Source: a virus. Taken from it: DNA of 49,958 nt. Positions within the stretch are counted from its first letter, which is position 1. Every line of letters begins with the position of its first letter. The translations under genes were made by a program, and so were the position numbers. The notes beneath the pieces were generated by a model that was given only the letters and a program-made list of their open reading frames with translations, searched no databases and was not told the DNA's origin. The DNA is taken from the IMG/VR virus record IMGVR_UViG_3300046466_000125, positions 1 through 49,958 of that record; one strand, written 5' to 3'. Below are positions 1 through 49,958 of this stretch, in pieces.

Positions 1-126
1 AATAGAAGCGTAAAGCCTGGTCGCAAAACTGTGAGACTCACATCTTCACAGGTCGCAATAGCGAAAAAATTAGGTGTGCCACTCGAAGAATACGCAAAAC
101 AATTAAAACACACGGAAGGAGCGTAA
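1..126 (+). CDS. C-terminal end of a head-region protein (partial)
   Basis: The frame is open from the window edge and gives 41 residues before a TAA stop, ending in the helical, basic segment KKLGVPLEEYAKQLKHTEGA. The start lies outside the window. It sits one base before the next gene and just upstream of the capsid genes. In related phages this slot holds a scaffold, protease or other head-assembly protein, so that is the likely class, but too little remains to name it. The last bases carry the ribosome binding site (GGAAGGA) of the following gene. Confidence 0.55.
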   Translation, partial: NRSVKPGRKTVRLTSSQVAIAKKLGVPLEEYAKQLKHTEGA

Positions 127-127
127 A

Positions 128-586
128 ATGGAAAAAGATAAAAACACTTCTCGTGCGAACCAAACACGGTCAAAATCTGAAAGACCGAAAGTGTGGGTTC
201 CACCATCTTCTCTAGATGCACCCCCTGCACCTGATGGATTCAGGTATAGATGGATTAGAGCTGAAGTCGTAGGATTTCAAGATACGAAAAATTTAACCGG
301 ACGTTTAAGAGAAGGTTATGAATTGGTTCGTGCCGATGAAATTGAAAACTCTTCAGATTATCCAGTTCTCGAAGACGGGAAATACAAGGGAGTGATTGGG
401 GTCGGTGGCCTTCTACTTGCGAAGGTACCCGAAGAGATCGCACAGCAAAGACAAGAATATATGTCGAATAGACATAGAGAACGAAGCGAAGCTGTCGACA
501 ACGATCTAATGAAGGAGCAGGATAGTAGAATGCCTATCAATGTTGAAAGGCAATCTCGTGTAACCTTCGGTGGTACGAAAAAATAA
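128..586 (+). CDS. Hypothetical head-region protein upstream of capsid genes
   Basis: A 152-aa soluble, highly charged protein. The start is fixed by GGAAGGA seven bases upstream of the ATG. The N-terminal 25 residues are basic and low-complexity. A middle section (about residues 35-100) looks like a compact alpha/beta domain, with the segment RYRWIRAEVVGFQDTKNL. The C-terminal 50 residues are charged and probably helical. Position directly before the capsid genes suggests a head-assembly or scaffold-like role. I recall similar proteins beside capsid genes in marine podovirus-like phages, but no catalytic motif is visible. The role is inferred from context only. Confidence 0.6.
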   Translation: MEKDKNTSRANQTRSKSERPKVWVPPSSLDAPPAPDGFRYRWIRAEVVGFQDTKNLTGRLREGYELVRADEIENSSDYPVLEDGKYKGVIGVGGLLLAKVPEEIAQQRQEYMSNRHRERSEAVDNDLMKEQDSRMPINVERQSRVTFGGTKK

Positions 587-616
587 TTTTTTCACATCAC
601 TGAATTAATATAAACC

Positions 617-647
617 GTACTGGAGGCCGTTTTACGACGGCAGGTAC
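617..647 (+). promoter_or_regulatory. Stem-loop in the leader of the first capsid-region gene
   Basis: GCCGT (626-630) pairs with ACGGC (637-641) around a TTTACG loop, with outer GTAC ends (617-620 and 644-647) able to extend it. It ends just before the AAGGAG ribosome binding site of the 664 gene. There is no T-run, so it is more likely a leader or mRNA-end structure than an intrinsic terminator. Confidence 0.35.
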
Positions 648-663
648 ATAAGGAGTAATAACT

Positions 664-1257
664 ATGGCAAATAGAAACACTGTTGGCTTTGGTCTTATCC
701 CTACTGGAACTGTTGGAAGCAACGTTTCAAACGGTGGACAAAGCAAATACTTCATTGATGCTGGTTATAATGTTGACTTGTTCCAAGGGACTGTAATTCA
801 GTCTAAAGTTGGATACATGAAAACAGCAGAAGCAGCAATCACTGACAAATCAATCGGTGTGCTAAATGGTATATTCTACAATGCGGCTACAACTTTGAAG
901 CCGACATTTGCGAATAGCTATGCACAACCTATTACTCCAGCAAATAGTGAAGATATCACTGCATTTGTTATCGATAACCCTTTACAGTTATACATTGGAT
1001 GTATTGACGGCGCAGTCGCTCAAGCAAACTTTGGAAAAACTGTAGGTGTTACAGCTGCTGCTCCATCTGGAAGTCACACTTCTGGACAATCAAGCAAAAA
1101 GCTAATAACAGCAGGTATCTCAAACACAGCTAACCAATGGCGAATCTTAAGATCGGCTGAGGACCCTGAAAACGGAGACACATCAGTAGCAAATGCTACA
1201 GTTGTAGTTTGTCAGAACCTTAACCAATACTTAACTAACGCTGTTAGTTGGCAATAA
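664..1257 (+). CDS. Probable head decoration / minor capsid protein
   Basis: A 197-aa protein rich in Ala, Thr, Asn and Gly with no membrane segment, typical of a beta-rich virion protein. A strong AAGGAG lies eight bases before the ATG. It ends 15 bases upstream of the major capsid gene, the usual slot for a decoration or stabilising protein in phages with a Mu gpT-type capsid. The text contains short hydrophobic beta-like stretches (DITAFVIDNPLQLYIG, NATVVVCQNL). No sequence family is named with confidence; the role is inferred from position and composition. Confidence 0.6.
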   Translation: MANRNTVGFGLIPTGTVGSNVSNGGQSKYFIDAGYNVDLFQGTVIQSKVGYMKTAEAAITDKSIGVLNGIFYNAATTLKPTFANSYAQPITPANSEDITAFVIDNPLQLYIGCIDGAVAQANFGKTVGVTAAAPSGSHTSGQSSKKLITAGISNTANQWRILRSAEDPENGDTSVANATVVVCQNLNQYLTNAVSWQ

Positions 1258-1272
1258 TAGGAGCATATAGAC

Positions 1273-2175
1273 ATGGCAATATCAAGAGCACAGCTAGTTA
1301 AAGAACTAGAACCAGGCCTAAATGCACTATTTGGGCTGGAGTACAAAAGGTATGAAAATCAGCACGCTGAAATTTATACTGAAGAGTCATCTGACAGAGC
1401 TTTCGAAGAGGAAGTAATGTTAAGTGGCTTCGCAAACGCACAAGTAAAAGCGGAAGGTGCAGGCGTATCTTACGATGATGCACAAGAAACTTTTACTGCT
1501 CGTTACACACACGAGACAGTTGCTTTAGCGTTCGCAATCACTGAAGAAGCGATTGAGGACAACTTGTATGATAGACTTGCGTCTAGATATACAAAAGCTT
1601 TAGCAAGATCTATGTCAAATGCGAAACAAGTTAAATCTGTAGAACCATTAATTAATGGTTTCACATCATTTAACGCTGGGGACGGTAAACCTTTAATGGC
1701 TAACGATCACCCAACTATCGCAGGAACATTCGCGAATGAGTTAGGCACAAGTGCCGACTTAAACGAGACTTCGTTAGAACAAGCTCTTATCGATATCGGT
1801 AAGATGACTGACGAGAGAGGTCTACGTGTTGCAGCAAGAGGAGTGAAAATGATCATTCCTTCTGAGCTTCAATTCACAGCTGAGAGATTGATGAAATCTC
1901 AAGGTAGAGTTGGAACAGCTGATAACGATGTAAACGCAATCGTATCTATGGGTATGGTTCCTCAAGGTTATAGAGTGAACAATTACCTAACTGATTCAGA
2001 TGCTTTCTACATCTTAACAGACGTGCCAAATGGCATGAAAATGTTCAACAGAGCTCCATTGAAAACTGCAATGGAAGGTGATTTCGAGACTGGTAACGTT
2101 AGATACAAAGCTAGAGAAAGATACTCGTTTGGAGTATCAGACCCTAGAGGTATCTTCGGATCTCCAGGAGCGTAA
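1273..2175 (+). CDS. Major capsid protein (Mu gpT-like, HK97 fold expected)
   Basis: A 300-aa protein that builds the icosahedral head shell. The sequence resembles the Mu-like major head subunit gpT family: an N-terminal helix (residues 5-25), a long charged E-loop-like region with FTARYTHETVALAFAITEEA (about 76-95), a central segment with MANDHPTIAGTFANEL, and a C-terminal YRVNNYLTDSDAFYIL followed by RYKARERYSFGVSDPRG. The length fits the family. The start is supported by TAGGAG eight bases upstream. It is followed by a strong hairpin, as expected for a highly expressed head gene. The HK97 fold is known for the family and inferred here. Confidence 0.87.
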   Translation: MAISRAQLVKELEPGLNALFGLEYKRYENQHAEIYTEESSDRAFEEEVMLSGFANAQVKAEGAGVSYDDAQETFTARYTHETVALAFAITEEAIEDNLYDRLASRYTKALARSMSNAKQVKSVEPLINGFTSFNAGDGKPLMANDHPTIAGTFANELGTSADLNETSLEQALIDIGKMTDERGLRVAARGVKMIIPSELQFTAERLMKSQGRVGTADNDVNAIVSMGMVPQGYRVNNYLTDSDAFYILTDVPNGMKMFNRAPLKTAMEGDFETGNVRYKARERYSFGVSDPRGIFGSPGA

Positions 2176-2186
2176 TAATCATATTT

Positions 2187-2213
2187 TTGTGGCCGGACAT
2201 AGTTCGGCCACAA
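2187..2213 (+). terminator. Hairpin after the major capsid gene
   Basis: A perfect 9-bp stem, TTGTGGCCG (2187-2195) with CGGCCACAA (2205-2213), closes a nine-base loop. No T-run follows on the plus strand, so it may protect the mRNA 3' end or attenuate rather than act as a classic intrinsic terminator. Confidence 0.5.
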
Positions 2214-2237
2214 TCAATAAATAACATGGTGAGATTC

Positions 2238-2489
2238 ATGAAAAAATTTATAGTAAAAATTTGGGCTTACGATTACTACGGAAAATGCGAAGTAGAATCA
2301 CAAGACGATGCAAATTCATTAGAACAAGCAATCCTTGACAAACTTGGAGAAAATAGTATAGTTTGGGAAAAAACGGGAATGTTTGGTCCGTTGAATAGAA
2401 TAACCTATGAGGAGGTTGTTAATGATACAAGACCTTTACAAAGCAAAAAGGTCCTTGGAGTTGAAGTGGGAACAGGAGCATCTATCTAA
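2238..2489 (+). CDS. Small hypothetical protein after capsid
   Basis: An 83-aa protein beginning MKKFIVKIWAYDYYG. I chose ATG 2238 because GGTGAG lies five bases upstream; an in-frame ATG at 2226 (adding MVRF) is possible. The first 60 residues alternate hydrophobic and charged residues and contain AYDYYGKCEVESQDDANSLEQ, resembling a small alpha/beta fold. The last 23 residues overlap the start of the next gene in another frame. No family recognised. It lies between the capsid gene and a second head protein, so a virion or assembly role is possible but unproven. Confidence 0.45.
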   Translation: MKKFIVKIWAYDYYGKCEVESQDDANSLEQAILDKLGENSIVWEKTGMFGPLNRITYEEVVNDTRPLQSKKVLGVEVGTGASI

Positions 2490-2631
2490 TGGTAGATATA
2501 CTCTTGAAATGGTCAGGATCGATGACAAAGTTAAAGAAGTCATTACAAAGATCAAGCTGGAAGAAGCAGCTATTGCCCACAGGCAGAACACTGTCGAAGG
2601 TTCAGCTCCACAAGTTTCAGTAGCTACTTAG
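2422..2631 (+). CDS. Small helical hypothetical protein
   Basis: A 69-aa protein, mostly helical and charged (MIQDLYKAKRSLELKWEQEH), with a probable coiled coil over residues 1-55. The start is fixed by GAGGAGG at 2408-2414. It overlaps the end of the preceding gene by 68 bases in a different frame, which suggests translational coupling. No known domain. Its setting among head genes points to a scaffold-like or head-completion role, but nothing in the sequence proves it. Confidence 0.5.
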   Translation: MIQDLYKAKRSLELKWEQEHLSNGRYTLEMVRIDDKVKEVITKIKLEEAAIAHRQNTVEGSAPQVSVAT

Positions 2632-2691
2632 TAAAAAGCTACATCGTTGAATAAATTCAATTCACATTACAGGCTCTCTTGCGCTCTAGTT

Positions 2692-2710
2692 AAAACTAGT
2701 ATATAGTTTT
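2692..2710 (+). promoter_or_regulatory. Hairpin in the 2632-2793 intergenic leader
   Basis: AAAACTA (2692-2698) pairs with TAGTTTT (2704-2710) around a GTATA loop, and the right arm ends in a short T-run followed by ATC. It could be a weak terminator. The 162-base gap otherwise holds only a clear AGGAGG site before the 2794 gene; no convincing promoter was seen. Confidence 0.3.
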
Positions 2711-2793
2711 ATCACTATACAATTAATCAGAACGTAGACGAGTATAGTCGACGGCCTAGAGACTGCGTTCGAAAAAACTAGGAGGATAATACT

Positions 2794-3201
2794 ATGGCAA
2801 AAACACTATTTAGAGGACCAGTACTGCAAGGTAAATTTAACGAAGCAGGTTTAACTGGATTCAATCTAGAAGAAAAAAAAGCTAACTACACAGTTGCAAA
2901 TGCAGATTCTGGTAAAACTTTTACATCATCAACTGATGGTATGGTTTTTACTTTACCTGCAATTTCTGTTGGAAGAGTATTTACATTTGTAAATACAGCT
3001 CCTGATGGAACTAATGCTATGACTATCAGCCCAAATGCTGCTGATGGTATTTTGTATGCTGGATCTTTAACAGATAACAAAGATCTTATTAATACAAAAA
3101 CTACACAAAAAGTCGGTGACTTTGTAGTATGTGCATCTTTAAACTCAACAGCACATTGGACGATTGTTGATGTACAAGGTGTATTTGCTAAAGAAGCATA
3201 A
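2794..3201 (+). CDS. Probable virion surface / head fibre-like protein
   Basis: A 135-aa protein rich in Thr, Ala and Gly, predicted all-beta. After a 25-residue N-terminal segment it has a pattern common in phage surface domains: SGKTFTSSTDGMVFTLPAI, then GRVFTFVNTA, then NAMTISP, ending with a WTIVDVQG strand. Similar 'time/noise filling' beta domains occur in phage head fibres and decoration proteins. AGGAGG lies upstream of the ATG. It is bounded downstream by a very stable UUCG hairpin, so it is probably produced in quantity. The exact role is inferred. Confidence 0.5.
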   Translation: MAKTLFRGPVLQGKFNEAGLTGFNLEEKKANYTVANADSGKTFTSSTDGMVFTLPAISVGRVFTFVNTAPDGTNAMTISPNAADGILYAGSLTDNKDLINTKTTQKVGDFVVCASLNSTAHWTIVDVQGVFAKEA

Positions 3202-3212
3202 TAAATAATTTA

Positions 3213-3232
3213 GTGTGGGCTTCGGCCCACAC
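3213..3232 (+). terminator. C(UUCG)G tetraloop hairpin
   Basis: A perfect 8-bp stem GTGTGGGC (3213-3220) with GCCCACAC (3225-3232) closed by a TTCG loop, an exceptionally stable tetraloop. It is followed by ATAAATTTTAAG, a loose T-rich tract. Probably a terminator or mRNA-end stabiliser between two virion genes. Confidence 0.6.
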
Positions 3233-3251
3233 ATAAATTTTAAGGAGAACT

Positions 3252-3545
3252 ATGTCAGATCAAAGATTTACAAGAGTAACAGGTACAGGACAGGTAAAGA
3301 CAATTGCTGGTGGTGCAACTAATATTGGACCATGTAGAATAACTTACATTCAAGCAAAAGGTCATGCTGCCGGTCAACTTGAATTAAGAAATAGTGCAGA
3401 CAATAGTGGCGCTTTATTATTTCAAGCACACTTTGCAACAGAAGGTTTAGATATTTTTGTTCCTGGTGAAGGAATAAGATTCGAAGACACTGTACATGCT
3501 ACTATATCAGGAACAGGATCAGTCACTTTAGGTTACACTGGTTAG
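3252..3545 (+). CDS. Small virion protein, beta-rich
   Basis: A 97-aa protein with a strong AAGGAG before the ATG. Composition (Gly, Thr, Ala, few charges) and alternating strands such as QLELRNSADNSGALLFQAHF suggest a single small beta domain. Proteins of this size and style accompany head or tail genes of marine phages and are often detected in virions. No catalytic motif and no membrane segment. The functional label is by context. Confidence 0.5.
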   Translation: MSDQRFTRVTGTGQVKTIAGGATNIGPCRITYIQAKGHAAGQLELRNSADNSGALLFQAHFATEGLDIFVPGEGIRFEDTVHATISGTGSVTLGYTG

Positions 3546-3556
3546 GGAGGTAAATT

Positions 3557-4336
3557 GTGGCTAATACTACTTCCGGAACTACAACGTTCGGTAAAGATTT
3601 TACTATTGATGAAATAGTAGAGGAATCTTTTGAGCGTTTAGGAATACATAACGTAACGGGTTATCAATTAAAATCTTCAAGAAGATCTCTTAATATTCTT
3701 TTACAAGAATGGGGTAATAGAGGTATTCATTATTGGGAAATAAGAGATACTAATATTGATCTTGTTGAAGGACAAGATACATATAAATTATATAGGTCGT
3801 CAGCAGAAGCCACGGCTGCTGGAGATCAAGCTACAACAAAAAATAATGCAAACGCTGCTGAAAATATTTTTAGTGTAAGTGATATTTTAGAATCACAATT
3901 AAGAGCAAATACTATTGGGTCAACAGATCAATCAGATACACCAATGACAAAAATTGATAGATCAACTTATGGTGGTTTATCAAATAAAAAAACAAAAGGT
4001 ACACCTAATCAATATTGGGTTGAAAGATTTATAGATAGAACTGAAGTACATGTTTACCCAACACCTGATTCTACCAACGCTGCAAAACATGTTCACATAT
4101 ATTATATAAAAAGAATTGATGATGTTGGAGACTATACAAACTCAACTGATCTACCATTTAGATTTGTACCTTGTATGGTTTCAGGTTTAACTTATTATTT
4201 ATCTCAAAAATATGCACCACAATTAACCCAAGGTATGAAATTATTATACGAAGATGAACTAGCAAGAGCTCTTGCAGAAGATGGTTCAGCTTCAAGTACT
4301 TACATAACACCTAAAACTTATTATCCAGGAACATAA
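3557..4336 (+). CDS. Head-tail connector / adaptor-like protein
   Basis: A 259-aa protein with a GTG start, supported by GGGAGG seven bases upstream. The N-terminal half carries a signature I recall from a widespread marine-phage family: FTIDEIVEESFERLGI, then RRSLNILLQEWGNRGIHYWEI (residues about 42-62), then a beta segment and a C-terminal helical half with FRFVPCMVSGLTYYLSQKYA. This pattern is typical of helical-bundle adaptors that seat between portal and nozzle in short-tailed phages. It ends with TAATG overlapping the next start. The adaptor role is inferred from family resemblance and gene order. Confidence 0.6.
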   Translation: MANTTSGTTTFGKDFTIDEIVEESFERLGIHNVTGYQLKSSRRSLNILLQEWGNRGIHYWEIRDTNIDLVEGQDTYKLYRSSAEATAAGDQATTKNNANAAENIFSVSDILESQLRANTIGSTDQSDTPMTKIDRSTYGGLSNKKTKGTPNQYWVERFIDRTEVHVYPTPDSTNAAKHVHIYYIKRIDDVGDYTNSTDLPFRFVPCMVSGLTYYLSQKYAPQLTQGMKLLYEDELARALAEDGSASSTYITPKTYYPGT

Positions 4337-5175
4337 TGCCATTATATTCATCAGGAAAAAAAGCACTTGCCATATCAGATAGATCAGGAATGCAATTTCC
4401 TTATCAAGAAATGGTAAGAGAATGGAATGGATCGTTAGTTCATATATCAGAATTTGAACCCAAACAACCTCAGTTAGAACCAAAACCAATTTCTGCTGAA
4501 GGTGTTGCATTAAGAAATATAAGACCTGCAAGAAAAGAACCACCTGTTGCACTTGCTTTACCTAGTAATCCTTTTAGTGTTACAAACGGAAGTCCTATTT
4601 TAACAGTTAGTTTTTTAAACCATGATTTGAAAGTTGGTGATGAAGTTTTATTTTTTAATGCTGCTAGTAATAATTCAATAGAATCTTTTAATTTAGGTAC
4701 AAACATATTTCCTTTGTTTCATGTTTTAGCGTCTAATTTATCTTCTACAGCTACAACTGTAACTTTTGATGGTAATAATCTTTGTGCTAATACAGGTTTC
4801 TTTTTTATACAAAGTTCAACTACACCTGCAACTGGAGCTGCAGAATATGTACCTGTTATTGAAAGAGAAGTTATTCAATATAGCGGTAAATCAGGTGGAC
4901 AAATATTAACGGGTTTAACAAGAGGAACTAATGCTCAATTTAGAGGTGAGGTTGCGGAAAGCACAACAGCATCTGCACATCCTACTGGAGTAAATATTTT
5001 TCCAAGTTTAAAAATTCAAACAGTAATAACAAGAACAGAAAATACTGGAGCTATGCCAGCTACAAAAACAGTCAATATTGGATTTACTGTAACCTTGCCT
5101 TATAATGCAACAGGGACTATAACAGGTGGTGGAGAAAATGCATTTGTTAGTCCAATGCTACGAGGTATTAAATAA
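4336..5175 (+). CDS. Virion structural protein, function unknown
   Basis: A 279-aa protein starting inside the stop of its neighbour (TAATG) and ending in another TAATG, so it is co-translated with the flanking adaptor genes. The N-terminus contains RSGMQFPYQEMVREWNGSLV, a motif I recall from marine-phage structural proteins. The rest is beta-rich with hydrophobic, glycine-spaced strands, and the C-terminal 60 residues are Thr/Gly-rich. No catalytic motif. Its setting between two connector-type genes suggests a neck or tail component, but this is inference. Confidence 0.55.
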   Translation: MPLYSSGKKALAISDRSGMQFPYQEMVREWNGSLVHISEFEPKQPQLEPKPISAEGVALRNIRPARKEPPVALALPSNPFSVTNGSPILTVSFLNHDLKVGDEVLFFNAASNNSIESFNLGTNIFPLFHVLASNLSSTATTVTFDGNNLCANTGFFFIQSSTTPATGAAEYVPVIEREVIQYSGKSGGQILTGLTRGTNAQFRGEVAESTTASAHPTGVNIFPSLKIQTVITRTENTGAMPATKTVNIGFTVTLPYNATGTITGGGENAFVSPMLRGIK

Positions 5176-5849
5176 TGGCTTATACATTTCAAAATTTAAA
5201 AGACGATATTAGATCATACACAGAAGTTGATGATACAGTTTTAACTGATGCAATTTTAACTACGATGGCTAAAAATGCTGAAAACAGAATATATCGTGAT
5301 GCTGATTCTGATGATAATAGATTTTATGCTACTTCTAATTTAGCAACTGGTAATAGATATGTAACTATTCCTTCTGATTTAAGAGTTATTAGATATGTTC
5401 AATTAAAAAATACCAACGTAACACCTAATGTTCAAACATTTTTAGAAAAAAAAGATACATCATATATGGCTGAATTTTATGATAAGCCTGGAACAGCATC
5501 TGGTATTCCAAAATATTATGCTAACTGGGACGCTAATTTTTGGGTCGTGGCCCCAACACCAAATGCTACTTATGAAATAACACTAGCATATATAAAACAA
5601 CCAGCTAGTATAACGACATCAAATTCAACAACTACTTATTTAAGTAATAAATATCAAGATTTACTTTTATATGGAACTCTAGTAGAAGCATATGGATACT
5701 TGAAAGGTCCAGCAGATATGCTACAATACTACGAGCAGTCATATCAAAGGGCTTTAGCTTCGTACTCTATCGAACAACAAGGTAGAAGACGCCGAGACGA
5801 ATGGCAAGATGGTGCAATTCGTACTCCATTAAAATCACCATCACCATAA
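5175..5849 (+). CDS. Phage adaptor protein (SU10/P22 gp4-type)
   Basis: A 224-aa protein matching the pattern of the SU10-like adaptor family. An N-terminal helix (FQNLKDDIRSYTEVDDTVLT) is followed by KNAENRIYRDADSDDNRFYA, the strand RYVTIPSDLRVIRYVQL, and FWVVAPTPNATYEITLAYI. Near the C-terminus are YQDLLLYGTLVEAYGYLKGP and YYEQSYQRALASY. The family forms a ring below the portal in short-tailed phages. The start overlaps the previous stop (TAATG). The length fits the family. This is one of the stronger pointers to a podovirus-like virion. Confidence 0.75.
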   Translation: MAYTFQNLKDDIRSYTEVDDTVLTDAILTTMAKNAENRIYRDADSDDNRFYATSNLATGNRYVTIPSDLRVIRYVQLKNTNVTPNVQTFLEKKDTSYMAEFYDKPGTASGIPKYYANWDANFWVVAPTPNATYEITLAYIKQPASITTSNSTTTYLSNKYQDLLLYGTLVEAYGYLKGPADMLQYYEQSYQRALASYSIEQQGRRRRDEWQDGAIRTPLKSPSP

Positions 5850-5867
5850 ACAAGGAGATAAAAAAAC

Positions 5868-6308
5868 ATGGCAAATATAGTACCTAATTCTTTCAAGTCT
5901 GGTTTGTTAAAAGGAGTATTTAATTTTGATACATCAGGTAATGGAGGAAATACATTTAAGTGTGCTTTATATACTAGTATTGCCGGCTACAGTGCAACAT
6001 CAACTGTTTACCAAACAGGTAATGAAGTTGGTACGTCAGGAACATCATATTCAGCAGGTGGAAACACATTAACAAATAATGGAGTTGCAGGAACAACAAC
6101 TGCATTTGTTGATTTTGCTGATTTAACTTTTCCGTCCGTAACATTGACTGCTGCAGGTGCTGCAATATATAAAACAACTGGCGGCGGAAACGAATTAGCT
6201 TTGGTATTAGACTTTGGTGGAAATAAAACAGCAACTAATGGAGACTTTATTATTCAGTTTCCTACTGCTGATGCATCAAATGCTATTATTAGACTAGGCG
6301 ACGCATAA
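5868..6308 (+). CDS. Conserved small virion protein
   Basis: A 146-aa protein with AAGGAGA upstream. It begins NSFKSGLLKGVFNFDT and ends FIIQFPTADASNAIIRLGDA, a start and end pattern I recall from many environmental phage structural proteins. The middle is Thr/Gly-rich with beta strands such as TFKCALYTS and ELALVLDFGG. It lies between adaptor and fibre genes, so a tail or fibre-attachment role is likely. No enzymatic motif. Confidence 0.6.
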   Translation: MANIVPNSFKSGLLKGVFNFDTSGNGGNTFKCALYTSIAGYSATSTVYQTGNEVGTSGTSYSAGGNTLTNNGVAGTTTAFVDFADLTFPSVTLTAAGAAIYKTTGGGNELALVLDFGGNKTATNGDFIIQFPTADASNAIIRLGDA

Positions 6309-6326
6309 TAGTTAGGAATTTAATAA

Positions 6327-6782
6327 ATGGCTTTTGTATTAAACGACAGAGTTAAACAGACTAGTACATCTACTGGTACAGGAACAATTAATTTAACAGG
6401 AACCGAAGTAGGTTTCGAAACTTTTGTTGCTGGTATCGGTGATACGAATAGTACGTTCTATTGTATTTCACATGACGGAACATCTGATTTTGAAGTTGGT
6501 ATTGGAACAGTAACTGATGCAGGTACTGATACACTTTCCAGAACCACAATTATCTCCTCTTCAAATTCAGACAACCTTGTGAATTTTCAAGCAGGAACTA
6601 AAACTGTATTTTGTACTTACCCTGCAAAACGAGCTCCGTCTGCAAGTATGACAGCCACAACTTATGTAACAACACACGCATCAACTATTTCTGATGTTCA
6701 AACAATGGACTCAGGAGTTTTAGCAGGGCCAGTAACTGTATCAGGAACTGTAACAGTAACAGGTAATTTGGTAATTATATAA
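6327..6782 (+). CDS. Small tail-fibre-associated protein
   Basis: A 151-aa beta-rich protein. The N-terminus MAFVLNDRVKQTSTSTGTG followed by FETFVAGIGDTNSTFYCISH and DFEVGIGTVTDAGTDTLSRT is a familiar module at the head of tail fibre or tail spike regions. The C-terminus is a Val/Thr repeat (TVSGTVTVTGNLVII). It ends in a TAATG overlap with the first gene of the triplicated fibre cassette, so it is probably expressed with it. Role as fibre base or adaptor is inferred. Confidence 0.55.
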   Translation: MAFVLNDRVKQTSTSTGTGTINLTGTEVGFETFVAGIGDTNSTFYCISHDGTSDFEVGIGTVTDAGTDTLSRTTIISSSNSDNLVNFQAGTKTVFCTYPAKRAPSASMTATTYVTTHASTISDVQTMDSGVLAGPVTVSGTVTVTGNLVII

Positions 6783-7570
6783 TGAGTACTTTAGAAGTTA
6801 ATAAAATTATACCACAGTCAGGAACTAACGTTCAAATTGGTGAAGCTGGAGATAGTCTAACATTTCAAAATGATAGTATTCCAAACTCTGCTTTAGTAAA
6901 TGAACAAATTACAATCAATGGTGTTGCTGTAAACTTAGGTGGATCTGCTACCATACCTACAGAAACACAACCAACGATTACAGGTATTTCACCTGCTACT
7001 ATTGATGCAGATGTGGGTGGTACAATAACTTTAACAGGAACAAATTTTGCATCTATACCAAAAGTAGAATTACAAAGAGCAAATGGTTTGGTTCAATTTG
7101 CAACTTCTGTTACATTTACAAATGCAACAACAGTTAGTTTTACAACTGGTACAGCAGGTTTAACAAACGGACAAAACGTTAGAATTTTATTAACAAATCC
7201 AGACGGTAATGCAGTTAGAAGTTCATCAGATTTAGTTATTTCAGATGGCCCTGTATTTACGACAACAAGTTTACCTAATGGAACAGCTAATCAATCTTAT
7301 TCACAAAACATAGATGTTACAGGAGATAGTGCTGTAACAATAGCTATCAACTCTGGATCTTCATTACCTTCAGGAATAAGTTTAGGATCTACATCAAATG
7401 TAAGTGGGTCTACATATAGAGCAGTTTTATCAGGAACTTTACCAAACACTGCTAGTGAAACTACATACAATTTTACATTAAAAGCAACAGATGCGCAGGC
7501 ACAGGTAACAACACAAGCGTTGTCAATTACTGGTGAAGTTGGTATAACAAACTCTGGAGGATTCTGTTAA
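6782..7570 (+). CDS. Tail fibre protein with IPT/TIG and Ig-like domains (cassette copy A, gene 1)
   Basis: A 262-aa protein. Residues 1-60 hold a fibre N-terminal segment (MSTLEVNKIIPQSGTNVQIG) also found at the start of copy B. Residues about 65-152 look like an IPT/TIG domain (PTITGISPATIDADVGGTI, LTGTNF). Residues 158-255 look like a cadherin-type Ig domain (TTTSLPNGTANQSYSQNI, then TLKATDAQAQVTTQAL). Such domains decorate fibres and bind surface glycans or proteins. Its homologues are at 9974 and 13134. It overlaps both neighbours by stop-start contacts. Confidence 0.7.
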   Translation: MSTLEVNKIIPQSGTNVQIGEAGDSLTFQNDSIPNSALVNEQITINGVAVNLGGSATIPTETQPTITGISPATIDADVGGTITLTGTNFASIPKVELQRANGLVQFATSVTFTNATTVSFTTGTAGLTNGQNVRILLTNPDGNAVRSSSDLVISDGPVFTTTSLPNGTANQSYSQNIDVTGDSAVTIAINSGSSLPSGISLGSTSNVSGSTYRAVLSGTLPNTASETTYNFTLKATDAQAQVTTQALSITGEVGITNSGGFC

Positions 7571-8952
7571 TGTCATCAGCAACCGCATATCTTAAAAGAA
7601 CTGTAGGAACACCTACTAATAGAAAAAAATTTACAGCAAGTATGTGGATTAGAAAAGCCTCAACTGATGTTGAAAGAAATTTTTTTGGTATGATTGGTAG
7701 TGGTGATTCTGGGCCTTATATGGATTTTAGATTTGCTACTACTGGTCAATTAGAATTATATCACTATAATAGTGGTTATCAATTTAGATTAACTACTAAC
7801 AGACGTCTTAGAGATAATAACGCTTGGTATCATTTTGTTTTTACAGTAGACACAACTTTAGCAACAGCAGATGATAGATTTAAAGTTTATGTAAACGGAG
7901 TGCAAGAAACATCTTTTGCAAATAGAACAAACCCATCACAAAATTTAGATATTCCAGTTAATGTAAGTGGTAGTTCAGTGGCTGTTGGTCATTATAGAAC
8001 CCCTAATTCATCTACATTTCCAGGTCAGTTTGCTCATGTTCATTTTGTAGACGGCTCAGCTTTAACACCGTCAACTTTTGGTGAAATAGATTCAACAACA
8101 GGAATTTGGAAAGCTAAAACATCGCCAACGGTAACTTATGGAACAAATGGATTCTTTTTAAAATTTGATAACTCAGCAAACATGGGACTTGATTCATCTG
8201 GTCAATCAAATAATTTGACAGTTTCGGGTACAATTCTTCAAGTTAAAGATACACCTTCAAATGTATTTTCAACTATAAATTCATTAGACATGAAATGGTG
8301 GTGGGGAGATGAAACTAATAATAACATGAGTAATTTTAATACAACAGTTCAAACTGGTAATAGTCAATATTCTAATCCAAGTTCAACTTTAGGTGCTTCA
8401 AAGGGAAAATATTATTGGGAAGTAAAACCATTTAATAAAAATGGTGGTAATGATAGTGAATTAATGATTGGAGTTACATCAACTTTTGCTACAAGCTCAG
8501 GTTATACTCTTGGGTATTTTCCAAACGATGTTGCTTATAGAGGAAGTGGAGTTAAACAAATTAATAATGCTACCACATCTTATGGCAATTCTTATGCTAT
8601 TGATGATATTATAGGTGTTGCTATGGATTTAGATAACAACAAATTATATTTTTCTAAAAACGGTGTATTTCAAAATAGTGGTGTACCAACTTCAGGTTCT
8701 ACTGGTACAGGTGCTATACCATTAACAGATCCAGCTAGTACTGATTTCGGTTTTTATATGCCATCTATAGCTTTTACCAATGGAAGTTATCACGCAAAAT
8801 TTCATTTAAATATGGGTCTTGGATTTTTTGGTACAACTGCTGTATCATCAGCAGAAAATCCAGATGACGGAATAGGTATATTTGAGTATGATGTCCCAGC
8901 GGGCTATCGAGCACTTTGTACTAAATCATTAAACGCACAGGAGTATAGTTAA
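7570..8952 (+). CDS. LamG-like plus SPRY-like fibre protein (cassette copy A, gene 2)
   Basis: A 460-aa protein. Residues about 15-185 have a LamG/concanavalin-like pattern (KKFTASMWIRKAS, NAWYHFVFTVDTT, FKVYVNGVQET, FAHVHFVDGSALTP). Residues about 255-445 have a SPRY-like pattern (GKYYWEVKPF, IDDIIGVAMDLDNNKLYFSK, then VPTSGSTGTGAI). Both are jelly-roll binding domains, so adhesion to host surface is the likely job. Homologues lie at 10769 and 14300. It starts within the previous stop and ends within the next start, so it is translated as part of the cassette. Confidence 0.75.
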   Translation: MSSATAYLKRTVGTPTNRKKFTASMWIRKASTDVERNFFGMIGSGDSGPYMDFRFATTGQLELYHYNSGYQFRLTTNRRLRDNNAWYHFVFTVDTTLATADDRFKVYVNGVQETSFANRTNPSQNLDIPVNVSGSSVAVGHYRTPNSSTFPGQFAHVHFVDGSALTPSTFGEIDSTTGIWKAKTSPTVTYGTNGFFLKFDNSANMGLDSSGQSNNLTVSGTILQVKDTPSNVFSTINSLDMKWWWGDETNNNMSNFNTTVQTGNSQYSNPSSTLGASKGKYYWEVKPFNKNGGNDSELMIGVTSTFATSSGYTLGYFPNDVAYRGSGVKQINNATTSYGNSYAIDDIIGVAMDLDNNKLYFSKNGVFQNSGVPTSGSTGTGAIPLTDPASTDFGFYMPSIAFTNGSYHAKFHLNMGLGFFGTTAVSSAENPDDGIGIFEYDVPAGYRALCTKSLNAQEYS

Positions 8953-9971
8953 TGGCACAAATTAATAAACCTAACTTACATTTTAATACTAAACTTTATA
9001 CTGGTAATGGTGGAACACAAGCTGTGACAGGTGTTGGTTTTCAACCAGATTGGGTTTGGATAAAAAATAGAGGTGTCGCAGAAAGTCATGTTTTATTTGA
9101 TGTTTTAAGAGGAGTACAAAAAGCACTAAATAGTGATAGTTCAAGTGCAGAAGCTACATCATCAAATTATTTAACTGCTTTTGGAACTGATGGTTTTACT
9201 GTTGGTGCAAGTGGATTAGTAAATGATAATAGTAATACTTATGCATCATGGAACTGGAAAGCAGGTGGTTCTGGTTCATCAAACTCCGATGGCTCTTTAT
9301 CTGCAACTCTTTCAGCAAATGCAACAGCAGGTTTTTCAGTTTCAACATTTACAACTCCTGGTTCAGGAACATTTACAGTAGGTCATGGTTTGGGAGTAGC
9401 ACCAAAAATGGTTATGTATAGACCAACTGGTTCAAGTTCATGGCAAGTAGGTCACGATAGTTTAGGTTGGACAAATTTTCTTGCTTTAAATAATACTGGT
9501 GCTTCAGCATCTAACACAGCTTTTGGAAATACAGCACCAACAACTTCTGTTTGGACAGGTAATACTGCTAATGTAGGTACTAATGCTCCATGTGTAGCTT
9601 ATTGTTTTTCAGAAATAAAGGGTTATTCAAAATTTGGAAAATCCATAGGAAATGGAGATACTAATGGACCATATGTTTATACTGGATTTAAACCTGCTTT
9701 TGTTTTAGCAAAAAATTCTAGTATAAGTGATTGGTGGTCAATGTTTGATAATAAAAGATTAGGATTTAACTCATCAGATTCTCCTAGATTATTATTTCCA
9801 AATGCAAATTCATCAGAATCAAATTCAAAAATGCTAGATCTTACATCAAATGGTTTTAAAATTAGAAGTTCAAATACTGGAATTAATGGTAATGGAAACA
9901 CAACAATTTACATGGCATTTGCAGAAAACCCGATTGTAGGAACAAATAACATACCGGCAACGGCAGGATAA
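8952..9971 (+). CDS. 'YTGNGGT' fibre protein (cassette copy A, gene 3)
   Basis: A 339-aa beta-rich protein with a diagnostic start, LHFNTKLYTGNGGTQAVTGV followed by GFQPDWVWIKNR, and repeated FGTDGF and NWKAG motifs. A second half-repeat begins near residue 145 (VGHGLGVAPKMVMYR), and the end runs IYMAFAENPIVGTNNIPATAG. I recall this as an unnamed domain common in environmental phage tail proteins. Homologues are at 12091 and 15640; DNA identity with the first is near perfect over 46 bases at the 5' end. It ends two bases before copy B begins. Confidence 0.7.
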   Translation: MAQINKPNLHFNTKLYTGNGGTQAVTGVGFQPDWVWIKNRGVAESHVLFDVLRGVQKALNSDSSSAEATSSNYLTAFGTDGFTVGASGLVNDNSNTYASWNWKAGGSGSSNSDGSLSATLSANATAGFSVSTFTTPGSGTFTVGHGLGVAPKMVMYRPTGSSSWQVGHDSLGWTNFLALNNTGASASNTAFGNTAPTTSVWTGNTANVGTNAPCVAYCFSEIKGYSKFGKSIGNGDTNGPYVYTGFKPAFVLAKNSSISDWWSMFDNKRLGFNSSDSPRLLFPNANSSESNSKMLDLTSNGFKIRSSNTGINGNGNTTIYMAFAENPIVGTNNIPATAG

Positions 9972-9973
9972 TT

Positions 9974-10759
9974 ATGAGTGAAATAAAAGTAAATAAAATT
10001 AGTCCAAGGTCCGGGACCAACGTACAGCTAGGAGATAGTGGTGATACTATAACTATACCTAGTGGTGCAACGTTTGCTGGAACACAGAATATTGCAAACT
10101 CAGCTCTTACAGGATCAGGACAAATTACAATTAATGGTCAAGCAGTAGCGCTTGGTGGATCAGTAACTATTGCTACAGAAACAAGACCAACTTTTACATC
10201 TATAACTCCAAACGTAATTGAAAATGCACAAACAACTTGTGTAATTGCTGGTGGTAGTTTTGCATCTGTACCATTAGTTACAGCAATTAATTCATCTACG
10301 GGTGCTAGAGTATCTGCTGATGAAGTAGCTTACAACTCAGCATCACAGATCACAGTAAAATTTACACTACCAGTTGATGGTACTTATTTATTATATATTG
10401 AAAACCCAGATGGTAATGCAGTTCAAACATCTGCAGTGCTTACAGTTTCTGATGCACCAGCATGGCAAACAGCAGCAGGGTCATTAGGTTCATTTTCTGG
10501 TGGCGCAAGTTTTGGTACAATTACATTAACAGCAACTAATTCAGTATCAATGGCAAAAACATCTGGAACATTTCCAGGTGGTATGACATTAAATAGTGGA
10601 TCAGGTTCGTCTACATTGACTGGAACTGAAACTGGTGCTACAGCTGATACAACGTATACTTTTACTATTCGTGCAACTGATGCTCAAGGTCAAACTGCTG
10701 ATAGAGCATTTACAATAACAATTAATTTAGGAGCTAATAACTCTGGACAGTTTAACTAG
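9974..10759 (+). CDS. Tail fibre protein with IPT/TIG and Ig-like domains (cassette copy B, gene 1)
   Basis: A 261-aa homologue of the 6782 gene with the same layout: fibre N-terminus (NKISPRSGTNVQLGDSGDTI), an IPT-like domain beginning RPTFTSITPNVIENAQ, and a C-terminal Ig-like domain (DAPAWQTAAGSLGSFSGG, YTFTIRATDAQGQTADRAFT). It is closer to copy C than to copy A in the Ig-like half. The end (GANNSGQFN) matches the end of copy C (GASGGGQFN). Probable fibre shaft or receptor-binding component, inferred from domain type and position. Confidence 0.7.
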   Translation: MSEIKVNKISPRSGTNVQLGDSGDTITIPSGATFAGTQNIANSALTGSGQITINGQAVALGGSVTIATETRPTFTSITPNVIENAQTTCVIAGGSFASVPLVTAINSSTGARVSADEVAYNSASQITVKFTLPVDGTYLLYIENPDGNAVQTSAVLTVSDAPAWQTAAGSLGSFSGGASFGTITLTATNSVSMAKTSGTFPGGMTLNSGSGSSTLTGTETGATADTTYTFTIRATDAQGQTADRAFTITINLGANNSGQFN

Positions 10760-10768
10760 GATAATATT

Positions 10769-12082
10769 ATGGCAAATAGTTATTTAACATTTAACGAAAC
10801 AGCAACACCAGCTAATCAAACTAAATTTACTTATAGTGCTTGGATTAAAAGAAGTAAATTATCAGCTGACCAAACAATTTTTTATAATTACAAAGATTCT
10901 AGTAATTATGGTTATATGTATTTTAGGTCTGGAGATGATTTAAGATATTTTGATAGAGTAGCAGGTGGAGATACTGCAATATTTGCAACAACAAGAAAAT
11001 TTAGAGATACTTCAGCATGGTATCATTTAGTATTACAGGTAGATACAACACAAGGAACAAATACAAATAGACTTAAATTTTATGTAAATGGGGTTCAAGA
11101 AACTCTTGCTGAAACTACTTATCCAAATCAAGACCAAGCCCTTTCTTTACCTAGAGAAGGAGTAAGAACTATTGGTGCAAGTAATGGTGGTAGTAATCTT
11201 TTTGAAGGTTATCAAAGTCATGTTGCATTTGTAGATAGCACATCTCCAGCTTACACAACATTTGGTGAAACAGATTCAACATCAGGTATTTGGAAATTTA
11301 AATCACCATCTGGTGTTACTTGGGGTAATACAGGTTTTCATTTAAAATTTGAAAACTCTGCAGCACTTGGTACAGATAGTTCTGGTAACTCAAGCACATT
11401 TACAGTTAATGGAAATTTAAAACAAGCACTTGATACACCATCAAATGTTTATGCTACTTTTAATCCACTTCATTTTCAAGCTGGTAGAGCTTTAACAATG
11501 TCAAATGGTAATGGGAAGATTGCATCTAATCAAAATAATTGGCAACCAATAGGAAGTACACTTGCAGTACCCCCTAAAACAGGTAAGTGGTATTGGGAAT
11601 TTTCACAATTTATTGAAGCACAAACTTTTGTAGGTTTTATATCAAGTGAATGTAATATAAATATTAATTTACCTTACCAAGCAACTGATGGAATGATTAC
11701 ATATTTTTATGCAGGAAGATTAACAAATGATGGTAGTGAAACTGAAAGTTATTTTACAGCAATATCTGCAACAACAGATGTAGTTGGAGTTGCTTTGGAT
11801 ATGACAGCAGGTACTTATGGACAAGTTCAATTTTATCTTAATGGTTCTCCAACAGGTTCAGCAGTAGCTTTAGGCTCATCTTTTGCTAACCAGTTTGTAA
11901 TGCCTTTTGCTATGTGTAATGGTACTGGTGGTAGAAGTGTTAGTATTAACACAGGCAACGGATATTTTGGTACTACAGCTATAACTTCTGCTGGTTCAAA
12001 TGGTAATGGAAGTTTATTTGAATATGATGTACCATCTGGATATTACGCATTGAATACAAAAAATATTAACACATACGGATAA
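10769..12082 (+). CDS. LamG-like plus SPRY-like fibre protein (cassette copy B, gene 2)
   Basis: A 437-aa homologue of the 7570 and 14300 genes. The LamG-like half carries TKFTYSAWIKRSK, SAWYHLVLQVDTTQGT, LKFYVNGVQET and FEGYQSHVAFVDST. The SPRY-like half carries GKWYWEFSQFIEAQTFVGF, VVGVALDMTAGTYGQVQFYL and a C-terminal FEYDVPSGYYALNTK. The FEYDVP(S/A/T)GY end is shared by all three copies. The SPRY half is the most divergent of the three, as expected if binding specificity has diversified. Confidence 0.72.
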   Translation: MANSYLTFNETATPANQTKFTYSAWIKRSKLSADQTIFYNYKDSSNYGYMYFRSGDDLRYFDRVAGGDTAIFATTRKFRDTSAWYHLVLQVDTTQGTNTNRLKFYVNGVQETLAETTYPNQDQALSLPREGVRTIGASNGGSNLFEGYQSHVAFVDSTSPAYTTFGETDSTSGIWKFKSPSGVTWGNTGFHLKFENSAALGTDSSGNSSTFTVNGNLKQALDTPSNVYATFNPLHFQAGRALTMSNGNGKIASNQNNWQPIGSTLAVPPKTGKWYWEFSQFIEAQTFVGFISSECNININLPYQATDGMITYFYAGRLTNDGSETESYFTAISATTDVVGVALDMTAGTYGQVQFYLNGSPTGSAVALGSSFANQFVMPFAMCNGTGGRSVSINTGNGYFGTTAITSAGSNGNGSLFEYDVPSGYYALNTKNINTYG

Positions 12083-12090
12083 CAAATAAT

Positions 12091-13131
12091 ATGGCATACT
12101 CAACAATCTCAAAACCTAGCTTACATTTTAATACTAAACTTTATACAGGTAATGGTGGAACACAATCAATTACAGGTGTTGGATTTCAACCTGATTGGGT
12201 ATGGCTTAAAAAAAGAAATAGCACAGCAGATCATGGACTATATGATGCTGTAAGAGGTGTAACAAAACAGTTATATTCTAATGATACAGCAGCAGAGGCT
12301 ACAAATGCTAATTCATTAACAGCTTTTGGAACTGATGGATTTAGTATTGGAACATCATCAATGATTAATGGAAACTCTGATACTTTTGCATCATGGAACT
12401 GGAAAGCAGGAACTGGACAAGGTTCATCAAATACAGATGGTTCTATAAATACTACTTACACTTCTGTTAATACGACAGCAGGTTTTTCTATAAATCAATA
12501 CACAGGTACAGGTGCAACTGCAACAGTTGGGCATGGTTTGGGTGTAGTACCAGATTTTATGATTATAAAAAAATATAGTGCTTCTGGTACTCAATGGACT
12601 ATTTATCATAAACAATTAGGCCCTACTAAACACATACTTTTTACAACTGGAGCAGAAGTTACACAAGCTAATTATTGGAATGACACAGCTCCAACTAATT
12701 TAGTTTGGACTATGGGAAATCAAAGTGAAATAAATGGTAGTGGTACTACTAATATTTGTTATGCTTTTGCAGAAAAAAAAGGCTACTCAAAATTTGGAAG
12801 CTATGTTGGTAATGCAAGTACAAATGGTACATTTATTTACACAGGATTTAAACCAGCTATGGTTATATTAAAAGACTCTACAAGTGTATCAAATTGGATG
12901 ATATATGATAATAAAAGAGAAGGTTACAATGTTGATAATGACCATTTAAAAATAAACAATTCTGATGCAGAAGGTACTTCTGATGATTTGGATATTTTAT
13001 CTAATGGATTTAAATTAAGAACAAGTGGCAATGGAGAAAATAAAGCTAATGCAACTTTTATCTACATGGCAATAGCAGCAGAACCTCTTGTAGCTAATGT
13101 AGGAGCAAGTATACCGGCAACGGCTAGATAA
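12091..13131 (+). CDS. 'YTGNGGT' fibre protein (cassette copy B, gene 3)
   Basis: A 346-aa homologue of the 8952 gene. It opens with KPSLHFNTKLYTGNGGTQ and GFQPDWVWLKKR, keeps the FGTDGFSIG and NWKAGTGQG motifs, has the second half-repeat at VGHGLGVVPDFMIIKK, and ends with SIPATAR. The first 46 bases of homology (12120-12165) differ from copy A (8975-9020) at a single base, while the centre has diverged. That pattern suggests recent exchange of the 5' end. Probable receptor-binding fibre part; function inferred. Confidence 0.7.
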   Translation: MAYSTISKPSLHFNTKLYTGNGGTQSITGVGFQPDWVWLKKRNSTADHGLYDAVRGVTKQLYSNDTAAEATNANSLTAFGTDGFSIGTSSMINGNSDTFASWNWKAGTGQGSSNTDGSINTTYTSVNTTAGFSINQYTGTGATATVGHGLGVVPDFMIIKKYSASGTQWTIYHKQLGPTKHILFTTGAEVTQANYWNDTAPTNLVWTMGNQSEINGSGTTNICYAFAEKKGYSKFGSYVGNASTNGTFIYTGFKPAMVILKDSTSVSNWMIYDNKREGYNVDNDHLKINNSDAEGTSDDLDILSNGFKLRTSGNGENKANATFIYMAIAAEPLVANVGASIPATAR

Positions 13132-13133
13132 TT

Positions 13134-14300
13134 ATGAGTAGTATATTAAAAGTAGATACAATTCAGGACCAGAATGGTAATCTGATCATCAGTAAAGATT
13201 CTGGTGGTGGAGGATTTGAAGGGACTTATTTTTCTTCATCGAGCCCAAAAGTATTTACAGTTAAAGTTATTACTAAAACTGCAGCTTCTCCGTATCACAA
13301 TGTTGGAAGCAATAATGGTTATTCAATTAATGCTATTGAAACACCTATCATAGAATTAAAAGGTAATGATACAGGTAAACCATACTACTATAAATTTGAT
13401 CAATCAGATGCATCTAACTCTGGTCATCCATTAAGATTTTACAATAACGTATCAAAGACAACTGCATTTACAACAGGTGTAACTACATCTGGTACACCAG
13501 GACAAGCTGGTGCACATACAACTATTGCTGTTGATAATGATACACCAAACATTTTATACTACCAATGTTCATCACATGCGAACATGGGTAATTTTATAAA
13601 TCATAATTCATCTACAATTAACACAGGTGTATTTTTAAAATTACCAGCAACTGATGGTACAGCGAATCAAGTAATCTCGACTAACGGATCAGGTACATTA
13701 TCTTTTTCTGATAGTGTTCTTTTTCCAACTATAAGTTCTATTAGTCCAAGTGTTGTTGAAAACACACAAACAGCTATAACACTTACAGGTACAAATTTTA
13801 AAGACAGTTCGACACCACCTTTTGTAGATGCAATTAATTCATCTACTGGTGCAATTGTAACTGCAGACTCAGTATCATTTACAAATACAACAACGGTTGT
13901 TGCAACATTTACTTTACCGGTTGATGGTACATACTTTTTAAGATTAGAAAATAACGATGGTATTGCATGTAGATCTGGAACAGCTTTACTTACTGTATCT
14001 GATGCACCTGCGTGGACGACTTCTGCAGGTAGTCTAGGAACAGTGGCCGCTGCAGGAAGTGTCAACTTTACAGTTGCAGCAACAAATGCTACAAGCTTTG
14101 CTAAGTCATCTGGAAGTTTTCCAGGTGGTGTAACAATTAATGCAAGCACCGGAGTAATATCTGGAACTGAGTCAGGGTCAAGCAGTACTACTACGTATAC
14201 ATTTACTATACGAGCAACGGATGCACAGGCCCAAACGGCTGACAGACAGTTTACAATTACAATATCTCATGGTGCATCAGGTGGAGGACAATTTAACTAA
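13134..14300 (+). CDS. Tail fibre protein with cupredoxin-like, IPT/TIG and Ig-like domains (cassette copy C, gene 1)
   Basis: A 388-aa version of cassette gene 1 with an extra domain of about 115 residues. Residues 40-155 read like a plastocyanin-type cupredoxin: GHPLRFY (His98), then a distal YYQCSSHANMG with Cys145, His148 and Met151, the order of type 1 copper ligands. I recall the same module in cyanophage structural proteins. IPT-like and Ig-like domains follow as in copies A and B (FPTISSISPSVVENTQ; DAPAWTTSAGSLGT). Metal binding is inferred from spacing and not shown. It ends in a stop-start overlap with the next gene. Confidence 0.7.
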   Translation: MSSILKVDTIQDQNGNLIISKDSGGGGFEGTYFSSSSPKVFTVKVITKTAASPYHNVGSNNGYSINAIETPIIELKGNDTGKPYYYKFDQSDASNSGHPLRFYNNVSKTTAFTTGVTTSGTPGQAGAHTTIAVDNDTPNILYYQCSSHANMGNFINHNSSTINTGVFLKLPATDGTANQVISTNGSGTLSFSDSVLFPTISSISPSVVENTQTAITLTGTNFKDSSTPPFVDAINSSTGAIVTADSVSFTNTTTVVATFTLPVDGTYFLRLENNDGIACRSGTALLTVSDAPAWTTSAGSLGTVAAAGSVNFTVAATNATSFAKSSGSFPGGVTINASTGVISGTESGSSSTTTYTFTIRATDAQAQTADRQFTITISHGASGGGQFN

Positions 14301-15640
14301 TGGCTAATACATGGATAAGCAGAGCAGCAACAGGAAGTGTAACAAGTTCAACTACTTTTACATTTTCTTTTTGGATAAAAAGAGCAACTTTAAGTTCAAC
14401 TCAATACTTTTTTATACATGAAAACGCATCAGGTCATACTCAAAAATTAGAATTATTATTTCAAACAGACAACACAATAAGAATGGGTTGGTATGATGGA
14501 AGTTCAGAATACAACTATGATACTGAAATGTTATTTAGAGATACTTCTGCATGGTATAATTTTGTTTTTAGATATGACACTACACAATCAACAGATTCAA
14601 ATAGAGTTAGAATGTATGTCAATGGTGAACAAATATCATATTTAAATGCTAATGGTAGTTCTCCAACTTACATGACACAAAATAAAGCAATGAATTTAGG
14701 TCAAAAAGTTATGGCTCATGGAAGGTATCAATCTTCTAATCCAGGAAATTATTTAACTGGTAGTTTATCACATATTCATTATTGTGATGGTCAAAGTTAT
14801 GCTCCAACATCATTTGGAGAAACAGATAGTACAACTGGAGAATGGAAAATTAAAGCCAATCCTAGTTTAACTTATGGAAATAATGGATATTTTATTTTAA
14901 AAGATGGAAATTCAGTCACTAATCAAGCAGGAAATTCAAGTGGTAATTTTTCAGTAAGTGGTGGTACACTTACAAAAACAGAAGATTGTCCAAGTAATGT
15001 TTTTGCTACAGGAAATCCAATAGATAATGGTGCAGATAAAAATCCAGTTTTTTTAAATGGTAATAATTCTTATTCTGTTGGTTCTGGGGTTTGGAGATAT
15101 GCAATATCAACTTTAGGTATGACTAAAGGAAAATTTTATATGGAACAAAAAATAGGTTCAAGTGGAAACCATTTTGCAGGTGCTACTGACCAATATGATA
15201 ATCTTTTACTTACCCAAACTTACGCAGGTTCTACTTCATTAAGTGTTGGTTATTATAATAATGGAAATAAATATATTGGAGACAATGCTACAAGTTATGG
15301 TAATTCTTATACAAGTGGAGATATTATTGGTGTTGCAATAGATATTGATAATGGAAAAATTTATTTTAGTAAAAATGGCACTTGGCAAAATTCTGGTGTA
15401 CCTACAAGTGGTTCTACAGGAACTGGTGCTATAGATTTACCAACTTCTGCAAACTCTTATGGGACTTGGTTTTTTGTTCCATCTGTAAATAATTCAACAT
15501 TAGATGTTAATTATGGTAATGGCTACTTCGGAACAACAGCAGTATCTAGTGCAGGAACTAACGCAAGTGGTAATGGAATATTTGAATATGATGTACCAAC
15601 AGGTTATACTGCTTTATCAACAAAAGGATTAAATTTATAA
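14300..15640 (+). CDS. LamG-like plus SPRY-like fibre protein (cassette copy C, gene 2)
   Basis: A 446-aa homologue of the 7570 and 10769 genes. LamG-like motifs are TFTFSFWIKRATL, TSAWYNFVFRYDTTQST, VRMYVNGEQI and LSHIHYCDGQSYAP. SPRY-like motifs are KGKFYMEQKIGSSG, DIIGVAIDIDNGKIYFSKNG and VPTSGSTGTGAIDL, the last nearly identical to copy A. The end FEYDVPTGYTALSTKGLNL matches the family end. Stop-start overlaps join it to both neighbours. Confidence 0.75.
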   Translation: MANTWISRAATGSVTSSTTFTFSFWIKRATLSSTQYFFIHENASGHTQKLELLFQTDNTIRMGWYDGSSEYNYDTEMLFRDTSAWYNFVFRYDTTQSTDSNRVRMYVNGEQISYLNANGSSPTYMTQNKAMNLGQKVMAHGRYQSSNPGNYLTGSLSHIHYCDGQSYAPTSFGETDSTTGEWKIKANPSLTYGNNGYFILKDGNSVTNQAGNSSGNFSVSGGTLTKTEDCPSNVFATGNPIDNGADKNPVFLNGNNSYSVGSGVWRYAISTLGMTKGKFYMEQKIGSSGNHFAGATDQYDNLLLTQTYAGSTSLSVGYYNNGNKYIGDNATSYGNSYTSGDIIGVAIDIDNGKIYFSKNGTWQNSGVPTSGSTGTGAIDLPTSANSYGTWFFVPSVNNSTLDVNYGNGYFGTTAVSSAGTNASGNGIFEYDVPTGYTALSTKGLNL

Positions 15641-16701
15641 TGGCATACGCATCAATAGATAAGTCAGCTTTATTTTTTAAAAATAAAAGATTCACTGGAA
15701 ACAATACAAGTGGTCATGCAATCACAGGAGTTGGTTTTCAACCAGATATGGTTTGGTTTAAAAATGCAAGTTCAACACAAAACTGGAGAGCTTTTGATGT
15801 ATTAAGAGGTGCTACTTACAGACTTGTTCCTAATGAAAATTCTGCAAATGCTGCTGAAGCACAACAATTACAAGCATTTGGTTCAGATGGATTTACTGTT
15901 GGTGCAGATGGTTCTGTAAATGGAAACACAGAAACAATGAATGCTTTCTGTTGGAAAGCTGGAACATCTGTGTCTGGAACAACTACAGGCTCTGGAACTG
16001 GTAAAGCATATTCTGGTTCAGTAAGTACAACTGCTGGTTTTTCTATTATAAAATATTTAGGTAATGGTTCTGCTGGACACACAATACCACATCATTTATC
16101 TGCAGTTCCTAAAATGATTATTGTTAAAAAATTAACGTCAGCAGATTGGCAAGTTTATCATGTAGGTATTGGAAATACAAAAAAACTTTCTTTAAATACA
16201 ACTGGTGCTGCTAGTGTTGAAAACACTAGATGGAATAGCACAACACCAACAAGTTCTGTTTTTACTCTTGGTACAAGTGGAAATGTTAATGCAAATGATG
16301 TATCATTTATAGCCTACTGCTTCGCAGAGAAAACTGGTTTTAGTAAGTTTGGTACTTTTGAGGGTAATGGTACAGCATATCCAAATTCACCATTTATTTA
16401 TACAGGTTTTAAACCAAAATTGTTTTTATGGAAAAATGCAGATGATAGTGGTGGAGATGACCATTGGAATTTTGTTGATTCAGAAGCACAACAATACAAT
16501 GCTAGAGATGGTGGTTTTTATTGGTTAGATAGCACTTATACTGAAAGTAATTTTAGTGGAAATGAAATAAATTTCTTATCTAATGGTGTTAAAATAAATC
16601 CAGCATCAGCTTATCACAATCAATCTGGTTCAACATACATCTACATGGCATTTGGCCAAAGCATAGTTGGCAGTAATAATATTCCGGCAACTGCCAGGTA
16701 A
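15640..16701 (+). CDS. 'YTGNGGT'-family fibre protein (cassette copy C, gene 3)
   Basis: A 353-aa member of the same family as the 8952 and 12091 genes, but the most divergent at the start: FKNKRFTGNNTSGHAITGVG, then FQPDMVWFKNAS. It retains FGSDGFTVGADGSVNG, CWKAGT, a second half-repeat (IPHHLSAVPKMIIVKK), PFIYTGFKPKLFLWKN and the common end NIPATAR. It closes the triplicated cassette and is followed by a different type of fibre protein. Confidence 0.7.
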   Translation: MAYASIDKSALFFKNKRFTGNNTSGHAITGVGFQPDMVWFKNASSTQNWRAFDVLRGATYRLVPNENSANAAEAQQLQAFGSDGFTVGADGSVNGNTETMNAFCWKAGTSVSGTTTGSGTGKAYSGSVSTTAGFSIIKYLGNGSAGHTIPHHLSAVPKMIIVKKLTSADWQVYHVGIGNTKKLSLNTTGAASVENTRWNSTTPTSSVFTLGTSGNVNANDVSFIAYCFAEKTGFSKFGTFEGNGTAYPNSPFIYTGFKPKLFLWKNADDSGGDDHWNFVDSEAQQYNARDGGFYWLDSTYTESNFSGNEINFLSNGVKINPASAYHNQSGSTYIYMAFGQSIVGSNNIPATAR

Positions 16702-16707
16702 CCTGCC

Positions 16708-17343
16708 ATGTACTTTGGCGCAACACCCTTCGCCTCAGCTGCATTTTCAGATGTAGGCTTTAACCCTAATGCATTCGTCAGTGTCCTTGGATCACGGATC
16801 AATGTATCTGTTGGTGATTCTACTATCATTGGTAAAGCTAATGTATCAGTTACTGGTAAAAGAGTTAATATTGGTACAAGTGATGTAACTATTGTTGCTA
16901 AAGCTAGACAAGCGTTACTTGGTAATGGCTTAGAATTAGGTATTGGTAATGCAGAAGCTTCTATACCAAAAAATGTACCAGTTACAGGTAATGCATTTGA
17001 ATTAGCAAATGGAACAGTAATAGTAAAAGCAGGATCTAAACCACCTATTACAGGACAAGAATTAGATCTTGCAACAGGTAATGTAACTATTATAGGTAAA
17101 TGTAATTTATCTGTTACAGGTAATGGTTTTGATTTAGCAATAGGAGATGTTACAGCTAAAGCAAATGCTACGGCTATTGTTACAGGAAAACGAGTTAATA
17201 TAGCTACTAGTAATGTAACAGTTATAGCTAAAGCAAAAGCTTTACCAACAGGTAATGGTTTAGATATTGGAACATCTGAAATTTTAATTAGAAAATGGGA
17301 AGCAGTTCCAATGAATGCTAGCCAAGTTTGGACGGAGATATAA
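16708..17343 (+). CDS. Repeat-containing fibre-tip-like protein
   Basis: A 211-aa protein. After an N-terminus MYFGATPFASAAFSDVGFNP, residues about 25-195 are six to seven repeats of about 25 residues with the rough consensus (V/P)TGN, a Leu/Ile-containing strand, IG, VTI and AKA. This is a beta-repeat layout typical of shaft or tip segments. It ends in PMNASQVWTEI, echoed by the next gene. Start and end motifs are shared with the 17345 gene, so the two are probably paralogues. Several long antisense frames here are shadows of the repeats. Confidence 0.6.
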   Translation: MYFGATPFASAAFSDVGFNPNAFVSVLGSRINVSVGDSTIIGKANVSVTGKRVNIGTSDVTIVAKARQALLGNGLELGIGNAEASIPKNVPVTGNAFELANGTVIVKAGSKPPITGQELDLATGNVTIIGKCNLSVTGNGFDLAIGDVTAKANATAIVTGKRVNIATSNVTVIAKAKALPTGNGLDIGTSEILIRKWEAVPMNASQVWTEI

Positions 17344-17344
17344 T

Positions 17345-17590
17345 ATGTTTTTTGGAGCAACAGCCTTTTCATCAACAACATTTGCAGGGGTTGGAATACA
17401 AAATGTAGTTGTTTTAGCTAATGGCCAAAGAGTTAATATTGCTGTTGGAAACACAACAATAGCTTCAGGAGTTAGACCAGCTGGTAATAGATTTAACCTT
17501 GCATTAGGTACGGTTTCTGTGGTATCATGGAACCCAATAGATCCAAACGCAGGGCAAACGTGGGTCCCAATAGATCCGCTTAACCCATAG
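17345..17590 (+). CDS. Short paralogue of the repeat fibre protein
   Basis: An 81-aa protein starting MFFGATAFSSTTFAGVG, closely matching the start of the 16708 gene, followed by only about two repeats (VLANGQRVNIAVGNTTI and AGNRFNLALGTVSVVS) and an end with AGQTWVPIDPLNP. I chose ATG 17345, two bases after the previous stop, rather than the upstream in-frame ATG at 17315 inside the preceding gene. It may be a capping or chaperone-like short version of the neighbour; this is inference. Confidence 0.55.
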   Translation: MFFGATAFSSTTFAGVGIQNVVVLANGQRVNIAVGNTTIASGVRPAGNRFNLALGTVSVVSWNPIDPNAGQTWVPIDPLNP

Positions 17591-17597
17591 GAGAATT

Positions 17598-18314
17598 ATG
17601 GCATCAACATTTTCGAGTAATTTAAAATTAGAATTAATGACTACCGGTGAGAAGTCAGGTACATGGGGTACTATAACTAACACCAATCTTCAGCAATTAG
17701 AACAAGCCTCATCTGGCTACATATCTATAGATGTAGCATCGTCTGACGTAGCGTTAGCGATTTCTAATGGAGCTGTATCAAATGGTAAAAACCTGTACTT
17801 AAAACTAACGGGTACTCTTGCGGCGAACAGAACTGTAACAGTTCCAGATTCAGTCGAAAGAGTATACGTGGTTGAAGATGCTACGAGTAGAACATCTAAT
17901 AGATATACATTAACTTTTAAAACTGTATCTGGCACAGGCATATCATTACCTGTACAATCAAAATCAGTATTATATTCTGATGGTACAAATGTAAATTCTA
18001 GTATTGTTGAAAGAGGATATATTACAACTAATGGTACTTACACCGCAGTTGTTAATGATCAAGTAATAGTAGACACAAGTGCATCACCAGTAACCGTAAC
18101 ATTACCATCATCACCTTCAGTTGGCGCAGAAGTTCATTTTATAGATGGTGGTGGAGCAGGCGGTAATTTTAATTCAAACAACTTAACCATAGGCAGAAAT
18201 GGTTCTAACATCTTGGGTTCAGCATCAAACTTAGTAGTCAATGTAAATGGCGCAGCATTTACTTTAGTTTACGTAAGTGCGACTAGAGGTTGGGCTTACA
18301 AAGATAAAATATAG
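17598..18314 (+). CDS. Tail fibre / virion protein with MASTFSSNLKLE N-terminus
   Basis: A 238-aa protein with TAGGAG before the start. The N-terminus (MASTFSSNLKLELMTTGEKS, then GTWGTITNTNLQQLEQA) is a pattern I recall in many marine-phage tail fibre proteins, followed by a beta-rich body (LYLKLTGTLAANRTVTVPDS, VYVVEDAT). The C-terminal half (VTVTLPSSPSVGAEVHFIDG) looks like a second small beta domain. Probable fibre or spike component, inferred from family pattern and neighbours. Confidence 0.6.
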   Translation: MASTFSSNLKLELMTTGEKSGTWGTITNTNLQQLEQASSGYISIDVASSDVALAISNGAVSNGKNLYLKLTGTLAANRTVTVPDSVERVYVVEDATSRTSNRYTLTFKTVSGTGISLPVQSKSVLYSDGTNVNSSIVERGYITTNGTYTAVVNDQVIVDTSASPVTVTLPSSPSVGAEVHFIDGGGAGGNFNSNNLTIGRNGSNILGSASNLVVNVNGAAFTLVYVSATRGWAYKDKI

Positions 18315-18323
18315 GAGCTACTG

Positions 18324-20276
18324 ATGGCTCTTGTTGAGTTTAATTTTAGACCTGGAATCGATAAACAAGATACACCAGCAGGTGCAGAGAACCGTTGGGT
18401 TGATTCTGATAATGTAAGATTTAGATATGGTCTTCCTGAAAAAGTTGGTGGTTGGGCATCACTTACAACAGACACAATTGTTGGCGTTGCTAGAAAACAA
18501 CATGCATTTGTAGATAACGACGGTAATAGGTACGTGGCTCTTGGAACAGATAAGTTTTTGCTTATATATTTTGAAGGTCAACTTTACGATATTACACCTC
18601 TTAAGACTACGTTAACATCTGCAACAATTGCTACAACAAATGGTCAACCTACTTGCACAGTTACAAAAGCAGGTCATGGTTTATCTGTTGGTGACATTGT
18701 ACAATTAGATAGTGTTACATTACCAGGTGGTACAGGTTTTACTAATGCACAATTTGAAGATAAAAACTTTCAAGTAATTAGTGTTCCAACAACAGGAACT
18801 TTTACAATTAATCAAGCTAGTAATGCAACAGGCACTGTATCAACAGGTGGTAGTTTAAGTATAAAACCTTTTGAACCTGTAGGTCCTAGAGAACAAACAT
18901 ATGGTTATGGTTGGGGTATGGATCCTTACGGTAATGGTAATTGGGGTGAAGCAGCAGCTGCATCAGATGTTACACTAGAACCTGGATTGTGGTCATTAGA
19001 TAATTTTGGTGAAGTTTTAGTTGCAACTATTTTAAATGGTAAAACATTTACATGGAACTCTGGTATATCACAAAGATTAACAACTCGTGCATCATCAACA
19101 ACTTCTAATTTTCAAACAACAAATAATCCAACCAAAACAAGATCTACTCTTATATCACCAACAACAAGACACTTAATTCATTTAGGAACAGAAACAACAA
19201 TAGGTACACCTGATTCACAAGACGATATGTTTATTAGGTTCTCGGACCAAGAAGATATTAATACATTTACACCTTCAGCAACAAACACAGCTGGTACACA
19301 AAGACTACAAGATGGCACAAAAATTATGGGTGCATTAAAAGCAAAAGAAGTTATTCTAATATGGACTGATAATGCATTGTACACAATGAAATTTATAGGT
19401 GCACCTTTTACCTTTGCTGTCGAACAAGTAGGTACAAACTGTGGATTAATAGGTCAAAATGCTGTTGTAGAAATAGACGGTGCTGCATTCTGGTTAAGTC
19501 CAAAAGGATTTTTTCTTTACGATGGTACAGTAAAATCTTTACCATGTACTGTTGAAGATTCTGTATTTGATAATTTTGATACTACTAAAGGTCAACAAGT
19601 TTCAGCAGGTTTAAATAACTTATTTACAGAAATTACTTGGTATTATCCATCATCTTCTTCAGACTACAATGATAAATATGTTGTGTTTAATTTTGGTGAA
19701 TCAGCAGGAGTAAGAGGTGGTGTTTGGTATACTGGAACAGAAGCTAGAACAAGTTGGATGGATGCTACTATATATAAGAATCCATATGCAACTAAATATG
19801 ATGCAAGTGCAAACGGAACATTTCCAATAGTTGTTGGACAAACCGGTTTAGGTCAAACAACTTATTTTGAACATGAAGTAGGAACTGATCAAGTAAATCC
19901 AAATGGTACAACTACAACTCTTACATCTTTCATACAATCATTTGACTTTGATCTTGAACAAAGATCAAAAGATGGACAAGGTAGAAGTGCAGGACCTAAA
20001 GTTGCAGGTGAAGTATTTTTAGCTATGAGAAGATTTATACCAGATTTTAAAACATTACTTGGTAATGCTAAAGTAACTATTGGATTAAAAAGATACCCAC
20101 AAGATACAACAAGTAATTCTTCTTACAGTCCATTTACAATTACGTCTACTACACAGAAAAAAGATACAAGAGCTAGAGGTAGATTTGCTAGTGTTAAAAT
20201 AGCAAATGATGCAGCTAGTGAATCTTGGAGATTTGGCACATTAAGATTAGACATACAACCGGATGGTAGAAGATAA
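18324..20276 (+). CDS. Tail nozzle / DNA-stabilisation-like protein
   Basis: A 650-aa protein with TAGGAG upstream. The N-terminus (FRPGIDKQDTP, NRWVDSDNVRFRYGLPEKVG, GGWASL) is diagnostic of a large marine-phage family related, as I recall, to P22-type packaged-DNA stabilisation or nozzle proteins. Conserved later motifs are YGYGWGMDPYG, LWSLDNFGEVLVAT, IMGALKAKEVILIWTDNALY and CGLIGQNAVVEIDGAAFWLS, a beta-propeller-like pattern. In short-tailed phages this protein forms the tail tube end. The role is inferred from the family pattern and from nearby adaptor genes. Confidence 0.68.
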   Translation: MALVEFNFRPGIDKQDTPAGAENRWVDSDNVRFRYGLPEKVGGWASLTTDTIVGVARKQHAFVDNDGNRYVALGTDKFLLIYFEGQLYDITPLKTTLTSATIATTNGQPTCTVTKAGHGLSVGDIVQLDSVTLPGGTGFTNAQFEDKNFQVISVPTTGTFTINQASNATGTVSTGGSLSIKPFEPVGPREQTYGYGWGMDPYGNGNWGEAAAASDVTLEPGLWSLDNFGEVLVATILNGKTFTWNSGISQRLTTRASSTTSNFQTTNNPTKTRSTLISPTTRHLIHLGTETTIGTPDSQDDMFIRFSDQEDINTFTPSATNTAGTQRLQDGTKIMGALKAKEVILIWTDNALYTMKFIGAPFTFAVEQVGTNCGLIGQNAVVEIDGAAFWLSPKGFFLYDGTVKSLPCTVEDSVFDNFDTTKGQQVSAGLNNLFTEITWYYPSSSSDYNDKYVVFNFGESAGVRGGVWYTGTEARTSWMDATIYKNPYATKYDASANGTFPIVVGQTGLGQTTYFEHEVGTDQVNPNGTTTTLTSFIQSFDFDLEQRSKDGQGRSAGPKVAGEVFLAMRRFIPDFKTLLGNAKVTIGLKRYPQDTTSNSSYSPFTITSTTQKKDTRARGRFASVKIANDAASESWRFGTLRLDIQPDGRR

Positions 20277-20443
20277 TGGCCAAAGTAACTGTAAGAATAC
20301 CAGAACCAAAAGAAGAGTATGACTTTTCAAATCAAAAACAAATTAATAGAGCGTTGACACTAATGAAAGAACAATTAAACTCAACATTTCTAGATGAATT
20401 AAAACAGGAGCAAGAGAGAATCTCTTGGTTTATCGGTGGCTAA
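20276..20443 (+). CDS. Small conserved virion-region protein
   Basis: A 55-aa protein, MAKVTVRIPEPKEEYDFSNQ, then INRALTLMKEQLN and a C-terminal QERISWFIGG. The start overlaps the preceding stop (TAATG) and the end overlaps the next GTG start. I recall similar 50-60-aa proteins at this place in marine phages. The helical middle with a Trp-Phe tail suggests a small assembly partner. Function unknown. Confidence 0.6.
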   Translation: MAKVTVRIPEPKEEYDFSNQKQINRALTLMKEQLNSTFLDELKQEQERISWFIGG

Positions 20444-20762
20444 TATATATACAAACGCAAAAATAGATTTTACAGATACGTCAAATACGACTGTTTATAC
20501 CAGTCCAATAGCTACAACTAGCATTATTAAATCAATAATAGTATCTGAAGACTCTGGTAACGCAGATAGTATATCAATAACACTAACAGCTGGAGCAGCT
20601 GTATTTAATTTGTTTAAAACAAAGGCTGTATCAGCTAATCAAACAGTTGAGTTATTATCACAACCTCTTATAATGCAAGAGGGTGAAATTTTAAAAGCAA
20701 CCGCAGCTACAGGAAATAGGTTACATATGGTTATTTCTGTGCTACAAATAAATAGAGATTAA
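20436..20762 (+). CDS. Small virion protein (GTG start)
   Basis: A 108-aa beta-rich protein (MANIYTNAKIDFTDTSNTTV, IKSIIVSEDSGNADSISITL, MVISVLQINRD). The GTG start overlaps the stop of the upstream gene by eight bases, which implies translational coupling. The pattern of short strands and Thr/Ser content is typical of small tail-tip or capsid decoration domains. No family named. Confidence 0.55.
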   Translation: MANIYTNAKIDFTDTSNTTVYTSPIATTSIIKSIIVSEDSGNADSISITLTAGAAVFNLFKTKAVSANQTVELLSQPLIMQEGEILKATAATGNRLHMVISVLQINRD

Positions 20763-20764
20763 TT

Positions 20765-21016
20765 ATGGCATTTATAGAAGAAGGAACAGTCGAATACGTA
20801 GAAATAGATGGTAAAAAAGTACCTGTTGTAAAATGTGAAGCTGAGATAGTTTTAAAAAATAAAGAAACTAATCAAGAATATAATTCAGATCAAGAAGCAG
20901 AAGACGATATTAACAATCCAGATACCGATACGCAAAGAGAACATATAACTAGAACTGTAAAAATTAAAGTTGCGAAGATACCTACATTAGGTGCATCTTC
21001 TGACAAGGACGAATAA
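20765..21016 (+). CDS. Small acidic hypothetical protein
   Basis: An 83-aa protein, strongly acidic in its middle and end (residues 40-60 contain SDQEAEDDINNPDTD). The N-terminal half forms beta strands (EYVEIDGKKVPVVKCEAEIV). It starts two bases after the previous stop and overlaps the next start (TAATG). It precedes the likely ejection proteins and might act as a chaperone, but there is no direct evidence. Confidence 0.5.
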   Translation: MAFIEEGTVEYVEIDGKKVPVVKCEAEIVLKNKETNQEYNSDQEAEDDINNPDTDTQREHITRTVKIKVAKIPTLGASSDKDE

Positions 21017-23031
21017 TGGCTATAACAAATTCACAACAAGCACGACAAATGTATAAAGAAGGAAGTAAAGAACCTGTAATGCAGGGAGGTGGACCTAACT
21101 ATCTTGGTAAACAAAAAGAAGTTACAACACCTATAAAATGGAAATCATCACCAGAACATCCTGATACAGAACTAGCTTATATTACAGAACCAGAAAAACA
21201 AGTTTTGATTGCACTTAATATGCATGGTGGTCTTGAAGATGGTAAACCAAACAAAGGACCAAATGGTATTATGTCATTACAAGGTGATCTTGGAGGATAT
21301 GATGCAAGTCCAGGTGGACCAAATGATGGCGGTAGTAAAGGAGATAGAAATAAAACTAGGGCCTCTGATATTATGACAGGTAGAGTTAGTACAAAATCTT
21401 CTACAGGTATTACAGAAGGATATAAGGGACCTAGCCCTACAGGTAGAAATAAAGCAGGAGATTTTTTTGGACAACCTAGTTTTTTAGATAAAGCTAAATC
21501 TATATATAGTAAACTTCCAACACCTTTAAATATAATAAGAAATATAGCTACTAAGTTTGGTCCGTTAAATAATTTAGATTTTTATAATGAAAAAGTTGTA
21601 CCTGCAGGTAAAACTAATTTAAGTTATGATGATTATATGTCAGCTAGAATGGCTGGCACAATAGATGCATATGGTAATCCTATTGATCAAGATAATGATA
21701 ATGGAAACAATAATGTTTTAACAGCAGCACAATTACTAGCACAACAACAAGCAGCAGCAAACGCAGCAGCAGCTTCTAATGTACCAACAACAACTCAACA
21801 ACCAGGTATAGCATATAGATTTATGGCTGATGGTGGAATTGCAAATACCGAAGTTGCAAGACAAAATTATTTTGTTGGTGGTATTATTAAAAAAGCAACT
21901 AAAGCAGTTAAAAAAATTGGTTCTAAAGTAAATAGAGCTAGAAAAAAAGTATTAAAAAATCCATACGTACAAACAGCAATAGCACTTTATGCACCATACG
22001 CTATCGGTAGTACAGGATTTATGGCTGGTGCTAGTCCGTTTATGAGACAAGCAGCAATATCAGGATTAACACAAGGTGGTTTACAATTAGCATCTGGTCA
22101 AGGTTTAGATGCAAAAGGTATATTAAGATCAGCAGCATTAAGTGGCGCTCTAGCTACAATGAACCCGGCCCAAGGAGCACAACCAATGACAGGTGCAGAT
22201 AAAGCAGCAATGGTAGATTATTCAGATATGTCTAAATTTAATGATTTAGGTTTAGGTGGTTCTGGTGGTGCTGCAAATATTAAAGGTGGTATTCCAAGTA
22301 CAAATATATTTGATGAAGTAGCTTTAACACCTAGAGTTGGCGCTAATATTACAGCACCATCGGGTGATGTGTTTGCACAAGGAGATTTATCAGCTTTAGA
22401 AAAAATTGATCCAAAAGTTATAGACACACTTTCAAAAACAAACCCAGAAGAATTATCTAAGTTTGCAGAATTTGCTAAAAAAATAGATGACAGTAAAATA
22501 GGTGGAGCTTTATTAGGAGATGGTAAAGGTGGTATTAGTGCAATAAAAGCAATAGGTCTAGCATCTGCATTACCTTTATTAGGTGTTGGTGCTCCTCCTG
22601 AAGATGATGAAGGAGAACCATATAGAGGTGAAGGTATAGATATTGAAGCTATAAGAGCTAATCCATATAATTATATGGCACCAAGATTTATGGCTGAAGG
22701 AGGTTCAGCAGAACCTGTGGCTAAAAAAGTTATGCCACTATTGGACATGGGTGGACAAGAAATGGATTTAAGAGCTGAAGGTGGTTTTGTACCAATAGGA
22801 AGAATGGAAAAAGCAGACGATGTGCCTGCAAGATTATCTAAAAATGAGTTTGTATTTACAGCTGAAGCTGTTAGAAATGCAGGTGATGGAGATATAGACA
22901 AAGGCGCTGAAGTTATGTATAACATGATGAAAAACCTCGAATCCGGAGGTGATGTATCTGAAGAATCGCAAGGATTAGATGGCGCAAAACAAATGTTTCA
23001 AACATCACAAAGATTAGGAGAAGTCATATAA
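21016..23031 (+). CDS. Large internal / tail-associated virion protein
   Basis: A 671-aa protein of mixed low complexity. It has Gly-Pro-rich N-terminal 150 residues, an Ala/Gln run near residue 240-255, a basic, possibly membrane-active helix near residues 295-320 (KKATKAVKKIGSKVNRARKK), and an Ala/Gly-rich section to about residue 400. The C-terminal motif VPARLSKNEFVFTAEAVRNA (residues 603-622) recurs in many environmental phage proteins of this type. It begins a block of four stop-start-coupled genes that I read as ejection or internal virion proteins. The role is inferred from order and composition. Confidence 0.55.
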   Translation: MAITNSQQARQMYKEGSKEPVMQGGGPNYLGKQKEVTTPIKWKSSPEHPDTELAYITEPEKQVLIALNMHGGLEDGKPNKGPNGIMSLQGDLGGYDASPGGPNDGGSKGDRNKTRASDIMTGRVSTKSSTGITEGYKGPSPTGRNKAGDFFGQPSFLDKAKSIYSKLPTPLNIIRNIATKFGPLNNLDFYNEKVVPAGKTNLSYDDYMSARMAGTIDAYGNPIDQDNDNGNNNVLTAAQLLAQQQAAANAAAASNVPTTTQQPGIAYRFMADGGIANTEVARQNYFVGGIIKKATKAVKKIGSKVNRARKKVLKNPYVQTAIALYAPYAIGSTGFMAGASPFMRQAAISGLTQGGLQLASGQGLDAKGILRSAALSGALATMNPAQGAQPMTGADKAAMVDYSDMSKFNDLGLGGSGGAANIKGGIPSTNIFDEVALTPRVGANITAPSGDVFAQGDLSALEKIDPKVIDTLSKTNPEELSKFAEFAKKIDDSKIGGALLGDGKGGISAIKAIGLASALPLLGVGAPPEDDEGEPYRGEGIDIEAIRANPYNYMAPRFMAEGGSAEPVAKKVMPLLDMGGQEMDLRAEGGFVPIGRMEKADDVPARLSKNEFVFTAEAVRNAGDGDIDKGAEVMYNMMKNLESGGDVSEESQGLDGAKQMFQTSQRLGEVI

Positions 23032-23969
23032 TGGCAACAGAAACAGTAAGAAATTTACCCGCACAGTTTGTTGAAGATTTAGGTAAAGATCTTGCAACAC
23101 AGATTACATCACAAACAGCTGTACCAGTAGTTACAAGAGGTATAGGTTCATTAACACAACAAACAGGTGAAGACGCTGCACAATTTAAAGCACGTCAAGA
23201 TGCAGCTACACAGTTTGGAATTAGACAAGATAGTTTAGCAGGACTTGCACCACAAGTTGCTGCACAAGATGCATTACAAACACAAGCACAAACTTTAGCA
23301 ACACAAGGTGTTGGTTCTTTTCAACCGTATTTAACAGCAGCACAAAATTTAACAGGACCAATGACAGCGGCACAAACTCAACAATATATGTCGCCATATC
23401 AATCACAAGTTATTGATGCAACACTTTCAGAATTTGATAGAAATGCAGCTATAAATAGACAATCTATTAGAGATAGAGCTGTACAATCAGGAGCATTTGG
23501 TGGAGGCAGAGAAGGAGTTCAATTAGCAGAATATGATGCTGGTTCTGATAGAAATAGAGCATCAGTGCTTGCACAATTAAATCAACAAGGTTTCGGTCAA
23601 GCACAAGCTCAAAGAGCTGCTGATCTACAAACGCAGCTAGGTTTAGCATCACTTGTGCCTGGATTACGATCAGGAGATATTTCACAATTAGGTTCGTTGG
23701 GCGCTATAAACCAGGCACAATCTCAAGCTGTACTAGATGCGCAAAGAGAAGCCACAAGAATGGCTACTTATCAACCACAAGAACAATTAGATAGATACGC
23801 AGGTCAAGTTGCAGGAATCATGGGTGGCTATCCGGGACAAACACAAACAAGTAACGTTCCAAACCCTACGCCATTACAAACCGCATTAGGAGTTGGTTCT
23901 ACGCTTGCCGGTATATATGGATCAGTTGTTAATCAAAATCCATTTGCTGGATTTATGAATAGAGGATAA
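23031..23969 (+). CDS. Gln/Ala-rich internal virion protein
   Basis: A 312-aa protein, exceptionally rich in Gln and Ala, predicted helical through residues 30-260 with recurrent AQ and QAQ patterns (FGQAQAQRAADLQTQLGLAS). A conserved-looking segment DRAVQSGAFGGGREGVQLAE lies in the centre, and a Gly-rich hydrophobic C-terminal segment (LGVGSTLAGIYGSVV) follows. The composition resembles DNA-ejection proteins of short-tailed phages. TAATG overlaps on both sides couple it to its neighbours. Confidence 0.55.
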   Translation: MATETVRNLPAQFVEDLGKDLATQITSQTAVPVVTRGIGSLTQQTGEDAAQFKARQDAATQFGIRQDSLAGLAPQVAAQDALQTQAQTLATQGVGSFQPYLTAAQNLTGPMTAAQTQQYMSPYQSQVIDATLSEFDRNAAINRQSIRDRAVQSGAFGGGREGVQLAEYDAGSDRNRASVLAQLNQQGFGQAQAQRAADLQTQLGLASLVPGLRSGDISQLGSLGAINQAQSQAVLDAQREATRMATYQPQEQLDRYAGQVAGIMGGYPGQTQTSNVPNPTPLQTALGVGSTLAGIYGSVVNQNPFAGFMNRG

Positions 23970-24772
23970 TGAATAGAACTTTAAAAAGACCAATGTTTAG
24001 AAGAGGTGGATCTGCTGGTGGCGGAATTACATCTGGTTTAGAAAGACCAAAATACAATCAAGGTAGTGTTGGTGCTGTTGGTAGTGAAGTAAAAAGAATT
24101 AGTGATTTATACAATAAATTTGCACCTAATGTTCAAACACAATCTATGCCTGGATCTGTATCTAGTTTTCTAACTAACTTTGGTTTAAATCTAATGTCTG
24201 CTTCACCAAGAGGTGGGCTATTATCTACTGCAGCTACTGCAGCTAAAGAACCATTTAATACATTTCAAACTATGCAAGCTCAAAGATCATTACAAGATAG
24301 AGCATTACAACAAGCGATAGTGGGTCAAGCAATAGAAACTGATACAGCAAAAAGAGCGGCAGAAGCTGAACAAGCTTTTGAAGCCAGTCAATCAGAATTA
24401 GATAGAGCAAGTGATCTTGAGATAGCACAAATAAAATCAAAAGAAGGTTATGCAGCGCAAACTAGAGAAGCACAATTTGAAGTGTTAACTGATTTATATA
24501 AAGATAATCCAAATCAAATTATACAAGATAATGCAGCTAACATAGCTGATTTTAGATTAAGAGCTAAAGATAGTGATAACCCCGTTTATACTTTAAACTA
24601 TGAATACAATAATAAAAGTAAAAAATTTGAACCAAACTTTCAATCTGTTCCACCAGGATTTGTATTTTTAGATGCTAGTACAGGTAAAGCATATAAAAGA
24701 GATGGTAATAATTTTACAGAAATAGATGCAATAACTTTACAGCCGATACAAGACGTTGATGGAACGGAGTAA
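23969..24772 (+). CDS. Virion protein with 'RPMFRRGGSAGGG' N-terminus
   Basis: A 267-aa protein. The N-terminus TLKRPMFRRGGSAGGGITSG followed by LERPKY is a short arginine/glycine motif I recall in many marine-phage internal proteins. Residues about 85-165 form a long helical region (QRSLQDRALQQAIVGQAIET, AAEAEQAFEASQSELDRAS). The C-terminal 60 residues are a small beta-like region (FVFLDASTGKAYKRDG). It is part of the coupled internal-protein block; the role as ejected or internal protein is inferred. Confidence 0.55.
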   Translation: MNRTLKRPMFRRGGSAGGGITSGLERPKYNQGSVGAVGSEVKRISDLYNKFAPNVQTQSMPGSVSSFLTNFGLNLMSASPRGGLLSTAATAAKEPFNTFQTMQAQRSLQDRALQQAIVGQAIETDTAKRAAEAEQAFEASQSELDRASDLEIAQIKSKEGYAAQTREAQFEVLTDLYKDNPNQIIQDNAANIADFRLRAKDSDNPVYTLNYEYNNKSKKFEPNFQSVPPGFVFLDASTGKAYKRDGNNFTEIDAITLQPIQDVDGTE

Positions 24773-24774
24773 AA

Positions 24775-27700
24775 ATGGCAACATTTGTTATAGATCCAAA
24801 GACAGGCAGTCTAGTACCTGAGAAATCTTTAGGTAAAAATCAAAAAAAAGAAGATAACGAAAAAGATATAAATAAAAATTTGTACACAGGTACAGATGAA
24901 ACAGATATTGAATTACCGGAAGCAGAGTTAAATAACGAAGTATCAGGTGCAACAGCATTTGTAGCTGGAATTGGTTCTGGTGCTATAAAAACTGTTGAAG
25001 GTGTAGTGTCTCTTGGTGCAGAGCTCTTGGACCTTGGAGCAACAGAAAATTCTGCAGCGCAGGTAGAAGCATTCTTTGATAAACTTAATCCATTAGAAGA
25101 AATAGCAGAGGAAAGAGCAATTGGTAGACTTACAGAAGCATTAGTACAAATAGGTTCTGTAGGAACTGCAGGTGCAAAACTTGCAACAATACTAGCTACA
25201 AAAGCATTAAAAGCAAAACGAGCTGGTAAACTTATAAGTTTTAAAAATCCTAATATAGCAAAAGGTAAAAAGAAAGCTGAAGAATTAAATAAATTATCCG
25301 GTAAACAAAGATTTAGTGCAGTTGTATTAGGTGGTGCAGCTGGAGAAACGCTTGTAGCTGATGTTGAAAAGATAGGAAACATAAGTGATTTGTTTGGACC
25401 GGATGCATATCTTGCTTTAGATAGAGAAGAAGAAATAGACCCGTCTGAAGACGCAGCTAGAAAATTAATGAATAGAGCAAAGTTTGGTGCAGAATCTATT
25501 TTTCTCACACCATTTGTTTATGGTGTTGGAGTTGCAGGAAAAGCATTAGCAAAACGTGGTAAAGAACTTGCATACAGTAGTGGTGTATTTGATCAAGCAT
25601 TAGATAAATTTGCTGGTGCATTTAGATTTAGAGGAACAAAACCAATAGAAGTTGCTGAAGCAAAAAAAACACAGAAAGCAAGAGAGATGAGAGATACAAA
25701 CTTTGCTGAAGAAAAAGTAGCTAGAATAGATAAAGAAGTTGATAAAGCATTTCCAGAATTTAGAAAATTTTTTAATGCTTCATCTGTAGAAGAACGAAAA
25801 AAATTTTTAACATTATTAGATGACACTTTATTCAAAGGTGATTTAAACAAACCATTAGACACAGAACTTACACAAAAAGTTATGAAAACAATAACTAATA
25901 GAATGGGTAAGAAAGAAGGAACTGTTGTTGGTAATAATATTTTAAGATCTATAGCAAAAACAAGAGAAGAGTTTACAGATATATTAAACATAACAGCAGG
26001 TGGACCTGGAGCAAAAGTAGATTTACCGGCAGGTGTGGGTGTTGATCTACGTAAGATAATGGGTAACAGAGTTAAAAACTATATAGGTAATACTTTTGAA
26101 ATATTTGAAAATGCAGAAGCAGGATTTTTATCTAAATACAAACCAGCAAGACAAGACATAGATAGAGTTAAAAATATATTTATGCGTTATGCAGCTAAAA
26201 ATAAAAACCCTATTACAGAAATAGAAGCGGAAGGTATGGTTAATGATATTATTAAACAAGTTAGAAAGATGGATCCAAAAAGAGATAGACTACCTACATT
26301 TGCATATCAAAATTTATCTAGATCAGCTGACGATGCATTTGCATTAAAGACATTTGCACAGACTTTAGAAAAAAAATTACCTGGTGGTAAAAAAGAAATA
26401 CAAGTTATAGGTAAAGGATCAAAAGCATTTAGAGATTTATTTGGTGAAATCAATGATGTTAGACATTCTATTTTTGAAGGTATGAATAGATTATCTATTG
26501 TTGCTAGAAAAAATCAATTGTTTGATGAAATCTTAGATGCAGATGCTGTAGCAAAAGCAAATACAAAAGCTGAAACACCTTTTGGTCAGAGAGGATTTTT
26601 TCATTCTACACCACTCGCAGCCAAAAGAGCTTTTGGTAACGAACCTGAAATAGTTAAGATGGATGATTATGTAAAAGAATATTTTAAAGATGGTGTATTG
26701 GTAAACAGATTATCTAATACATATACAACAAGAGAGATAGCTGAAAGTTTTACAAACGTATCTAAGATACAAGATTTTATGAGAGGTGAAACTGGTGGAC
26801 CAATAGGTAAAACATTTTCATGGGCATGGCGTAATTTATTATTAACACCTAAAGCTGGTGCACAATATGCAAAAACAATTCTATCTGTACCTACACACAT
26901 AAGAAACTTTTTAAGTTCTAGTGCATTTTCATTTGCTAACGGAACAATGTTCACGGACCCAAGAATATTTAAACAAGCAATGAACAATGCTTTTGGAACA
27001 GTGCAAGTAGGTGGACCAAGAAAAGAATTATCACAAGAAAAATACAGAGAGTATCTAGAATTAGGTATTGTAAATACAAACGTAAGGCTTGGGGATCTAA
27101 GAAATCTAATGAAAGATGTAAGATTTGGTGAAGGTAATTTTGCAACTGATAGTATTTTATTTCCTATGATTAACTCATTAGGTAAAAAAGCTAGTAGAGG
27201 TGTTAAACAAGCTGGTAAATTTATGCAAGACTTATACGTTGCAGAAGATGATATTTGGAAGATTATAAATTATGAAGTGCAATTAGTACAAAGAGGTGAA
27301 AGATATGCAAAAGCAGGAATAAAAATATCACCACAAGCATTAAAACAAGAAGTAGCACAAATCGTGCAAGATACAGTGCCAAACTATGCAAAGGTTGGTG
27401 AATTTGTAAGAGCTGCAAGGGTATCACCTTTTGGTAACTTTATGTCATGGCCGTCAGAAGTATTTAGAACAGGTTATGGTATATTTGAACAGATAGCAAA
27501 AGATTTAAGAGATCCAGTAACAAGAAGTTTAAATCCAATTACAAGTACAAATCCTATGAAAGGTTTAGGTATGAAAAGACTTGTAGGTATGGTTAGTGCA
27601 ATGGGTATAATACCTTATGCATTAACAAAAGGATCACAAGCTATATTTGGTGTATCAAATGATGAAGCAGATGCAGCAAATAATTTTGTAGCGCCTTGGG

Positions 27701-28794
27701 CTAAAAGTTCACAAAAAATATATACAAGAGATCCAGAAACAAATGAATTGTATTACATTGATTGGTCAAAAAATAACGTTTACGATACATTAACAAGACC
27801 ATTTCAAACTGTATTACGTAATATTCAAGAAGGTATTGATAACGAAGAAATTTTATTAAAAGGTTTTATAGAAGGTATTGCAGAAGCTGCTGGTGAAACA
27901 GCATCACCGTTTATATCAGAATCAATTTATACAGAAGCGTTTATGGATATATGGGGTAGAAACGGAAGAACAAGAGAAGGTAAACAATTATATAATGATC
28001 AAACACCAGGATCAGAAAAAGTTTCACTTATAATGTCACATCTTGGTAAAACTTTATTACCTACAACACAACCATTTCAAAGAACTAAAAAAGCATTTAC
28101 AGGAGAACCAGGAAAAGGATCTGAGTTATATGAAATACCATATGAGCTTGCAGGTATATTTGGTTTTAGATTAATTAAAGTTGATCCAAAAAAATCTATG
28201 GCATTTAAACTATTTGAATATCAAAGAGCAATATCTGATTCTCGAAAATTATTTACAGGTGAGATTGATGTAACAGAAATGAAAACACCCGAAGATGTTA
28301 TAGAAAGATTTTTTGTAGCTAACCGATCTATATTTGAAACAAGAAAAGAAATGTTAAATTTAATTAATAGTGCTCAAGAACTTGGTTTATCACCAAGAGA
28401 ACTAAGAGAAATTTTTGATAAACGTGGTTTGAAATCTGATTATGAAGAACTTAAACGTGGAAAATTTGATCCATTCTTTCCATCTGAAAGATTACAAGAA
28501 GTATTTGAAGATAATGCTAGAAGAGGAAATGTAGCAAATGTATTTTTAGGTGCTAGACCAACTATACAAGCCATGTCTCAAATAATGAGAACGTTATCTT
28601 TATATGGTGATTTTAATTTAAGTCTAAAAGATTTTTTACCAGACACAGATCCAGAAGGTGAATCTGCATTACCGCCTACACCAATGCCAAATGCGCGTTT
28701 ATTATCGCAACAAAATAACCCAATTAACAACTTGACACGTACAGAGAGTGCATTACTATCTCCGGACGAAAAGGAAATAGCTAGACGAACATGA
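24775..28794 (+). CDS. Giant internal / ejection virion protein
   Basis: A 1339-aa protein, the longest in the window. An acidic N-terminus is followed by Ala/Gly-rich hydrophobic stretches that could enter membranes (residues about 58-90, GATAFVAGIGSGAIKTVEGV; and 140-170), long charged helical regions, and a central part with GKTFSWAWRNLLLTPKAGAQ near residue 680. I do not see a clear lysozyme or transglycosylase triad. Size, position after the other internal proteins and before lysis genes, and amphipathic content match the large ejected proteins of short-tailed phages. No frame interruptions. Confidence 0.6.
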   Translation: MATFVIDPKTGSLVPEKSLGKNQKKEDNEKDINKNLYTGTDETDIELPEAELNNEVSGATAFVAGIGSGAIKTVEGVVSLGAELLDLGATENSAAQVEAFFDKLNPLEEIAEERAIGRLTEALVQIGSVGTAGAKLATILATKALKAKRAGKLISFKNPNIAKGKKKAEELNKLSGKQRFSAVVLGGAAGETLVADVEKIGNISDLFGPDAYLALDREEEIDPSEDAARKLMNRAKFGAESIFLTPFVYGVGVAGKALAKRGKELAYSSGVFDQALDKFAGAFRFRGTKPIEVAEAKKTQKAREMRDTNFAEEKVARIDKEVDKAFPEFRKFFNASSVEERKKFLTLLDDTLFKGDLNKPLDTELTQKVMKTITNRMGKKEGTVVGNNILRSIAKTREEFTDILNITAGGPGAKVDLPAGVGVDLRKIMGNRVKNYIGNTFEIFENAEAGFLSKYKPARQDIDRVKNIFMRYAAKNKNPITEIEAEGMVNDIIKQVRKMDPKRDRLPTFAYQNLSRSADDAFALKTFAQTLEKKLPGGKKEIQVIGKGSKAFRDLFGEINDVRHSIFEGMNRLSIVARKNQLFDEILDADAVAKANTKAETPFGQRGFFHSTPLAAKRAFGNEPEIVKMDDYVKEYFKDGVLVNRLSNTYTTREIAESFTNVSKIQDFMRGETGGPIGKTFSWAWRNLLLTPKAGAQYAKTILSVPTHIRNFLSSSAFSFANGTMFTDPRIFKQAMNNAFGTVQVGGPRKELSQEKYREYLELGIVNTNVRLGDLRNLMKDVRFGEGNFATDSILFPMINSLGKKASRGVKQAGKFMQDLYVAEDDIWKIINYEVQLVQRGERYAKAGIKISPQALKQEVAQIVQDTVPNYAKVGEFVRAARVSPFGNFMSWPSEVFRTGYGIFEQIAKDLRDPVTRSLNPITSTNPMKGLGMKRLVGMVSAMGIIPYALTKGSQAIFGVSNDEADAANNFVAPWAKSSQKIYTRDPETNELYYIDWSKNNVYDTLTRPFQTVLRNIQEGIDNEEILLKGFIEGIAEAAGETASPFISESIYTEAFMDIWGRNGRTREGKQLYNDQTPGSEKVSLIMSHLGKTLLPTTQPFQRTKKAFTGEPGKGSELYEIPYELAGIFGFRLIKVDPKKSMAFKLFEYQRAISDSRKLFTGEIDVTEMKTPEDVIERFFVANRSIFETRKEMLNLINSAQELGLSPRELREIFDKRGLKSDYEELKRGKFDPFFPSERLQEVFEDNARRGNVANVFLGARPTIQAMSQIMRTLSLYGDFNLSLKDFLPDTDPEGESALPPTPMPNARLLSQQNNPINNLTRTESALLSPDEKEIARRT

Positions 28795-28874
28795 TAAAAA
28801 ACAAAATTAAAAGTTTGGGCGGTGTGATAGGCAAGTCCTATCGGGTTTTTATTGTAGCGGGGGTTACAATATAA
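28791..28874 (+). CDS. Microprotein before the holin-like gene
   Basis: A 27-aa frame (MIKNKIKSLGGVIGKSYRVF, then a short hydrophobic tail) beginning inside the end of the giant virion gene and ending with ATAATG overlapping the next start. A basic N-terminus and hydrophobic C-terminus resemble a small membrane peptide. A terminator-like hairpin lies inside it, so the stretch could instead be purely regulatory. Confidence 0.35.
   Translation: MIKNKIKSLGGVIGKSYRVFIVAGVTI
28826..28850 (+). terminator. Terminator-like hairpin at the end of the virion operon
   Basis: GATAGG (28826-28831) pairs with CCTATC (28837-28842) over a CAAGT loop, followed by GGG and a run of five T. This is the best intrinsic-terminator shape in the structural half. 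A short stem means it may only attenuate transcription into the lysis genes. Confidence 0.45.
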
Positions 28875-29053
28875 TGGCTAAAAGATCTGCATTACAGAAA
28901 ATAGACGACCATGAAAAATTGTGTCGGATTATGCAGAAACAAACTTTTGAACAAATAAAAGAAATTAAAGAACGTGTATCAAGAATGGAGAAGATGATCA
29001 TGGGTGGAGGCGGAGCTATAATACTTGCCTTACTTATGGACATGTCACAATAA
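28874..29053 (+). CDS. Holin-like small membrane protein
   Basis: A 59-aa protein overlapping the next start (TAATG). Residues 1-40 are charged and helical (QKIDDHEKLCRIM, QIKEIKERVSRMEKMI) and residues about 42-57 are a hydrophobic segment (GGGGAIILALLMDM). One coiled-coil arm plus one membrane segment directly upstream of an endolysin matches the layout of small holins or lysis regulators in related phages. Membrane pore function is inferred from that pairing. Confidence 0.55.
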   Translation: MAKRSALQKIDDHEKLCRIMQKQTFEQIKEIKERVSRMEKMIMGGGGAIILALLMDMSQ

Positions 29054-29538
29054 TGCAGCTATCAAAACATTTTAGTTTAAAAGAAATGACCAAGTCGATG
29101 ACAGCGACGCGGAAAAATATTGACAATACTCCAGGAGCTGGAGAGATTAAAAGTTTAGGAGACTTATGTTATGAGGTTCTTGAACCATTACGTGCACACT
29201 TTGACAAGCCAGTTACAATTACTTCGGGCTACAGGTCAGAAGCGTTATGTGAAGCAATCGGAAGCAAAAAGACTTCACAGCATGCAAAGGGCCAGGCTTG
29301 TGATCTAGAAATATTTGGAGTGCCTAATATAAAAGTAGCTTACTGGTTACAAAATAACGTAGACTTTGACCAATTAATTATGGAATTTTATGATCCAGAA
29401 GATCCTGCAGGTGGATGGATACACATTAGTTATCACGAATCAGATTCAAATAGAAAACAAGTTTTAACTTTTGATGGTAAAAGATACACTGAAGGACTTC
29501 CAGAAATGAAATGGTCTGGTGGCAAAGTAGTAGGTTAG
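29053..29538 (+). CDS. Peptidase M15-type endolysin
   Basis: A 161-aa enzyme of the D-Ala-D-Ala carboxypeptidase-like M15 family, expected to cut peptidoglycan cross-links at lysis. Zinc-site motifs are visible: SQHAKGQACD (His77, Asp84) and GWIHIS (His124), plus TITSGYRSEAL upstream, the usual SGYR element. There is no signal peptide, consistent with holin-dependent release. The start overlaps the holin-like stop. The 3' end overlaps the convergent SNF2 helicase gene by four bases. Length fits single-domain phage M15 lysins. Confidence 0.85.
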   Translation: MQLSKHFSLKEMTKSMTATRKNIDNTPGAGEIKSLGDLCYEVLEPLRAHFDKPVTITSGYRSEALCEAIGSKKTSQHAKGQACDLEIFGVPNIKVAYWLQNNVDFDQLIMEFYDPEDPAGGWIHISYHESDSNRKQVLTFDGKRYTEGLPEMKWSGGKVVG

Positions 29539-30965
29539 ATCCATTCTCTTAAATCTTCACCCATAACTTCAGAAGCTATATTTATTTTATCACGTAATGC
29601 TTTTACTATCTTTTCATCAACAGTATCTTCAGCTATAAGATCAACATATGTTACCGATTTTGTTTGTCCTATTCTGTGCGCTCGGTCTTCTGACTGTAAT
29701 CTTTTTTCTAAATCGTAACCATTAGAATAATATATAACAGTGTTAGCTTGTGTAAGTGTAATACCATAACCACCTGTCTGCGGTGTACCTATAATAAATC
29801 TACATTTAGGATCATTTTGAAACTTACGTATATTTTCTTGTCTTACTTCTTGTGGTGTTAGTCCATAGTAATGAACATAAGAATCTTCTCCATATACTTT
29901 AATTAATTTTTGTATAATCTCACCTACACTTAATTGATAGTTAGCCCATATAATAACTTTACCTTCTGTTTCTTCAAGAATAGACATTAGTTCATTTAGT
30001 CTATTACTTTCTACTTCTTGAATAGTGCCATCATCAGCAGTAAAATGACCACAAGTTATTTGATGTAGTCTCATAAGTTGAGTAAGAACAGTCATTGTGC
30101 TTGTTACTTTACCATTTAGAGTTGCAAGAGCTGTTTTTTTCATTTGTTCATAAATACGAGACTGATCTGGTGTGAGTTTAATATGTCGTTTCATATATAT
30201 TTTTTCTGGTAAATCTAAACAATCTTCTTTTAATACTCTGTATGAAAAATTTTTTAATTTATCAGATAGCTCTCCAAGATTAATAAATTTATTTACAACC
30301 TGGATTGATCTTCCTCTCACATTTAATGTTTTCATTTCTGCATATCTATTTCTAAATGCATAATAAGATTGAAAATCTAATAAGTATGGGTCCAAATATA
30401 GACATTGTGTATACAAATCTAGAGGGTTTTTAGTTACTGGAGAACCTGTTAATATTCTTCTATACTTTGCAAGTTGACCAAGTTTAATTATATTTTTTGT
30501 TCTCTGTGCTGAAGGTGTTTTAATAGTTGTTGATTCATCAACAGCCATTAAAGCATTGTGTGAATTTAAAAACTTTGACGCAAATTCGACACCTTTCTTA
30601 GTAGACAGAGCTTCAACATTCATTATAAAAATATGAAGCTCTGTTCCACACAACAACAAGGAGTTAAGTTGTTCGTTTTGTTTTTTTGTTATATTGGATT
30701 GCCACAATACAGACACATTTTCAATATGGTTTGGTAAATGTGTTGGTAGTTCTTGATCGTACCAAGTTTTAACAACACCTTTAGGTGCAATAATTAATGC
30801 ACCATCTATTTTACCGTTGTCGTATAACATAGACATGTTATCGATTAATACTTTTGTTTTACCTGTACCCATCTCCATGAAGTATGCGTACGTTTCTTTA
30901 TTCCATGACTTTTCTAAAGCAGTCAATTGATGCTTGTAAGGTTTCATTTTAAATTTGTAGTTCAT
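29535..30965 (-). CDS. SNF2-family DEAD/DEAH helicase
   Basis: A 476-aa ATPase on the minus strand. The Walker A is MGTGKT (residues 32-37), motif II is DEST (143-146), a TGSP element follows near 173, and motif VI is the SNF2 signature RAHRIGQ (428-434). The C-terminal domain includes GTPQTGGYGITLTQANTVIY. Phages use such helicases in replication, and I recall them beside family A polymerases in virioplankton. It converges on the endolysin and diverges from the replication operon at a palindromic promoter. The −35 predicted on the minus strand is TGTCAA at 31011-31016, with ATG at 30965. Confidence 0.88.
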   Translation of the reverse strand: MNYKFKMKPYKHQLTALEKSWNKETYAYFMEMGTGKTKVLIDNMSMLYDNGKIDGALIIAPKGVVKTWYDQELPTHLPNHIENVSVLWQSNITKKQNEQLNSLLLCGTELHIFIMNVEALSTKKGVEFASKFLNSHNALMAVDESTTIKTPSAQRTKNIIKLGQLAKYRRILTGSPVTKNPLDLYTQCLYLDPYLLDFQSYYAFRNRYAEMKTLNVRGRSIQVVNKFINLGELSDKLKNFSYRVLKEDCLDLPEKIYMKRHIKLTPDQSRIYEQMKKTALATLNGKVTSTMTVLTQLMRLHQITCGHFTADDGTIQEVESNRLNELMSILEETEGKVIIWANYQLSVGEIIQKLIKVYGEDSYVHYYGLTPQEVRQENIRKFQNDPKCRFIIGTPQTGGYGITLTQANTVIYYSNGYDLEKRLQSEDRAHRIGQTKSVTYVDLIAEDTVDEKIVKALRDKINIASEVMGEDLREWI

Positions 30966-30982
30966 AACTTTTTACTTTCTGA

Positions 30983-31017
30983 CTTGACATATAATATTAT
31001 TTAACTATATTGTCAAG
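30983..31017. promoter_or_regulatory. Palindromic divergent promoter (SNF2 / replication operon)
   Basis: CTTGACA (30983-30989) and TGTCAAG (31011-31017) form inverted ends of a 35-base element. On the plus strand, TTGACA (30984-30989) is 16 bases from TATATT (31006-31011). On the minus strand, TTGACA is the complement of 31011-31016, and a TTATAT box is about 16 bases away. The plus transcript is predicted to begin at or next to ATG 31019; the minus transcript has a leader of about 16 bases. Confidence 0.6.
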
Positions 31018-31018
31018 C

Positions 31019-31378
31019 ATGAAAGAAAATAAAGTATACGTAATCCAAGAAGTTGCAGGTAGCCAAGCAGGAAACCCTAAAATAAATATTGTAGGTGCTC
31101 TTGAATATGGTGACTTAAATTTTTTATTACCAGAGTTTTCTCAAATGATTTTTTCTCCAGGACCTCTTATAAGAAAATTGAGACATGGGTTAAAACATTT
31201 TAAAGAAAATGATTATTTGTTATTAACAGGTGATCCAGCATTAATAGGTGTAGCATGTTCTTTAGTTTCTGATATTACAAATGGAAAATACAAAATACTT
31301 AAATGGGATAAACAAGAAAGAAAGTATTATCCAATAGAAATAAACTTATATGAAAGAGGAGAAATAAATGACAATTAA
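31019..31378 (+). CDS. Hypothetical protein, first gene of replication operon
   Basis: A 119-aa protein, MKENKVYVIQEVAGSQAGNP, with a mixed alpha/beta pattern (INIVGALEYGDLNFLLPEF, LLLTGDPALIGVACSLVSDI). I chose ATG 31019, which lies 35 bases after the first base of the TTGACA box with no ribosome binding site, so it is probably translated from a leaderless transcript. An in-frame TTG nine bases upstream is unlikely. I recall similar proteins at the head of replication modules in marine phages. Function unknown. Confidence 0.6.
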   Translation: MKENKVYVIQEVAGSQAGNPKINIVGALEYGDLNFLLPEFSQMIFSPGPLIRKLRHGLKHFKENDYLLLTGDPALIGVACSLVSDITNGKYKILKWDKQERKYYPIEINLYERGEINDN

Positions 31379-31919
31379 TTTTGAAGCAGACAAACAAGAT
31401 GCAATGAAAAAGACTGATGGTATTCAGTCTCTTGCAGATCAAGTAGAAAAATTAGAAGATCTAAATAAAAGATTAGAACTTCAAGAAAATAATATTAAGA
31501 ATACTAAGAGAGATATAGAACGTATTTCTGGAGACGTCATACCAACTATGATGACAGAAATGGGTTTATCAGAATTAAAACTTTCAGATGGTTCTCATCT
31601 AAAAGTTTCTACGTCGTACAAGGCACATATAACAGAGGCCAACAAAGAGACGGCGTTTAACTGGCTTCGTAACAATGGACTAGGGGATATAATCAAAAAC
31701 GAGATATCCGTATCTTTTGGGTCTAACGAAGATAACAAGGCGGCTGATTATGCCGAACTTGCGAAGGGTCAAGGACTTGAACCGACACGTAAGATGAAGG
31801 TTGAGTCCATGACTCTGAAAGCGCTAGTCCGTGAGCGTATTGAGGCAGGTAAAGACATGCCAACGGAAATTTTTGGTGTTTATACTGAAAATAAAACTAC
31901 AATAAAAAGGAACAAATAA
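31368..31919 (+). CDS. Coiled-coil replication-module protein
   Basis: A 183-aa protein with AGAGGAG upstream. Residues 10-60 form a coiled coil (QVEKLEDLNKRLELQENNI). The rest holds a conserved-looking pattern: IPTMMTEMGLSELKLSDGSH, then AFNWLRNNGLGDIIKNEISV, SLKALVRERIEAGKDMP-type helix and EIFGVYTENKTTIKRNK at the end. Similar proteins accompany ssDNA-binding-like proteins in marine podovirus replication regions. A role in DNA replication or recombination is inferred only from position. Confidence 0.6.
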   Translation: MTINFEADKQDAMKKTDGIQSLADQVEKLEDLNKRLELQENNIKNTKRDIERISGDVIPTMMTEMGLSELKLSDGSHLKVSTSYKAHITEANKETAFNWLRNNGLGDIIKNEISVSFGSNEDNKAADYAELAKGQGLEPTRKMKVESMTLKALVRERIEAGKDMPTEIFGVYTENKTTIKRNK

Positions 31920-31921
31920 AC

Positions 31922-32671
31922 ATGAACCAAGTAGCAACAAAAACAGAAGGAGTATTGGCAACATTTGATATGGAAGCTGATGCTAACAAAGGTACTCAAA
32001 ACATTGCGCAGGAAGATCTTGCGTTACCCTTCTTGAAAGTTTTGGGACAGCTATCTCCAGAGGTAAACAAAAGAGATGGTAAATATGTCGAGGGCGCAGA
32101 ACCCGGCAAAATAATAAATACTGTTACCAATGAACTGTATGATATGTTGACTGTTGTCCCATGTCATTACAAAAGAAAGTACATTGAATGGCAAGATAGA
32201 GGTACCAGCACTGGTGCACCTGTTGCAATTCATGAGGCAGACAGTGATATAATTAGTCAAACGACTAGAGGTAAAGATTATAAAGATAGACTACCTAATG
32301 GTAACTATCTTGAAAATACTGCCGATCACTTTGTACTTGTAACTGGTAATAGTCCATCAACAGCTTTGATTTCTATGAAAGCTACTCAACTTAAAGTTAG
32401 TAGAAAATGGAACTCAATGATGATGGGTATCAAAATGCAGGGTAAAAATGGACTTTTTACTCCGCCAACATATAGTCACATTTATAATCTAAAGACCGTA
32501 CAGATGTCTAACGACAAAGGTACATGGTTTGGTTGGGATGTAGAAAAAGTTGGTCCTGTCGAAGATAAATCTATCTACGATATGGCTAAACGTTTTGCAG
32601 AACAAGTAGGTAAAGGTGAGATTGAGGCGAAGCATGGTAATAACGAGGCAGACTCGAAACAACCATACTAA
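31922..32671 (+). CDS. Possible ssDNA-binding replication protein
   Basis: A 249-aa protein. The segment EDLALPFLKVLGQLSPEVNK (residues 30-49) and the following beta-rich core (GKIINTVTNELYDMLTVVPC, YKRKYIEWQDRG, SHIYNLKTVQMSNDKGTWFG) match a family I recall in environmental phages next to primases and helicases. The C-terminal 30 residues are charged. An OB-like ssDNA-binding role is plausible from fold style and operon, but no diagnostic residue is visible. It is followed by a strong hairpin before the primase gene. Confidence 0.5.
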   Translation: MNQVATKTEGVLATFDMEADANKGTQNIAQEDLALPFLKVLGQLSPEVNKRDGKYVEGAEPGKIINTVTNELYDMLTVVPCHYKRKYIEWQDRGTSTGAPVAIHEADSDIISQTTRGKDYKDRLPNGNYLENTADHFVLVTGNSPSTALISMKATQLKVSRKWNSMMMGIKMQGKNGLFTPPTYSHIYNLKTVQMSNDKGTWFGWDVEKVGPVEDKSIYDMAKRFAEQVGKGEIEAKHGNNEADSKQPY

Positions 32672-32683
32672 CCGTATCCTAGG

Positions 32684-32711
32684 TAGTGGGCGTCTAAGCG
32701 AGAGTGGAAAC
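32684..32711 (+). promoter_or_regulatory. Hairpin upstream of the primase gene
   Basis: AGTGGGCGT (32685-32693) pairs with ACGCCCACT (32710-32718) around a 16-base loop; the stem ends eight bases before the primase ATG (32726), where no clear ribosome binding site is seen. It may block translation, stop transcription or mark an mRNA end. Confidence 0.45.
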
Positions 32712-32725
32712 GCCCACTTTGCATT

Positions 32726-34222
32726 ATGATTGAAAAATTTAAACATATATTCTCAGGATTAGAACGTGCTCATGGTGTCACTAAAGTTGGTGAATCAAAC
32801 GGTAATGGCACAAAAGTAAAAGGTAAATCTTTTGTTAAAAGAGAACCAGTCACTGATTTACTTTGGCAACAACATTTAGAAGGTATAGAAAGTTTAGGTG
32901 TAATACCTATTGATGATAACAATACTTGTAAATGGGGTTGTATAGATATTGATTCGTACGCAGGTTTTGATCACAAACAATTAATAGATAAAATAAATTT
33001 TTTAAAACTACCACTAATAGTATTCAGATCTAAATCAGGTGGTGCACATGTATTTTTATTTACAGAAGAACCTGTAAGTGCAAAATCAATGCAAGATAAA
33101 TTAACTCAAATAAAAGCTGTATTGGGTTATGGTGGATCAGAAGTTTTTCCGAAACAAACAGAATTAAAATCGCAAGATGATACAGGAAATTTTTTAAACT
33201 TACCATATTTTAATGGTAATAATTCTACAAGATATGCCTTTAATGATAAAGGTGATGCTGTTAATATAGATGCTTTTTATTTATTGTATGAAAATAAAAA
33301 ACAAAAAGATGTTGACACTATAAATGTAGAAAGACCTAAATCAGAATATAACGATGCACCGCCTTGTATAGAAACTCTTGCATTAAATAAAATAGGAGAA
33401 GGTGGTAGAAATAATGCTTTGTTTCATTATGGAACTTACGCAAAATCTAAATGGCCTAGTAATTGGAAATCAAAAATAATTATGTTTAATGCAACAGCAA
33501 TGGAACAACCATTGTCTGATTCAGAAGTACAGATCATAGTAAATCAACACGATAAAAAAGAATGGGGTTATAAATGTAAAGATGAACCTATGTGTAGTAT
33601 GTGTGATAAAACTTTATGTCGAACTAGGAAATATGGTATCGGCCAGGAGATTATGTTTCCTGGGCTAACCGACCTCCAGGTTATAGACTTGGAGGACCCT
33701 TACTACTACCTAAACGTAGATGGAGAAAGATTATACTTAGAGAATGTTAAATACTTACGACAACAAAGTTTATTTCAAGAAGCATGTATGAAACAATTAA
33801 GATTTAGACCACCAACATTAAAAGAAAAAGATTGGGTGGTTATTACAAATTTATTATTAAACAACGCAGAAGTAACAGAACCAGCACAAGGTATGCGTAC
33901 AGAAGATCAACTCCAAAATCATTTAGAAGAATTTTGTCTTAACAGACAAGTATCAACAGATAAGAACGATCTTAAAAAAGGTGGTGTATGGACAGCAGAA
34001 GGATCTCATCATTTTGTATTCGATAGATTCTATCATCAGTTTTTAATAAGACGTAGATGGGATGTAGGCTATCAAAGAACAGGTCAGATGTTGAAAGAAA
34101 AATGTGGTTGTGAAGATAAAAGATTAGGTAAAGAAAAAATATCTGTATTTACGGTAAAAGAATTTGACAAAAAGAAAGATTCTTACAACGAGAAAATATT
34201 AAAAGAGGAGGACCCATATTGA
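32726..34222 (+). CDS. Archaeo-eukaryotic-type primase (TOTE/AEP-like)
   Basis: A 498-aa protein. The N-terminus SGLERAHG and the pair CIDID (Asp74, Asp76) with SGGAHVFLF (His108) form the catalytic pattern of archaeo-eukaryotic primases: an acidic metal pair, then an sxH motif. A KQTELKSQDDTGNFLNLPYF segment follows. Around residues 215-300 is a PriCT-like region (GEGGRNNALFHYGTYAKSKW) ending in a cysteine cluster (CKDEPMCSMCDKTLC) that may bind zinc. No helicase domain is fused. It should make primers for the polymerase downstream. There is no clear ribosome binding site. Confidence 0.72.
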   Translation: MIEKFKHIFSGLERAHGVTKVGESNGNGTKVKGKSFVKREPVTDLLWQQHLEGIESLGVIPIDDNNTCKWGCIDIDSYAGFDHKQLIDKINFLKLPLIVFRSKSGGAHVFLFTEEPVSAKSMQDKLTQIKAVLGYGGSEVFPKQTELKSQDDTGNFLNLPYFNGNNSTRYAFNDKGDAVNIDAFYLLYENKKQKDVDTINVERPKSEYNDAPPCIETLALNKIGEGGRNNALFHYGTYAKSKWPSNWKSKIIMFNATAMEQPLSDSEVQIIVNQHDKKEWGYKCKDEPMCSMCDKTLCRTRKYGIGQEIMFPGLTDLQVIDLEDPYYYLNVDGERLYLENVKYLRQQSLFQEACMKQLRFRPPTLKEKDWVVITNLLLNNAEVTEPAQGMRTEDQLQNHLEEFCLNRQVSTDKNDLKKGGVWTAEGSHHFVFDRFYHQFLIRRRWDVGYQRTGQMLKEKCGCEDKRLGKEKISVFTVKEFDKKKDSYNEKILKEEDPY

Positions 34223-34293
34223 TTGCTAGAATGGATTTATTAGCAATTACAATGTTTACTGCATTGTGGATATACTTACACTTAGGAATATGA
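34219..34293 (+). CDS. Transmembrane microprotein between primase and helicase
   Basis: A 24-aa frame with a TTG start preceded by GAGGAGG (34205-34211), eight bases upstream, which is the strongest Shine-Dalgarno nearby. It starts inside the primase stop. The protein is a single hydrophobic helix (MDLLAITMFTALWIYLHLGI). If the TTG is not used, ATG 34231 gives 20 residues. It may be a membrane anchor or coupling peptide; function unknown. Confidence 0.45.
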   Translation: MIARMDLLAITMFTALWIYLHLGI

Positions 34294-35777
34294 AAACAAT
34301 TGTACTAGGACCACCAGGAACAGGAAAAACAACTACGTTGTTGAATAAAGTAGATGACTATCTAAAACAAACAGATCCAGACAAAGTAGGATACTTTGCA
34401 TTTACACAGAAAGCTGCATACGAAGCAAGAGACAGAGCAATTAAAAAATTTAATCTTACAGAAGATGATCTTCCATATTTTAGAACACTACACTCACTAG
34501 CATTTAGAAAACTAGGATTAAAAAAAGATAACGTAATGCAGAGAAGACACTATGTTGATCTAGGAAAAAAACTTGGTTTTCCAGTAAACTATGCAAAGTA
34601 TGAAGATGACCATGGTGGTATTTTTACATCTGATAGTGAGTATTTAAGAATAATAAATTTATCAAAACTTAGAAATATTACACCAGAACAACAATTTGAT
34701 TTAGCTGAACATAATCAAGATTTAGAAAGAGATAAGCTACGTATTATATCTAATGAGATTGAAAGATATAAAAAAGAATATGGTCTTATAGATTTTAATG
34801 ACATGATATTAGAGTTTATAAAATCAGATAAGTCACCAAAGTTTGATGTTGTATTTATAGATGAAGCACAAGATCTATCTCTTATGCAATGGGATATGGC
34901 AAAAACTATTTGGAATAAAACAGAAGATTCTTTTATAGCAGGTGATGATGACCAAGCTATATTTAGATGGGCTGGTGCAGATGTAGATTCTTTTATAGCA
35001 CAAAAAGGTTTGATGATGCCATTAACACAATCACACAGAATACCTGCAAAAGTACACAATGTTGCAATGAATATAATAAATAAAATTAAAAACAGAATAG
35101 ATAAAACATGGAAACCAAAAGTACATGAAGGATTATTATCTAACTACGATGACTTTGAACAAATAGATATGTCATCAGGAGAATGGTTGGTGTTAGCCAG
35201 AACTAAATACATGTTAAATGAATTAGAAGAAACATTATATCGTAATGGGTATTACTATAAAAATAGATTTAAAAAAACTAAAGAACAAGAATTACACAAT
35301 GCAGCTGTTGATTGGGAAAATTTACGTAAAGGTCAACCAATGTCATACAAACAAATAGAAAGAATATATAGTTATATGTCTAATAATTGCGACAAGACTA
35401 AATTAAAAGGTATGTTGAAAGAAAGCTATCATGACTTTGAAATATTAAAACAAAGTTATGGTTTAAAAACTAACACTGTTTGGTTTGAAGCTTTTGATGA
35501 TGCACCTAGTAGAGACATAAATTATTTACGTCAAATGAGAAAGAATGGAGAAAAGCTAAACGAAAGACCAAGAATAACATTATCAACTATTCATGGAGCT
35601 AAAGGTGGTGAAGCACAAAACGTAGTGCTGCTTACAGATTTAAGTGAGAACACTATGAAAGCTTATGAAAGAAATGCTGATGATGAGAATAGATTGTTCT
35701 ATGTTGGTGCAACACGGACCAAGGAACATCTACATATAATATCACCAAAACAAGAATACAAAGGATATAAACTATGA
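34290..35777 (+). CDS. UvrD/Rep-like SF1 helicase
   Basis: A 495-aa helicase. The Walker A is GPPGTGKTTT (residues 7-16). Motif II is FIDEAQDLS, motif III is GDDDQAIFRWAGAD, motif V contains STIHGAKGGEAQNVVLLTD, and motif VI is ENRLFYVGATRTKEHL. All core SF1A motifs are intact. I chose ATG 34290 because the upstream GTG lies inside the microprotein frame and the true start has TAGGA close by. It follows the primase and precedes the polymerase, and could act as the replicative or repair helicase. It is short for UvrD, consistent with phage versions. Confidence 0.85.
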   Translation: MKTIVLGPPGTGKTTTLLNKVDDYLKQTDPDKVGYFAFTQKAAYEARDRAIKKFNLTEDDLPYFRTLHSLAFRKLGLKKDNVMQRRHYVDLGKKLGFPVNYAKYEDDHGGIFTSDSEYLRIINLSKLRNITPEQQFDLAEHNQDLERDKLRIISNEIERYKKEYGLIDFNDMILEFIKSDKSPKFDVVFIDEAQDLSLMQWDMAKTIWNKTEDSFIAGDDDQAIFRWAGADVDSFIAQKGLMMPLTQSHRIPAKVHNVAMNIINKIKNRIDKTWKPKVHEGLLSNYDDFEQIDMSSGEWLVLARTKYMLNELEETLYRNGYYYKNRFKKTKEQELHNAAVDWENLRKGQPMSYKQIERIYSYMSNNCDKTKLKGMLKESYHDFEILKQSYGLKTNTVWFEAFDDAPSRDINYLRQMRKNGEKLNERPRITLSTIHGAKGGEAQNVVLLTDLSENTMKAYERNADDENRLFYVGATRTKEHLHIISPKQEYKGYKL

Positions 35778-35983
35778 GTAAAGTATGGGACAAGCAGCAC
35801 GGCGGGAGTCACTACCAAAAATATAAAATTCAACCAAGCAAGTTTGTAGTAGAGAATGAATTGCTATACCCTGAAGGTTGTGCTATAAAATATATTATAA
35901 GACATAGAGATAAGGGAAAGAAACAAGATTTATTGAAAGCAATACACTTTATAGAAATGATTATAGAAAGGGATTACAAATGA
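35774..35983 (+). CDS. DUF3310-like protein
   Basis: A 69-aa protein with the DUF3310 pattern: SHYQKYKIQPSKFVVEN, then LYPEGCAIKYIIRHRDKGKK and DLLKAIHFIEMII. The family is common in phages, often near nucleotide metabolism or replication genes, and its biochemical role is uncertain. It overlaps the helicase stop by four bases and the polymerase start by four bases, so the three are co-translated. Confidence 0.78.
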   Translation: MSKVWDKQHGGSHYQKYKIQPSKFVVENELLYPEGCAIKYIIRHRDKGKKQDLLKAIHFIEMIIERDYK

Positions 35984-37833
35984 TACAGAAACCTATGTTT
36001 AGTCCACAAGTAGAATGGACACCACCTGAAACATTTCCTGATCTATCAAAGTATGATGAGATTGCAATTGACTTAGAAACAAAAGACCCACAGTTAAAAC
36101 AAATGGGATCTGGCTCTGTAACAAACAGAGGAGAGATTGTTGGTATAGCTGTGGCAGTTGAAGGTTGGTCTGGATACTATCCTATTGCTCATGCTGGTGG
36201 TGGTAACATGGATAAGGCAAGAGTATTAAACTGGTTTAAAGATGTATTAAATACACCTGCTATTAAGATATTTCATAATGCTATGTATGATGTGTGCTGG
36301 ATTAGGTCTATTGGCCTTAAAATTAATGGTACTATTGTAGATACCATGATTGCTGGCTCTCTCGTAGACGAGAACAGGTATAGATACGATTTAGGCTCTA
36401 TGGGTCGAGATTACGTTGGAAAAGGCAAAAGTGAAGCTGTATTGAAGGAAACTGCTAACCTTTGGGGTATAGATGCTAAGTCTGAGATGTATAAATTGCC
36501 AGCGATGTATGTTGGCGAGTATGCTGAAAGAGATGCTGTTGTAACTTTAGATTTGTGGCAGAGAATGAAACAAGAAATACAACATCAAGATATACAATCT
36601 ATTTTTGATTTAGAGACAGAACTTTTTCCTTGCCTAGTCGATATGCGTTTTTTAGGTGTTCGAGTAAACTTAGAAGCAGCCAACGAATTAAAAAACAAAC
36701 TATCATCAGAAGAAAAAGAATGCCTACAAAAAGTAAAAATAGAAACAGGAGTAGATACTCAAATATGGGCTGCACGTTCCATTGCGCAAGTCTTTGAAAA
36801 ACTGCGCCTACCATTTGACCGAACTGAAAAAACAAATTCTCCATCATTTACTAAAAACTTTTTACAAAACCATCCTCACCCGACAGTAAAATTAATTGCT
36901 AGAGCTCGTGAAATAAATAAAGCTCATACAACATTTATTGATACCATAATAAAACATACACATAAAGGAAGAATTCATGCTGAAATAAATCAGTTAAGAT
37001 CTGATTCTGGAGGCACAGTTACTGGTAGATTTAGTTATTCAAATCCTAATCTACAACAGATTCCAGCTAGAAACAAAGAACTAGGACCAGCTATTAGATC
37101 ATTATTTATACCAGAAGAAGGTTGTACTTGGGGAGTTTTTGACTACTCACAACAAGAACCAAGATTAGTTGTGCATTACGCAGCTTTACAGAGTCTCTAT
37201 GGAGTGAACGATGTATTGGATGCCTACAATGATTCAAATGTAGACTTTCACCAGATCGTAGCAGACATGGCAGAGATACCTAGATCACAGGCCAAGACTA
37301 TAAACCTTGGTCTGTTCTATGGTATGGGTAAGAATAAACTACAAGCAGAGCTTGGTGTATCTAAAGACAAAGCTGATAATTTATTTAGACAGTATCATTC
37401 ACGTGTACCTTTTGTAAAACAACTTATGGATAACGTATCTTCTCGTGCTCAAAACAGAGGACAAATCCGTACATTGTTGGGACGTCTATGTAGGTTTCAT
37501 CTATGGGAACCTAATCAGTTTGGTATACATAAACCATTGCCTCATGCTGACGCGCTCACGGAACACGGACCAGGAATCAAGCGAGCTTATACATACAAAG
37601 CTTTAAATAGATTAATACAAGGATCAGCAGCTGACATGACAAAAAAAGCTATGATTGATTTGTACAAGGAAGGCATCACACCACATATACAAGTACATGA
37701 TGAACTTGATATATCTGTTGAAAATAGTTTAGAAGCGAATAAAATAAAAGATATTATGGAAGGTGCTGTTGAGTTAGAGGTGCCTAACAAAGTAGACTAT
37801 GAATCTGGACCCAATTGGGGTACAATTAAATGA
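35980..37833 (+). CDS. Family A DNA polymerase with 3'-5' exonuclease
   Basis: A 617-aa replicative polymerase. The exonuclease domain has DLE (Asp31, Glu33), FHNAMYD (Asp104) and YAERD (Tyr181, Asp185), so proofreading residues are intact. Polymerase motif A is FDYSQQEPRLVVHY (Asp388), motif B is RSQAKTINLGLFYGMGKNKL (Lys439, Tyr447), and motif C is QVHDEL (Asp574, Glu575). The residue matching E. coli Phe762 is Leu443. There is no 5'-3' exonuclease domain, as usual for phage PolA. It should copy the phage genome together with the primase and helicases upstream. Confidence 0.93.
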   Translation: MIQKPMFSPQVEWTPPETFPDLSKYDEIAIDLETKDPQLKQMGSGSVTNRGEIVGIAVAVEGWSGYYPIAHAGGGNMDKARVLNWFKDVLNTPAIKIFHNAMYDVCWIRSIGLKINGTIVDTMIAGSLVDENRYRYDLGSMGRDYVGKGKSEAVLKETANLWGIDAKSEMYKLPAMYVGEYAERDAVVTLDLWQRMKQEIQHQDIQSIFDLETELFPCLVDMRFLGVRVNLEAANELKNKLSSEEKECLQKVKIETGVDTQIWAARSIAQVFEKLRLPFDRTEKTNSPSFTKNFLQNHPHPTVKLIARAREINKAHTTFIDTIIKHTHKGRIHAEINQLRSDSGGTVTGRFSYSNPNLQQIPARNKELGPAIRSLFIPEEGCTWGVFDYSQQEPRLVVHYAALQSLYGVNDVLDAYNDSNVDFHQIVADMAEIPRSQAKTINLGLFYGMGKNKLQAELGVSKDKADNLFRQYHSRVPFVKQLMDNVSSRAQNRGQIRTLLGRLCRFHLWEPNQFGIHKPLPHADALTEHGPGIKRAYTYKALNRLIQGSAADMTKKAMIDLYKEGITPHIQVHDELDISVENSLEANKIKDIMEGAVELEVPNKVDYESGPNWGTIK

Positions 37834-37842
37834 GGTTAAAAT

Positions 37843-38490
37843 ATGGCTTACTTAAATGCAAATATTCCTGTACAATACGCACAGATAAAAAGAGAGTATT
37901 TATATGACTTACAAAAACATCATGGAGAAGTTGAAGACTGCATTATCTTTGGTATTAGCTGTATTACAGGTCGCGCTATCTTATGGCATGCTATTATGGA
38001 AAACGGTGCAATCTTTTATCGTCTCCCAATTACGGCTTTTATTCAACGTGGTTATGACCCCAAGTCTGTTCCCAATAAGAGACTTGATGAATTGGAGCTT
38101 TGGAATTCTTTTAGTTATTATCCTGCTATTACTACTTTTGATATATTAGCCGGTCAATCAGGTAAATACTTTGGTAAAGATAAAAAAACTTACCATGGCA
38201 AATATTTATTTACTATTGATTTTGCACACCCAGAGAGTAATATAGTAGATACAGAACATTCTGAAATACCGCACGAGCATAAGTGCGCACACATAATGGC
38301 CCTCGAAGACGGCACGTATGCAGCACAACCTAACAATAGAATTATTTGGAATTTACCTTCTTTCACTGTGAAAGAAACTATTCCTGATTGGAAGGTACAA
38401 ACTAATGAATGGAATGTAGAAGATGCTAGTCAGTGGGTAACAGAAGATACTGACAATTTTTTCTACGAAATTGAGGAAAAGAAAAAATGA
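37843..38490 (+). CDS. Conserved hypothetical protein after the polymerase
   Basis: A 215-aa soluble protein with GAGGT upstream. It has an N-terminal helical part (NIPVQYAQIKREYLYDLQKH), a beta-rich core (CIIFGISCITGRAILWHAIM, IFYRLPITAFIQRG), a Tyr/Phe-rich middle and an acidic C-terminus. I recall homologues in marine podovirus genomes at the same place without known function. No nuclease, kinase or methylase motif found. Its place at the end of the replication block suggests an early accessory role. Confidence 0.55.
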   Translation: MAYLNANIPVQYAQIKREYLYDLQKHHGEVEDCIIFGISCITGRAILWHAIMENGAIFYRLPITAFIQRGYDPKSVPNKRLDELELWNSFSYYPAITTFDILAGQSGKYFGKDKKTYHGKYLFTIDFAHPESNIVDTEHSEIPHEHKCAHIMALEDGTYAAQPNNRIIWNLPSFTVKETIPDWKVQTNEWNVEDASQWVTEDTDNFFYEIEEKKK

Positions 38491-38663
38491 GTTTAAATTT
38501 ATGTGATTTTTGTGGACACCCACACAGAGGAGCAATTTTATGTCCAATTGATGGATGTGACTGTAATTTAGAACCTTTAATAATAACGGAGGATAAAATG
38601 TTTAAAAAAATTTGGAATAAAATAAAAAATTTTTCTAAAAGATTAATGTTTTGGACTAGATAA
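38487..38663 (+). CDS. Small zinc-finger-like protein with cationic tail
   Basis: A 58-aa protein. Residues 6-26 hold a cysteine/histidine cluster (CDFCGHPHRGAILCPIDGCD) that could bind zinc. The last 21 residues form a cationic amphipathic helix (MFKKIWNKIKNFSKRLMFWT). Inside the gene a perfect GGAGG (38588-38592) precedes an in-frame ATG at 38598, so the helix may also be made on its own. The stop overlaps the next start (TAATG). The function is unknown. Confidence 0.5.
   Translation: MSLNLCDFCGHPHRGAILCPIDGCDCNLEPLIITEDKMFKKIWNKIKNFSKRLMFWTR
38598..38663 (+). CDS. Possible internal-start cationic peptide
   Basis: An alternative 21-aa product of the same frame as the zinc-finger-like gene, started at ATG 38598 with GGAGG five bases upstream. 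It has seven Lys/Arg and four aromatic residues interleaved with Ile, Leu, Met and Trp, a pattern of membrane-interacting peptides. No direct proof of separate translation. Confidence 0.3.
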   Translation: MFKKIWNKIKNFSKRLMFWTR

Positions 38664-38962
38664 TGGATCTAGCTAGTCTATTAAAAAAAAATTTTGTATT
38701 AGTACCTGTTGTTGCATCTGTATTAGTTGGAACATTTACTGGCGTTAGATATGTTGTAAATCTTACAGATACAATTAACTCAAACCAACAACAAATTGTA
38801 GATCTTAAACGAGATTTAAAAGTTGCTGAAGATAAAATTGTAGATCAAAATACAAGATTAACTTCTGCTGAATCTACGTGGCAGATGGCAGAGAATTTAT
38901 ACAGACAATTAGCAGATCAAGTCAGAGAACATGATTATGATATTAAAGATTTAAACAGGTAA
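38663..38962 (+). CDS. Membrane-anchored coiled-coil protein
   Basis: A 99-aa protein. Residues 10-33 form a transmembrane segment (FVLVPVVASVLVGTFTGVRY) and residues 38-95 a coiled coil (INSNQQQIVDLKRDLKVAED). It would sit in the inner membrane with the coil in the periplasm or cytoplasm. The start overlaps the previous stop. Together with the next two genes it makes an envelope-associated group, possibly spanin-like or involved in exclusion. This is inference from topology. Confidence 0.55.
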   Translation: MDLASLLKKNFVLVPVVASVLVGTFTGVRYVVNLTDTINSNQQQIVDLKRDLKVAEDKIVDQNTRLTSAESTWQMAENLYRQLADQVREHDYDIKDLNR

Positions 38963-38980
38963 TGTATGGAGGTTCTCAGG

Positions 38981-39547
38981 ATGAATTATTATTTTACAGG
39001 ACTAATTATCTTAGCCTTAACAATTCTAGCATTGTTTGTAGAACCTGCGTATCCTAGAAACGAATACCTTAACGACTATGGTGTAAGATGTGGAGAGTTT
39101 GAAATAAGAACCGATAAAAGAGAGACTGATTATAATTATTCTGACAGTAGCACCAATGAACAACAATACTTAAGTTTTACTTACAGAAAATATTTAGGCA
39201 CAGACTGTAAAACAGCAAAAGAAAACGTGGCAATCAAACAACAATTAGAATTAATGAAAATGTGTGGCAGGGTAAATAGTAATCCAAGTCTTGCATACAA
39301 TTCTAACTTTGATTTATTGGTATCTAAATGCAGAGGTGTGACTCCTGCAAGAGATAATACTAGACCATCTGACTCACAAAGTCTTTGGGATGATATGAAA
39401 GATGACTATAAAAAAGAAAACCCAGATGTCAATTTAATGGGAGATAAGTTCATAAATTCAGGAAAAACCAAATTGGACAAAGGTGGATTGAAAATTCCAC
39501 CAAAAGATTATATACTGCCGCTACCAAAACCAAAAGAAAATGAGTAA
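38981..39547 (+). CDS. Secreted / periplasmic protein, function unknown
   Basis: A 188-aa protein. I chose ATG 38981 because GGAGG (38968-38972) lies eight bases upstream; the ATG at 38966 would contain that site. The first 25 residues form a signal peptide or anchor (MNYYFTGLIILALTILALFV then EPAYP). The mature part has four cysteines in a patterned region (YGVRCGEFEI, TDCKTAKEN, KMCGRVN, VSKCRG), suggesting disulfides in the periplasm. The C-terminus is Pro/Lys-rich. It overlaps the next gene by eight bases. No family named. Confidence 0.55.
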   Translation: MNYYFTGLIILALTILALFVEPAYPRNEYLNDYGVRCGEFEIRTDKRETDYNYSDSSTNEQQYLSFTYRKYLGTDCKTAKENVAIKQQLELMKMCGRVNSNPSLAYNSNFDLLVSKCRGVTPARDNTRPSDSQSLWDDMKDDYKKENPDVNLMGDKFINSGKTKLDKGGLKIPPKDYILPLPKPKENE

Positions 39548-39923
39548 AAAACCTTTAAATATATCAGAATCCGCTGCTGTGCAGATGCCGATGAAGACGG
39601 TAGCTTCACTAATTTTGCTCGTCGCAGCCGGCACGTTCGCATACACGGAGCTGACGGCAAGGTTGGTATCGTTAGAGACATCACGTGAGTTGTTTGAAAA
39701 TGATTTATTAAAGAAGTCAGAACAAGTGCCCACGGACCAGGAGCAACATTTTTTAATCGAGGATCTTTATAAGTCCGTAGAGAAAATGGAAAAGACTCAA
39801 GAAATGAACATGACAAACAAAGTTAATATAGAATTTTTAAATACACAATTAGAAAAAGCATTAGCAGATATAGAAGAATTAAAAGATAAGGTAAGAGCAA
39901 ATGGCAACGGGACGTATAACTAA
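39540..39923 (+). CDS. Membrane-anchored coiled-coil protein 2
   Basis: A 127-aa protein. Residues 17-38 are a transmembrane segment (MKTVASLILLVAAGTFAYTE) and residues 40-122 form a long coiled coil (LETSRELFENDLLKKSEQVP; TQLEKALADIEELKDKVRAN). Its topology mirrors the 38663 gene, with the secreted protein encoded between them. Locally higher GC (39580-39760) than its surroundings. Possible envelope scaffold or lysis partner; inferred. Confidence 0.55.
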   Translation: MSKKPLNISESAAVQMPMKTVASLILLVAAGTFAYTELTARLVSLETSRELFENDLLKKSEQVPTDQEQHFLIEDLYKSVEKMEKTQEMNMTNKVNIEFLNTQLEKALADIEELKDKVRANGNGTYN

Positions 39924-40071
39924 AAAAGTTTTAGACTACATAGCTCACATAAACAAAGAAGCTAAACAGATGAGTTATGTTAAAGATTTAAAAAAAGAAG
40001 TAGAAACTGGCAAACATGGTACACAAAAATATGTTATCAAGCAAGGTGAAAACAAAGGTAAGGTAGTATGA
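39901..40071 (+). CDS. Small basic hypothetical protein
   Basis: A 56-aa protein (MATGRITKKVLDYIAHINKE, then KQMSYVKDLKKEVETGKHGT) overlapping the end of the coiled-coil gene by 23 bases and the next start by four (ATGA). Lys-rich and helical. I recall this kind of short basic protein in marine phage small-gene clusters. Function unknown. Confidence 0.5.
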   Translation: MATGRITKKVLDYIAHINKEAKQMSYVKDLKKEVETGKHGTQKYVIKQGENKGKVV

Positions 40072-40286
40072 CAGAGTTAGTCGTTGCCCTACTTATGATT
40101 GTACAGGGAGAGATCAAGGAGGCACGTATCCAAACGTCAATGTCTGAATGTCTCAAGGGGGCACGTGTAGCTAAACGCCAGTTAAAACCTGATGGACATG
40201 TCAAGTATCAATGCATAAAATCTATGGCAGAATTAGAGTCAAATATTGATGGTAGCAGAAGTATTAAAAAACTCATCCTCGAATAA
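40068..40286 (+). CDS. Conserved small protein with hydrophobic N-terminus
   Basis: A 72-aa protein. Residues 1-14 are hydrophobic (MTELVVALLMIVQGEIKEAR), followed by a pair of cysteines (MSECLKG; KYQCIKS) and a C-terminal helix ending SIKKLILE. It may be a short periplasmic or membrane-associated protein. I recall close relatives in SAR11-type phages. The start overlaps the previous stop (GTATGA). Confidence 0.55.
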   Translation: MTELVVALLMIVQGEIKEARIQTSMSECLKGARVAKRQLKPDGHVKYQCIKSMAELESNIDGSRSIKKLILE

Positions 40287-40398
40287 GATAGCTAGAGAAT
40301 TAAAAGATAGACGTTATCATCAACGTGTGGTAAAAAATAAGAAAGTTTATGACAGGAAAAAAGAAAAAAACAATAAAGATTCATACAGAAATAGTTAA
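40249..40398 (+). CDS. Small basic protein (SSNKIARELKDRRYHQRVV)
   Basis: A 49-aa, strongly basic protein overlapping the end of the upstream gene by 38 bases and the start of the next by 50 bases, all in different frames. The segment SSNKIARELKDRRYHQRVV followed by KNKKVYDRKK recurs, in my memory, in several marine phages between the same neighbours. Possibly nucleic-acid binding. The triple overlap shows how compact this region is. Confidence 0.5.
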   Translation: MVAEVLKNSSSNKIARELKDRRYHQRVVKNKKVYDRKKEKNNKDSYRNS

Positions 40399-40573
40399 CG
40401 GTATCTGTCCTGACTGTGAAGAGTACACTATGTTAGTTGGTGTAACTAGAAGATTTTATAGATGTTTAACTTGTGGTGCTGATTTAGAACAATATGTAAA
40501 TGGTAAGATAAGTTATATACCATCACTACCTAACGCAGAAGGTGTAAAGGAGTATTTTAATGGCAAAAGCTAA
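40349..40573 (+). CDS. Small zinc-ribbon protein
   Basis: A 74-aa protein with a clear zinc ribbon: CPDC (residues 20-23) and CLTC (39-42) separated by a short beta hairpin (EEYTMLVGVTRRFYR). The C-terminus is a short tail with Tyr/Phe. Probable nucleic-acid or protein-binding partner. It overlaps both neighbours by start/stop frames. Confidence 0.6.
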   Translation: MTGKKKKTIKIHTEIVNGICPDCEEYTMLVGVTRRFYRCLTCGADLEQYVNGKISYIPSLPNAEGVKEYFNGKS

Positions 40574-40703
40574 AGGTTTATACGCAAAAGTAGCTCATAT
40601 ACCTATATTTCACAAAACTTCGATTGGTCGTAATCCTAGTAAATGCAAAATGAACAAGTCAAAGCGACGTAGTTTCAAGGCCTACAAAGGTCAGGGAAAA
40701 TAA
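40560..40703 (+). CDS. Small very basic protein
   Basis: A 47-aa protein, MAKAKGLYAKVAHIPIFHKT, then SIGRNPSKCKMNKSKRRSFK. About a third of the residues are Lys or Arg. It overlaps the zinc-ribbon gene by 14 bases and ends the small-gene run just before a promoter. I recall such short basic proteins with an MNKxKRRSFKxY end in SAR11-type phages. Function unknown; DNA or RNA binding is plausible from charge. Confidence 0.5.
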   Translation: MAKAKGLYAKVAHIPIFHKTSIGRNPSKCKMNKSKRRSFKAYKGQGK

Positions 40704-40706
40704 GGG

Positions 40707-40735
40707 TTGACAAATATCCTTTGATATCCTATATA
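40707..40735 (+). promoter_or_regulatory. Sigma70-like promoter
   Basis: TTGACA (40707-40712), 17-base spacer, TATATA (40730-40735), with ATATCC repeated twice in the spacer. Start of transcription is predicted near 40742, leaving a leader of about 30 bases with an AGAAAG site before ATG 40773. Confidence 0.65.
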
Positions 40736-40772
40736 TTATACAAATAACAACTAACACAGAAAGAAGAAAGTT

Positions 40773-41015
40773 ATGGCAAAAAGTAAAAAAGTAAAACAAT
40801 TAGAAGACTCAGCACCTCATGATGATTATCATGAAAAAGAAAATAGAGTCTATGTGTTTAACAATGTATTATTTAACTTTAATATGTATGTTAATGCAGA
40901 CAGTGCTGATGAAGCTTGTAGTAAATTTGACCAATGTGCATTTACTCATAGGGATCAATGGAAGATAATGGTAGAATTATCACATCAACCGTCTCGAGGT
41001 CCAGATGGCGAATAA
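40773..41015 (+). CDS. Hypothetical protein
   Basis: An 80-aa protein, first gene after a strong promoter. It has a basic N-terminus (MAKSKKVKQLED), then an alpha/beta pattern (NRVYVFNNVLFNFNMYVNAD, DEACSKFDQCAF) and an acidic C-terminal end. No domain recognised. Its end overlaps the next gene by 11 bases. Expression early in infection is likely from the promoter, but its function is unknown. Confidence 0.5.
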   Translation: MAKSKKVKQLEDSAPHDDYHEKENRVYVFNNVLFNFNMYVNADSADEACSKFDQCAFTHRDQWKIMVELSHQPSRGPDGE

Positions 41016-41304
41016 ATTAGATTGTACTGAAAAAGCGTACGAGATAATGATGAAGCATAGTAACTGGCGTAAGCCTAAACGTATGACTCCAAAACGTCAA
41101 AAAGCTATCGATGCATCTTGGAAAAGATGGAAGATATATAGACAGGCATTATTAGATGCTAATTTATATAGTGGTATGGCTTGGTCTGGAGATAGTAAAT
41201 GGCCTAAAGTAGATATAAACACTAAAGAAAAATTTACTGAAAGTATGTTGACACAACATTGTATCAGTCATACATTTAGCTTAGATATAGAAAGATTAAG
41301 ATGA
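41005..41304 (+). CDS. Hypothetical basic protein
   Basis: A 99-aa protein rich in Lys, Arg and Trp (HSNWRKPKRMTPKRQKAID, SWKRWKIYRQALLDANLYSG). Probably helical with a tryptophan-rich face. It overlaps the gene on each side (11 and 4 bases). No family recognised. The positive charge suggests nucleic-acid contact, but that is inference. Confidence 0.5.
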   Translation: MANKLDCTEKAYEIMMKHSNWRKPKRMTPKRQKAIDASWKRWKIYRQALLDANLYSGMAWSGDSKWPKVDINTKEKFTESMLTQHCISHTFSLDIERLR

Positions 41305-41513
41305 GTAAAGAAAAAATAATAACTATCAGGCCTAAAGGTATTTCACAAAAACAGTGGTCTACCTTTTTGCTTGAACTAAATATCATGAAACGACAATGGC
41401 GTTCATATGGTGTAGATGTCGAGATAAAAGCACCAGGATTGAAAGCTGTATTGTTTCACGGAACAAGGACCAATGAACAACTTGCTAAAACAAATAAACA
41501 AAGCGGCAAATAA
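41301..41513 (+). CDS. Hypothetical small basic protein
   Basis: A 70-aa protein with a probable helix-rich N-terminal half (SQKQWSTFLLELNIMKRQWR) and a beta-strand (GVDVEIKAPGLKAVLFHGTR). Stop-start coupled on both sides (ATGA and TAATG). I recall proteins of this type in marine-phage small-gene clusters. Function unknown. Confidence 0.5.
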   Translation: MSKEKIITIRPKGISQKQWSTFLLELNIMKRQWRSYGVDVEIKAPGLKAVLFHGTRTNEQLAKTNKQSGK

Positions 41514-41722
41514 TGGACTTAATACTTCTAAACGACGGGTTATATCAGTTAGTAACTGTCACAAAGGAGATGACGGCGGGTATGTCATTACTGGACGAAG
41601 TAAATTGTTTTGATCTTTGTGATATATTACGTTTGCATTTAACAACGTATCATGAACCACCGTTCAATGTTCATGTAATGAAAGATGGTAGTGGCGATCT
41701 TATTGGCTGTATTTGTAAGTAG
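41513..41722 (+). CDS. Hypothetical small protein
   Basis: A 69-aa protein, MDLILLNDGLYQLVTVTKEM, then a Cys-containing helical segment (DEVNCFDLCDILRLHLTTYH). Overlaps the next microprotein frame at its 3' end. No domain recognised. It is the last ordinary gene before a GC-richer structured region. Confidence 0.45.
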   Translation: MDLILLNDGLYQLVTVTKEMTAGMSLLDEVNCFDLCDILRLHLTTYHEPPFNVHVMKDGSGDLIGCICK

Positions 41723-41780
41723 TCTACCAATACTACTAGCTGTCCTACTGTTATTAATGTGGGACAAAGAAAAATTTTGA
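41691..41780 (+). CDS. Transmembrane microprotein
   Basis: A 29-aa frame with a GTG start inside the end of the previous gene. It is a nearly continuous hydrophobic helix (VFVSSLPILLAVLLLLMW) closed by DKEKF. A weak GATGGT precedes the start. It would insert once in the inner membrane. Two further microproteins of this type (34219, 49113) occur in the window. Possible small membrane effector; unproven. Confidence 0.4.
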   Translation: MAILLAVFVSSLPILLAVLLLLMWDKEKF

Positions 41781-41784
41781 TTAT

Positions 41785-41990
41785 GAAAAGGACCTCCGTC
41801 CAAGTAATGCTACGCGCTAGCCTCTGTACGGCAACCTAAGAAGCGGCAAGTACCGTGGAGGTGTGGAGCCTTTGGCCCTGTAAAAGTACGTGCACGGAAA
41901 TTACAGGGTTTGATATGAATAAAAACACCTACCCTAAAAGAGGGAAAGAATAAGGGTAGGTAATGGTGAGAAGAGTCTTACCGTTACCAC
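41785..41990 (+). ncRNA. Candidate structured RNA 1 (multi-hairpin, GC-richer)
   Basis: A gene-free, locally GC-richer stretch. Visible stems are: GGAC/GTCC (41790-41801); CCTC plus ACGG (41821-41831) with CCGT plus GAGG (41853-41861); CCCTGTAA/TTACAGGG (41876-41883 with 41901-41908), whose 17-base loop holds the palindrome CGTGCACG; ACCTACCCT/AGGGTAGGT (41927-41935 with 41953-41961); and a 12-bp stem (41959-41970 with 41977-41988) containing two G-U pairs. Stems 4 and 5 share three bases, so they may compete. No T-run follows, so simple termination is unlikely. I know no Rfam family that fits. Confidence 0.5.
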
Positions 41991-42005
41991 TTTAAATCAA
42001 CGATG

Positions 42006-42218
42006 TCAAATTGTATTCTCTGGAGTGCAATAAAATTTTATAAACATATTATATTTGTTAACTTCTACTGGACCTATCTCTCTCATTTTTATAGTAGACT
42101 GCTCATAACCAAACATTAAACAATCATATTGCGTATCAAATCTTGTTGGCCATTCGTACGGCTCCAGGCAAGATCCTGCAACTTGTGAGCAAATAACTAA
42201 ACTTAACAATATTTTCAT
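42006..42218 (-). CDS. Small secreted protein (minus strand)
   Basis: A 70-aa protein with an N-terminal signal peptide (MKILLSLVICSQVAG) and three later cysteines (SCLEPYEW, DCLMFGYEQ, KFYCTPENTI). The motif DCLMFGYEQ followed by VNKYNMFIKFYC is, in my memory, a small conserved family in SAR11-type phages. It probably acts in the periplasm or at the membrane. ATG 42218 overlaps the first base of a plus-strand TTGACA box. Its 3' end faces the structured RNA 1. Confidence 0.55.
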   Translation of the reverse strand: MKILLSLVICSQVAGSCLEPYEWPTRFDTQYDCLMFGYEQSTIKMREIGPVEVNKYNMFIKFYCTPENTI

Positions 42219-42246
42219 TGACAATCCTATATTATCACCTATATAT
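42218..42246 (+). promoter_or_regulatory. Sigma70-like promoter, overlapping the start of a divergent gene
   Basis: TTGACA (42218-42223) with a TATATA box at 42240-42245 (16-base spacer). The -35 box overlaps the ATG of the minus-strand secreted protein. A TATAGG box on the minus strand (42226-42231) could drive that gene leaderless. Downstream the plus gene at 42275 has a GAAAGG ribosome site. Confidence 0.5.
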
Positions 42247-42274
42247 GGGTTATAAATATGAAAGGAAAAAACTT

Positions 42275-42448
42275 ATGACAGACATGAGTAAGTATAAGAA
42301 TGTTTCTCTATCAAAAGAAACATACAGGGTTTTAGAAGCATTGTCGAAGGTAATATTGCCCGACGCAAAATTAAGTGTAGCTAAAACAATTGAAGCAATA
42401 GCAAACGAGAAAGCGAAGAAATTAAATGGCAAAGTTAAAAAAAGCTAG
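42275..42448 (+). CDS. Ribbon-helix-helix-like DNA-binding protein
   Basis: A 57-aa protein with the layout of a CopG/Arc-type fold: a short strand KYKNVSLS, then KETYRVLEALSKVI, a turn with LPDAK, and KLSVAKTIEAIANEKAKKLN. I chose ATG 42275, with AAAGG nine bases upstream, over the upstream in-frame ATG at 42245. It is the only clear small DNA-binding regulator in the early half, so it is a candidate for binding the nearby promoters. It overlaps the next start by 23 bases. Confidence 0.55.
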   Translation: MTDMSKYKNVSLSKETYRVLEALSKVILPDAKLSVAKTIEAIANEKAKKLNGKVKKS

Positions 42449-42620
42449 GTTAAAGAAATACATTTGTCCTACCTGTAAAGGTAATGGCTTTGTAAAAGTA
42501 GCTAGTCTAATGGAAGAAGACACAGTTCACCAATGCTGGGACTGTGACTCGGAAGGGGAGTTATATGAGACGAGTAATGATGGTCTTATTGATGATGGTG
42601 GTTCTTACCAGTTGCACTAA
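42426..42620 (+). CDS. Small DnaJ-type zinc protein
   Basis: A 64-aa protein with two CxxCxG(N/D)G-like halves: CPTCKGNGF (residues 13-21) and CWDCDSEGE (36-44), separated by about 16 residues. This matches half of a DnaJ zinc-binding module. A basic N-terminus precedes it. It overlaps genes on both sides. Such stand-alone modules are known in phages and may act as protein-binding adaptors; function unproven. Confidence 0.55.
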   Translation: MAKLKKARLKKYICPTCKGNGFVKVASLMEEDTVHQCWDCDSEGELYETSNDGLIDDGGSYQLH

Positions 42621-42693
42621 AGATCTAAAGTTTGATGGCTTTGATCCAGCAACATCAATAGTAAAATGGGTATTTACAAATGGCTCAGAGTAA
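42565..42693 (+). CDS. Small lipoprotein
   Basis: A 42-aa protein with a signal sequence (MRRVMMVLLMMVVLTSC) ending in a lipobox L-T-S-C (Cys17), followed by a short mature part (TKDLKFDGFDPATSIVKWVF). AAGGGGAG precedes the ATG. It should be lipid-anchored in an outer or inner membrane. Very short lipoproteins can be outer-membrane spanins, but no matching inner partner is clear nearby. It overlaps genes at both ends in other frames. Confidence 0.55.
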   Translation: MRRVMMVLLMMVVLTSCTKDLKFDGFDPATSIVKWVFTNGSE

Positions 42694-43384
42694 TATTTCA
42701 AAAGAAAAAGATTTTAGAACTAAAGTTTTAAAATATTTTGTCGATGGTAAACCTACTCTTAAATATAGAGAGATAGCTAAACTAGCCGGCTGTTCTCTTG
42801 GAATGGTAAGTTATTACAAAGATCCTGAACGAGCTATACAAAGAATAAACGAAAACTCTGGTAGAACTAAATGGCACAAAGTATGGGCCTATCTATTTAG
42901 ACCTAGAGGAAAAAAACAAATAAAAGAGGAGACGTTTACAACTTTATTACGTAAGAAAGGTAGAGCTTTTCTATATGGTTGTAAGCGGTATCCAGAAGGA
43001 GAAACATACATGTCAAATAAAGAAAAACTACAACACAAAGGAATCGCGGTCAAAGATTGTTTGAATGAAATCTGGCCTGGAATAGAAGTTAACGAGAAGA
43101 CACCAGTACAATCATTACACCCACATACTAAAGAATGGGATTTTTATGCGGATGGTAAACCCATCATGTCTCCACATACACGATCAGCTATCACTGGAAA
43201 TGTTATAAATGCTAAAAGTAATTATACTGAAGTAGATCATAGAGATAGTGATAGAACTAACAATCATCCAAGTAACTTTTCTTTTGCTGAAAGATATGCT
43301 AATGCTATGAAAGGTGAGTTAACTTATAGAGAATTATATGAACGAGTATGTAGAGTTAAGGAGTTTTTAGAAAAATATGTCTAA
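42680..43384 (+). CDS. HNH-like endonuclease with N-terminal HTH
   Basis: A 234-aa protein. Residues 26-58 look like a helix-turn-helix (KYREIAKLAGCSLGMVSYY). Near the C-terminus, VDHRDSDRTNNHPSN (Asp186, His187, Asn194, Asn199) matches an HNH motif, the DH...N...H...N pattern, followed by a helical NAMKGELTYRELYERV. I recall close relatives annotated as endonucleases in SAR11-type phages. It could be a free-standing homing or replication-associated nuclease. It overlaps the lipoprotein by 14 bases. Confidence 0.6.
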   Translation: MAQSNISKEKDFRTKVLKYFVDGKPTLKYREIAKLAGCSLGMVSYYKDPERAIQRINENSGRTKWHKVWAYLFRPRGKKQIKEETFTTLLRKKGRAFLYGCKRYPEGETYMSNKEKLQHKGIAVKDCLNEIWPGIEVNEKTPVQSLHPHTKEWDFYADGKPIMSPHTRSAITGNVINAKSNYTEVDHRDSDRTNNHPSNFSFAERYANAMKGELTYRELYERVCRVKEFLEKYV

Positions 43385-43577
43385 GAATAAAAAGCCAAAA
43401 TGGGACGGAAAATCAAGGGTTTCTAATGATACCTATCGTAAAAGATGGGGTGAAATATTTGGAAAAAAAGAAAAGAAAGATGAACATCTAGAGTTCTACG
43501 AAGACATGCCCGAGAGAGATATACCATTACATGAAGACGATGAAAAATATTTAAAAGAATTAAAAAATAAACTATGA
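43377..43577 (+). CDS. Hypothetical small charged protein
   Basis: A 66-aa protein, basic at the start (MSKNKKPKWDGKSRVSNDTY) and acidic at the end (DIPLHEDDEKYLKELKNKL). No cysteine, no membrane segment. Overlaps the nuclease gene by eight bases and the next start by four (ATGA). Function unknown. Confidence 0.5.
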   Translation: MSKNKKPKWDGKSRVSNDTYRKRWGEIFGKKEKKDEHLEFYEDMPERDIPLHEDDEKYLKELKNKL

Positions 43578-43714
43578 TTGATAGATTGATATATAAATTT
43601 TGTGGATTCCTGGACGATTGTATATCGGCTGTTGAAACTTATATCATTAAGATGAGTGAGTGGTGCTGGCATACTAGAGTAAAATTATTAAGAAAGAGAA
43701 GAAAGAAAAAATGA
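43574..43714 (+). CDS. Small basic protein with hydrophobic patches
   Basis: A 46-aa protein (MIDRLIYKFCGFLDDCISAV, then WCWHTRVKLLRKRRKKK). The middle is amphipathic and the C-terminus is a run of basic residues. Start and stop overlap both neighbours (ATGA). I recall a similar short protein before exonuclease-type genes in SAR11-type phages. Function unknown. Confidence 0.45.
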   Translation: MIDRLIYKFCGFLDDCISAVETYIIKMSEWCWHTRVKLLRKRRKKK

Positions 43715-44475
43715 TGAATGAAGAAGATATTCAAGAGTACCATAACATAGGTAAAAAGATAAAACATAATAGTAAATATACATACATCGATGGTACAAGG
43801 AGCGATGACCATGGAACACGGACCTATGATGTAGCCGGACACAGATTACCATCAGTCACGACTATTTTATCACGGACCAAGGACCAGACATTCTTGAAAG
43901 AATGGAAAGCCAAAGTTGGTGAAAAGAAAGCGGAAGAGATTAAGAATCTATCTAGTAATCGTGGTACTGCGATGCATAAATTTTTAGAAAAATATGTATT
44001 GGGTGAAGGTTATGATGATCTTACAGAATTAGGAAAGGTAGCTAAAAAGATGGCTTCCAAGGTCATAGACATAGGTTTAACGCCGGTCAATGAATATTAC
44101 GGCTCAGAGGTCACGTTATACTATCCAGGGCTCTATGCGGGCTCAACAGATTTAATTTGTTCTCACAATGGTAAAGAGACTGTTGTTGACTTCAAACAAT
44201 CAAATAGACCAAAGCAAAGAGAATGGGTTGGAGATTATTTTTTACAGATTGCAGCTTATGCAATGGCTCATGACTACGTCCATAACTCGAAAATAGAGCA
44301 AGGAGTCATAATGATGTGTACTCCTGATCTATATTATCAAGAATTTGTTGTCGAAGGTGCTGAATTAAGGCGCTATAAGCATGAGTTTTTGAAAAGATTG
44401 GACATGTATTATGACCTAAAACACGACGAAAAAGAACAAGCAAATGTAAAAATGAAAGAGGAGGACTTTAAATGA
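43711..44475 (+). CDS. PD-(D/E)XK exonuclease, RecB/Cas4-like
   Basis: A 254-aa nuclease. Core residues are in order: RGTAMHKFLE (His89), SEVTLYY (Glu133), YAGSTDLI (Asp147), VVDFKQSNRPK (Asp160, Lys162) and YFLQIAAYA (Gln179, Tyr183). This is the Cas4/RecB-family layout, used by phages for DNA degradation or recombination. The iron-sulfur cysteine cluster of Cas4 is not seen. Either of two tandem ATG codons (43711 or 43714) may start it. It overlaps the preceding microprotein by four bases. Confidence 0.75.
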   Translation: MMNEEDIQEYHNIGKKIKHNSKYTYIDGTRSDDHGTRTYDVAGHRLPSVTTILSRTKDQTFLKEWKAKVGEKKAEEIKNLSSNRGTAMHKFLEKYVLGEGYDDLTELGKVAKKMASKVIDIGLTPVNEYYGSEVTLYYPGLYAGSTDLICSHNGKETVVDFKQSNRPKQREWVGDYFLQIAAYAMAHDYVHNSKIEQGVIMMCTPDLYYQEFVVEGAELRRYKHEFLKRLDMYYDLKHDEKEQANVKMKEEDFK

Positions 44476-44564
44476 CACTAGACGGATATTATTTTGATGG
44501 CAAAAAGTCATGGAAAATATACAAAAAGAAAGATGGGACTGTTATAATGAGGAGGTGGAAATGA
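44472..44564 (+). CDS. Hypothetical 30-aa protein
   Basis: A 30-aa basic protein (MTLDGYYFDGKKSWKIYKKK then a short tail) between the exonuclease stop and the next gene's start, overlapping both by four bases (ATGA). The pattern is Tyr/Lys-rich with no domain. Overlap style matches neighbouring genuine small genes, but the coding status is uncertain. Confidence 0.35.
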   Translation: MTLDGYYFDGKKSWKIYKKKDGTVIMRRWK

Positions 44565-44785
44565 ATGACAACATTAGAAAGGTTCTAAACTACAGATACA
44601 ATGCAGAGATAGAAGACGCAAAGTACAAGATCAAATGTTATAGTGAGCAAGAACTAATTATACCCGAACACCCAGATATTACAGGTGAGATAGACAAATT
44701 ACTTGAAAAAATTGCCCAGGCCGAAGAAAAGATGGCAGTAATAGAGCTACATTATGGCCAAAAAGAGGCAAAGAACATACTATAA
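44561..44785 (+). CDS. Hypothetical coiled-coil protein
   Basis: A 74-aa charged, helical protein (NDNIRKVLNYRYNAEIEDAK, then GEIDKLLEKIAQAEEKMAVI). I chose ATG 44561 with GAGGAGG seven bases upstream rather than the ATG at 44510 inside the preceding frame. Ends at the left arm of a large inverted repeat. No domain recognised; the helical heptads suggest oligomerisation. Confidence 0.5.
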   Translation: MNDNIRKVLNYRYNAEIEDAKYKIKCYSEQELIIPEHPDITGEIDKLLEKIAQAEEKMAVIELHYGQKEAKNIL

Positions 44786-45018
44786 GGGATCTGAAAAGTT
44801 TTAAAAATTTTTTAGAAAAAAAATCAGCAAAAAAAAGTGTACTTTTGTACTTTTGGCTTAAAAGTGTTGGTATTACTAGCTTTAGGGTGGACACTTTTAG
44901 GGACACTTTTTGTTTAGGTGGACAGAAAATAATGTCCACCTATGGGTATATACAAAAAGGCCTTCCGCGAAAGGTTTCAGTTTTGTCTCGTTAGTTCAAA
45001 ACTTTCTAGATCCCTTAT
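44782..45018. other. Inverted-repeat-bounded structured region (candidate RNA or origin)
   Basis: A gene-free 237-base element. Ends 44782-44802 and 44998-45018 are inverted copies over 21 bases with two differences; in RNA one is a G-U pair and one a mismatch. Inside are TAGGTGGACA/TGTCCACCTA (44925-44934 with 44943-44952), TAAAAGTGT/ACACTTTTA (about 44861-44899), a small CCTT/AAGG hairpin near 44970, several ACTTTT or ACACTTTT direct copies and an A/T-rich run. The set would suit a long structured RNA, a terminator array or an AT-rich origin. Nothing identifies which. Confidence 0.5.
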
Positions 45019-45039
45019 GTAAATATGATAGAAGAGATT

Positions 45040-45327
45040 ATGCCTAGGAAAAGACGAAAAAGAATTGCAACTGAAAGTGCTCCCGAGATACCTTATCCGA
45101 GAGTCAGAGTGGAGTGGATTGATTGTGTCAGTGACTCTGGCTGGGCTACTGATAAAGAGTTTGATAAGATGAAGTTAGCAAGACCGGTCAATGAAGGTTG
45201 GTTATATTCTAAAGATGATAAGTCTATAAAACTATTTGCGTCTTACGATAAAGATGAAGATGGAATTACTTTTGGGGATCGGACGATGATTCCTCGTCAG
45301 TGGGTAAAGAAGATTCAGAAACTTTAG
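45040..45327 (+). CDS. Conserved hypothetical protein
   Basis: A 95-aa protein with a basic start (MPRKRRKRIATESAPEIPYP) and a compact alpha/beta body (VRVEWIDCVSDSGWATDKEF, YSKDDKSIKLFASYDKDEDG, RTMIPRQWVKKI). I chose ATG 45040, preceded by AGAAGAG; an in-frame ATG at 45025 would add five residues. I recall relatives in SAR11-type phages. It overlaps the convergent small terminase gene by 62 bases at the 3' end. Function unknown. Confidence 0.55.
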   Translation: MPRKRRKRIATESAPEIPYPRVRVEWIDCVSDSGWATDKEFDKMKLARPVNEGWLYSKDDKSIKLFASYDKDEDGITFGDRTMIPRQWVKKIQKL

Positions 45328-45787
45328 ATGGAGTCACATTTAAAAGAGGTGCGTAGTCATCTAAGATTTGTTTCATTCTTGCTTCTAGTTCTTGTTCTGA
45401 CATGTCTTCTAATTTCCCAGTTTTTATTATTTTTCTGTCTATGTATAGTCCTGCTGCCTTGCCTCTGTTCGCTTCAGCATTTACAGCAGAAGAGAAAGAT
45501 CCTTTCTTCAACGCAGCTTCACGAAGTCTAGCAAGTTCTGCAACATGGCCTTCATAAGTCACTTCATGTTTTCTTAATCTCTCTTCTCTCAACTCACCTA
45601 TGTATTTAACAACGAGTGGTGATAGTCTAGGATTACATAGTTCGGACCCTTCTTGTCTTGCTCTGTTAGGTGAATACCCTGCTTTGATCGCAGCTTCTTT
45701 TTGAGTCAGCGGTCCTGTCTCATCACCGAATACTAAAAACTCGGCGAATCTCATTTGCATTTCTGTTAGTCTCTTTGGTAAACCCAT
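45266..45787 (-). CDS. Terminase small subunit
   Basis: A 173-aa protein on the minus strand. The N-terminal half has the pattern of phage small terminases: LTEMQMRFAEFLVF, then a helix-turn-helix (QKEAAIKAGYSPNRARQEGS) and NPRLSPLVVKYIGELREERL. It recognises packaging sites and works with the large subunit, which is not in the window. The C-terminal 30 residues are acidic and Ser-rich. The predicted −35 TTGACT (45818-45823) is 36 bases from ATG 45787, so the transcript is probably leaderless. It converges on the 45040 gene. Confidence 0.75.
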   Translation of the reverse strand: MGLPKRLTEMQMRFAEFLVFGDETGPLTQKEAAIKAGYSPNRARQEGSELCNPRLSPLVVKYIGELREERLRKHEVTYEGHVAELARLREAALKKGSFSSAVNAEANRGKAAGLYIDRKIIKTGKLEDMSEQELEARMKQILDDYAPLLNVTPSKVSESSLPTDEESSSDPQK

Positions 45788-45824
45788 GGTTGACAATTTA
45801 GGGTAACTATCCTATAAAGTCAAT
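45788..45824. promoter_or_regulatory. Overlapping divergent promoter pair (leaderless on both strands)
   Basis: Plus strand: TTGACA (45790-45795), 17 bases, TATAAA (45813-45818), ATG at 45825. Minus strand: TTGACT (complement of 45818-45823), 17 bases, TAAATT (complement of 45795-45800), ATG at 45787. Both initiators fall on the predicted first transcript base, so the 37-base gap holds both promoters and no leader. Confidence 0.55.
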
Positions 45825-46013
45825 ATGAAAGATTTATCTGAAAGAATCAAAGATTTAGAAACTATCAATGAAACCCACCGACAGCTTAATAGTGATTTGC
45901 GTATACGTTTACAAGAATTAGAATCTGAGAATATAAAAGATAAAAATCTATTGCAAGGTTATAAAAAAGTGATAGAGGAATTAACAGACAAGCTAAGAAA
46001 AAAAGGATCATGA
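45825..46013 (+). CDS. Small coiled-coil protein
   Basis: A 62-aa coiled-coil protein (LSERIKDLETINETHRQLNS, LQELESENIKDKNLLQGYKK). ATG 45825 lies 35 bases after the first base of the TTGACA box, with no ribosome site between, so translation from a leaderless mRNA is predicted. It shares its promoter region with the divergent small terminase gene. The stop overlaps the next start (ATGA). Function unknown. Confidence 0.55.
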   Translation: MKDLSERIKDLETINETHRQLNSDLRIRLQELESENIKDKNLLQGYKKVIEELTDKLRKKGS

Positions 46014-46249
46014 GAGTAAAAGATCTACAAGAATTTCTTGCGCAGTTCACGACCGGCTCCGACGCTATCAAGAATGCAGTTTTATTTTGTGAAGTAAACG
46101 GAACTTTGTACGACATAAGAAGAATGGAAGTACACGAGAACTCACAACCTATTCCAGGATTCAAAGGACACTCTGCTCACAGATTAGTTCTTAAAACACA
46201 AAGACCTTCTAGTATTATCTTGCCAGATAAACTAGCAAAGGACTATTAA
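46010..46249 (+). CDS. Hypothetical small protein
   Basis: A 79-aa protein with a helical start (VKDLQEFLAQFTTGSDAIKN) and a beta-rich body (AVLFCEVNGTLYDIRRMEVH, HRLVLKTQRPSS). I recall close relatives in marine phages at similar positions. Starts inside the preceding stop (ATGA). No functional motif seen. Confidence 0.5.
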   Translation: MRVKDLQEFLAQFTTGSDAIKNAVLFCEVNGTLYDIRRMEVHENSQPIPGFKGHSAHRLVLKTQRPSSIILPDKLAKDY

Positions 46250-46278
46250 ATGAATGACAATGTTACCCCTAAAAATAC

Positions 46279-46647
46279 ATGGGACCAGAGCGTAAATTAT
46301 ATCAAAAAGTTAAGAATTCTATCGACAATATTTCATGGATTAGGATTGAAAACTTTAGCTTACTTGGTACTCCCGATCTATTGGGCTATAATAATTCTGG
46401 CCACTTTTTCACTGTAGAACTTAAAGTTACGAAGAGTAACAAGGTACGCCTATCTCCACATCAAATTAGCTTCCATGTTAAGCATCCGAAGAATAGTTTT
46501 ATCCTAGTAGAGGCCCTTGGTCAAAGGACCGTGAAACTTTTTCCAGGGTCCAAGGTTCAAGAGCTTGCAGCTTGTGGCTTGGAGCTTGAAGCTTGCAGCG
46601 AAGGGCTTGAAGCTTGTGGCTTGTATCTTTCAAAGCTTGGAGCTTGA
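46279..46647 (+). CDS. VRR-NUC-like nuclease with repeat-derived tail
   Basis: A 122-aa protein. Residues 30-65 match a PD-(D/E)XK pattern: GTPDLLG (Asp33), then FFTVELKV (Glu47, Lys49) and SPHQISFH (His61, Gln62), as in VRR-NUC nucleases. The length is typical up to about residue 92. The remaining 30 residues (QELAACGLELEACSEGLEAC and on) are translated from the GCTTG heptamer repeats, so they are probably an accidental extension of the gene into the repeat. No clear upstream ribosome site. Confidence 0.6.
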   Translation: MGPERKLYQKVKNSIDNISWIRIENFSLLGTPDLLGYNNSGHFFTVELKVTKSNKVRLSPHQISFHVKHPKNSFILVEALGQRTVKLFPGSKVQELAACGLELEACSEGLEACGLYLSKLGA

Positions 46648-46676
46648 CGCTTGAAGCTTGATGCTTGAGGCTTGAA
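46563..46676. repeat. Heptamer tandem repeat array R1 (GCTTGNN)
   Basis: Fourteen copies of GCTTGNN in an almost continuous 7-base register, interrupted once by a degenerate unit (46598-46604) and once by nine other bases (46626-46634). It lies in the 3' part of the VRR-NUC-like gene and beyond it. The unit reappears in R2. The variable last two bases are mostly AA, CA, TG or GA. No function can be assigned from sequence. Confidence 0.85.
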
Positions 46677-46761
46677 GGCCCGGACCAGGTGCACGCTACC
46701 ATTACACCCGTCGGCTAAAGTTAAGCTAATGACCTGATCCGATATTCCACGCGGGAATTTT

Positions 46762-47364
46762 TTAATGTTTTCCATAACTAACAGTTTTGATTGAGGCGTC
46801 CCAGCATTGTCTGCAGTCTCTGCACTCATTGTTTTGTTTAGGGGCCGGGCAGCTGGCGTTGCTGTTAACAACCTCCGAACTGTTAGGCCACGAAGCAGGC
46901 GCCCGCTGGTCAACCATGGGCGCGCTAAATCGTATGACTAAATTGTCAGGCTTGCCATCGAGGTGATCTTTGATCCAAGCTTCTCGAGTTGGCATCCAAT
47001 GCTTTTTTGTAGGTGTTAATCTACAGACTTCATAAATTTTGTTTAAATGATCTAGATCTTGAACGTCGCCGCTGTCGTGCCATCTAAAAACATCCGGCTT
47101 TTTACTGTTGATCAGGTGAGCCATTGCCTGGACCCAGTCCGAGCTCTTCAACGCTTCCAGCCTTCGATACTGTGCGTCCTGAACAACCTTGAAGACATAA
47201 CAGCCCTTGAGCGCATAACAGTCGAAGCATACGCTGCCCGGGACCTTCTGAAGCTTGCCGCCGGTCTTGCATTCTTTGGCAGGTAAACCTATCGACCAGC
47301 CAGGCATCTTTGACGGTTTGCTTAGGCTGCCTCCTATAATTTTTAATGCTTCATCTGTTTTCAT
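46762..47364 (-). CDS. GP88-like protein (minus strand)
   Basis: A 200-aa protein resembling, as I recall, the mycobacteriophage gene 88 family: KMPGWSIGLPAKECKTGGKL, then GSVCFDCYALKGCY and VFRWHDSGDVQDLDHLNKIY. It has a dense cysteine pattern, including a C-terminal cluster (SCPAPKQNNECRDCRQC), suggesting metal binding. It is GC-richer than its neighbours and is flanked by heptamer arrays on both sides, consistent with a horizontally acquired cassette. It has AAGGAG before the ATG and a promoter at 47385-47413. The biochemical role of the family is unknown. Confidence 0.6.
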   Translation of the reverse strand: MKTDEALKIIGGSLSKPSKMPGWSIGLPAKECKTGGKLQKVPGSVCFDCYALKGCYVFKVVQDAQYRRLEALKSSDWVQAMAHLINSKKPDVFRWHDSGDVQDLDHLNKIYEVCRLTPTKKHWMPTREAWIKDHLDGKPDNLVIRFSAPMVDQRAPASWPNSSEVVNSNASCPAPKQNNECRDCRQCWDASIKTVSYGKH

Positions 47365-47384
47365 AATTCTTTCTCCTTGATTCT

Positions 47385-47413
47385 CCTATAACACCATATA
47401 AACGTCTTGTCAA
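47385..47413 (-). promoter_or_regulatory. Minus-strand promoter for the GP88-like gene
   Basis: On the minus strand, TTGACA (complement of 47408-47413) is 17 bases from TATAGG (complement of 47385-47390). A leader of about 14 bases leads to an AAGGAG site and ATG 47364. The -35 box touches repeat array R2. Confidence 0.55.
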
Positions 47414-47455
47414 GCTTGCTGCTTGACGCTTGCAGCTTGCGGCTTGTTGCTTGGT
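47414..47455. repeat. Heptamer tandem repeat array R2 (GCTTGNN)
   Basis: Six perfect, uninterrupted copies of GCTTGNN in 7-base register, in the same orientation as R1. Array R1 and R2 flank the GP88-like gene at 86 and 49 bases. The first unit abuts the gene's promoter. Confidence 0.85.
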
Positions 47456-47871
47456 TCCATTAACTTGCAGCCAGCGCCAATGGTTAATTAAAATTACTGG
47501 GCTCTCAATTCTTCTACTCATAATTCCTTTCTTGTGGTTGATGGGTGCATGCCCCTTAAAGCAGTCAACCGCCGCTCAATGACCAGTAACCGCCCGCTAC
47601 TAGCTAACGTGGGTTTCTGTTACCGATCCCAGGTCCTCTTCACACAATCGGATCTATAGACCGAAGCACTAATAGGACCAGGGATCAGTCCTCTGGATTA
47701 CAAAGACGGCCAACTAGTGGCGGTGTGATGCAACCCGAGGTTGTCCCGTAGATTTATAGTTATGTTCAGCGATAAATCTACAAATGAAGCTGATAATCAT
47801 ATATAGTCCTTGACAATCCTATTGTCAAGTGTTAAAAACAAATCATGCAAAATAAAACAGAAAGAGGAAAA
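47456..47871. other. Gene-free, structured region (candidate RNA 2)
   Basis: From 47456 to 47871 no gene is seen. Stems visible on the plus strand are: GGTTGA/TCAACC (47536-47541 with 47565-47570) enclosing a GGG/CCC hairpin with a GCATGC loop; GATCCC-A-GGTCCT with AGGACC-A-GGGATC (47625-47637 with 47674-47686), whose inner TCGG/CCGA hairpin has a TCTATAGA loop; GCCA/TGGC near 47709-47721; CAACC/GGTTG (47731-47743); and GTAGATTTAT/ATAAATCTAC (47748-47757 with 47772-47781). Six consecutive hairpins suggest a long folded RNA. It lies upstream of the 47872 gene's promoter. Confidence 0.5.
47809..47829. promoter_or_regulatory. Palindromic operator-like promoter
   Basis: CTTGACAAT, three bases, then ATTGTCAAG form a perfect inverted repeat. 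On the plus strand TTGACA (47810-47815) is 17 bases from TAAAAA (47833-47838), and ATG 47845 lies 35 bases from its first base. On the minus strand TTGACA is 17 bases from TATATA (complement of 47800-47805). A dimeric regulator or a divergent promoter pair would both fit. Confidence 0.5.
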
Positions 47872-48849
47872 ATGACTAGATTAAGACTAAATCAAGAATA
47901 CCGAAACAAGATAGCAAATAGAATGAGGGTACACCTTGAACAAGAGGACACGCAAGAAAAACAAAAGTATGATGAACTGAAAGCAAATCAGATTGACTTA
48001 AATGACAATGCGTGGAAAACTGCTGAACAAATAGTAAGACGACACTATACCGAAGATGATGTTGAGAAAGCATACTATCTTCAAAATAAATTTGAGAATG
48101 TTTCTACTATTGCAAAAGATAGTTGTTTTCATTTTCATTATATGGGCGAGAAAGAGGAACGAGATTATGATAACAATGTTAAGATTGTTCCAAGTACCAT
48201 TGAGAAACATTTTGATTTTAGATTAAATGGTACTATTGATATTGAAAGCAATTCTTCTTATTCAAATGACAATGATTATGGTTATGCTTTATTTCGTGAT
48301 GAACTAAAAGCACAGGAAGATTGCAACCCAGATATTTTGATTGAACAAGAGGGCAAAGATAACAACCCACACAAAACAAAATATACTGACAATAACAATA
48401 AGTATCTTGGAAATGATGATAGTAGTTATGGCAAACAATGGAATGAAAAATATCAATTAGATTTAATTGGTAGAGATTATTGTAGAGATAGGTCTATTGC
48501 TTGTACTGAACAAGAGTTTAACTTTTTAATTTCTTGGAAACAGGCAAAAGGTCAATTTGTTGTTGCACACCAAAAATGGATTAAATCTGTTTTAGACCAG
48601 ATGAAAGAAATTAAAGTTGGTTTAAAAGGTTATAAATATTTAGACGAGGCACTAGAACTTTGTACTGAACTTGGTTTAAATATTACTGACGCAGAAATAA
48701 TTAGAACTAATAGTACAGGGCTAGTTATCTATAATCCTAAAAATCTTGCTGAAAGAATTAAAGGCATGAAGAACAAAAATCAATCAAGAGCAGATAAAAT
48801 TAAAGCGAGGTTATTATACGAAAACAATAATGCAGAAAGTGTAAATTAA
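47872..48849 (+). CDS. Hypothetical early protein
   Basis: A 325-aa soluble, charged protein. I chose ATG 47872 because GAGG lies close upstream; the in-frame ATG at 47845 (nine more residues) is also possible and lies exactly at the predicted leaderless start. The N-terminal 60 residues are helical (YRNKIANRMRVHLEQEDTQE). The middle is Asn/Asp/Tyr-rich (SYSNDNDYGYALFRDELKAQ), and residues about 215-315 look like an alpha/beta domain (AKGQFVVAHQKWIKSVLDQM). I recall similar 330-aa proteins in marine phages without function. Confidence 0.55.
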   Translation: MTRLRLNQEYRNKIANRMRVHLEQEDTQEKQKYDELKANQIDLNDNAWKTAEQIVRRHYTEDDVEKAYYLQNKFENVSTIAKDSCFHFHYMGEKEERDYDNNVKIVPSTIEKHFDFRLNGTIDIESNSSYSNDNDYGYALFRDELKAQEDCNPDILIEQEGKDNNPHKTKYTDNNNKYLGNDDSSYGKQWNEKYQLDLIGRDYCRDRSIACTEQEFNFLISWKQAKGQFVVAHQKWIKSVLDQMKEIKVGLKGYKYLDEALELCTELGLNITDAEIIRTNSTGLVIYNPKNLAERIKGMKNKNQSRADKIKARLLYENNNAESVN

Positions 48850-48853
48850 ACTA

Positions 48854-48885
48854 TTGACAACCTATCCTATTTAATATAGGATAGG
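48854..48885 (+). promoter_or_regulatory. Promoter with 10-bp palindrome
   Basis: TTGACA (48854-48859) overlaps the start of an inverted repeat CCTATCCTAT (48861-48870), five bases, ATAGGATAGG (48876-48885). A TATAGG or TAGGAT box sits in the right arm. The next gene starts at 48907 with an AGAGAG site. The palindrome is a likely operator. Confidence 0.55.
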
Positions 48886-48906
48886 TATAGAAAGAGAGAA
48901 ATACAT

Positions 48907-49113
48907 ATGACTAATAATGAACTACCAAAAGACACAATAGGTTATATTACTTATTGGTGTAATAAATACAAATCACACATAACAAGACGAGGGAAACACG
49001 ATGAGAAATCCCAAATCAAAACAAACAAACAAGGTAAAGAATATTATGTTTATTACGATTGTGATAAACACGATTATAGATGTGCGACAGGACATTGGAA
49101 AGCGAGGGCATAA
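48907..49113 (+). CDS. Small basic protein with Cys/His
   Basis: A 68-aa protein (PKDTIGYITYWCNKYKSHIT, then YYVYYDCDKHDYRCATGHWK). A possible zinc-binding pattern of Cys18, Cys53, His56 and Cys60 is visible. Downstream of a palindromic promoter and stop-start coupled to the next microprotein. Function unknown. Confidence 0.5.
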   Translation: MTNNELPKDTIGYITYWCNKYKSHITRRGKHDEKSQIKTNKQGKEYYVYYDCDKHDYRCATGHWKARA

Positions 49114-49187
49114 TGCCAATAGAAATTAAAGTTTTATTTATGTTTATAATTGTAATCTGTGTTCTTGAAATGGCGAGGGGCAGATGA
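49113..49187 (+). CDS. Transmembrane microprotein
   Basis: A 24-aa frame (MPIEIKVLFMFIIVICVLEM then ARGR). Its start overlaps the previous stop (TAATG) and its stop overlaps the next start (ATGA). GCGAGGGC lies just upstream of the start. A single membrane helix is expected. Small size makes it uncertain, but coupling on both sides supports it. Confidence 0.4.
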   Translation: MPIEIKVLFMFIIVICVLEMARGR

Positions 49188-49513
49188 GTTTTAATTGGTG
49201 CCATGGTCCGAATTGCCATACTCACAAAACACAATCAAGAGTGCGAGGTAGCAAAGGCAATAAAGTACTAAGAACAATGAAAGTAAAATACAGACAACCC
49301 AATGATAATTATTGGTTTAGACATTGGTGGAATTACTTTTGTAATCAATCTTGTTTAATGGAATTTGTTGAGAAGAATATACAAGGTATGCTTGCACTAG
49401 CGCCAAGACGAGAGCCACTAGAAACACCGATAGATGTGGTTGTAGAAACTGGAACAGATTGGAGTGGCAATCCATGTAAAACAAAAGTAATAAGGGCTAT
49501 TGACAATGCTTGA
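49184..49513 (+). CDS. Zinc-binding-like protein
   Basis: A 109-aa protein. The N-terminus has CHGPNCHTHKTQ, then a Trp/Arg-rich region (YWFRHWWNYFCNQSCLMEF) with CNQSC, together a plausible split zinc site. The C-terminal 40 residues form a beta-like segment (DVVVETGTDWSGNPCKTKVI). It overlaps the previous microprotein and runs into the promoter of the next gene. Function unknown. Confidence 0.5.
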   Translation: MSFNWCHGPNCHTHKTQSRVRGSKGNKVLRTMKVKYRQPNDNYWFRHWWNYFCNQSCLMEFVEKNIQGMLALAPRREPLETPIDVVVETGTDWSGNPCKTKVIRAIDNA

Positions 49514-49526
49514 CTTATCCTATATT
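49500..49526 (+). promoter_or_regulatory. Promoter inside the end of the 49184 gene
   Basis: TTGACA (49500-49505), 15-base spacer, TATATT (49521-49526), preceded by TATCC. ATG 49536 lies 36 bases after the first base of TTGACA, at about the predicted transcript start. An ATG at 49506 lies before the -10 box and would need an upstream transcript. Confidence 0.45.
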
Positions 49527-49535
49527 ATCCAAGAT

Positions 49536-49811
49536 ATGACAGATAAAATAGAAACAATTAAATGGGACAGCAAAGAATATAAGATGCCATTCAAGGCAGA
49601 TTATTTCAAACAGAAAGCAGATAAATTTAAAGAACTAATTATTGTTCGTAATAGATTTAGTAACCAACCAGCTTTATTGCCTTGGTTTGCTGTTGCTGTG
49701 TATGATGTAATCATGGGTAGTGAACAAGCTGAAGACTACGACACAATGCGTAAAGGCATTGCATGGTTTCAAGAATACTTTCCCAAACAATACATGGTCT
49801 TACTAGATTAA
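49536..49811 (+). CDS. Hypothetical protein
   Basis: A 91-aa protein (KIETIKWDSKEYKMPFKADY, then FKQKADKFKELIIVRNRF and LLPWFAVAVYDVIMGSEQAE). Alpha-rich with an aromatic patch. ATG 49536 fits a leaderless transcript; ATG 49506, ten codons upstream, would add MLDLSYIIQD. Followed by a strong hairpin. No family recognised. Confidence 0.5.
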   Translation: MTDKIETIKWDSKEYKMPFKADYFKQKADKFKELIIVRNRFSNQPALLPWFAVAVYDVIMGSEQAEDYDTMRKGIAWFQEYFPKQYMVLLD

Positions 49812-49818
49812 CTCTCTC

Positions 49819-49841
49819 TCCCTGGCCCTACGGGCCAGGGA
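49819..49841 (+). terminator. Strong hairpin after the last gene
   Basis: TCCCTGGCCC (49819-49828), TAC loop, GGGCCAGGGA (49832-49841), a perfect 10-bp GC-rich stem. The next T-run (CTTTTTATT) starts 21 bases later, so it is a probable terminator or mRNA-end structure rather than a textbook one. From 49842 to the window end I see no gene. Confidence 0.5.
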
Positions 49842-49958
49842 TCCTAAACAAAAACCAAAAATCTTTTTATTATATATATCGATACCCGAACTTACAGCAA
49901 GGGGTCCCACTACTTCAGGTTATATTGCTTGATTTAGACAGTTATCCCTGGTAAAAAC

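Follow-up and report, generated by a model that had tools for sequence, protein, structure and literature searches.

A tandem array of three tagged, putative tail-fibre cassettes with exchangeable heads in a marine phage probably related to SAR11 viruses

The window analysed here is the whole stretch of 49,958 bases of IMG/VR record IMGVR_UViG_3300046466_000125. Between positions 6782 and 16701 it carries three intact sets of three genes in tandem, each in the order A (IPT/Ig), B (LamG plus SPRY) and C (DUF7483). The sets begin at 6782, 9974 and 13134, as an earlier note on this DNA had described, and the nine open reading frames are all on the plus strand, start with ATG and have no internal stop. 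The record includes exactly three DUF7483 genes. The array is bordered by two conserved anchor genes of the same orientation, g6327 (6327..6782) upstream and d16708 (16708..17343), recognised by comparison of relatives, downstream. The product of g6327 exhibits 79-100% aa identity across the best 80 relatives and has a homologue (68% aa) in the cultured phage HTVC023P. The d16708 gene contains degenerate repeats of about 22 residues in a 66-base register and is overlapped by an antisense ORF of 246 aa. The region downstream of the array shows about 66-70% DNA identity to HTVC027P, HTVC023P and 023Pt_psg01. The record, which may be incomplete, probably represents a marine phage related to SAR11 viruses, the host being taken from these relatives. 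Elsewhere in the record, a minus-strand helicase gene (29535-30965) breaks the otherwise forward gene order. The protein encoded at 37843-38490 matches phrog_3704, annotated 'ferredoxin', and may correspond to an auxiliary metabolic gene. Degenerate heptad tandem repeats (AAGCTTG-like) occur at 46561-46677 and 47413-47453, where the G+C content is elevated (0.43) and an ORF lies on the minus strand (46762-47364).

The A proteins are the putative adaptors of the three slots. A1 (6782..7570) carries an IPT/TIG domain (Pfam TIG, 1.1e-6), while A2 (9974..10759) and A3 (13134..14300) include a He_PIG domain, with an additional N-terminal domain in A3. B1 (7570..8952; Laminin_G_3, 4.4e-15; SPRY, 5.8e-9), B2 (10769..12082) and B3 (14300..15640) share the LamG plus SPRY organisation. 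Both Pfam profiles score above their cut-offs and a phrog_27411 match spans nearly the full length of the proteins, which places them in these families. C1 (8952..9971; PF24299, 2.7e-108), C2 (12091..13131; 2.2e-117) and C3 (15640..16701; 9.2e-90) score 362, 392 and 302 bits against PF24299 (curated cut-off 27 bits) and are clear DUF7483 members. PHROGs labels C as a tail-fibre or virion structural protein, and the gene neighbourhood of the array is virion structural. The AlphaFold models are confident (pLDDT 89 for B1 and 92 for C1) and a structure search retrieved the SPRY fold in the B1 model. For DUF7483, a Foldseek search against the PDB returned no match at E <= 0.001. The best VIA-align hit (Z 6, covering part of the protein only) and a weak sequence match to the cannulae protein CanA (E 0.0085) were not counted as relationships. 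DUF7483 is thus without a clear relative of solved structure, and a literature search found no paper on it. In Synechococcus phage S-B68, tblastn detects six DUF7483-like places. The best of them falls within a 4,791-base gene; the domain is thus also present in very long proteins.

Pairwise alignment of the proteins of the three sets confirmed that the paralogues are homologous (38-48% aa identity for A, 39-44% for B and 42-53% for C; z 15-56 against shuffled sequences). The divergence is not simply highest in the middle of the copies, as the earlier note had proposed: A diverges most at its N-terminus, and B in the two blocks on either side of a conserved linker. Between the copies of the window dN is 0.44-0.77 and dS is 0.8-1.2. 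Synonymous divergence being near saturation, the duplication behind the array is old rather than recent. A collapsed or false repeat is unlikely, and an assembly artefact can be set aside, since a separate IMG/VR record (L086) matches the array at 99-100% protein identity through A3 codon 238, another contig (L208) matches 13793-18129 at 100% DNA identity, and the nine-gene order is repeated in 15 other contigs.

Cassette number was counted by hand in spanning arrays, i.e. contigs reaching from g6327 to d16708. Among 28 such arrays, window included, 16 hold three cassettes, eight hold two, three hold one and a single array holds none. These frequencies are biased by the retrieval of the contigs with the anchors and A3 as queries. 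Individual records carry three DUF7483 genes (62, 50 and 47 kb) or two (57 kb). The three-cassette array is common in the phage group of the window and not peculiar to the window phage. What had been taken for an unusual tandem amplification in one phage is better described as an old, ordered three-slot platform common to many relatives.

The N-termini of the A proteins correspond to three distinct tags of about 24 aa, one per slot: T1 (MSTLEVNKIIPQSGTNVQIGEAGD; 6782..6853), T2 (MSEIKVNKISPRSGTNVQLGDSGD) and T3 (MSSILKVDTIQDQNGNLIISKDSG). T1 is a putative virion-docking peptide that is also found on unrelated adhesins. The patterns MSxIEVDKxIPQSGT (T1), MSEVKVNKISPRSGT (T2) and MSSILKVDTIQDQ (T3), which miss divergent forms, identified 95, 52 and 86 loci respectively, some from the same contig and hence not all independent. 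No locus carries the same kind of tag twice, and the order T1>T2>T3 is observed in 85 of 85 neighbouring tag pairs. In slots devoid of an A-B-C cassette the tag is kept on unrelated adhesins (Peptidase_S74 chaperone fibres, Gp53-like_C or glycine-rich/Gly_rich_2 proteins). In one contig (L283) a short protein carries it, and LamG is on a distinct protein encoded after this one. In two others, L088 (97% DNA identity upstream) and L143, the match to the window ends at 6854, after A1 codon 24. The distant group of L304 and L311 shows the order T1, T3-like, T2-like, as does the cultured HTVC023P. In a further contig (L078, 707-7223) the three tags are all carried by long fibre-like proteins, two of which bear Peptidase_S74 chaperones.

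Conservation by slot was assessed by permuting slot labels 300 times within 15 nine-gene genomes, including the distant L304 and L311. Same-slot identity was higher than in any of the 300 permutations for A (residues 1-24, z 13.7; remainder, 7.5-13.2), for the tip (5.4), linker (codons 155-230; 12.8) and tail (7.2) of B, and for C residues 1-10 (4.6) and the C end (7.1). No clear same-slot excess was detected in these 15 genomes for LamG (z 1.8), SPRY (1.0) or the body of C (0.2). The picture is unchanged when the two distant arrays are removed. In the window, A1 is accordingly slot-locked and B1 alternates between the two behaviours: the LamG head (codons 21-140; 7630..7989) is without clear slot memory (z 1.4-1.8), the linker (codons 155-230; 8032..8259) is slot-locked (z 11.5-12.8) with a signal that drops steeply past codon 230 in a sliding window, the SPRY head (codons 235-405; 8272..8784) is without slot memory (z 0.4-1.0) and has homologues that cross slots, and the C-terminal tail (codons 411-460; 8800..8949) is slot-locked by both the permutation test and the sliding window. 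The body of C1 has no slot memory, while its final ~25 codons are slot-locked. The missing slot memory of the heads appears to be due in part to saturation, few LamG or C pairs exceeding 70% identity. Moreover, the slot-locked frame could reflect the location of crossovers rather than interfaces, and it has exceptions. The LamG head plus its linker is common to L095 slot 1 and L262 slot 3, and the segment shared by L015 slot 2 and L019 slot 3 includes the end of A as well.

Comparison of close relatives locates the variation in blocks. The siblings L267 and L269 are 94-100% identical in their outer flanks except for one edge bin (78%), and their A1, A2 and A3 are 83-100%, 82-98% and 93-100% identical. 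They differ in all six B and C genes, where most bins of the three slots fall to 38-78% (two bins in slot 2 are higher, 83 and 92). The differences between L095 and L267 are found mainly in slot 1, near the start of B and in a block midway through C, and the same holds for L095 and L092. The clearest transfer involves slot 1 of L095 and slot 3 of L020. Their DNA is mostly 90-100% identical (80% in one bin) between B codon ~244 and the C end, against 45-70% over most of A and the initial half of B; a SPRY+C block has thus passed between these two slots. A recombination boundary was also located inside the last 22-25 codons of C3 (16626..16634, plus strand): four contigs (L007, L209, L210 and L025) match the window at 88-96% downstream of it and only at paralogue level upstream. 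The two heads of B are generally shared separately. When B proteins from different loci are paired at a head identity of at least 70%, 40 of the 47 pairs have only LamG or only SPRY in common and seven have both, these pairs being neither filtered for redundancy nor independent events. Different-slot pairs account for 8 of the 17 that share SPRY alone and for 3 of the 23 that share LamG alone. The suggestion of a store of variants for recombination thus holds in so far as heads move between slots of different lineages; within genomes, internal homogenisation or gene conversion was not seen, since in the 15 arrays same-genome paralogues are no closer than cross-slot copies between genomes.

These observations can be compared with several histories of the array. 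Recent tandem amplification of a single fibre cassette in the lineage of the window phage, with copies now drifting apart, would account for three homologous head-to-tail sets of identical gene order. However, the near-saturated synonymous sites of the copies and the orthology of the slots across 15 other arrays lead us to reject it as exceedingly improbable, and the A tree needs 6 slot changes where 32 are expected (with preliminary slot labels). A fast clonal divergence without exchange, in which the heads are saturated, fast-evolving orthologues that merely look slot-less, would agree with the scarcity of high-identity LamG and C pairs and with same-slot and cross-slot identities that both lie at a floor. 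It is nevertheless very unlikely in view of the siblings that are identical elsewhere yet differ in sharp blocks, of the cross-slot SPRY+C pair at mostly 90-100% DNA identity, and of the bimodal distribution of head identities in same-slot pairs whose linker is conserved (again with preliminary slot labels). Targeted hypermutation by a diversity-generating retroelement might be considered for an extreme diversity restricted to binding domains, but the changes are whole-block replacements rather than substitutions within a short variable repeat. No reverse transcriptase (RVT_1) match was found in the window record, which may be incomplete, and no such retroelement was recognised there; its contribution has a probability close to negligible.

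The sequences compared demonstrate the slots, the tags, their order, block replacement, cross-slot transfer and alternative occupants. The most likely mechanism, which we hold with good though not full confidence, is one of three tail-fibre docking positions, each with its own tagged adaptor, whose heads are swapped by recombination. The phage would be podovirus-like and related to HTVC023P-type pelagiphages, and each of the three positions on it would be addressed by the ~24-residue N-terminal tag of its A protein. A would hold the LamG+SPRY protein B, and the DUF7483 protein C would come next, giving a lectin-like receptor-binding fibre. Docking of the tag to the virion and the assembly of A-B-C as a single fibre in that order are probable. 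The tags, A, the linker and tail of B and the ends of C would constitute a fixed, slot-specific frame, and the LamG, SPRY and DUF7483 heads an exchangeable cargo replaced as whole blocks by recombination, either between lineages within one slot or, in some cases, from one slot to another. An entire cassette can also give way to an adhesin of a different type on which the tag is retained. The strongest argument for regarding the cassette as a receptor-binding fibre is the presence of S74- and Gp53-type fibre proteins in the same slots. The view of the sets as receptor-binding modules serving several receptors, put forward in the earlier note, thereby receives indirect support, from the clear tail-fibre proteins in these slots of relatives and from the single B-C pair of the Skadi-1 hypervariable region. 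The three fibres would presumably be displayed jointly and bind different receptors on SAR11 cells. Alternatively, a single set might be assembled per virion while the others are spare, a form of bet-hedging by expression that would be in line with the redundancy of the sets and with relatives carrying one or no A-B-C cassette. This is improbable: spare copies would not need different, slot-specific tags, and in relatives missing a cassette the slot is usually taken by a different tagged adhesin.

Systems with multiple receptor-binding proteins are already known, and relative to the open literature the three-slot tagged array would represent a new form of them. In Ackermannviridae, the branched TSP1-TSP4 complex is encoded by several receptor-binding genes whose N-terminal assembly domains are conserved and whose receptor-binding part varies, and tailspikes are exchanged across the conserved N-termini (PMC11414711). 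The array resembles this complex in combining several receptor-binding proteins, each conserved in its N-terminal part and variable in its C-terminal part; it would work like it without being a member. In contrast to the T4 gp10-like N-terminal XD domains and the one protein per spike of Ackermannviridae, the array has short tags on a separate A protein, a fibre split over three genes and lectin-like heads. No T4 gp10-like (XD) domain was detected in the nine array proteins (Pfam, E 0.05); as judged at the Pfam level, any branching would thus depend on a different fold. Among pelagiphages, the hypervariable region of Skadi-1 (13,646-15,713; PMC10504331) takes in a single B (SPRY) gene and the greater part of a single C gene. 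Skadi-1/HTVC010P-like phages have a single B-C pair and lack the three ordered slots of the window. HTVC103P and HTVC104P, cultured on SAR11 HTCC7211, carry two A-B-C cassettes of the window type; however, two other genes lie between their cassettes and the A N-termini differ. HTVC023P and 023Pt_psg01 have flank genes homologous to those of the array and a tandem series of four or three paralogous structural proteins with T1-, T3- and T2-like N-termini, but their slots hold other adhesins, without an A-B-C cassette, in the order T1, T3-like, T2-like. In HTVC023P (L335, 10242-15938) gp59-gp62 are four tandem paralogues with T1-, T3-, T2- and T2-like N-termini, annotated as hypothetical. Metaviromic islands, in the parts of the source consulted, are defined by read under-recruitment for tail-fibre and C1q genes and reflect host-recognition genes that vary among otherwise near-identical marine phages; the description there does not include a slot or tag structure like that of the window array (PMC3909814). 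Comparison of contigs (contigs only, no reads) reveals at the window array the block variation expected of such an island.

Phages of SAR11 rank with the most abundant viruses of the ocean, and the array bears on how they keep pace with variation of the host surface. The three-slot layout recurring in relatives suggests that recombination changes what these phages bind. The fixed frame and sharply bounded heads suggest which residues are involved in docking and which in recognition, and mark the recombination boundaries. HTVC023P gp59-gp62, with their related tags, provide a cultured entry point. The array genes are unsuitable for comparing or binning such phages. More tentatively, and at somewhat less than even probability, short orthogonal N-terminal tags may route adhesins of any fold to one of three particle positions in a widespread group of ocean phages, so that lectin-like heads are reshuffled independently both inside a position and from one position to another.

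Follow-up and report, generated by a model that had tools for sequence, protein, structure and literature searches.

The DNA analyzed here ("the window") is a 49,958-base virus record, taken at its full length, from an HTVC027P-related pelagiphage. Pelagiphages of the HTVC023P/HTVC027P type have been described as widespread and as ranking with the most abundant in nature (PMC9599517). Pelagibacter phage HTVC027P was the sole DNA relative of the window in the phage collection searched; its gene order around the locus described below resembles that of the window, and its annotation lists a primase, an ATP-dependent helicase and DNA polymerase A in the same order. At this locus, an intergenic gap separates a 91-aa ORF, whose stop codon lies at 44783-44785, from a 100-aa gene that is followed by the small terminase (TerS) gene on the minus strand. 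A first-pass annotation had set the limits of the gap at 44782-45018, and both limits needed adjustment. The left arm of the inverted repeat described below starts inside the upstream stop codon. Because many relatives match the 100-aa protein only from residue 6, its second Met, we moved the start of this gene from 45025 to 45040, where an ATG behind AGAAGAG is probably the true start. The gap therefore spans ~44786-45039 (Table 1). Among other genes of the region, a GP88-family gene (Pfam PF17338, 5e-26) lies at 46762-47364 on the minus strand, and this family occurs in most of the longer relatives. HNH-type or neighboring families are found at 42680-43384 in the window and ~2-2.6 kb upstream of the gap in relatives; they lie near the proposed origin in 27/30 and 22/30 deduplicated contigs.

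The gap is bounded by two outer arms that are reverse complements over 21 bases with exactly two differences, and a repeat search extends the match to 24 nt at 88% complementarity. The arms score 16.5 against a mean of 7.4 in dinucleotide shuffles of both flanks (p = 0.005, the lowest value possible with 200 shuffles). The first-pass annotation had described this repeat as too good for chance, and its coordinates, its count of differences and that judgment all held. The inner hairpins of 9-10 bp that it had mentioned were located as a perfect 10-bp inverted repeat (44915-44924/44933-44942) and a 9-bp inverted repeat (44859-44867/44891-44899), and the ACACTTTT repeats that it had listed are present as well. 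In addition, GGACACTTTT occurs twice, at 44889 and 44901, 12 bp apart. Repeated 7-mers number 23 in the gap compared to 5.2 in shuffles (p = 0.005). The stretch at ~44795-44840 is among the most A+T-rich of the window: its best 40 bases hold 35 A or T, a richness equaled by 0.18% of the window's 40-base stretches. In four relatives, a GC in the 10-bp word hairpin has changed to TA on both sides together.

Table 1. Features of the proposed replication origin and of the replication genes in the window
Feature	Position	Strand	Basis
AEP primase, proposed initiator	32726..34222	+	Pfam AEP-TOTE 7.6e-15; PHROG primase; structural model; covaries with the gap
SF1 (UvrD-like) DNA helicase	34266..35777	+	Pfam/PHROG; covaries with the gap
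Family A DNA polymerase (PolA)	35980..37833	+	Pfam/PHROG; covaries with the gap
Whole gap, proposed origin of replication	44786..45039	+	Covariation with primase, helicase and PolA; repeated-word excess
Left outer arm, overlapping the stop codon of the 91-aa ORF	44782..44802	+	2 differences in 21 bases versus the right arm
A+T-rich tract, candidate melting region	44795..44835	.	Base composition; melting predicted
Left words GTGTAC and TTGTAC, 8 bp apart	44837..44850	-	44841-44842 co-change with the right-hand words in relatives
Core TAAAAGTGTTGGTAT	44859..44873	+	Window matches 15/15 positions; most classes have the core, some on the opposite strand
Word GGTGGACA	44886..44893	+	Repeated-word reading of the gap
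Word GGGACA, 12 bp from the preceding GGACA	44900..44905	+	Repeat search
Word hairpin TAGGTGGACA-N8-TGTCCACCTA	44915..44942	.	Perfect 10-bp arms; double change in relatives
GC-rich element GCCTTCCGCGAAAGG	44960..44974	.	Read from the sequence; GCGCGCG-like in many relatives
Right outer arm	44998..45018	-	Pairs with the left arm; shuffle comparison

Scans with three neighboring proteins returned 236 loci with 154 distinct gaps. Their place and much of their layout are kept, including the core, words in both orientations at approximately whole helical turns and probably the A+T-rich tract, and the word itself is replaced between classes, reading GGTGGACA/GGTACA, TGACA, GGTGTCG/GGTATCG, GCGAGGGG, GGGTTCG or TGGAAC. 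The 154 gaps divide into GGTGGAC/GTACA (71), TGTCGA/TATCG (31), TGACA (23), CGAGGG/CGAAGG (12), TGGAAC (9) and GGGTTCG (8), with labels taken from word lists drawn up after the sequences had been read and with soft class edges. In 69 of 76 non-redundant gaps, repeated 7-mers are more numerous than in shuffles. The repeat spacings peak at 8-9, 11-12, 18-22 and 30-33 bp, and few fall at 13-17, 23-26 or 34-39 bp, as expected if the sites share one helical face. A short word is thus present in several copies in phase, as in an iteron-type origin. The long class-specific words hardly occur elsewhere in the contig; shorter words of the window's class (class A), such as GTGGACA and GGTACAC, occur in genes too. 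Matches to the core average 13.1-14.2 by class versus 10.9-11.3 in shuffles, except in the TGGAAC class, where the match was not clearly above shuffles. In the window's class and the TGACA class the core lies on the plus strand, whereas the TGTCGA and GGGTTCG classes have it on the minus strand.

Conservation of the outer arms as a pair in relatives, one check on the first reading of the gap, gave a divided result. Arms paired beyond chance in 26/29 class-A gaps and 9/12 TGACA-class gaps, with several different arm sequences, and in only 7/37 gaps of the remaining classes. Since arm pairs go mostly undetected outside two classes, the words and not the arms are the defining feature. These arms, persisting in two classes with different sequences, could close a structured RNA such as a primer or a regulatory RNA, and the strand does fold at -71.6 kcal/mol versus -51.6 in shuffles (z -4.4). 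We nevertheless regard a structured RNA as very improbable. No Rfam family matched the gap at gathering score, and a tRNA search returned nothing. RNAalifold on 22 class-A gaps gave a covariation term of only 1.2, with double changes inside the words and not elsewhere. Arms went mostly undetected in the other classes, and pairing leaves unexplained the direct copies of the words at helical spacing. The first-pass annotation had suggested a folded RNA or an origin with iterons; little speaks for the RNA, and the helically phased words together with the covariation described below argue strongly for the origin.

Among named phages, 023Pt_psg01 has a non-coding stretch behind two small genes, on the same TerS side as in the window, that contains seven TGGCACA words together with a core match and a GCGCGCG element. 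The PolA of this phage is 64% identical to that of the window. This phage and HTVC027P probably represent two further recognition types. In HTVC023P (L542), a ~33-bp unit (AAATCTTGAGAATACATACCGAAAATTTTTTGC) is repeated ~3 times at ~735-830, directly before the homologue of the 100-aa gene, forming a different tandem repeat. In HTVC111P, Skadi-4, HTVC010P and HTVC115P, another gene immediately precedes the 100-aa homologue, and the annotation leaves no comparable gap.

Covariation of the words with phage genes was assessed in 34 longer contigs plus the window, with ORFs grouped into families. Protein identity was compared first with gap class and then, label-free, with the 6-mer similarity of the gaps in a Mantel test, which is independent of the hand-chosen class labels. 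After removal of near-duplicates, 31 families with at least 12 members remained, each tested with 1000 permutations. Only three of the 31 were strongly tracked by the gap, the primase (rho 0.68), the SF1 helicase (0.69) and PolA (0.71), all encoded 8-12 kb from it and each at p = 0.001, the minimum possible. These are partial contigs from the environment, sequences in IMG/VR are not independent samples, and shared ancestry is accounted for only in part by the Mantel test; the main control is the flat result for intervening genes. The next values were 0.27 for the gene at 38663 (p 0.025) and 0.24 for the gene at 31922 (p 0.10). A small family just downstream of TerS gave 0.17 (p 0.009), which is weak given 31 tests. 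The gap did not track the DUF3310 gene between helicase and PolA (35774-35983, rho 0.11), the gene right after PolA (-0.19), TerS (-0.10) or the 100-aa gene (-0.20), and neither the HNH genes upstream nor a 334-aa gene downstream of the gap covaried with the words. The flat results for the genes lying between helicase, PolA and gap mean that physical linkage is not the explanation. The word and its cognate primase-helicase-polymerase set covary across phage lineages, and the intervening genes do not follow.

The pattern recurred when the comparison was repeated on 23 genomes with other alignments and a narrower gap region. The ten genomes outside the window's superclade still gave significant covariation (p 0.0015-0.0045). 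In the 13 genomes of the superclade, where the proteins differ less, none of the three proteins was significantly tracked by word similarity. Similar words (GCGAGGGG, GCGAAGGT) are found in contigs G021 and G023 despite distant primases and helicases. For a held-out test, new loci were fetched with PolA of four types, and five new distinct contigs also held the gap; the other matches were contigs already used or a second copy. All five carried the words expected from their PolA type, with class judged by reading the printed sequence: GTGGACATTT and TGTCC words in the two with window-type PolA (80-81%), and CGACACC/GGGTGTCG words in the three with PolA of the C/F type (63-66%). In these three, identity of the 100-aa gene to the window's copy is only 38-45%.

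These results bear on two other readings of the gap. The TerS gene lies within 500 bp of the gap in nearly all relatives, as it might if the small terminase read a packaging (pac/cos) site there. Word similarity does not follow TerS, as its rho shows, and at locus L010 the 100-aa protein is identical and the TerS of the contig 99% identical, yet the words there are CGAGGGG; neighboring genes in general do not follow word class. We therefore give a packaging site almost no weight. The second reading is an operator-like regulatory array, bound by a replication protein or by a co-traveling regulator, that would not be a replication start. Phased intergenic words fit any multi-site DNA-binding protein, and the gap ends directly before a gene start. 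We consider such an array unlikely, since the covarying genes are DNA synthesis enzymes, PolA among them, no regulator family covaries among the 31 tested, and the long words are confined to one gap instead of preceding several operons. A scan for sigma-70-like sites and terminators likewise found no excess over shuffles.

The gap is very probably a replication start site, because its words change in step with the phage's DNA-copying enzymes and almost nothing else. On this sequence evidence, we propose with good confidence that it is the cis-acting iteron origin of the phage, cognate to its primase-helicase-polymerase module. GC skew, which had been suggested as a check, was uninformative: the window, HTVC027P and three long contigs have no consistent extremum at the gap. 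In the proposed mechanism, the repeated words (GGTGGACA/GGGACA on the right and GTGTAC/TTGTAC on the left), which stand about whole helical turns apart in both orientations around the conserved core, would serve as binding sites for a phage replication protein. The adjacent A+T-rich tract would melt, the AEP primase would make the first primer, and the SF1 helicase and PolA would carry synthesis away. The outer arms may also have a role in this process.

The likeliest reader of the words would be the primase, through its C-terminal domain and by analogy to ColE2 Rep. In an AlphaFold2 model of the primase (mean pLDDT 83.6), the AEP domain is followed by a C-terminal helix-strand-helix-helix-wing arrangement, a predicted winged-helix-like domain at residues ~390-480. 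When the whole model was compared with the PDB, the AEP domain aligned with CAPP Prim-Pol (Z 19.9) and residues 388-487 aligned with winged-helix proteins, among them ORC2 and AhrC; alignments with SaPI Rep and SCCmec Cch all had very high rmsd. Matches confined to residues ~388-487 reached only Z 5-7, and we therefore claim no family for this domain. Because a Z near 6 may reflect only a common arrangement, we infer, and do not assert, that the primase reads the words. Modeled in isolation, the C-terminal part gave a poor structure (pLDDT 62), and when primase and helicase were split into parts that were correlated with the words, neither was singled out as the reader. Where the words are of the TGTCG type (contigs with L264/L265, L271, L540), a protein of 480-499 aa occupies the primase slot, and the one in contig G015 gave neither a Pfam match nor BLAST similarity to the primase of the window. 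In contig G027 (L282-L284), the primase, ~10.7-12.2 kb upstream of the gap, is split into several ORFs by frameshifts or sequencing errors.

Several known replicons resemble the proposed system, and we treat the likenesses to ColE2, PLE and PICI as analogies, not as membership. ColE2 Rep, an AEP primase, binds the origin of its own replicon and makes the primer for Pol I (PMC4538821, PMC4980987). The mechanism proposed here would be similar, with an AEP primase that recognizes an origin of short repeats and primes a family A polymerase; the AEP domain is present in the window's primase, and origin binding is predicted. Unlike in ColE2-type replicons, the polymerase and an SF1 helicase are phage-encoded, and the proposed origin is more elaborate and lies 8-12 kb from the genes. 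In the PLE satellite, RepA and the origin vary together and are exchanged, perhaps under pressure from an origin-directed nuclease (PMC8263062). The two systems share iterons, an origin and initiator that would covary as a module across otherwise similar elements, and replacement of specificity; they differ in that the covarying set here consists of primase, helicase and polymerase and that the elements are whole phages. PICI/SaPI and SCCmec elements, with their Rep or Cch helicase, also combine iterons and an A+T-rich region with an element-encoded primase and helicase (PMC6092414, PMC7581432), and the modeled winged-helix-like domain of the window's primase is at least compatible with this arrangement. 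In contrast to these elements, the window's proposed origin is not directly behind a rep gene, its helicase is UvrD-like SF1 and its primase is AEP-TOTE. The scanned window proteins included no RepA_N-type initiator. In lambda, the origin is located within gene O, and a search of the families examined here gave no O-like protein. A study of Stx phages describes O-ori complexes, a case of a phage origin with iterons read by a phage protein, as would apply here (PMC7466680). A search of an open-access library retrieved no paper that, judged by title or abstract, deals with a pelagiphage replication origin.

A broader possibility, which we offer tentatively, is that these pelagiphages fall into replication-specificity groups. 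In such groups, a primase with its own DNA-reading domain would initiate replication, and word and initiator would be replaced as a pair, leaving the 8-12 kb of genes between them unaffected. This diversity might be driven by competition between coinfecting phages or satellites, or by their attack on each other's origins. The finding yields a testable candidate origin with a likely initiator and six recognition types or more, and provides a natural series in which to study changes in the specificity of replication initiators. Two distant loci covary while the intervening genes do not, and repeats without apparent kinship in close relatives can represent a single feature whose code changes.

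Follow-up and report, generated by a model that had tools for sequence, protein, structure and literature searches.

A putative modular, hypervariable structured RNA with self-complementary hairpin tips in HTVC027P-like pelagiphages

The dimerization initiation site (DIS) of HIV-1 presents a short palindrome in an apical loop, and the packaging RNA (pRNA) of phage phi29 is a phage RNA that keeps its structure while its sequence drifts, with contacts between copies in which a right loop pairs with a left one and neither is self-complementary. GOLLD, ROOL and OLE are described as ornate homo-oligomers made of RNA only, the first two having their genes in phages and prophages; palindrome switching in the loops of OLE and GOLLD was taken there as evidence for contact between copies (PMC12286853). 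Based on comparison of an intergenic array of hairpins with its relatives, we consider it rather probable that HTVC027P-like pelagiphages encode a modular, hypervariable structured RNA whose palindromic loops would engage in homotypic kissing, pairing with the RNA's own copies. In the partly available literature on Flavobacterium-1 RNA, on structured RNAs of Pelagibacter or pelagiphages and on palindromic kissing phage RNAs, we found no description of this locus.

The locus and its neighboring genes

The window, by which we mean the whole stretch of DNA analyzed, is a 49,958-base virus record and an HTVC027P-like pelagiphage contig. Because no phage record other than that of Pelagibacter phage HTVC027P resembled this part of the window at the DNA level, we infer a SAR11 host, and the phage would thus probably infect the commonest bacteria of the ocean. 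The locus comprises the 480-base intergenic region at 47365-47844, with a GP88-like gene (46762-47364, minus strand; Pfam PF17338) on one side and a 334-aa ORF (47845-48849, plus strand), divergent from the array and assigned no family by Pfam or PHROG, on the other. A small ORF of 56 aa (MSRRIESPVILINHWRWLQ...; 47351-47521, minus strand) has the ribosome-binding site AAAGGA at 47530-47525, and HTVC027P gp34 is its positional counterpart; in HTVC027P the interval that corresponds to the whole intergenic region sits between the small and large terminase genes. Repeats of ~7 bases (GCTTGAA-like, with AAGCTT) flank GP88 at 46560-46680 and 47405-47453, the right-hand set lying inside the small ORF, where it is translated as KQQAASCKRQAAS-like residues. 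The predicted fold of GP88 was uninformative (mean pLDDT 77; 0 Foldseek matches in the PDB at E <= 0.001), and by sequence no solved relative was found (best E 0.67). Protein coding by the hairpin region was rejected, the longest internal minus-strand ORF being only 28 aa, and ARAGORN reported 0 tRNA or tmRNA genes in the window.

Relatives came from a scan with the 334-aa protein (371 relatives, 80 loci kept) and from a pattern scan for the hairpin, which gave at least 120 stretches and added loci to the pool. The 201 pooled loci were reduced to 167 with a usable GP88 start (34 left out) and, after dereplication, to 143, all taken as stretches upstream of GP88. A motif homologous to the small ORF was present in 37 of the 143, and where the sequence reached far enough, almost every locus had a GP88 homologue downstream and on the same strand. 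GP88 as an obligatory partner was nonetheless rejected, as five loci (L104, L115, L138, L148, L159) lack it across at least 3 kb downstream and do carry the hairpin; conversely, HTVC033P, CRP-171 and Seuss have GP88 and lack hairpin B, described below, in the stretches examined.

A sigma70-like promoter on the minus strand (47800-47828; -35 TTGACA at 47828-47823, 17-nt spacer, -10 TATATA at 47805-47800) points into the array, divergent to the 334-aa ORF, and a comparable site (TTGAC-N16-18-TATA, at most 70 nt from that ORF) was found in 45 of 53 dereplicated intervals. At 47800-47838, the promoter of the array has an inverted repeat (CTTGACAATCCTATTGTCAAG) in common with the region where the 334-aa ORF starts, with -35 boxes in both directions. 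In four loci (L019, L034, L051, L066), the structured 5' element is missing and its place immediately after the array promoter is taken by a gene for a small protein (MNRHKKIEVETLSDNF... or similar).

The position of the array, directly upstream of the small ORF and GP88 on the same strand, would also suit a cis-acting structured leader of these two genes that controls translation or mRNA stability, with the palindromes as a side effect. As no terminator has been established ahead of the small ORF, the RNA of the array may be such a leader; moreover, in the available part of the HTVC027P transcription study, gp33 (GP88) and gp34 form an extra temporal expression cluster that is high at 6-9 h (PMC12753301), and both lie downstream of the array on the same strand in that phage. 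Against this, GP88 has a separate promoter of its own (TTGACA-17-TATAGG; 47385-47413, minus strand), many loci have an extra promoter (TTGACA-17-TAGGAT) between array and small ORF, the five loci without GP88 still bear the hairpin, and the switching palindromes described below are left unexplained. We therefore regard a leader as an unlikely explanation for the whole, and prefer a self-pairing RNA. The main text of PMC12753301, as far as available, does not mention an intergenic RNA, nor does it contain the words 'intergenic' or 'noncoding'. Its infection RNA-seq used directional libraries and the data are deposited (BioProject PRJNA1253180), so that with HTVC027P as a cultured relative among SAR11 phages, transcription is testable at once.

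Exchangeable modules and covarying pairs

Between the two genes lie 365 to 1496 bases, almost wholly different from locus to locus while the proteins stay much alike; the flanking genes are 80-98% alike while modules swap. The central hairpin of the window recurs with 100% identity over 65 bases in one locus (L069), and a 341-base piece of the interval has 72% identity in another (L080). As shown by this comparison, the putative RNA chain is built from exchangeable modules. The predicted Flavobacterium-1 RNA (Rfam RF02976) is one of them: it was found on the same strand in sibling loci, namely HTVC027P (L002, 90.2 bits) and L201 (104.3 bits), and by BLAST also in L117. L201, which has this RNA at 652-771, is 6.5 kb long and comes from a single-cell genome named Flavobacterium; since this contig carries GP88 and hairpin B, we take it to be phage DNA, irrespective of the host infected. 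With the same RNA in HTVC027P, the name of the family may derive from phage DNA, and an Rfam family is now placed in a phage context. The window itself gave no match at gathering score to Rfam 15 over its whole length and none up to E 10 in 47365-47850, and it matched neither the covariance models of GOLLD, ROOL and OLE nor that of Flavobacterium-1. A search with the sequence of the RNA gave no match among isolates (50,697 phage records) or plasmids (72,556 records). A scan of cellular genomes for the hairpin returned 13 stretches, with GP88 in L201 only; the other 12 were judged to be chance, on the sole criterion that they are without GP88.

A widespread module is hairpin B (47623-47688, minus strand), which has a constant base (CUGAUCCCUG...CUGGGAUCGG) with a U-U mismatch. 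It was present in 133 of the 143 loci, a figure that overstates its frequency since the pool was partly selected by the hairpin pattern itself, with one copy in 70 loci, two in 54 and three in 9; together these copies amount to 205 hairpins with 195 distinct interiors. In the dereplicated intervals chosen by the 334-aa ORF, its frequency, scored as the recurrent element CTGATCCCTG...CTGGGATCAG, was 44 of 53. So many interiors, together with module exchange, the strong promoter and the small protein gene that occupies this place in some loci, could also be expected of an RNA acting in trans as a decoy, sponge or counter-defence, with variable tips that bind host or rival targets, an arms race driving the variability. 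Such targets would not demand self-complementary tips, and we consider this improbable, more so than a leader.

Comparison shows stem B to be a predicted helix with compensatory changes. Across pairs 11-18 of 196 distinct hairpins, 1350 pairs were Watson-Crick, 147 G-U, 13 A-C and 58 other, making 95.5% paired, vs. 34-43% with slid partners and 66% under independence. The earlier note had proposed a new structured RNA here, to be given up if homologues lacked compensatory changes; such change turned out to be massive. Its 13-position stem is likewise real, and on the plus strand (GATCCCAGGTCCT / AGGACCAGGGATC) does have an A-A mismatch, but the RNA strand is the minus strand and the mismatch U-U. 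At this position (pair 9), 197 distinct hairpins had TT in 184, TA in 8, AT in 4 and CT in 1, and never A-A; in the window, the GATCGG arm gives a C-A clash if read on plus but a U-G pair if read on minus. The comparison thus shows the predicted RNA to run on the minus strand, that of GP88, since G-U far exceeds A-C and the U-U mismatch prevails (184/197).

The same bias bears on a DNA element, such as an attC-like recombination hairpin or a packaging or replication site, in which dyad symmetry would be read in DNA. Conserved ends with a variable center, module exchange and, in HTVC027P, a location flanked by the terminase genes would agree with such an element. However, an attC-like hairpin has no one-strand preference for G-U, which here outnumbers A-C (147 vs. 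13), the fixed orientation with its U-U mismatch favors RNA as well, and the palindromes are centered at the hairpin apex and have many different sequences. We consider a DNA element very improbable.

Consecutive hairpins are present at 47530-47790, as claimed before, and the predicted fold of this region is more stable than that of dinucleotide shuffles (z -3.7 plus, -3.1 minus); for the minus-strand RNA at 47793-47525, z was -2.9, with 0 of 200 shuffles as good. Not all of the six are plain hairpins, the 5' element being a putative H-type pseudoknot (47748-47793, minus strand) that had been overlooked, in which UCAGC (47793-47789) pairs with the loop GCUGA (47770-47766) of the hairpin at 47781-47748. 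Its partners covary among the loci: in 13 distinct forms, located by linkers alone, 61 of the 65 cells are paired, vs. a mean of 40 and a maximum of 52 with shuffled partners; variants include GGGCC/GGCCC, GAAGC/GCUUC, GAGGC/GCCUC, GGUGC/GCACC, GCGCC/GGCGC and others. Another pattern, for which the upstream partner was picked by search as the best available, yielded 21 forms, so that the 13-form count is the fairer one. Folding by chance in GC-rich sequence, for which it could be said that the palindrome count of the window equals expectation and that other intergenic stretches of the window fold well too, is refuted by the compensatory change in stem B and the pseudoknot and can be dismissed almost outright.

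Elsewhere in the window, the stretch at 44780-45030, which may be the RNA 1 of the earlier note, is intergenic, is closed by the inverted repeat ATAAGGGATCT...AGATCCCTTAT, folds strongly (z -4.7 plus, -5.4 minus over 44786-45024) and has full-length similarity to L062 (81%), L089 (76%) and L147 (73%). Successive genes at 8967-9265, 12112-12410 and 15715-15922 contain repeated segments ~3.1-3.6 kb apart that are 70-82% alike.

Self-complementary tips of the hairpins

The palindromes GCATGC (47547-47552), TCTATAGA (47653-47660) and ACTAGT (47713-47718) of the window lie in or at hairpin apices, as had been reported, and there is a fourth, TAGCTA (47601-47606). In the 269-nt RNA of the window, the number of 6-nt palindromes (4 vs. 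3.8 ± 1.9 in shuffles) is at chance level; the palindromes become significant only through comparison with relatives.

Among distinct apical loops of hairpin B with 6-14 nt, 22 of 98 contained a self-complementary 6-mer, vs. 6.4 ± 2.4 by permutation, the other 76 having no palindrome. The excess persisted in a nonredundant set (20/90 vs. 5.7 expected), upon exclusion of the D motif described next (15/84 vs. 5.1), and in loops outside hairpin B (25/267 vs. 13.6 ± 3.4). All five controls were near expectation, as evidenced by: 1) three sets with shuffled interiors (13/134, 7/108 and 3/126, with 8.2, 5.5 and 5.9 expected); 2) coding DNA of the window (18/447 vs. 23.9); and 3) shuffled flanks (17/339 vs. 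14.4). The cleanest case for palindromic tips, as predicted from these comparisons, is the D motif inside hairpin B (UAUUAGUG...GUGAAGAG; 47636-47674, minus strand), the apical palindrome of which is UCUAUAGA at 47660-47653. When hairpins with this motif (UAUUA[GC]UG...GAAGAG) were selected by their flanks only, 20 of 23 distinct interiors had a palindrome of at least 6 nt, vs. 7.3 ± 2.3 by permutation. These palindromes comprise eight different 6-mers with all four self-complementary center dinucleotides, and are centered at 0.44 ± 0.07 of the interior, vs. 0.51 ± 0.23 in shuffles.

Of the 64 palindromes that 6 nt allow, B interiors as a whole contain 59. When related interiors were compared, the palindromic site was identical in 64 cases and altered in 211; a palindrome was kept in 28 of 88 cases with two changes and 12 of 28 with four, vs. 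about 7% and 2% expected at random by our own arithmetic, these comparisons not being mutually independent and many palindromes being lost between relatives. Cases with one, three or five changes (42, 45 and 8) cannot keep a palindrome. There were eleven distinct palindrome switches, eight of which connect interiors that are 70% alike or more. The suggestion of self-complementary loops as a principle is thus supported across this family, in B loops, in D interiors and in the double changes that keep the palindrome; enrichment and co-variation of predicted apical palindromes are shown by comparison. Recognizing that adjacent bases cannot pair within one chain, we infer from palindrome switching a contact between copies, in which palindromic loops would form homotypic kissing contacts. 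Kissing between two hairpins of one RNA was considered but is not supported: in only 1 of 33 loci with two palindromic hairpins is the 6-mer shared, which makes contact within one RNA unlikely.

The individual tips of the window fare differently. TCTATAGA is well backed. In hairpin F (47536-47570, minus strand), the loop palindrome GCAUGC (47552-47547) has moderate backing, as it is replaced by GCGCGC with a compensated stem in L197/L147 and broken in L024. Helix A (47690-47740, minus strand) has a sub-hairpin (47723-47707) with ACTAGT in its loop (47718-47713), and this palindrome is not backed, the sub-hairpin being palindromic in 4 of 14 alleles only and the palindrome lost in 10. Hairpin E (47586-47623, minus strand) has UAGCUA (47606-47601), and each of the four alleles in its frame has a 6-nt palindrome (UAGCUA twice, CCGCGG and CACUAGUG); L152 and L088 matched the pattern but were excluded, as they are without the CCC/GGGC arms.

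Proposed assembly and described counterparts

For the self-pairing RNA that we prefer, we postulate that the RNA would be read leftwards, on the minus strand of the window, from the strong promoter divergent to the 334-aa ORF, with the 5' H-type pseudoknot followed by helices A, B, E and F, the small ORF and GP88. Capped by the pseudoknot, the RNA would present self-complementary tips and pair with its own copies, as a dimer or in a multi-loop network. With less assurance, we surmise that the tips have diversified into lineage-specific sequences because each RNA must recognize only itself. A further step, which we entertain only tentatively, is a recombining library of hairpins, each with a constant base and a lineage-specific self-complementary tip, by which an RNA would assemble only with its own kind and the tips would be its identity tag. 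If true, this tag might serve a lineage-specific RNA particle, or the telling of self from a co-infecting phage.

The array resembles the HIV-1 DIS in having a palindrome in an apical loop, some loops being similar (AA-CCAUGG, GCGCGC-A). As regards a 6-nt apical palindrome kept by compensatory change, by which a DIS-type kissing loop would be known, the picture is mixed: it holds for the family as a whole, but in the window for TCTATAGA, partly for GCATGC and not for ACTAGT. The two differ in that the DIS belongs to another virus, shares no sequence family with the array and has few palindromes where the array has many, and a dimer would here be our reading of sequence. Like phi29 pRNA, the array would be a phage RNA that keeps its structure despite sequence drift, with contacts between copies that are here proposed; as for the role of pRNA in the packaging motor, the one observation here is that the HTVC027P locus is flanked by the two terminase genes. 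With GOLLD, ROOL and OLE, insofar as the available text describes them, the array shares encoding by phages (GOLLD, ROOL) and palindrome switching, and the kissing loops that are homomeric there may be so here. Those RNAs are larger and fixed in architecture, whereas the pelagiphage RNA, known from sequence alone, appears modular with hypervariable tips. Few homo-oligomers of RNA occur in nature, with designs that are fixed as far as known, and a large, recombining family with switching palindromes would amount to a natural experiment on RNA self-recognition.
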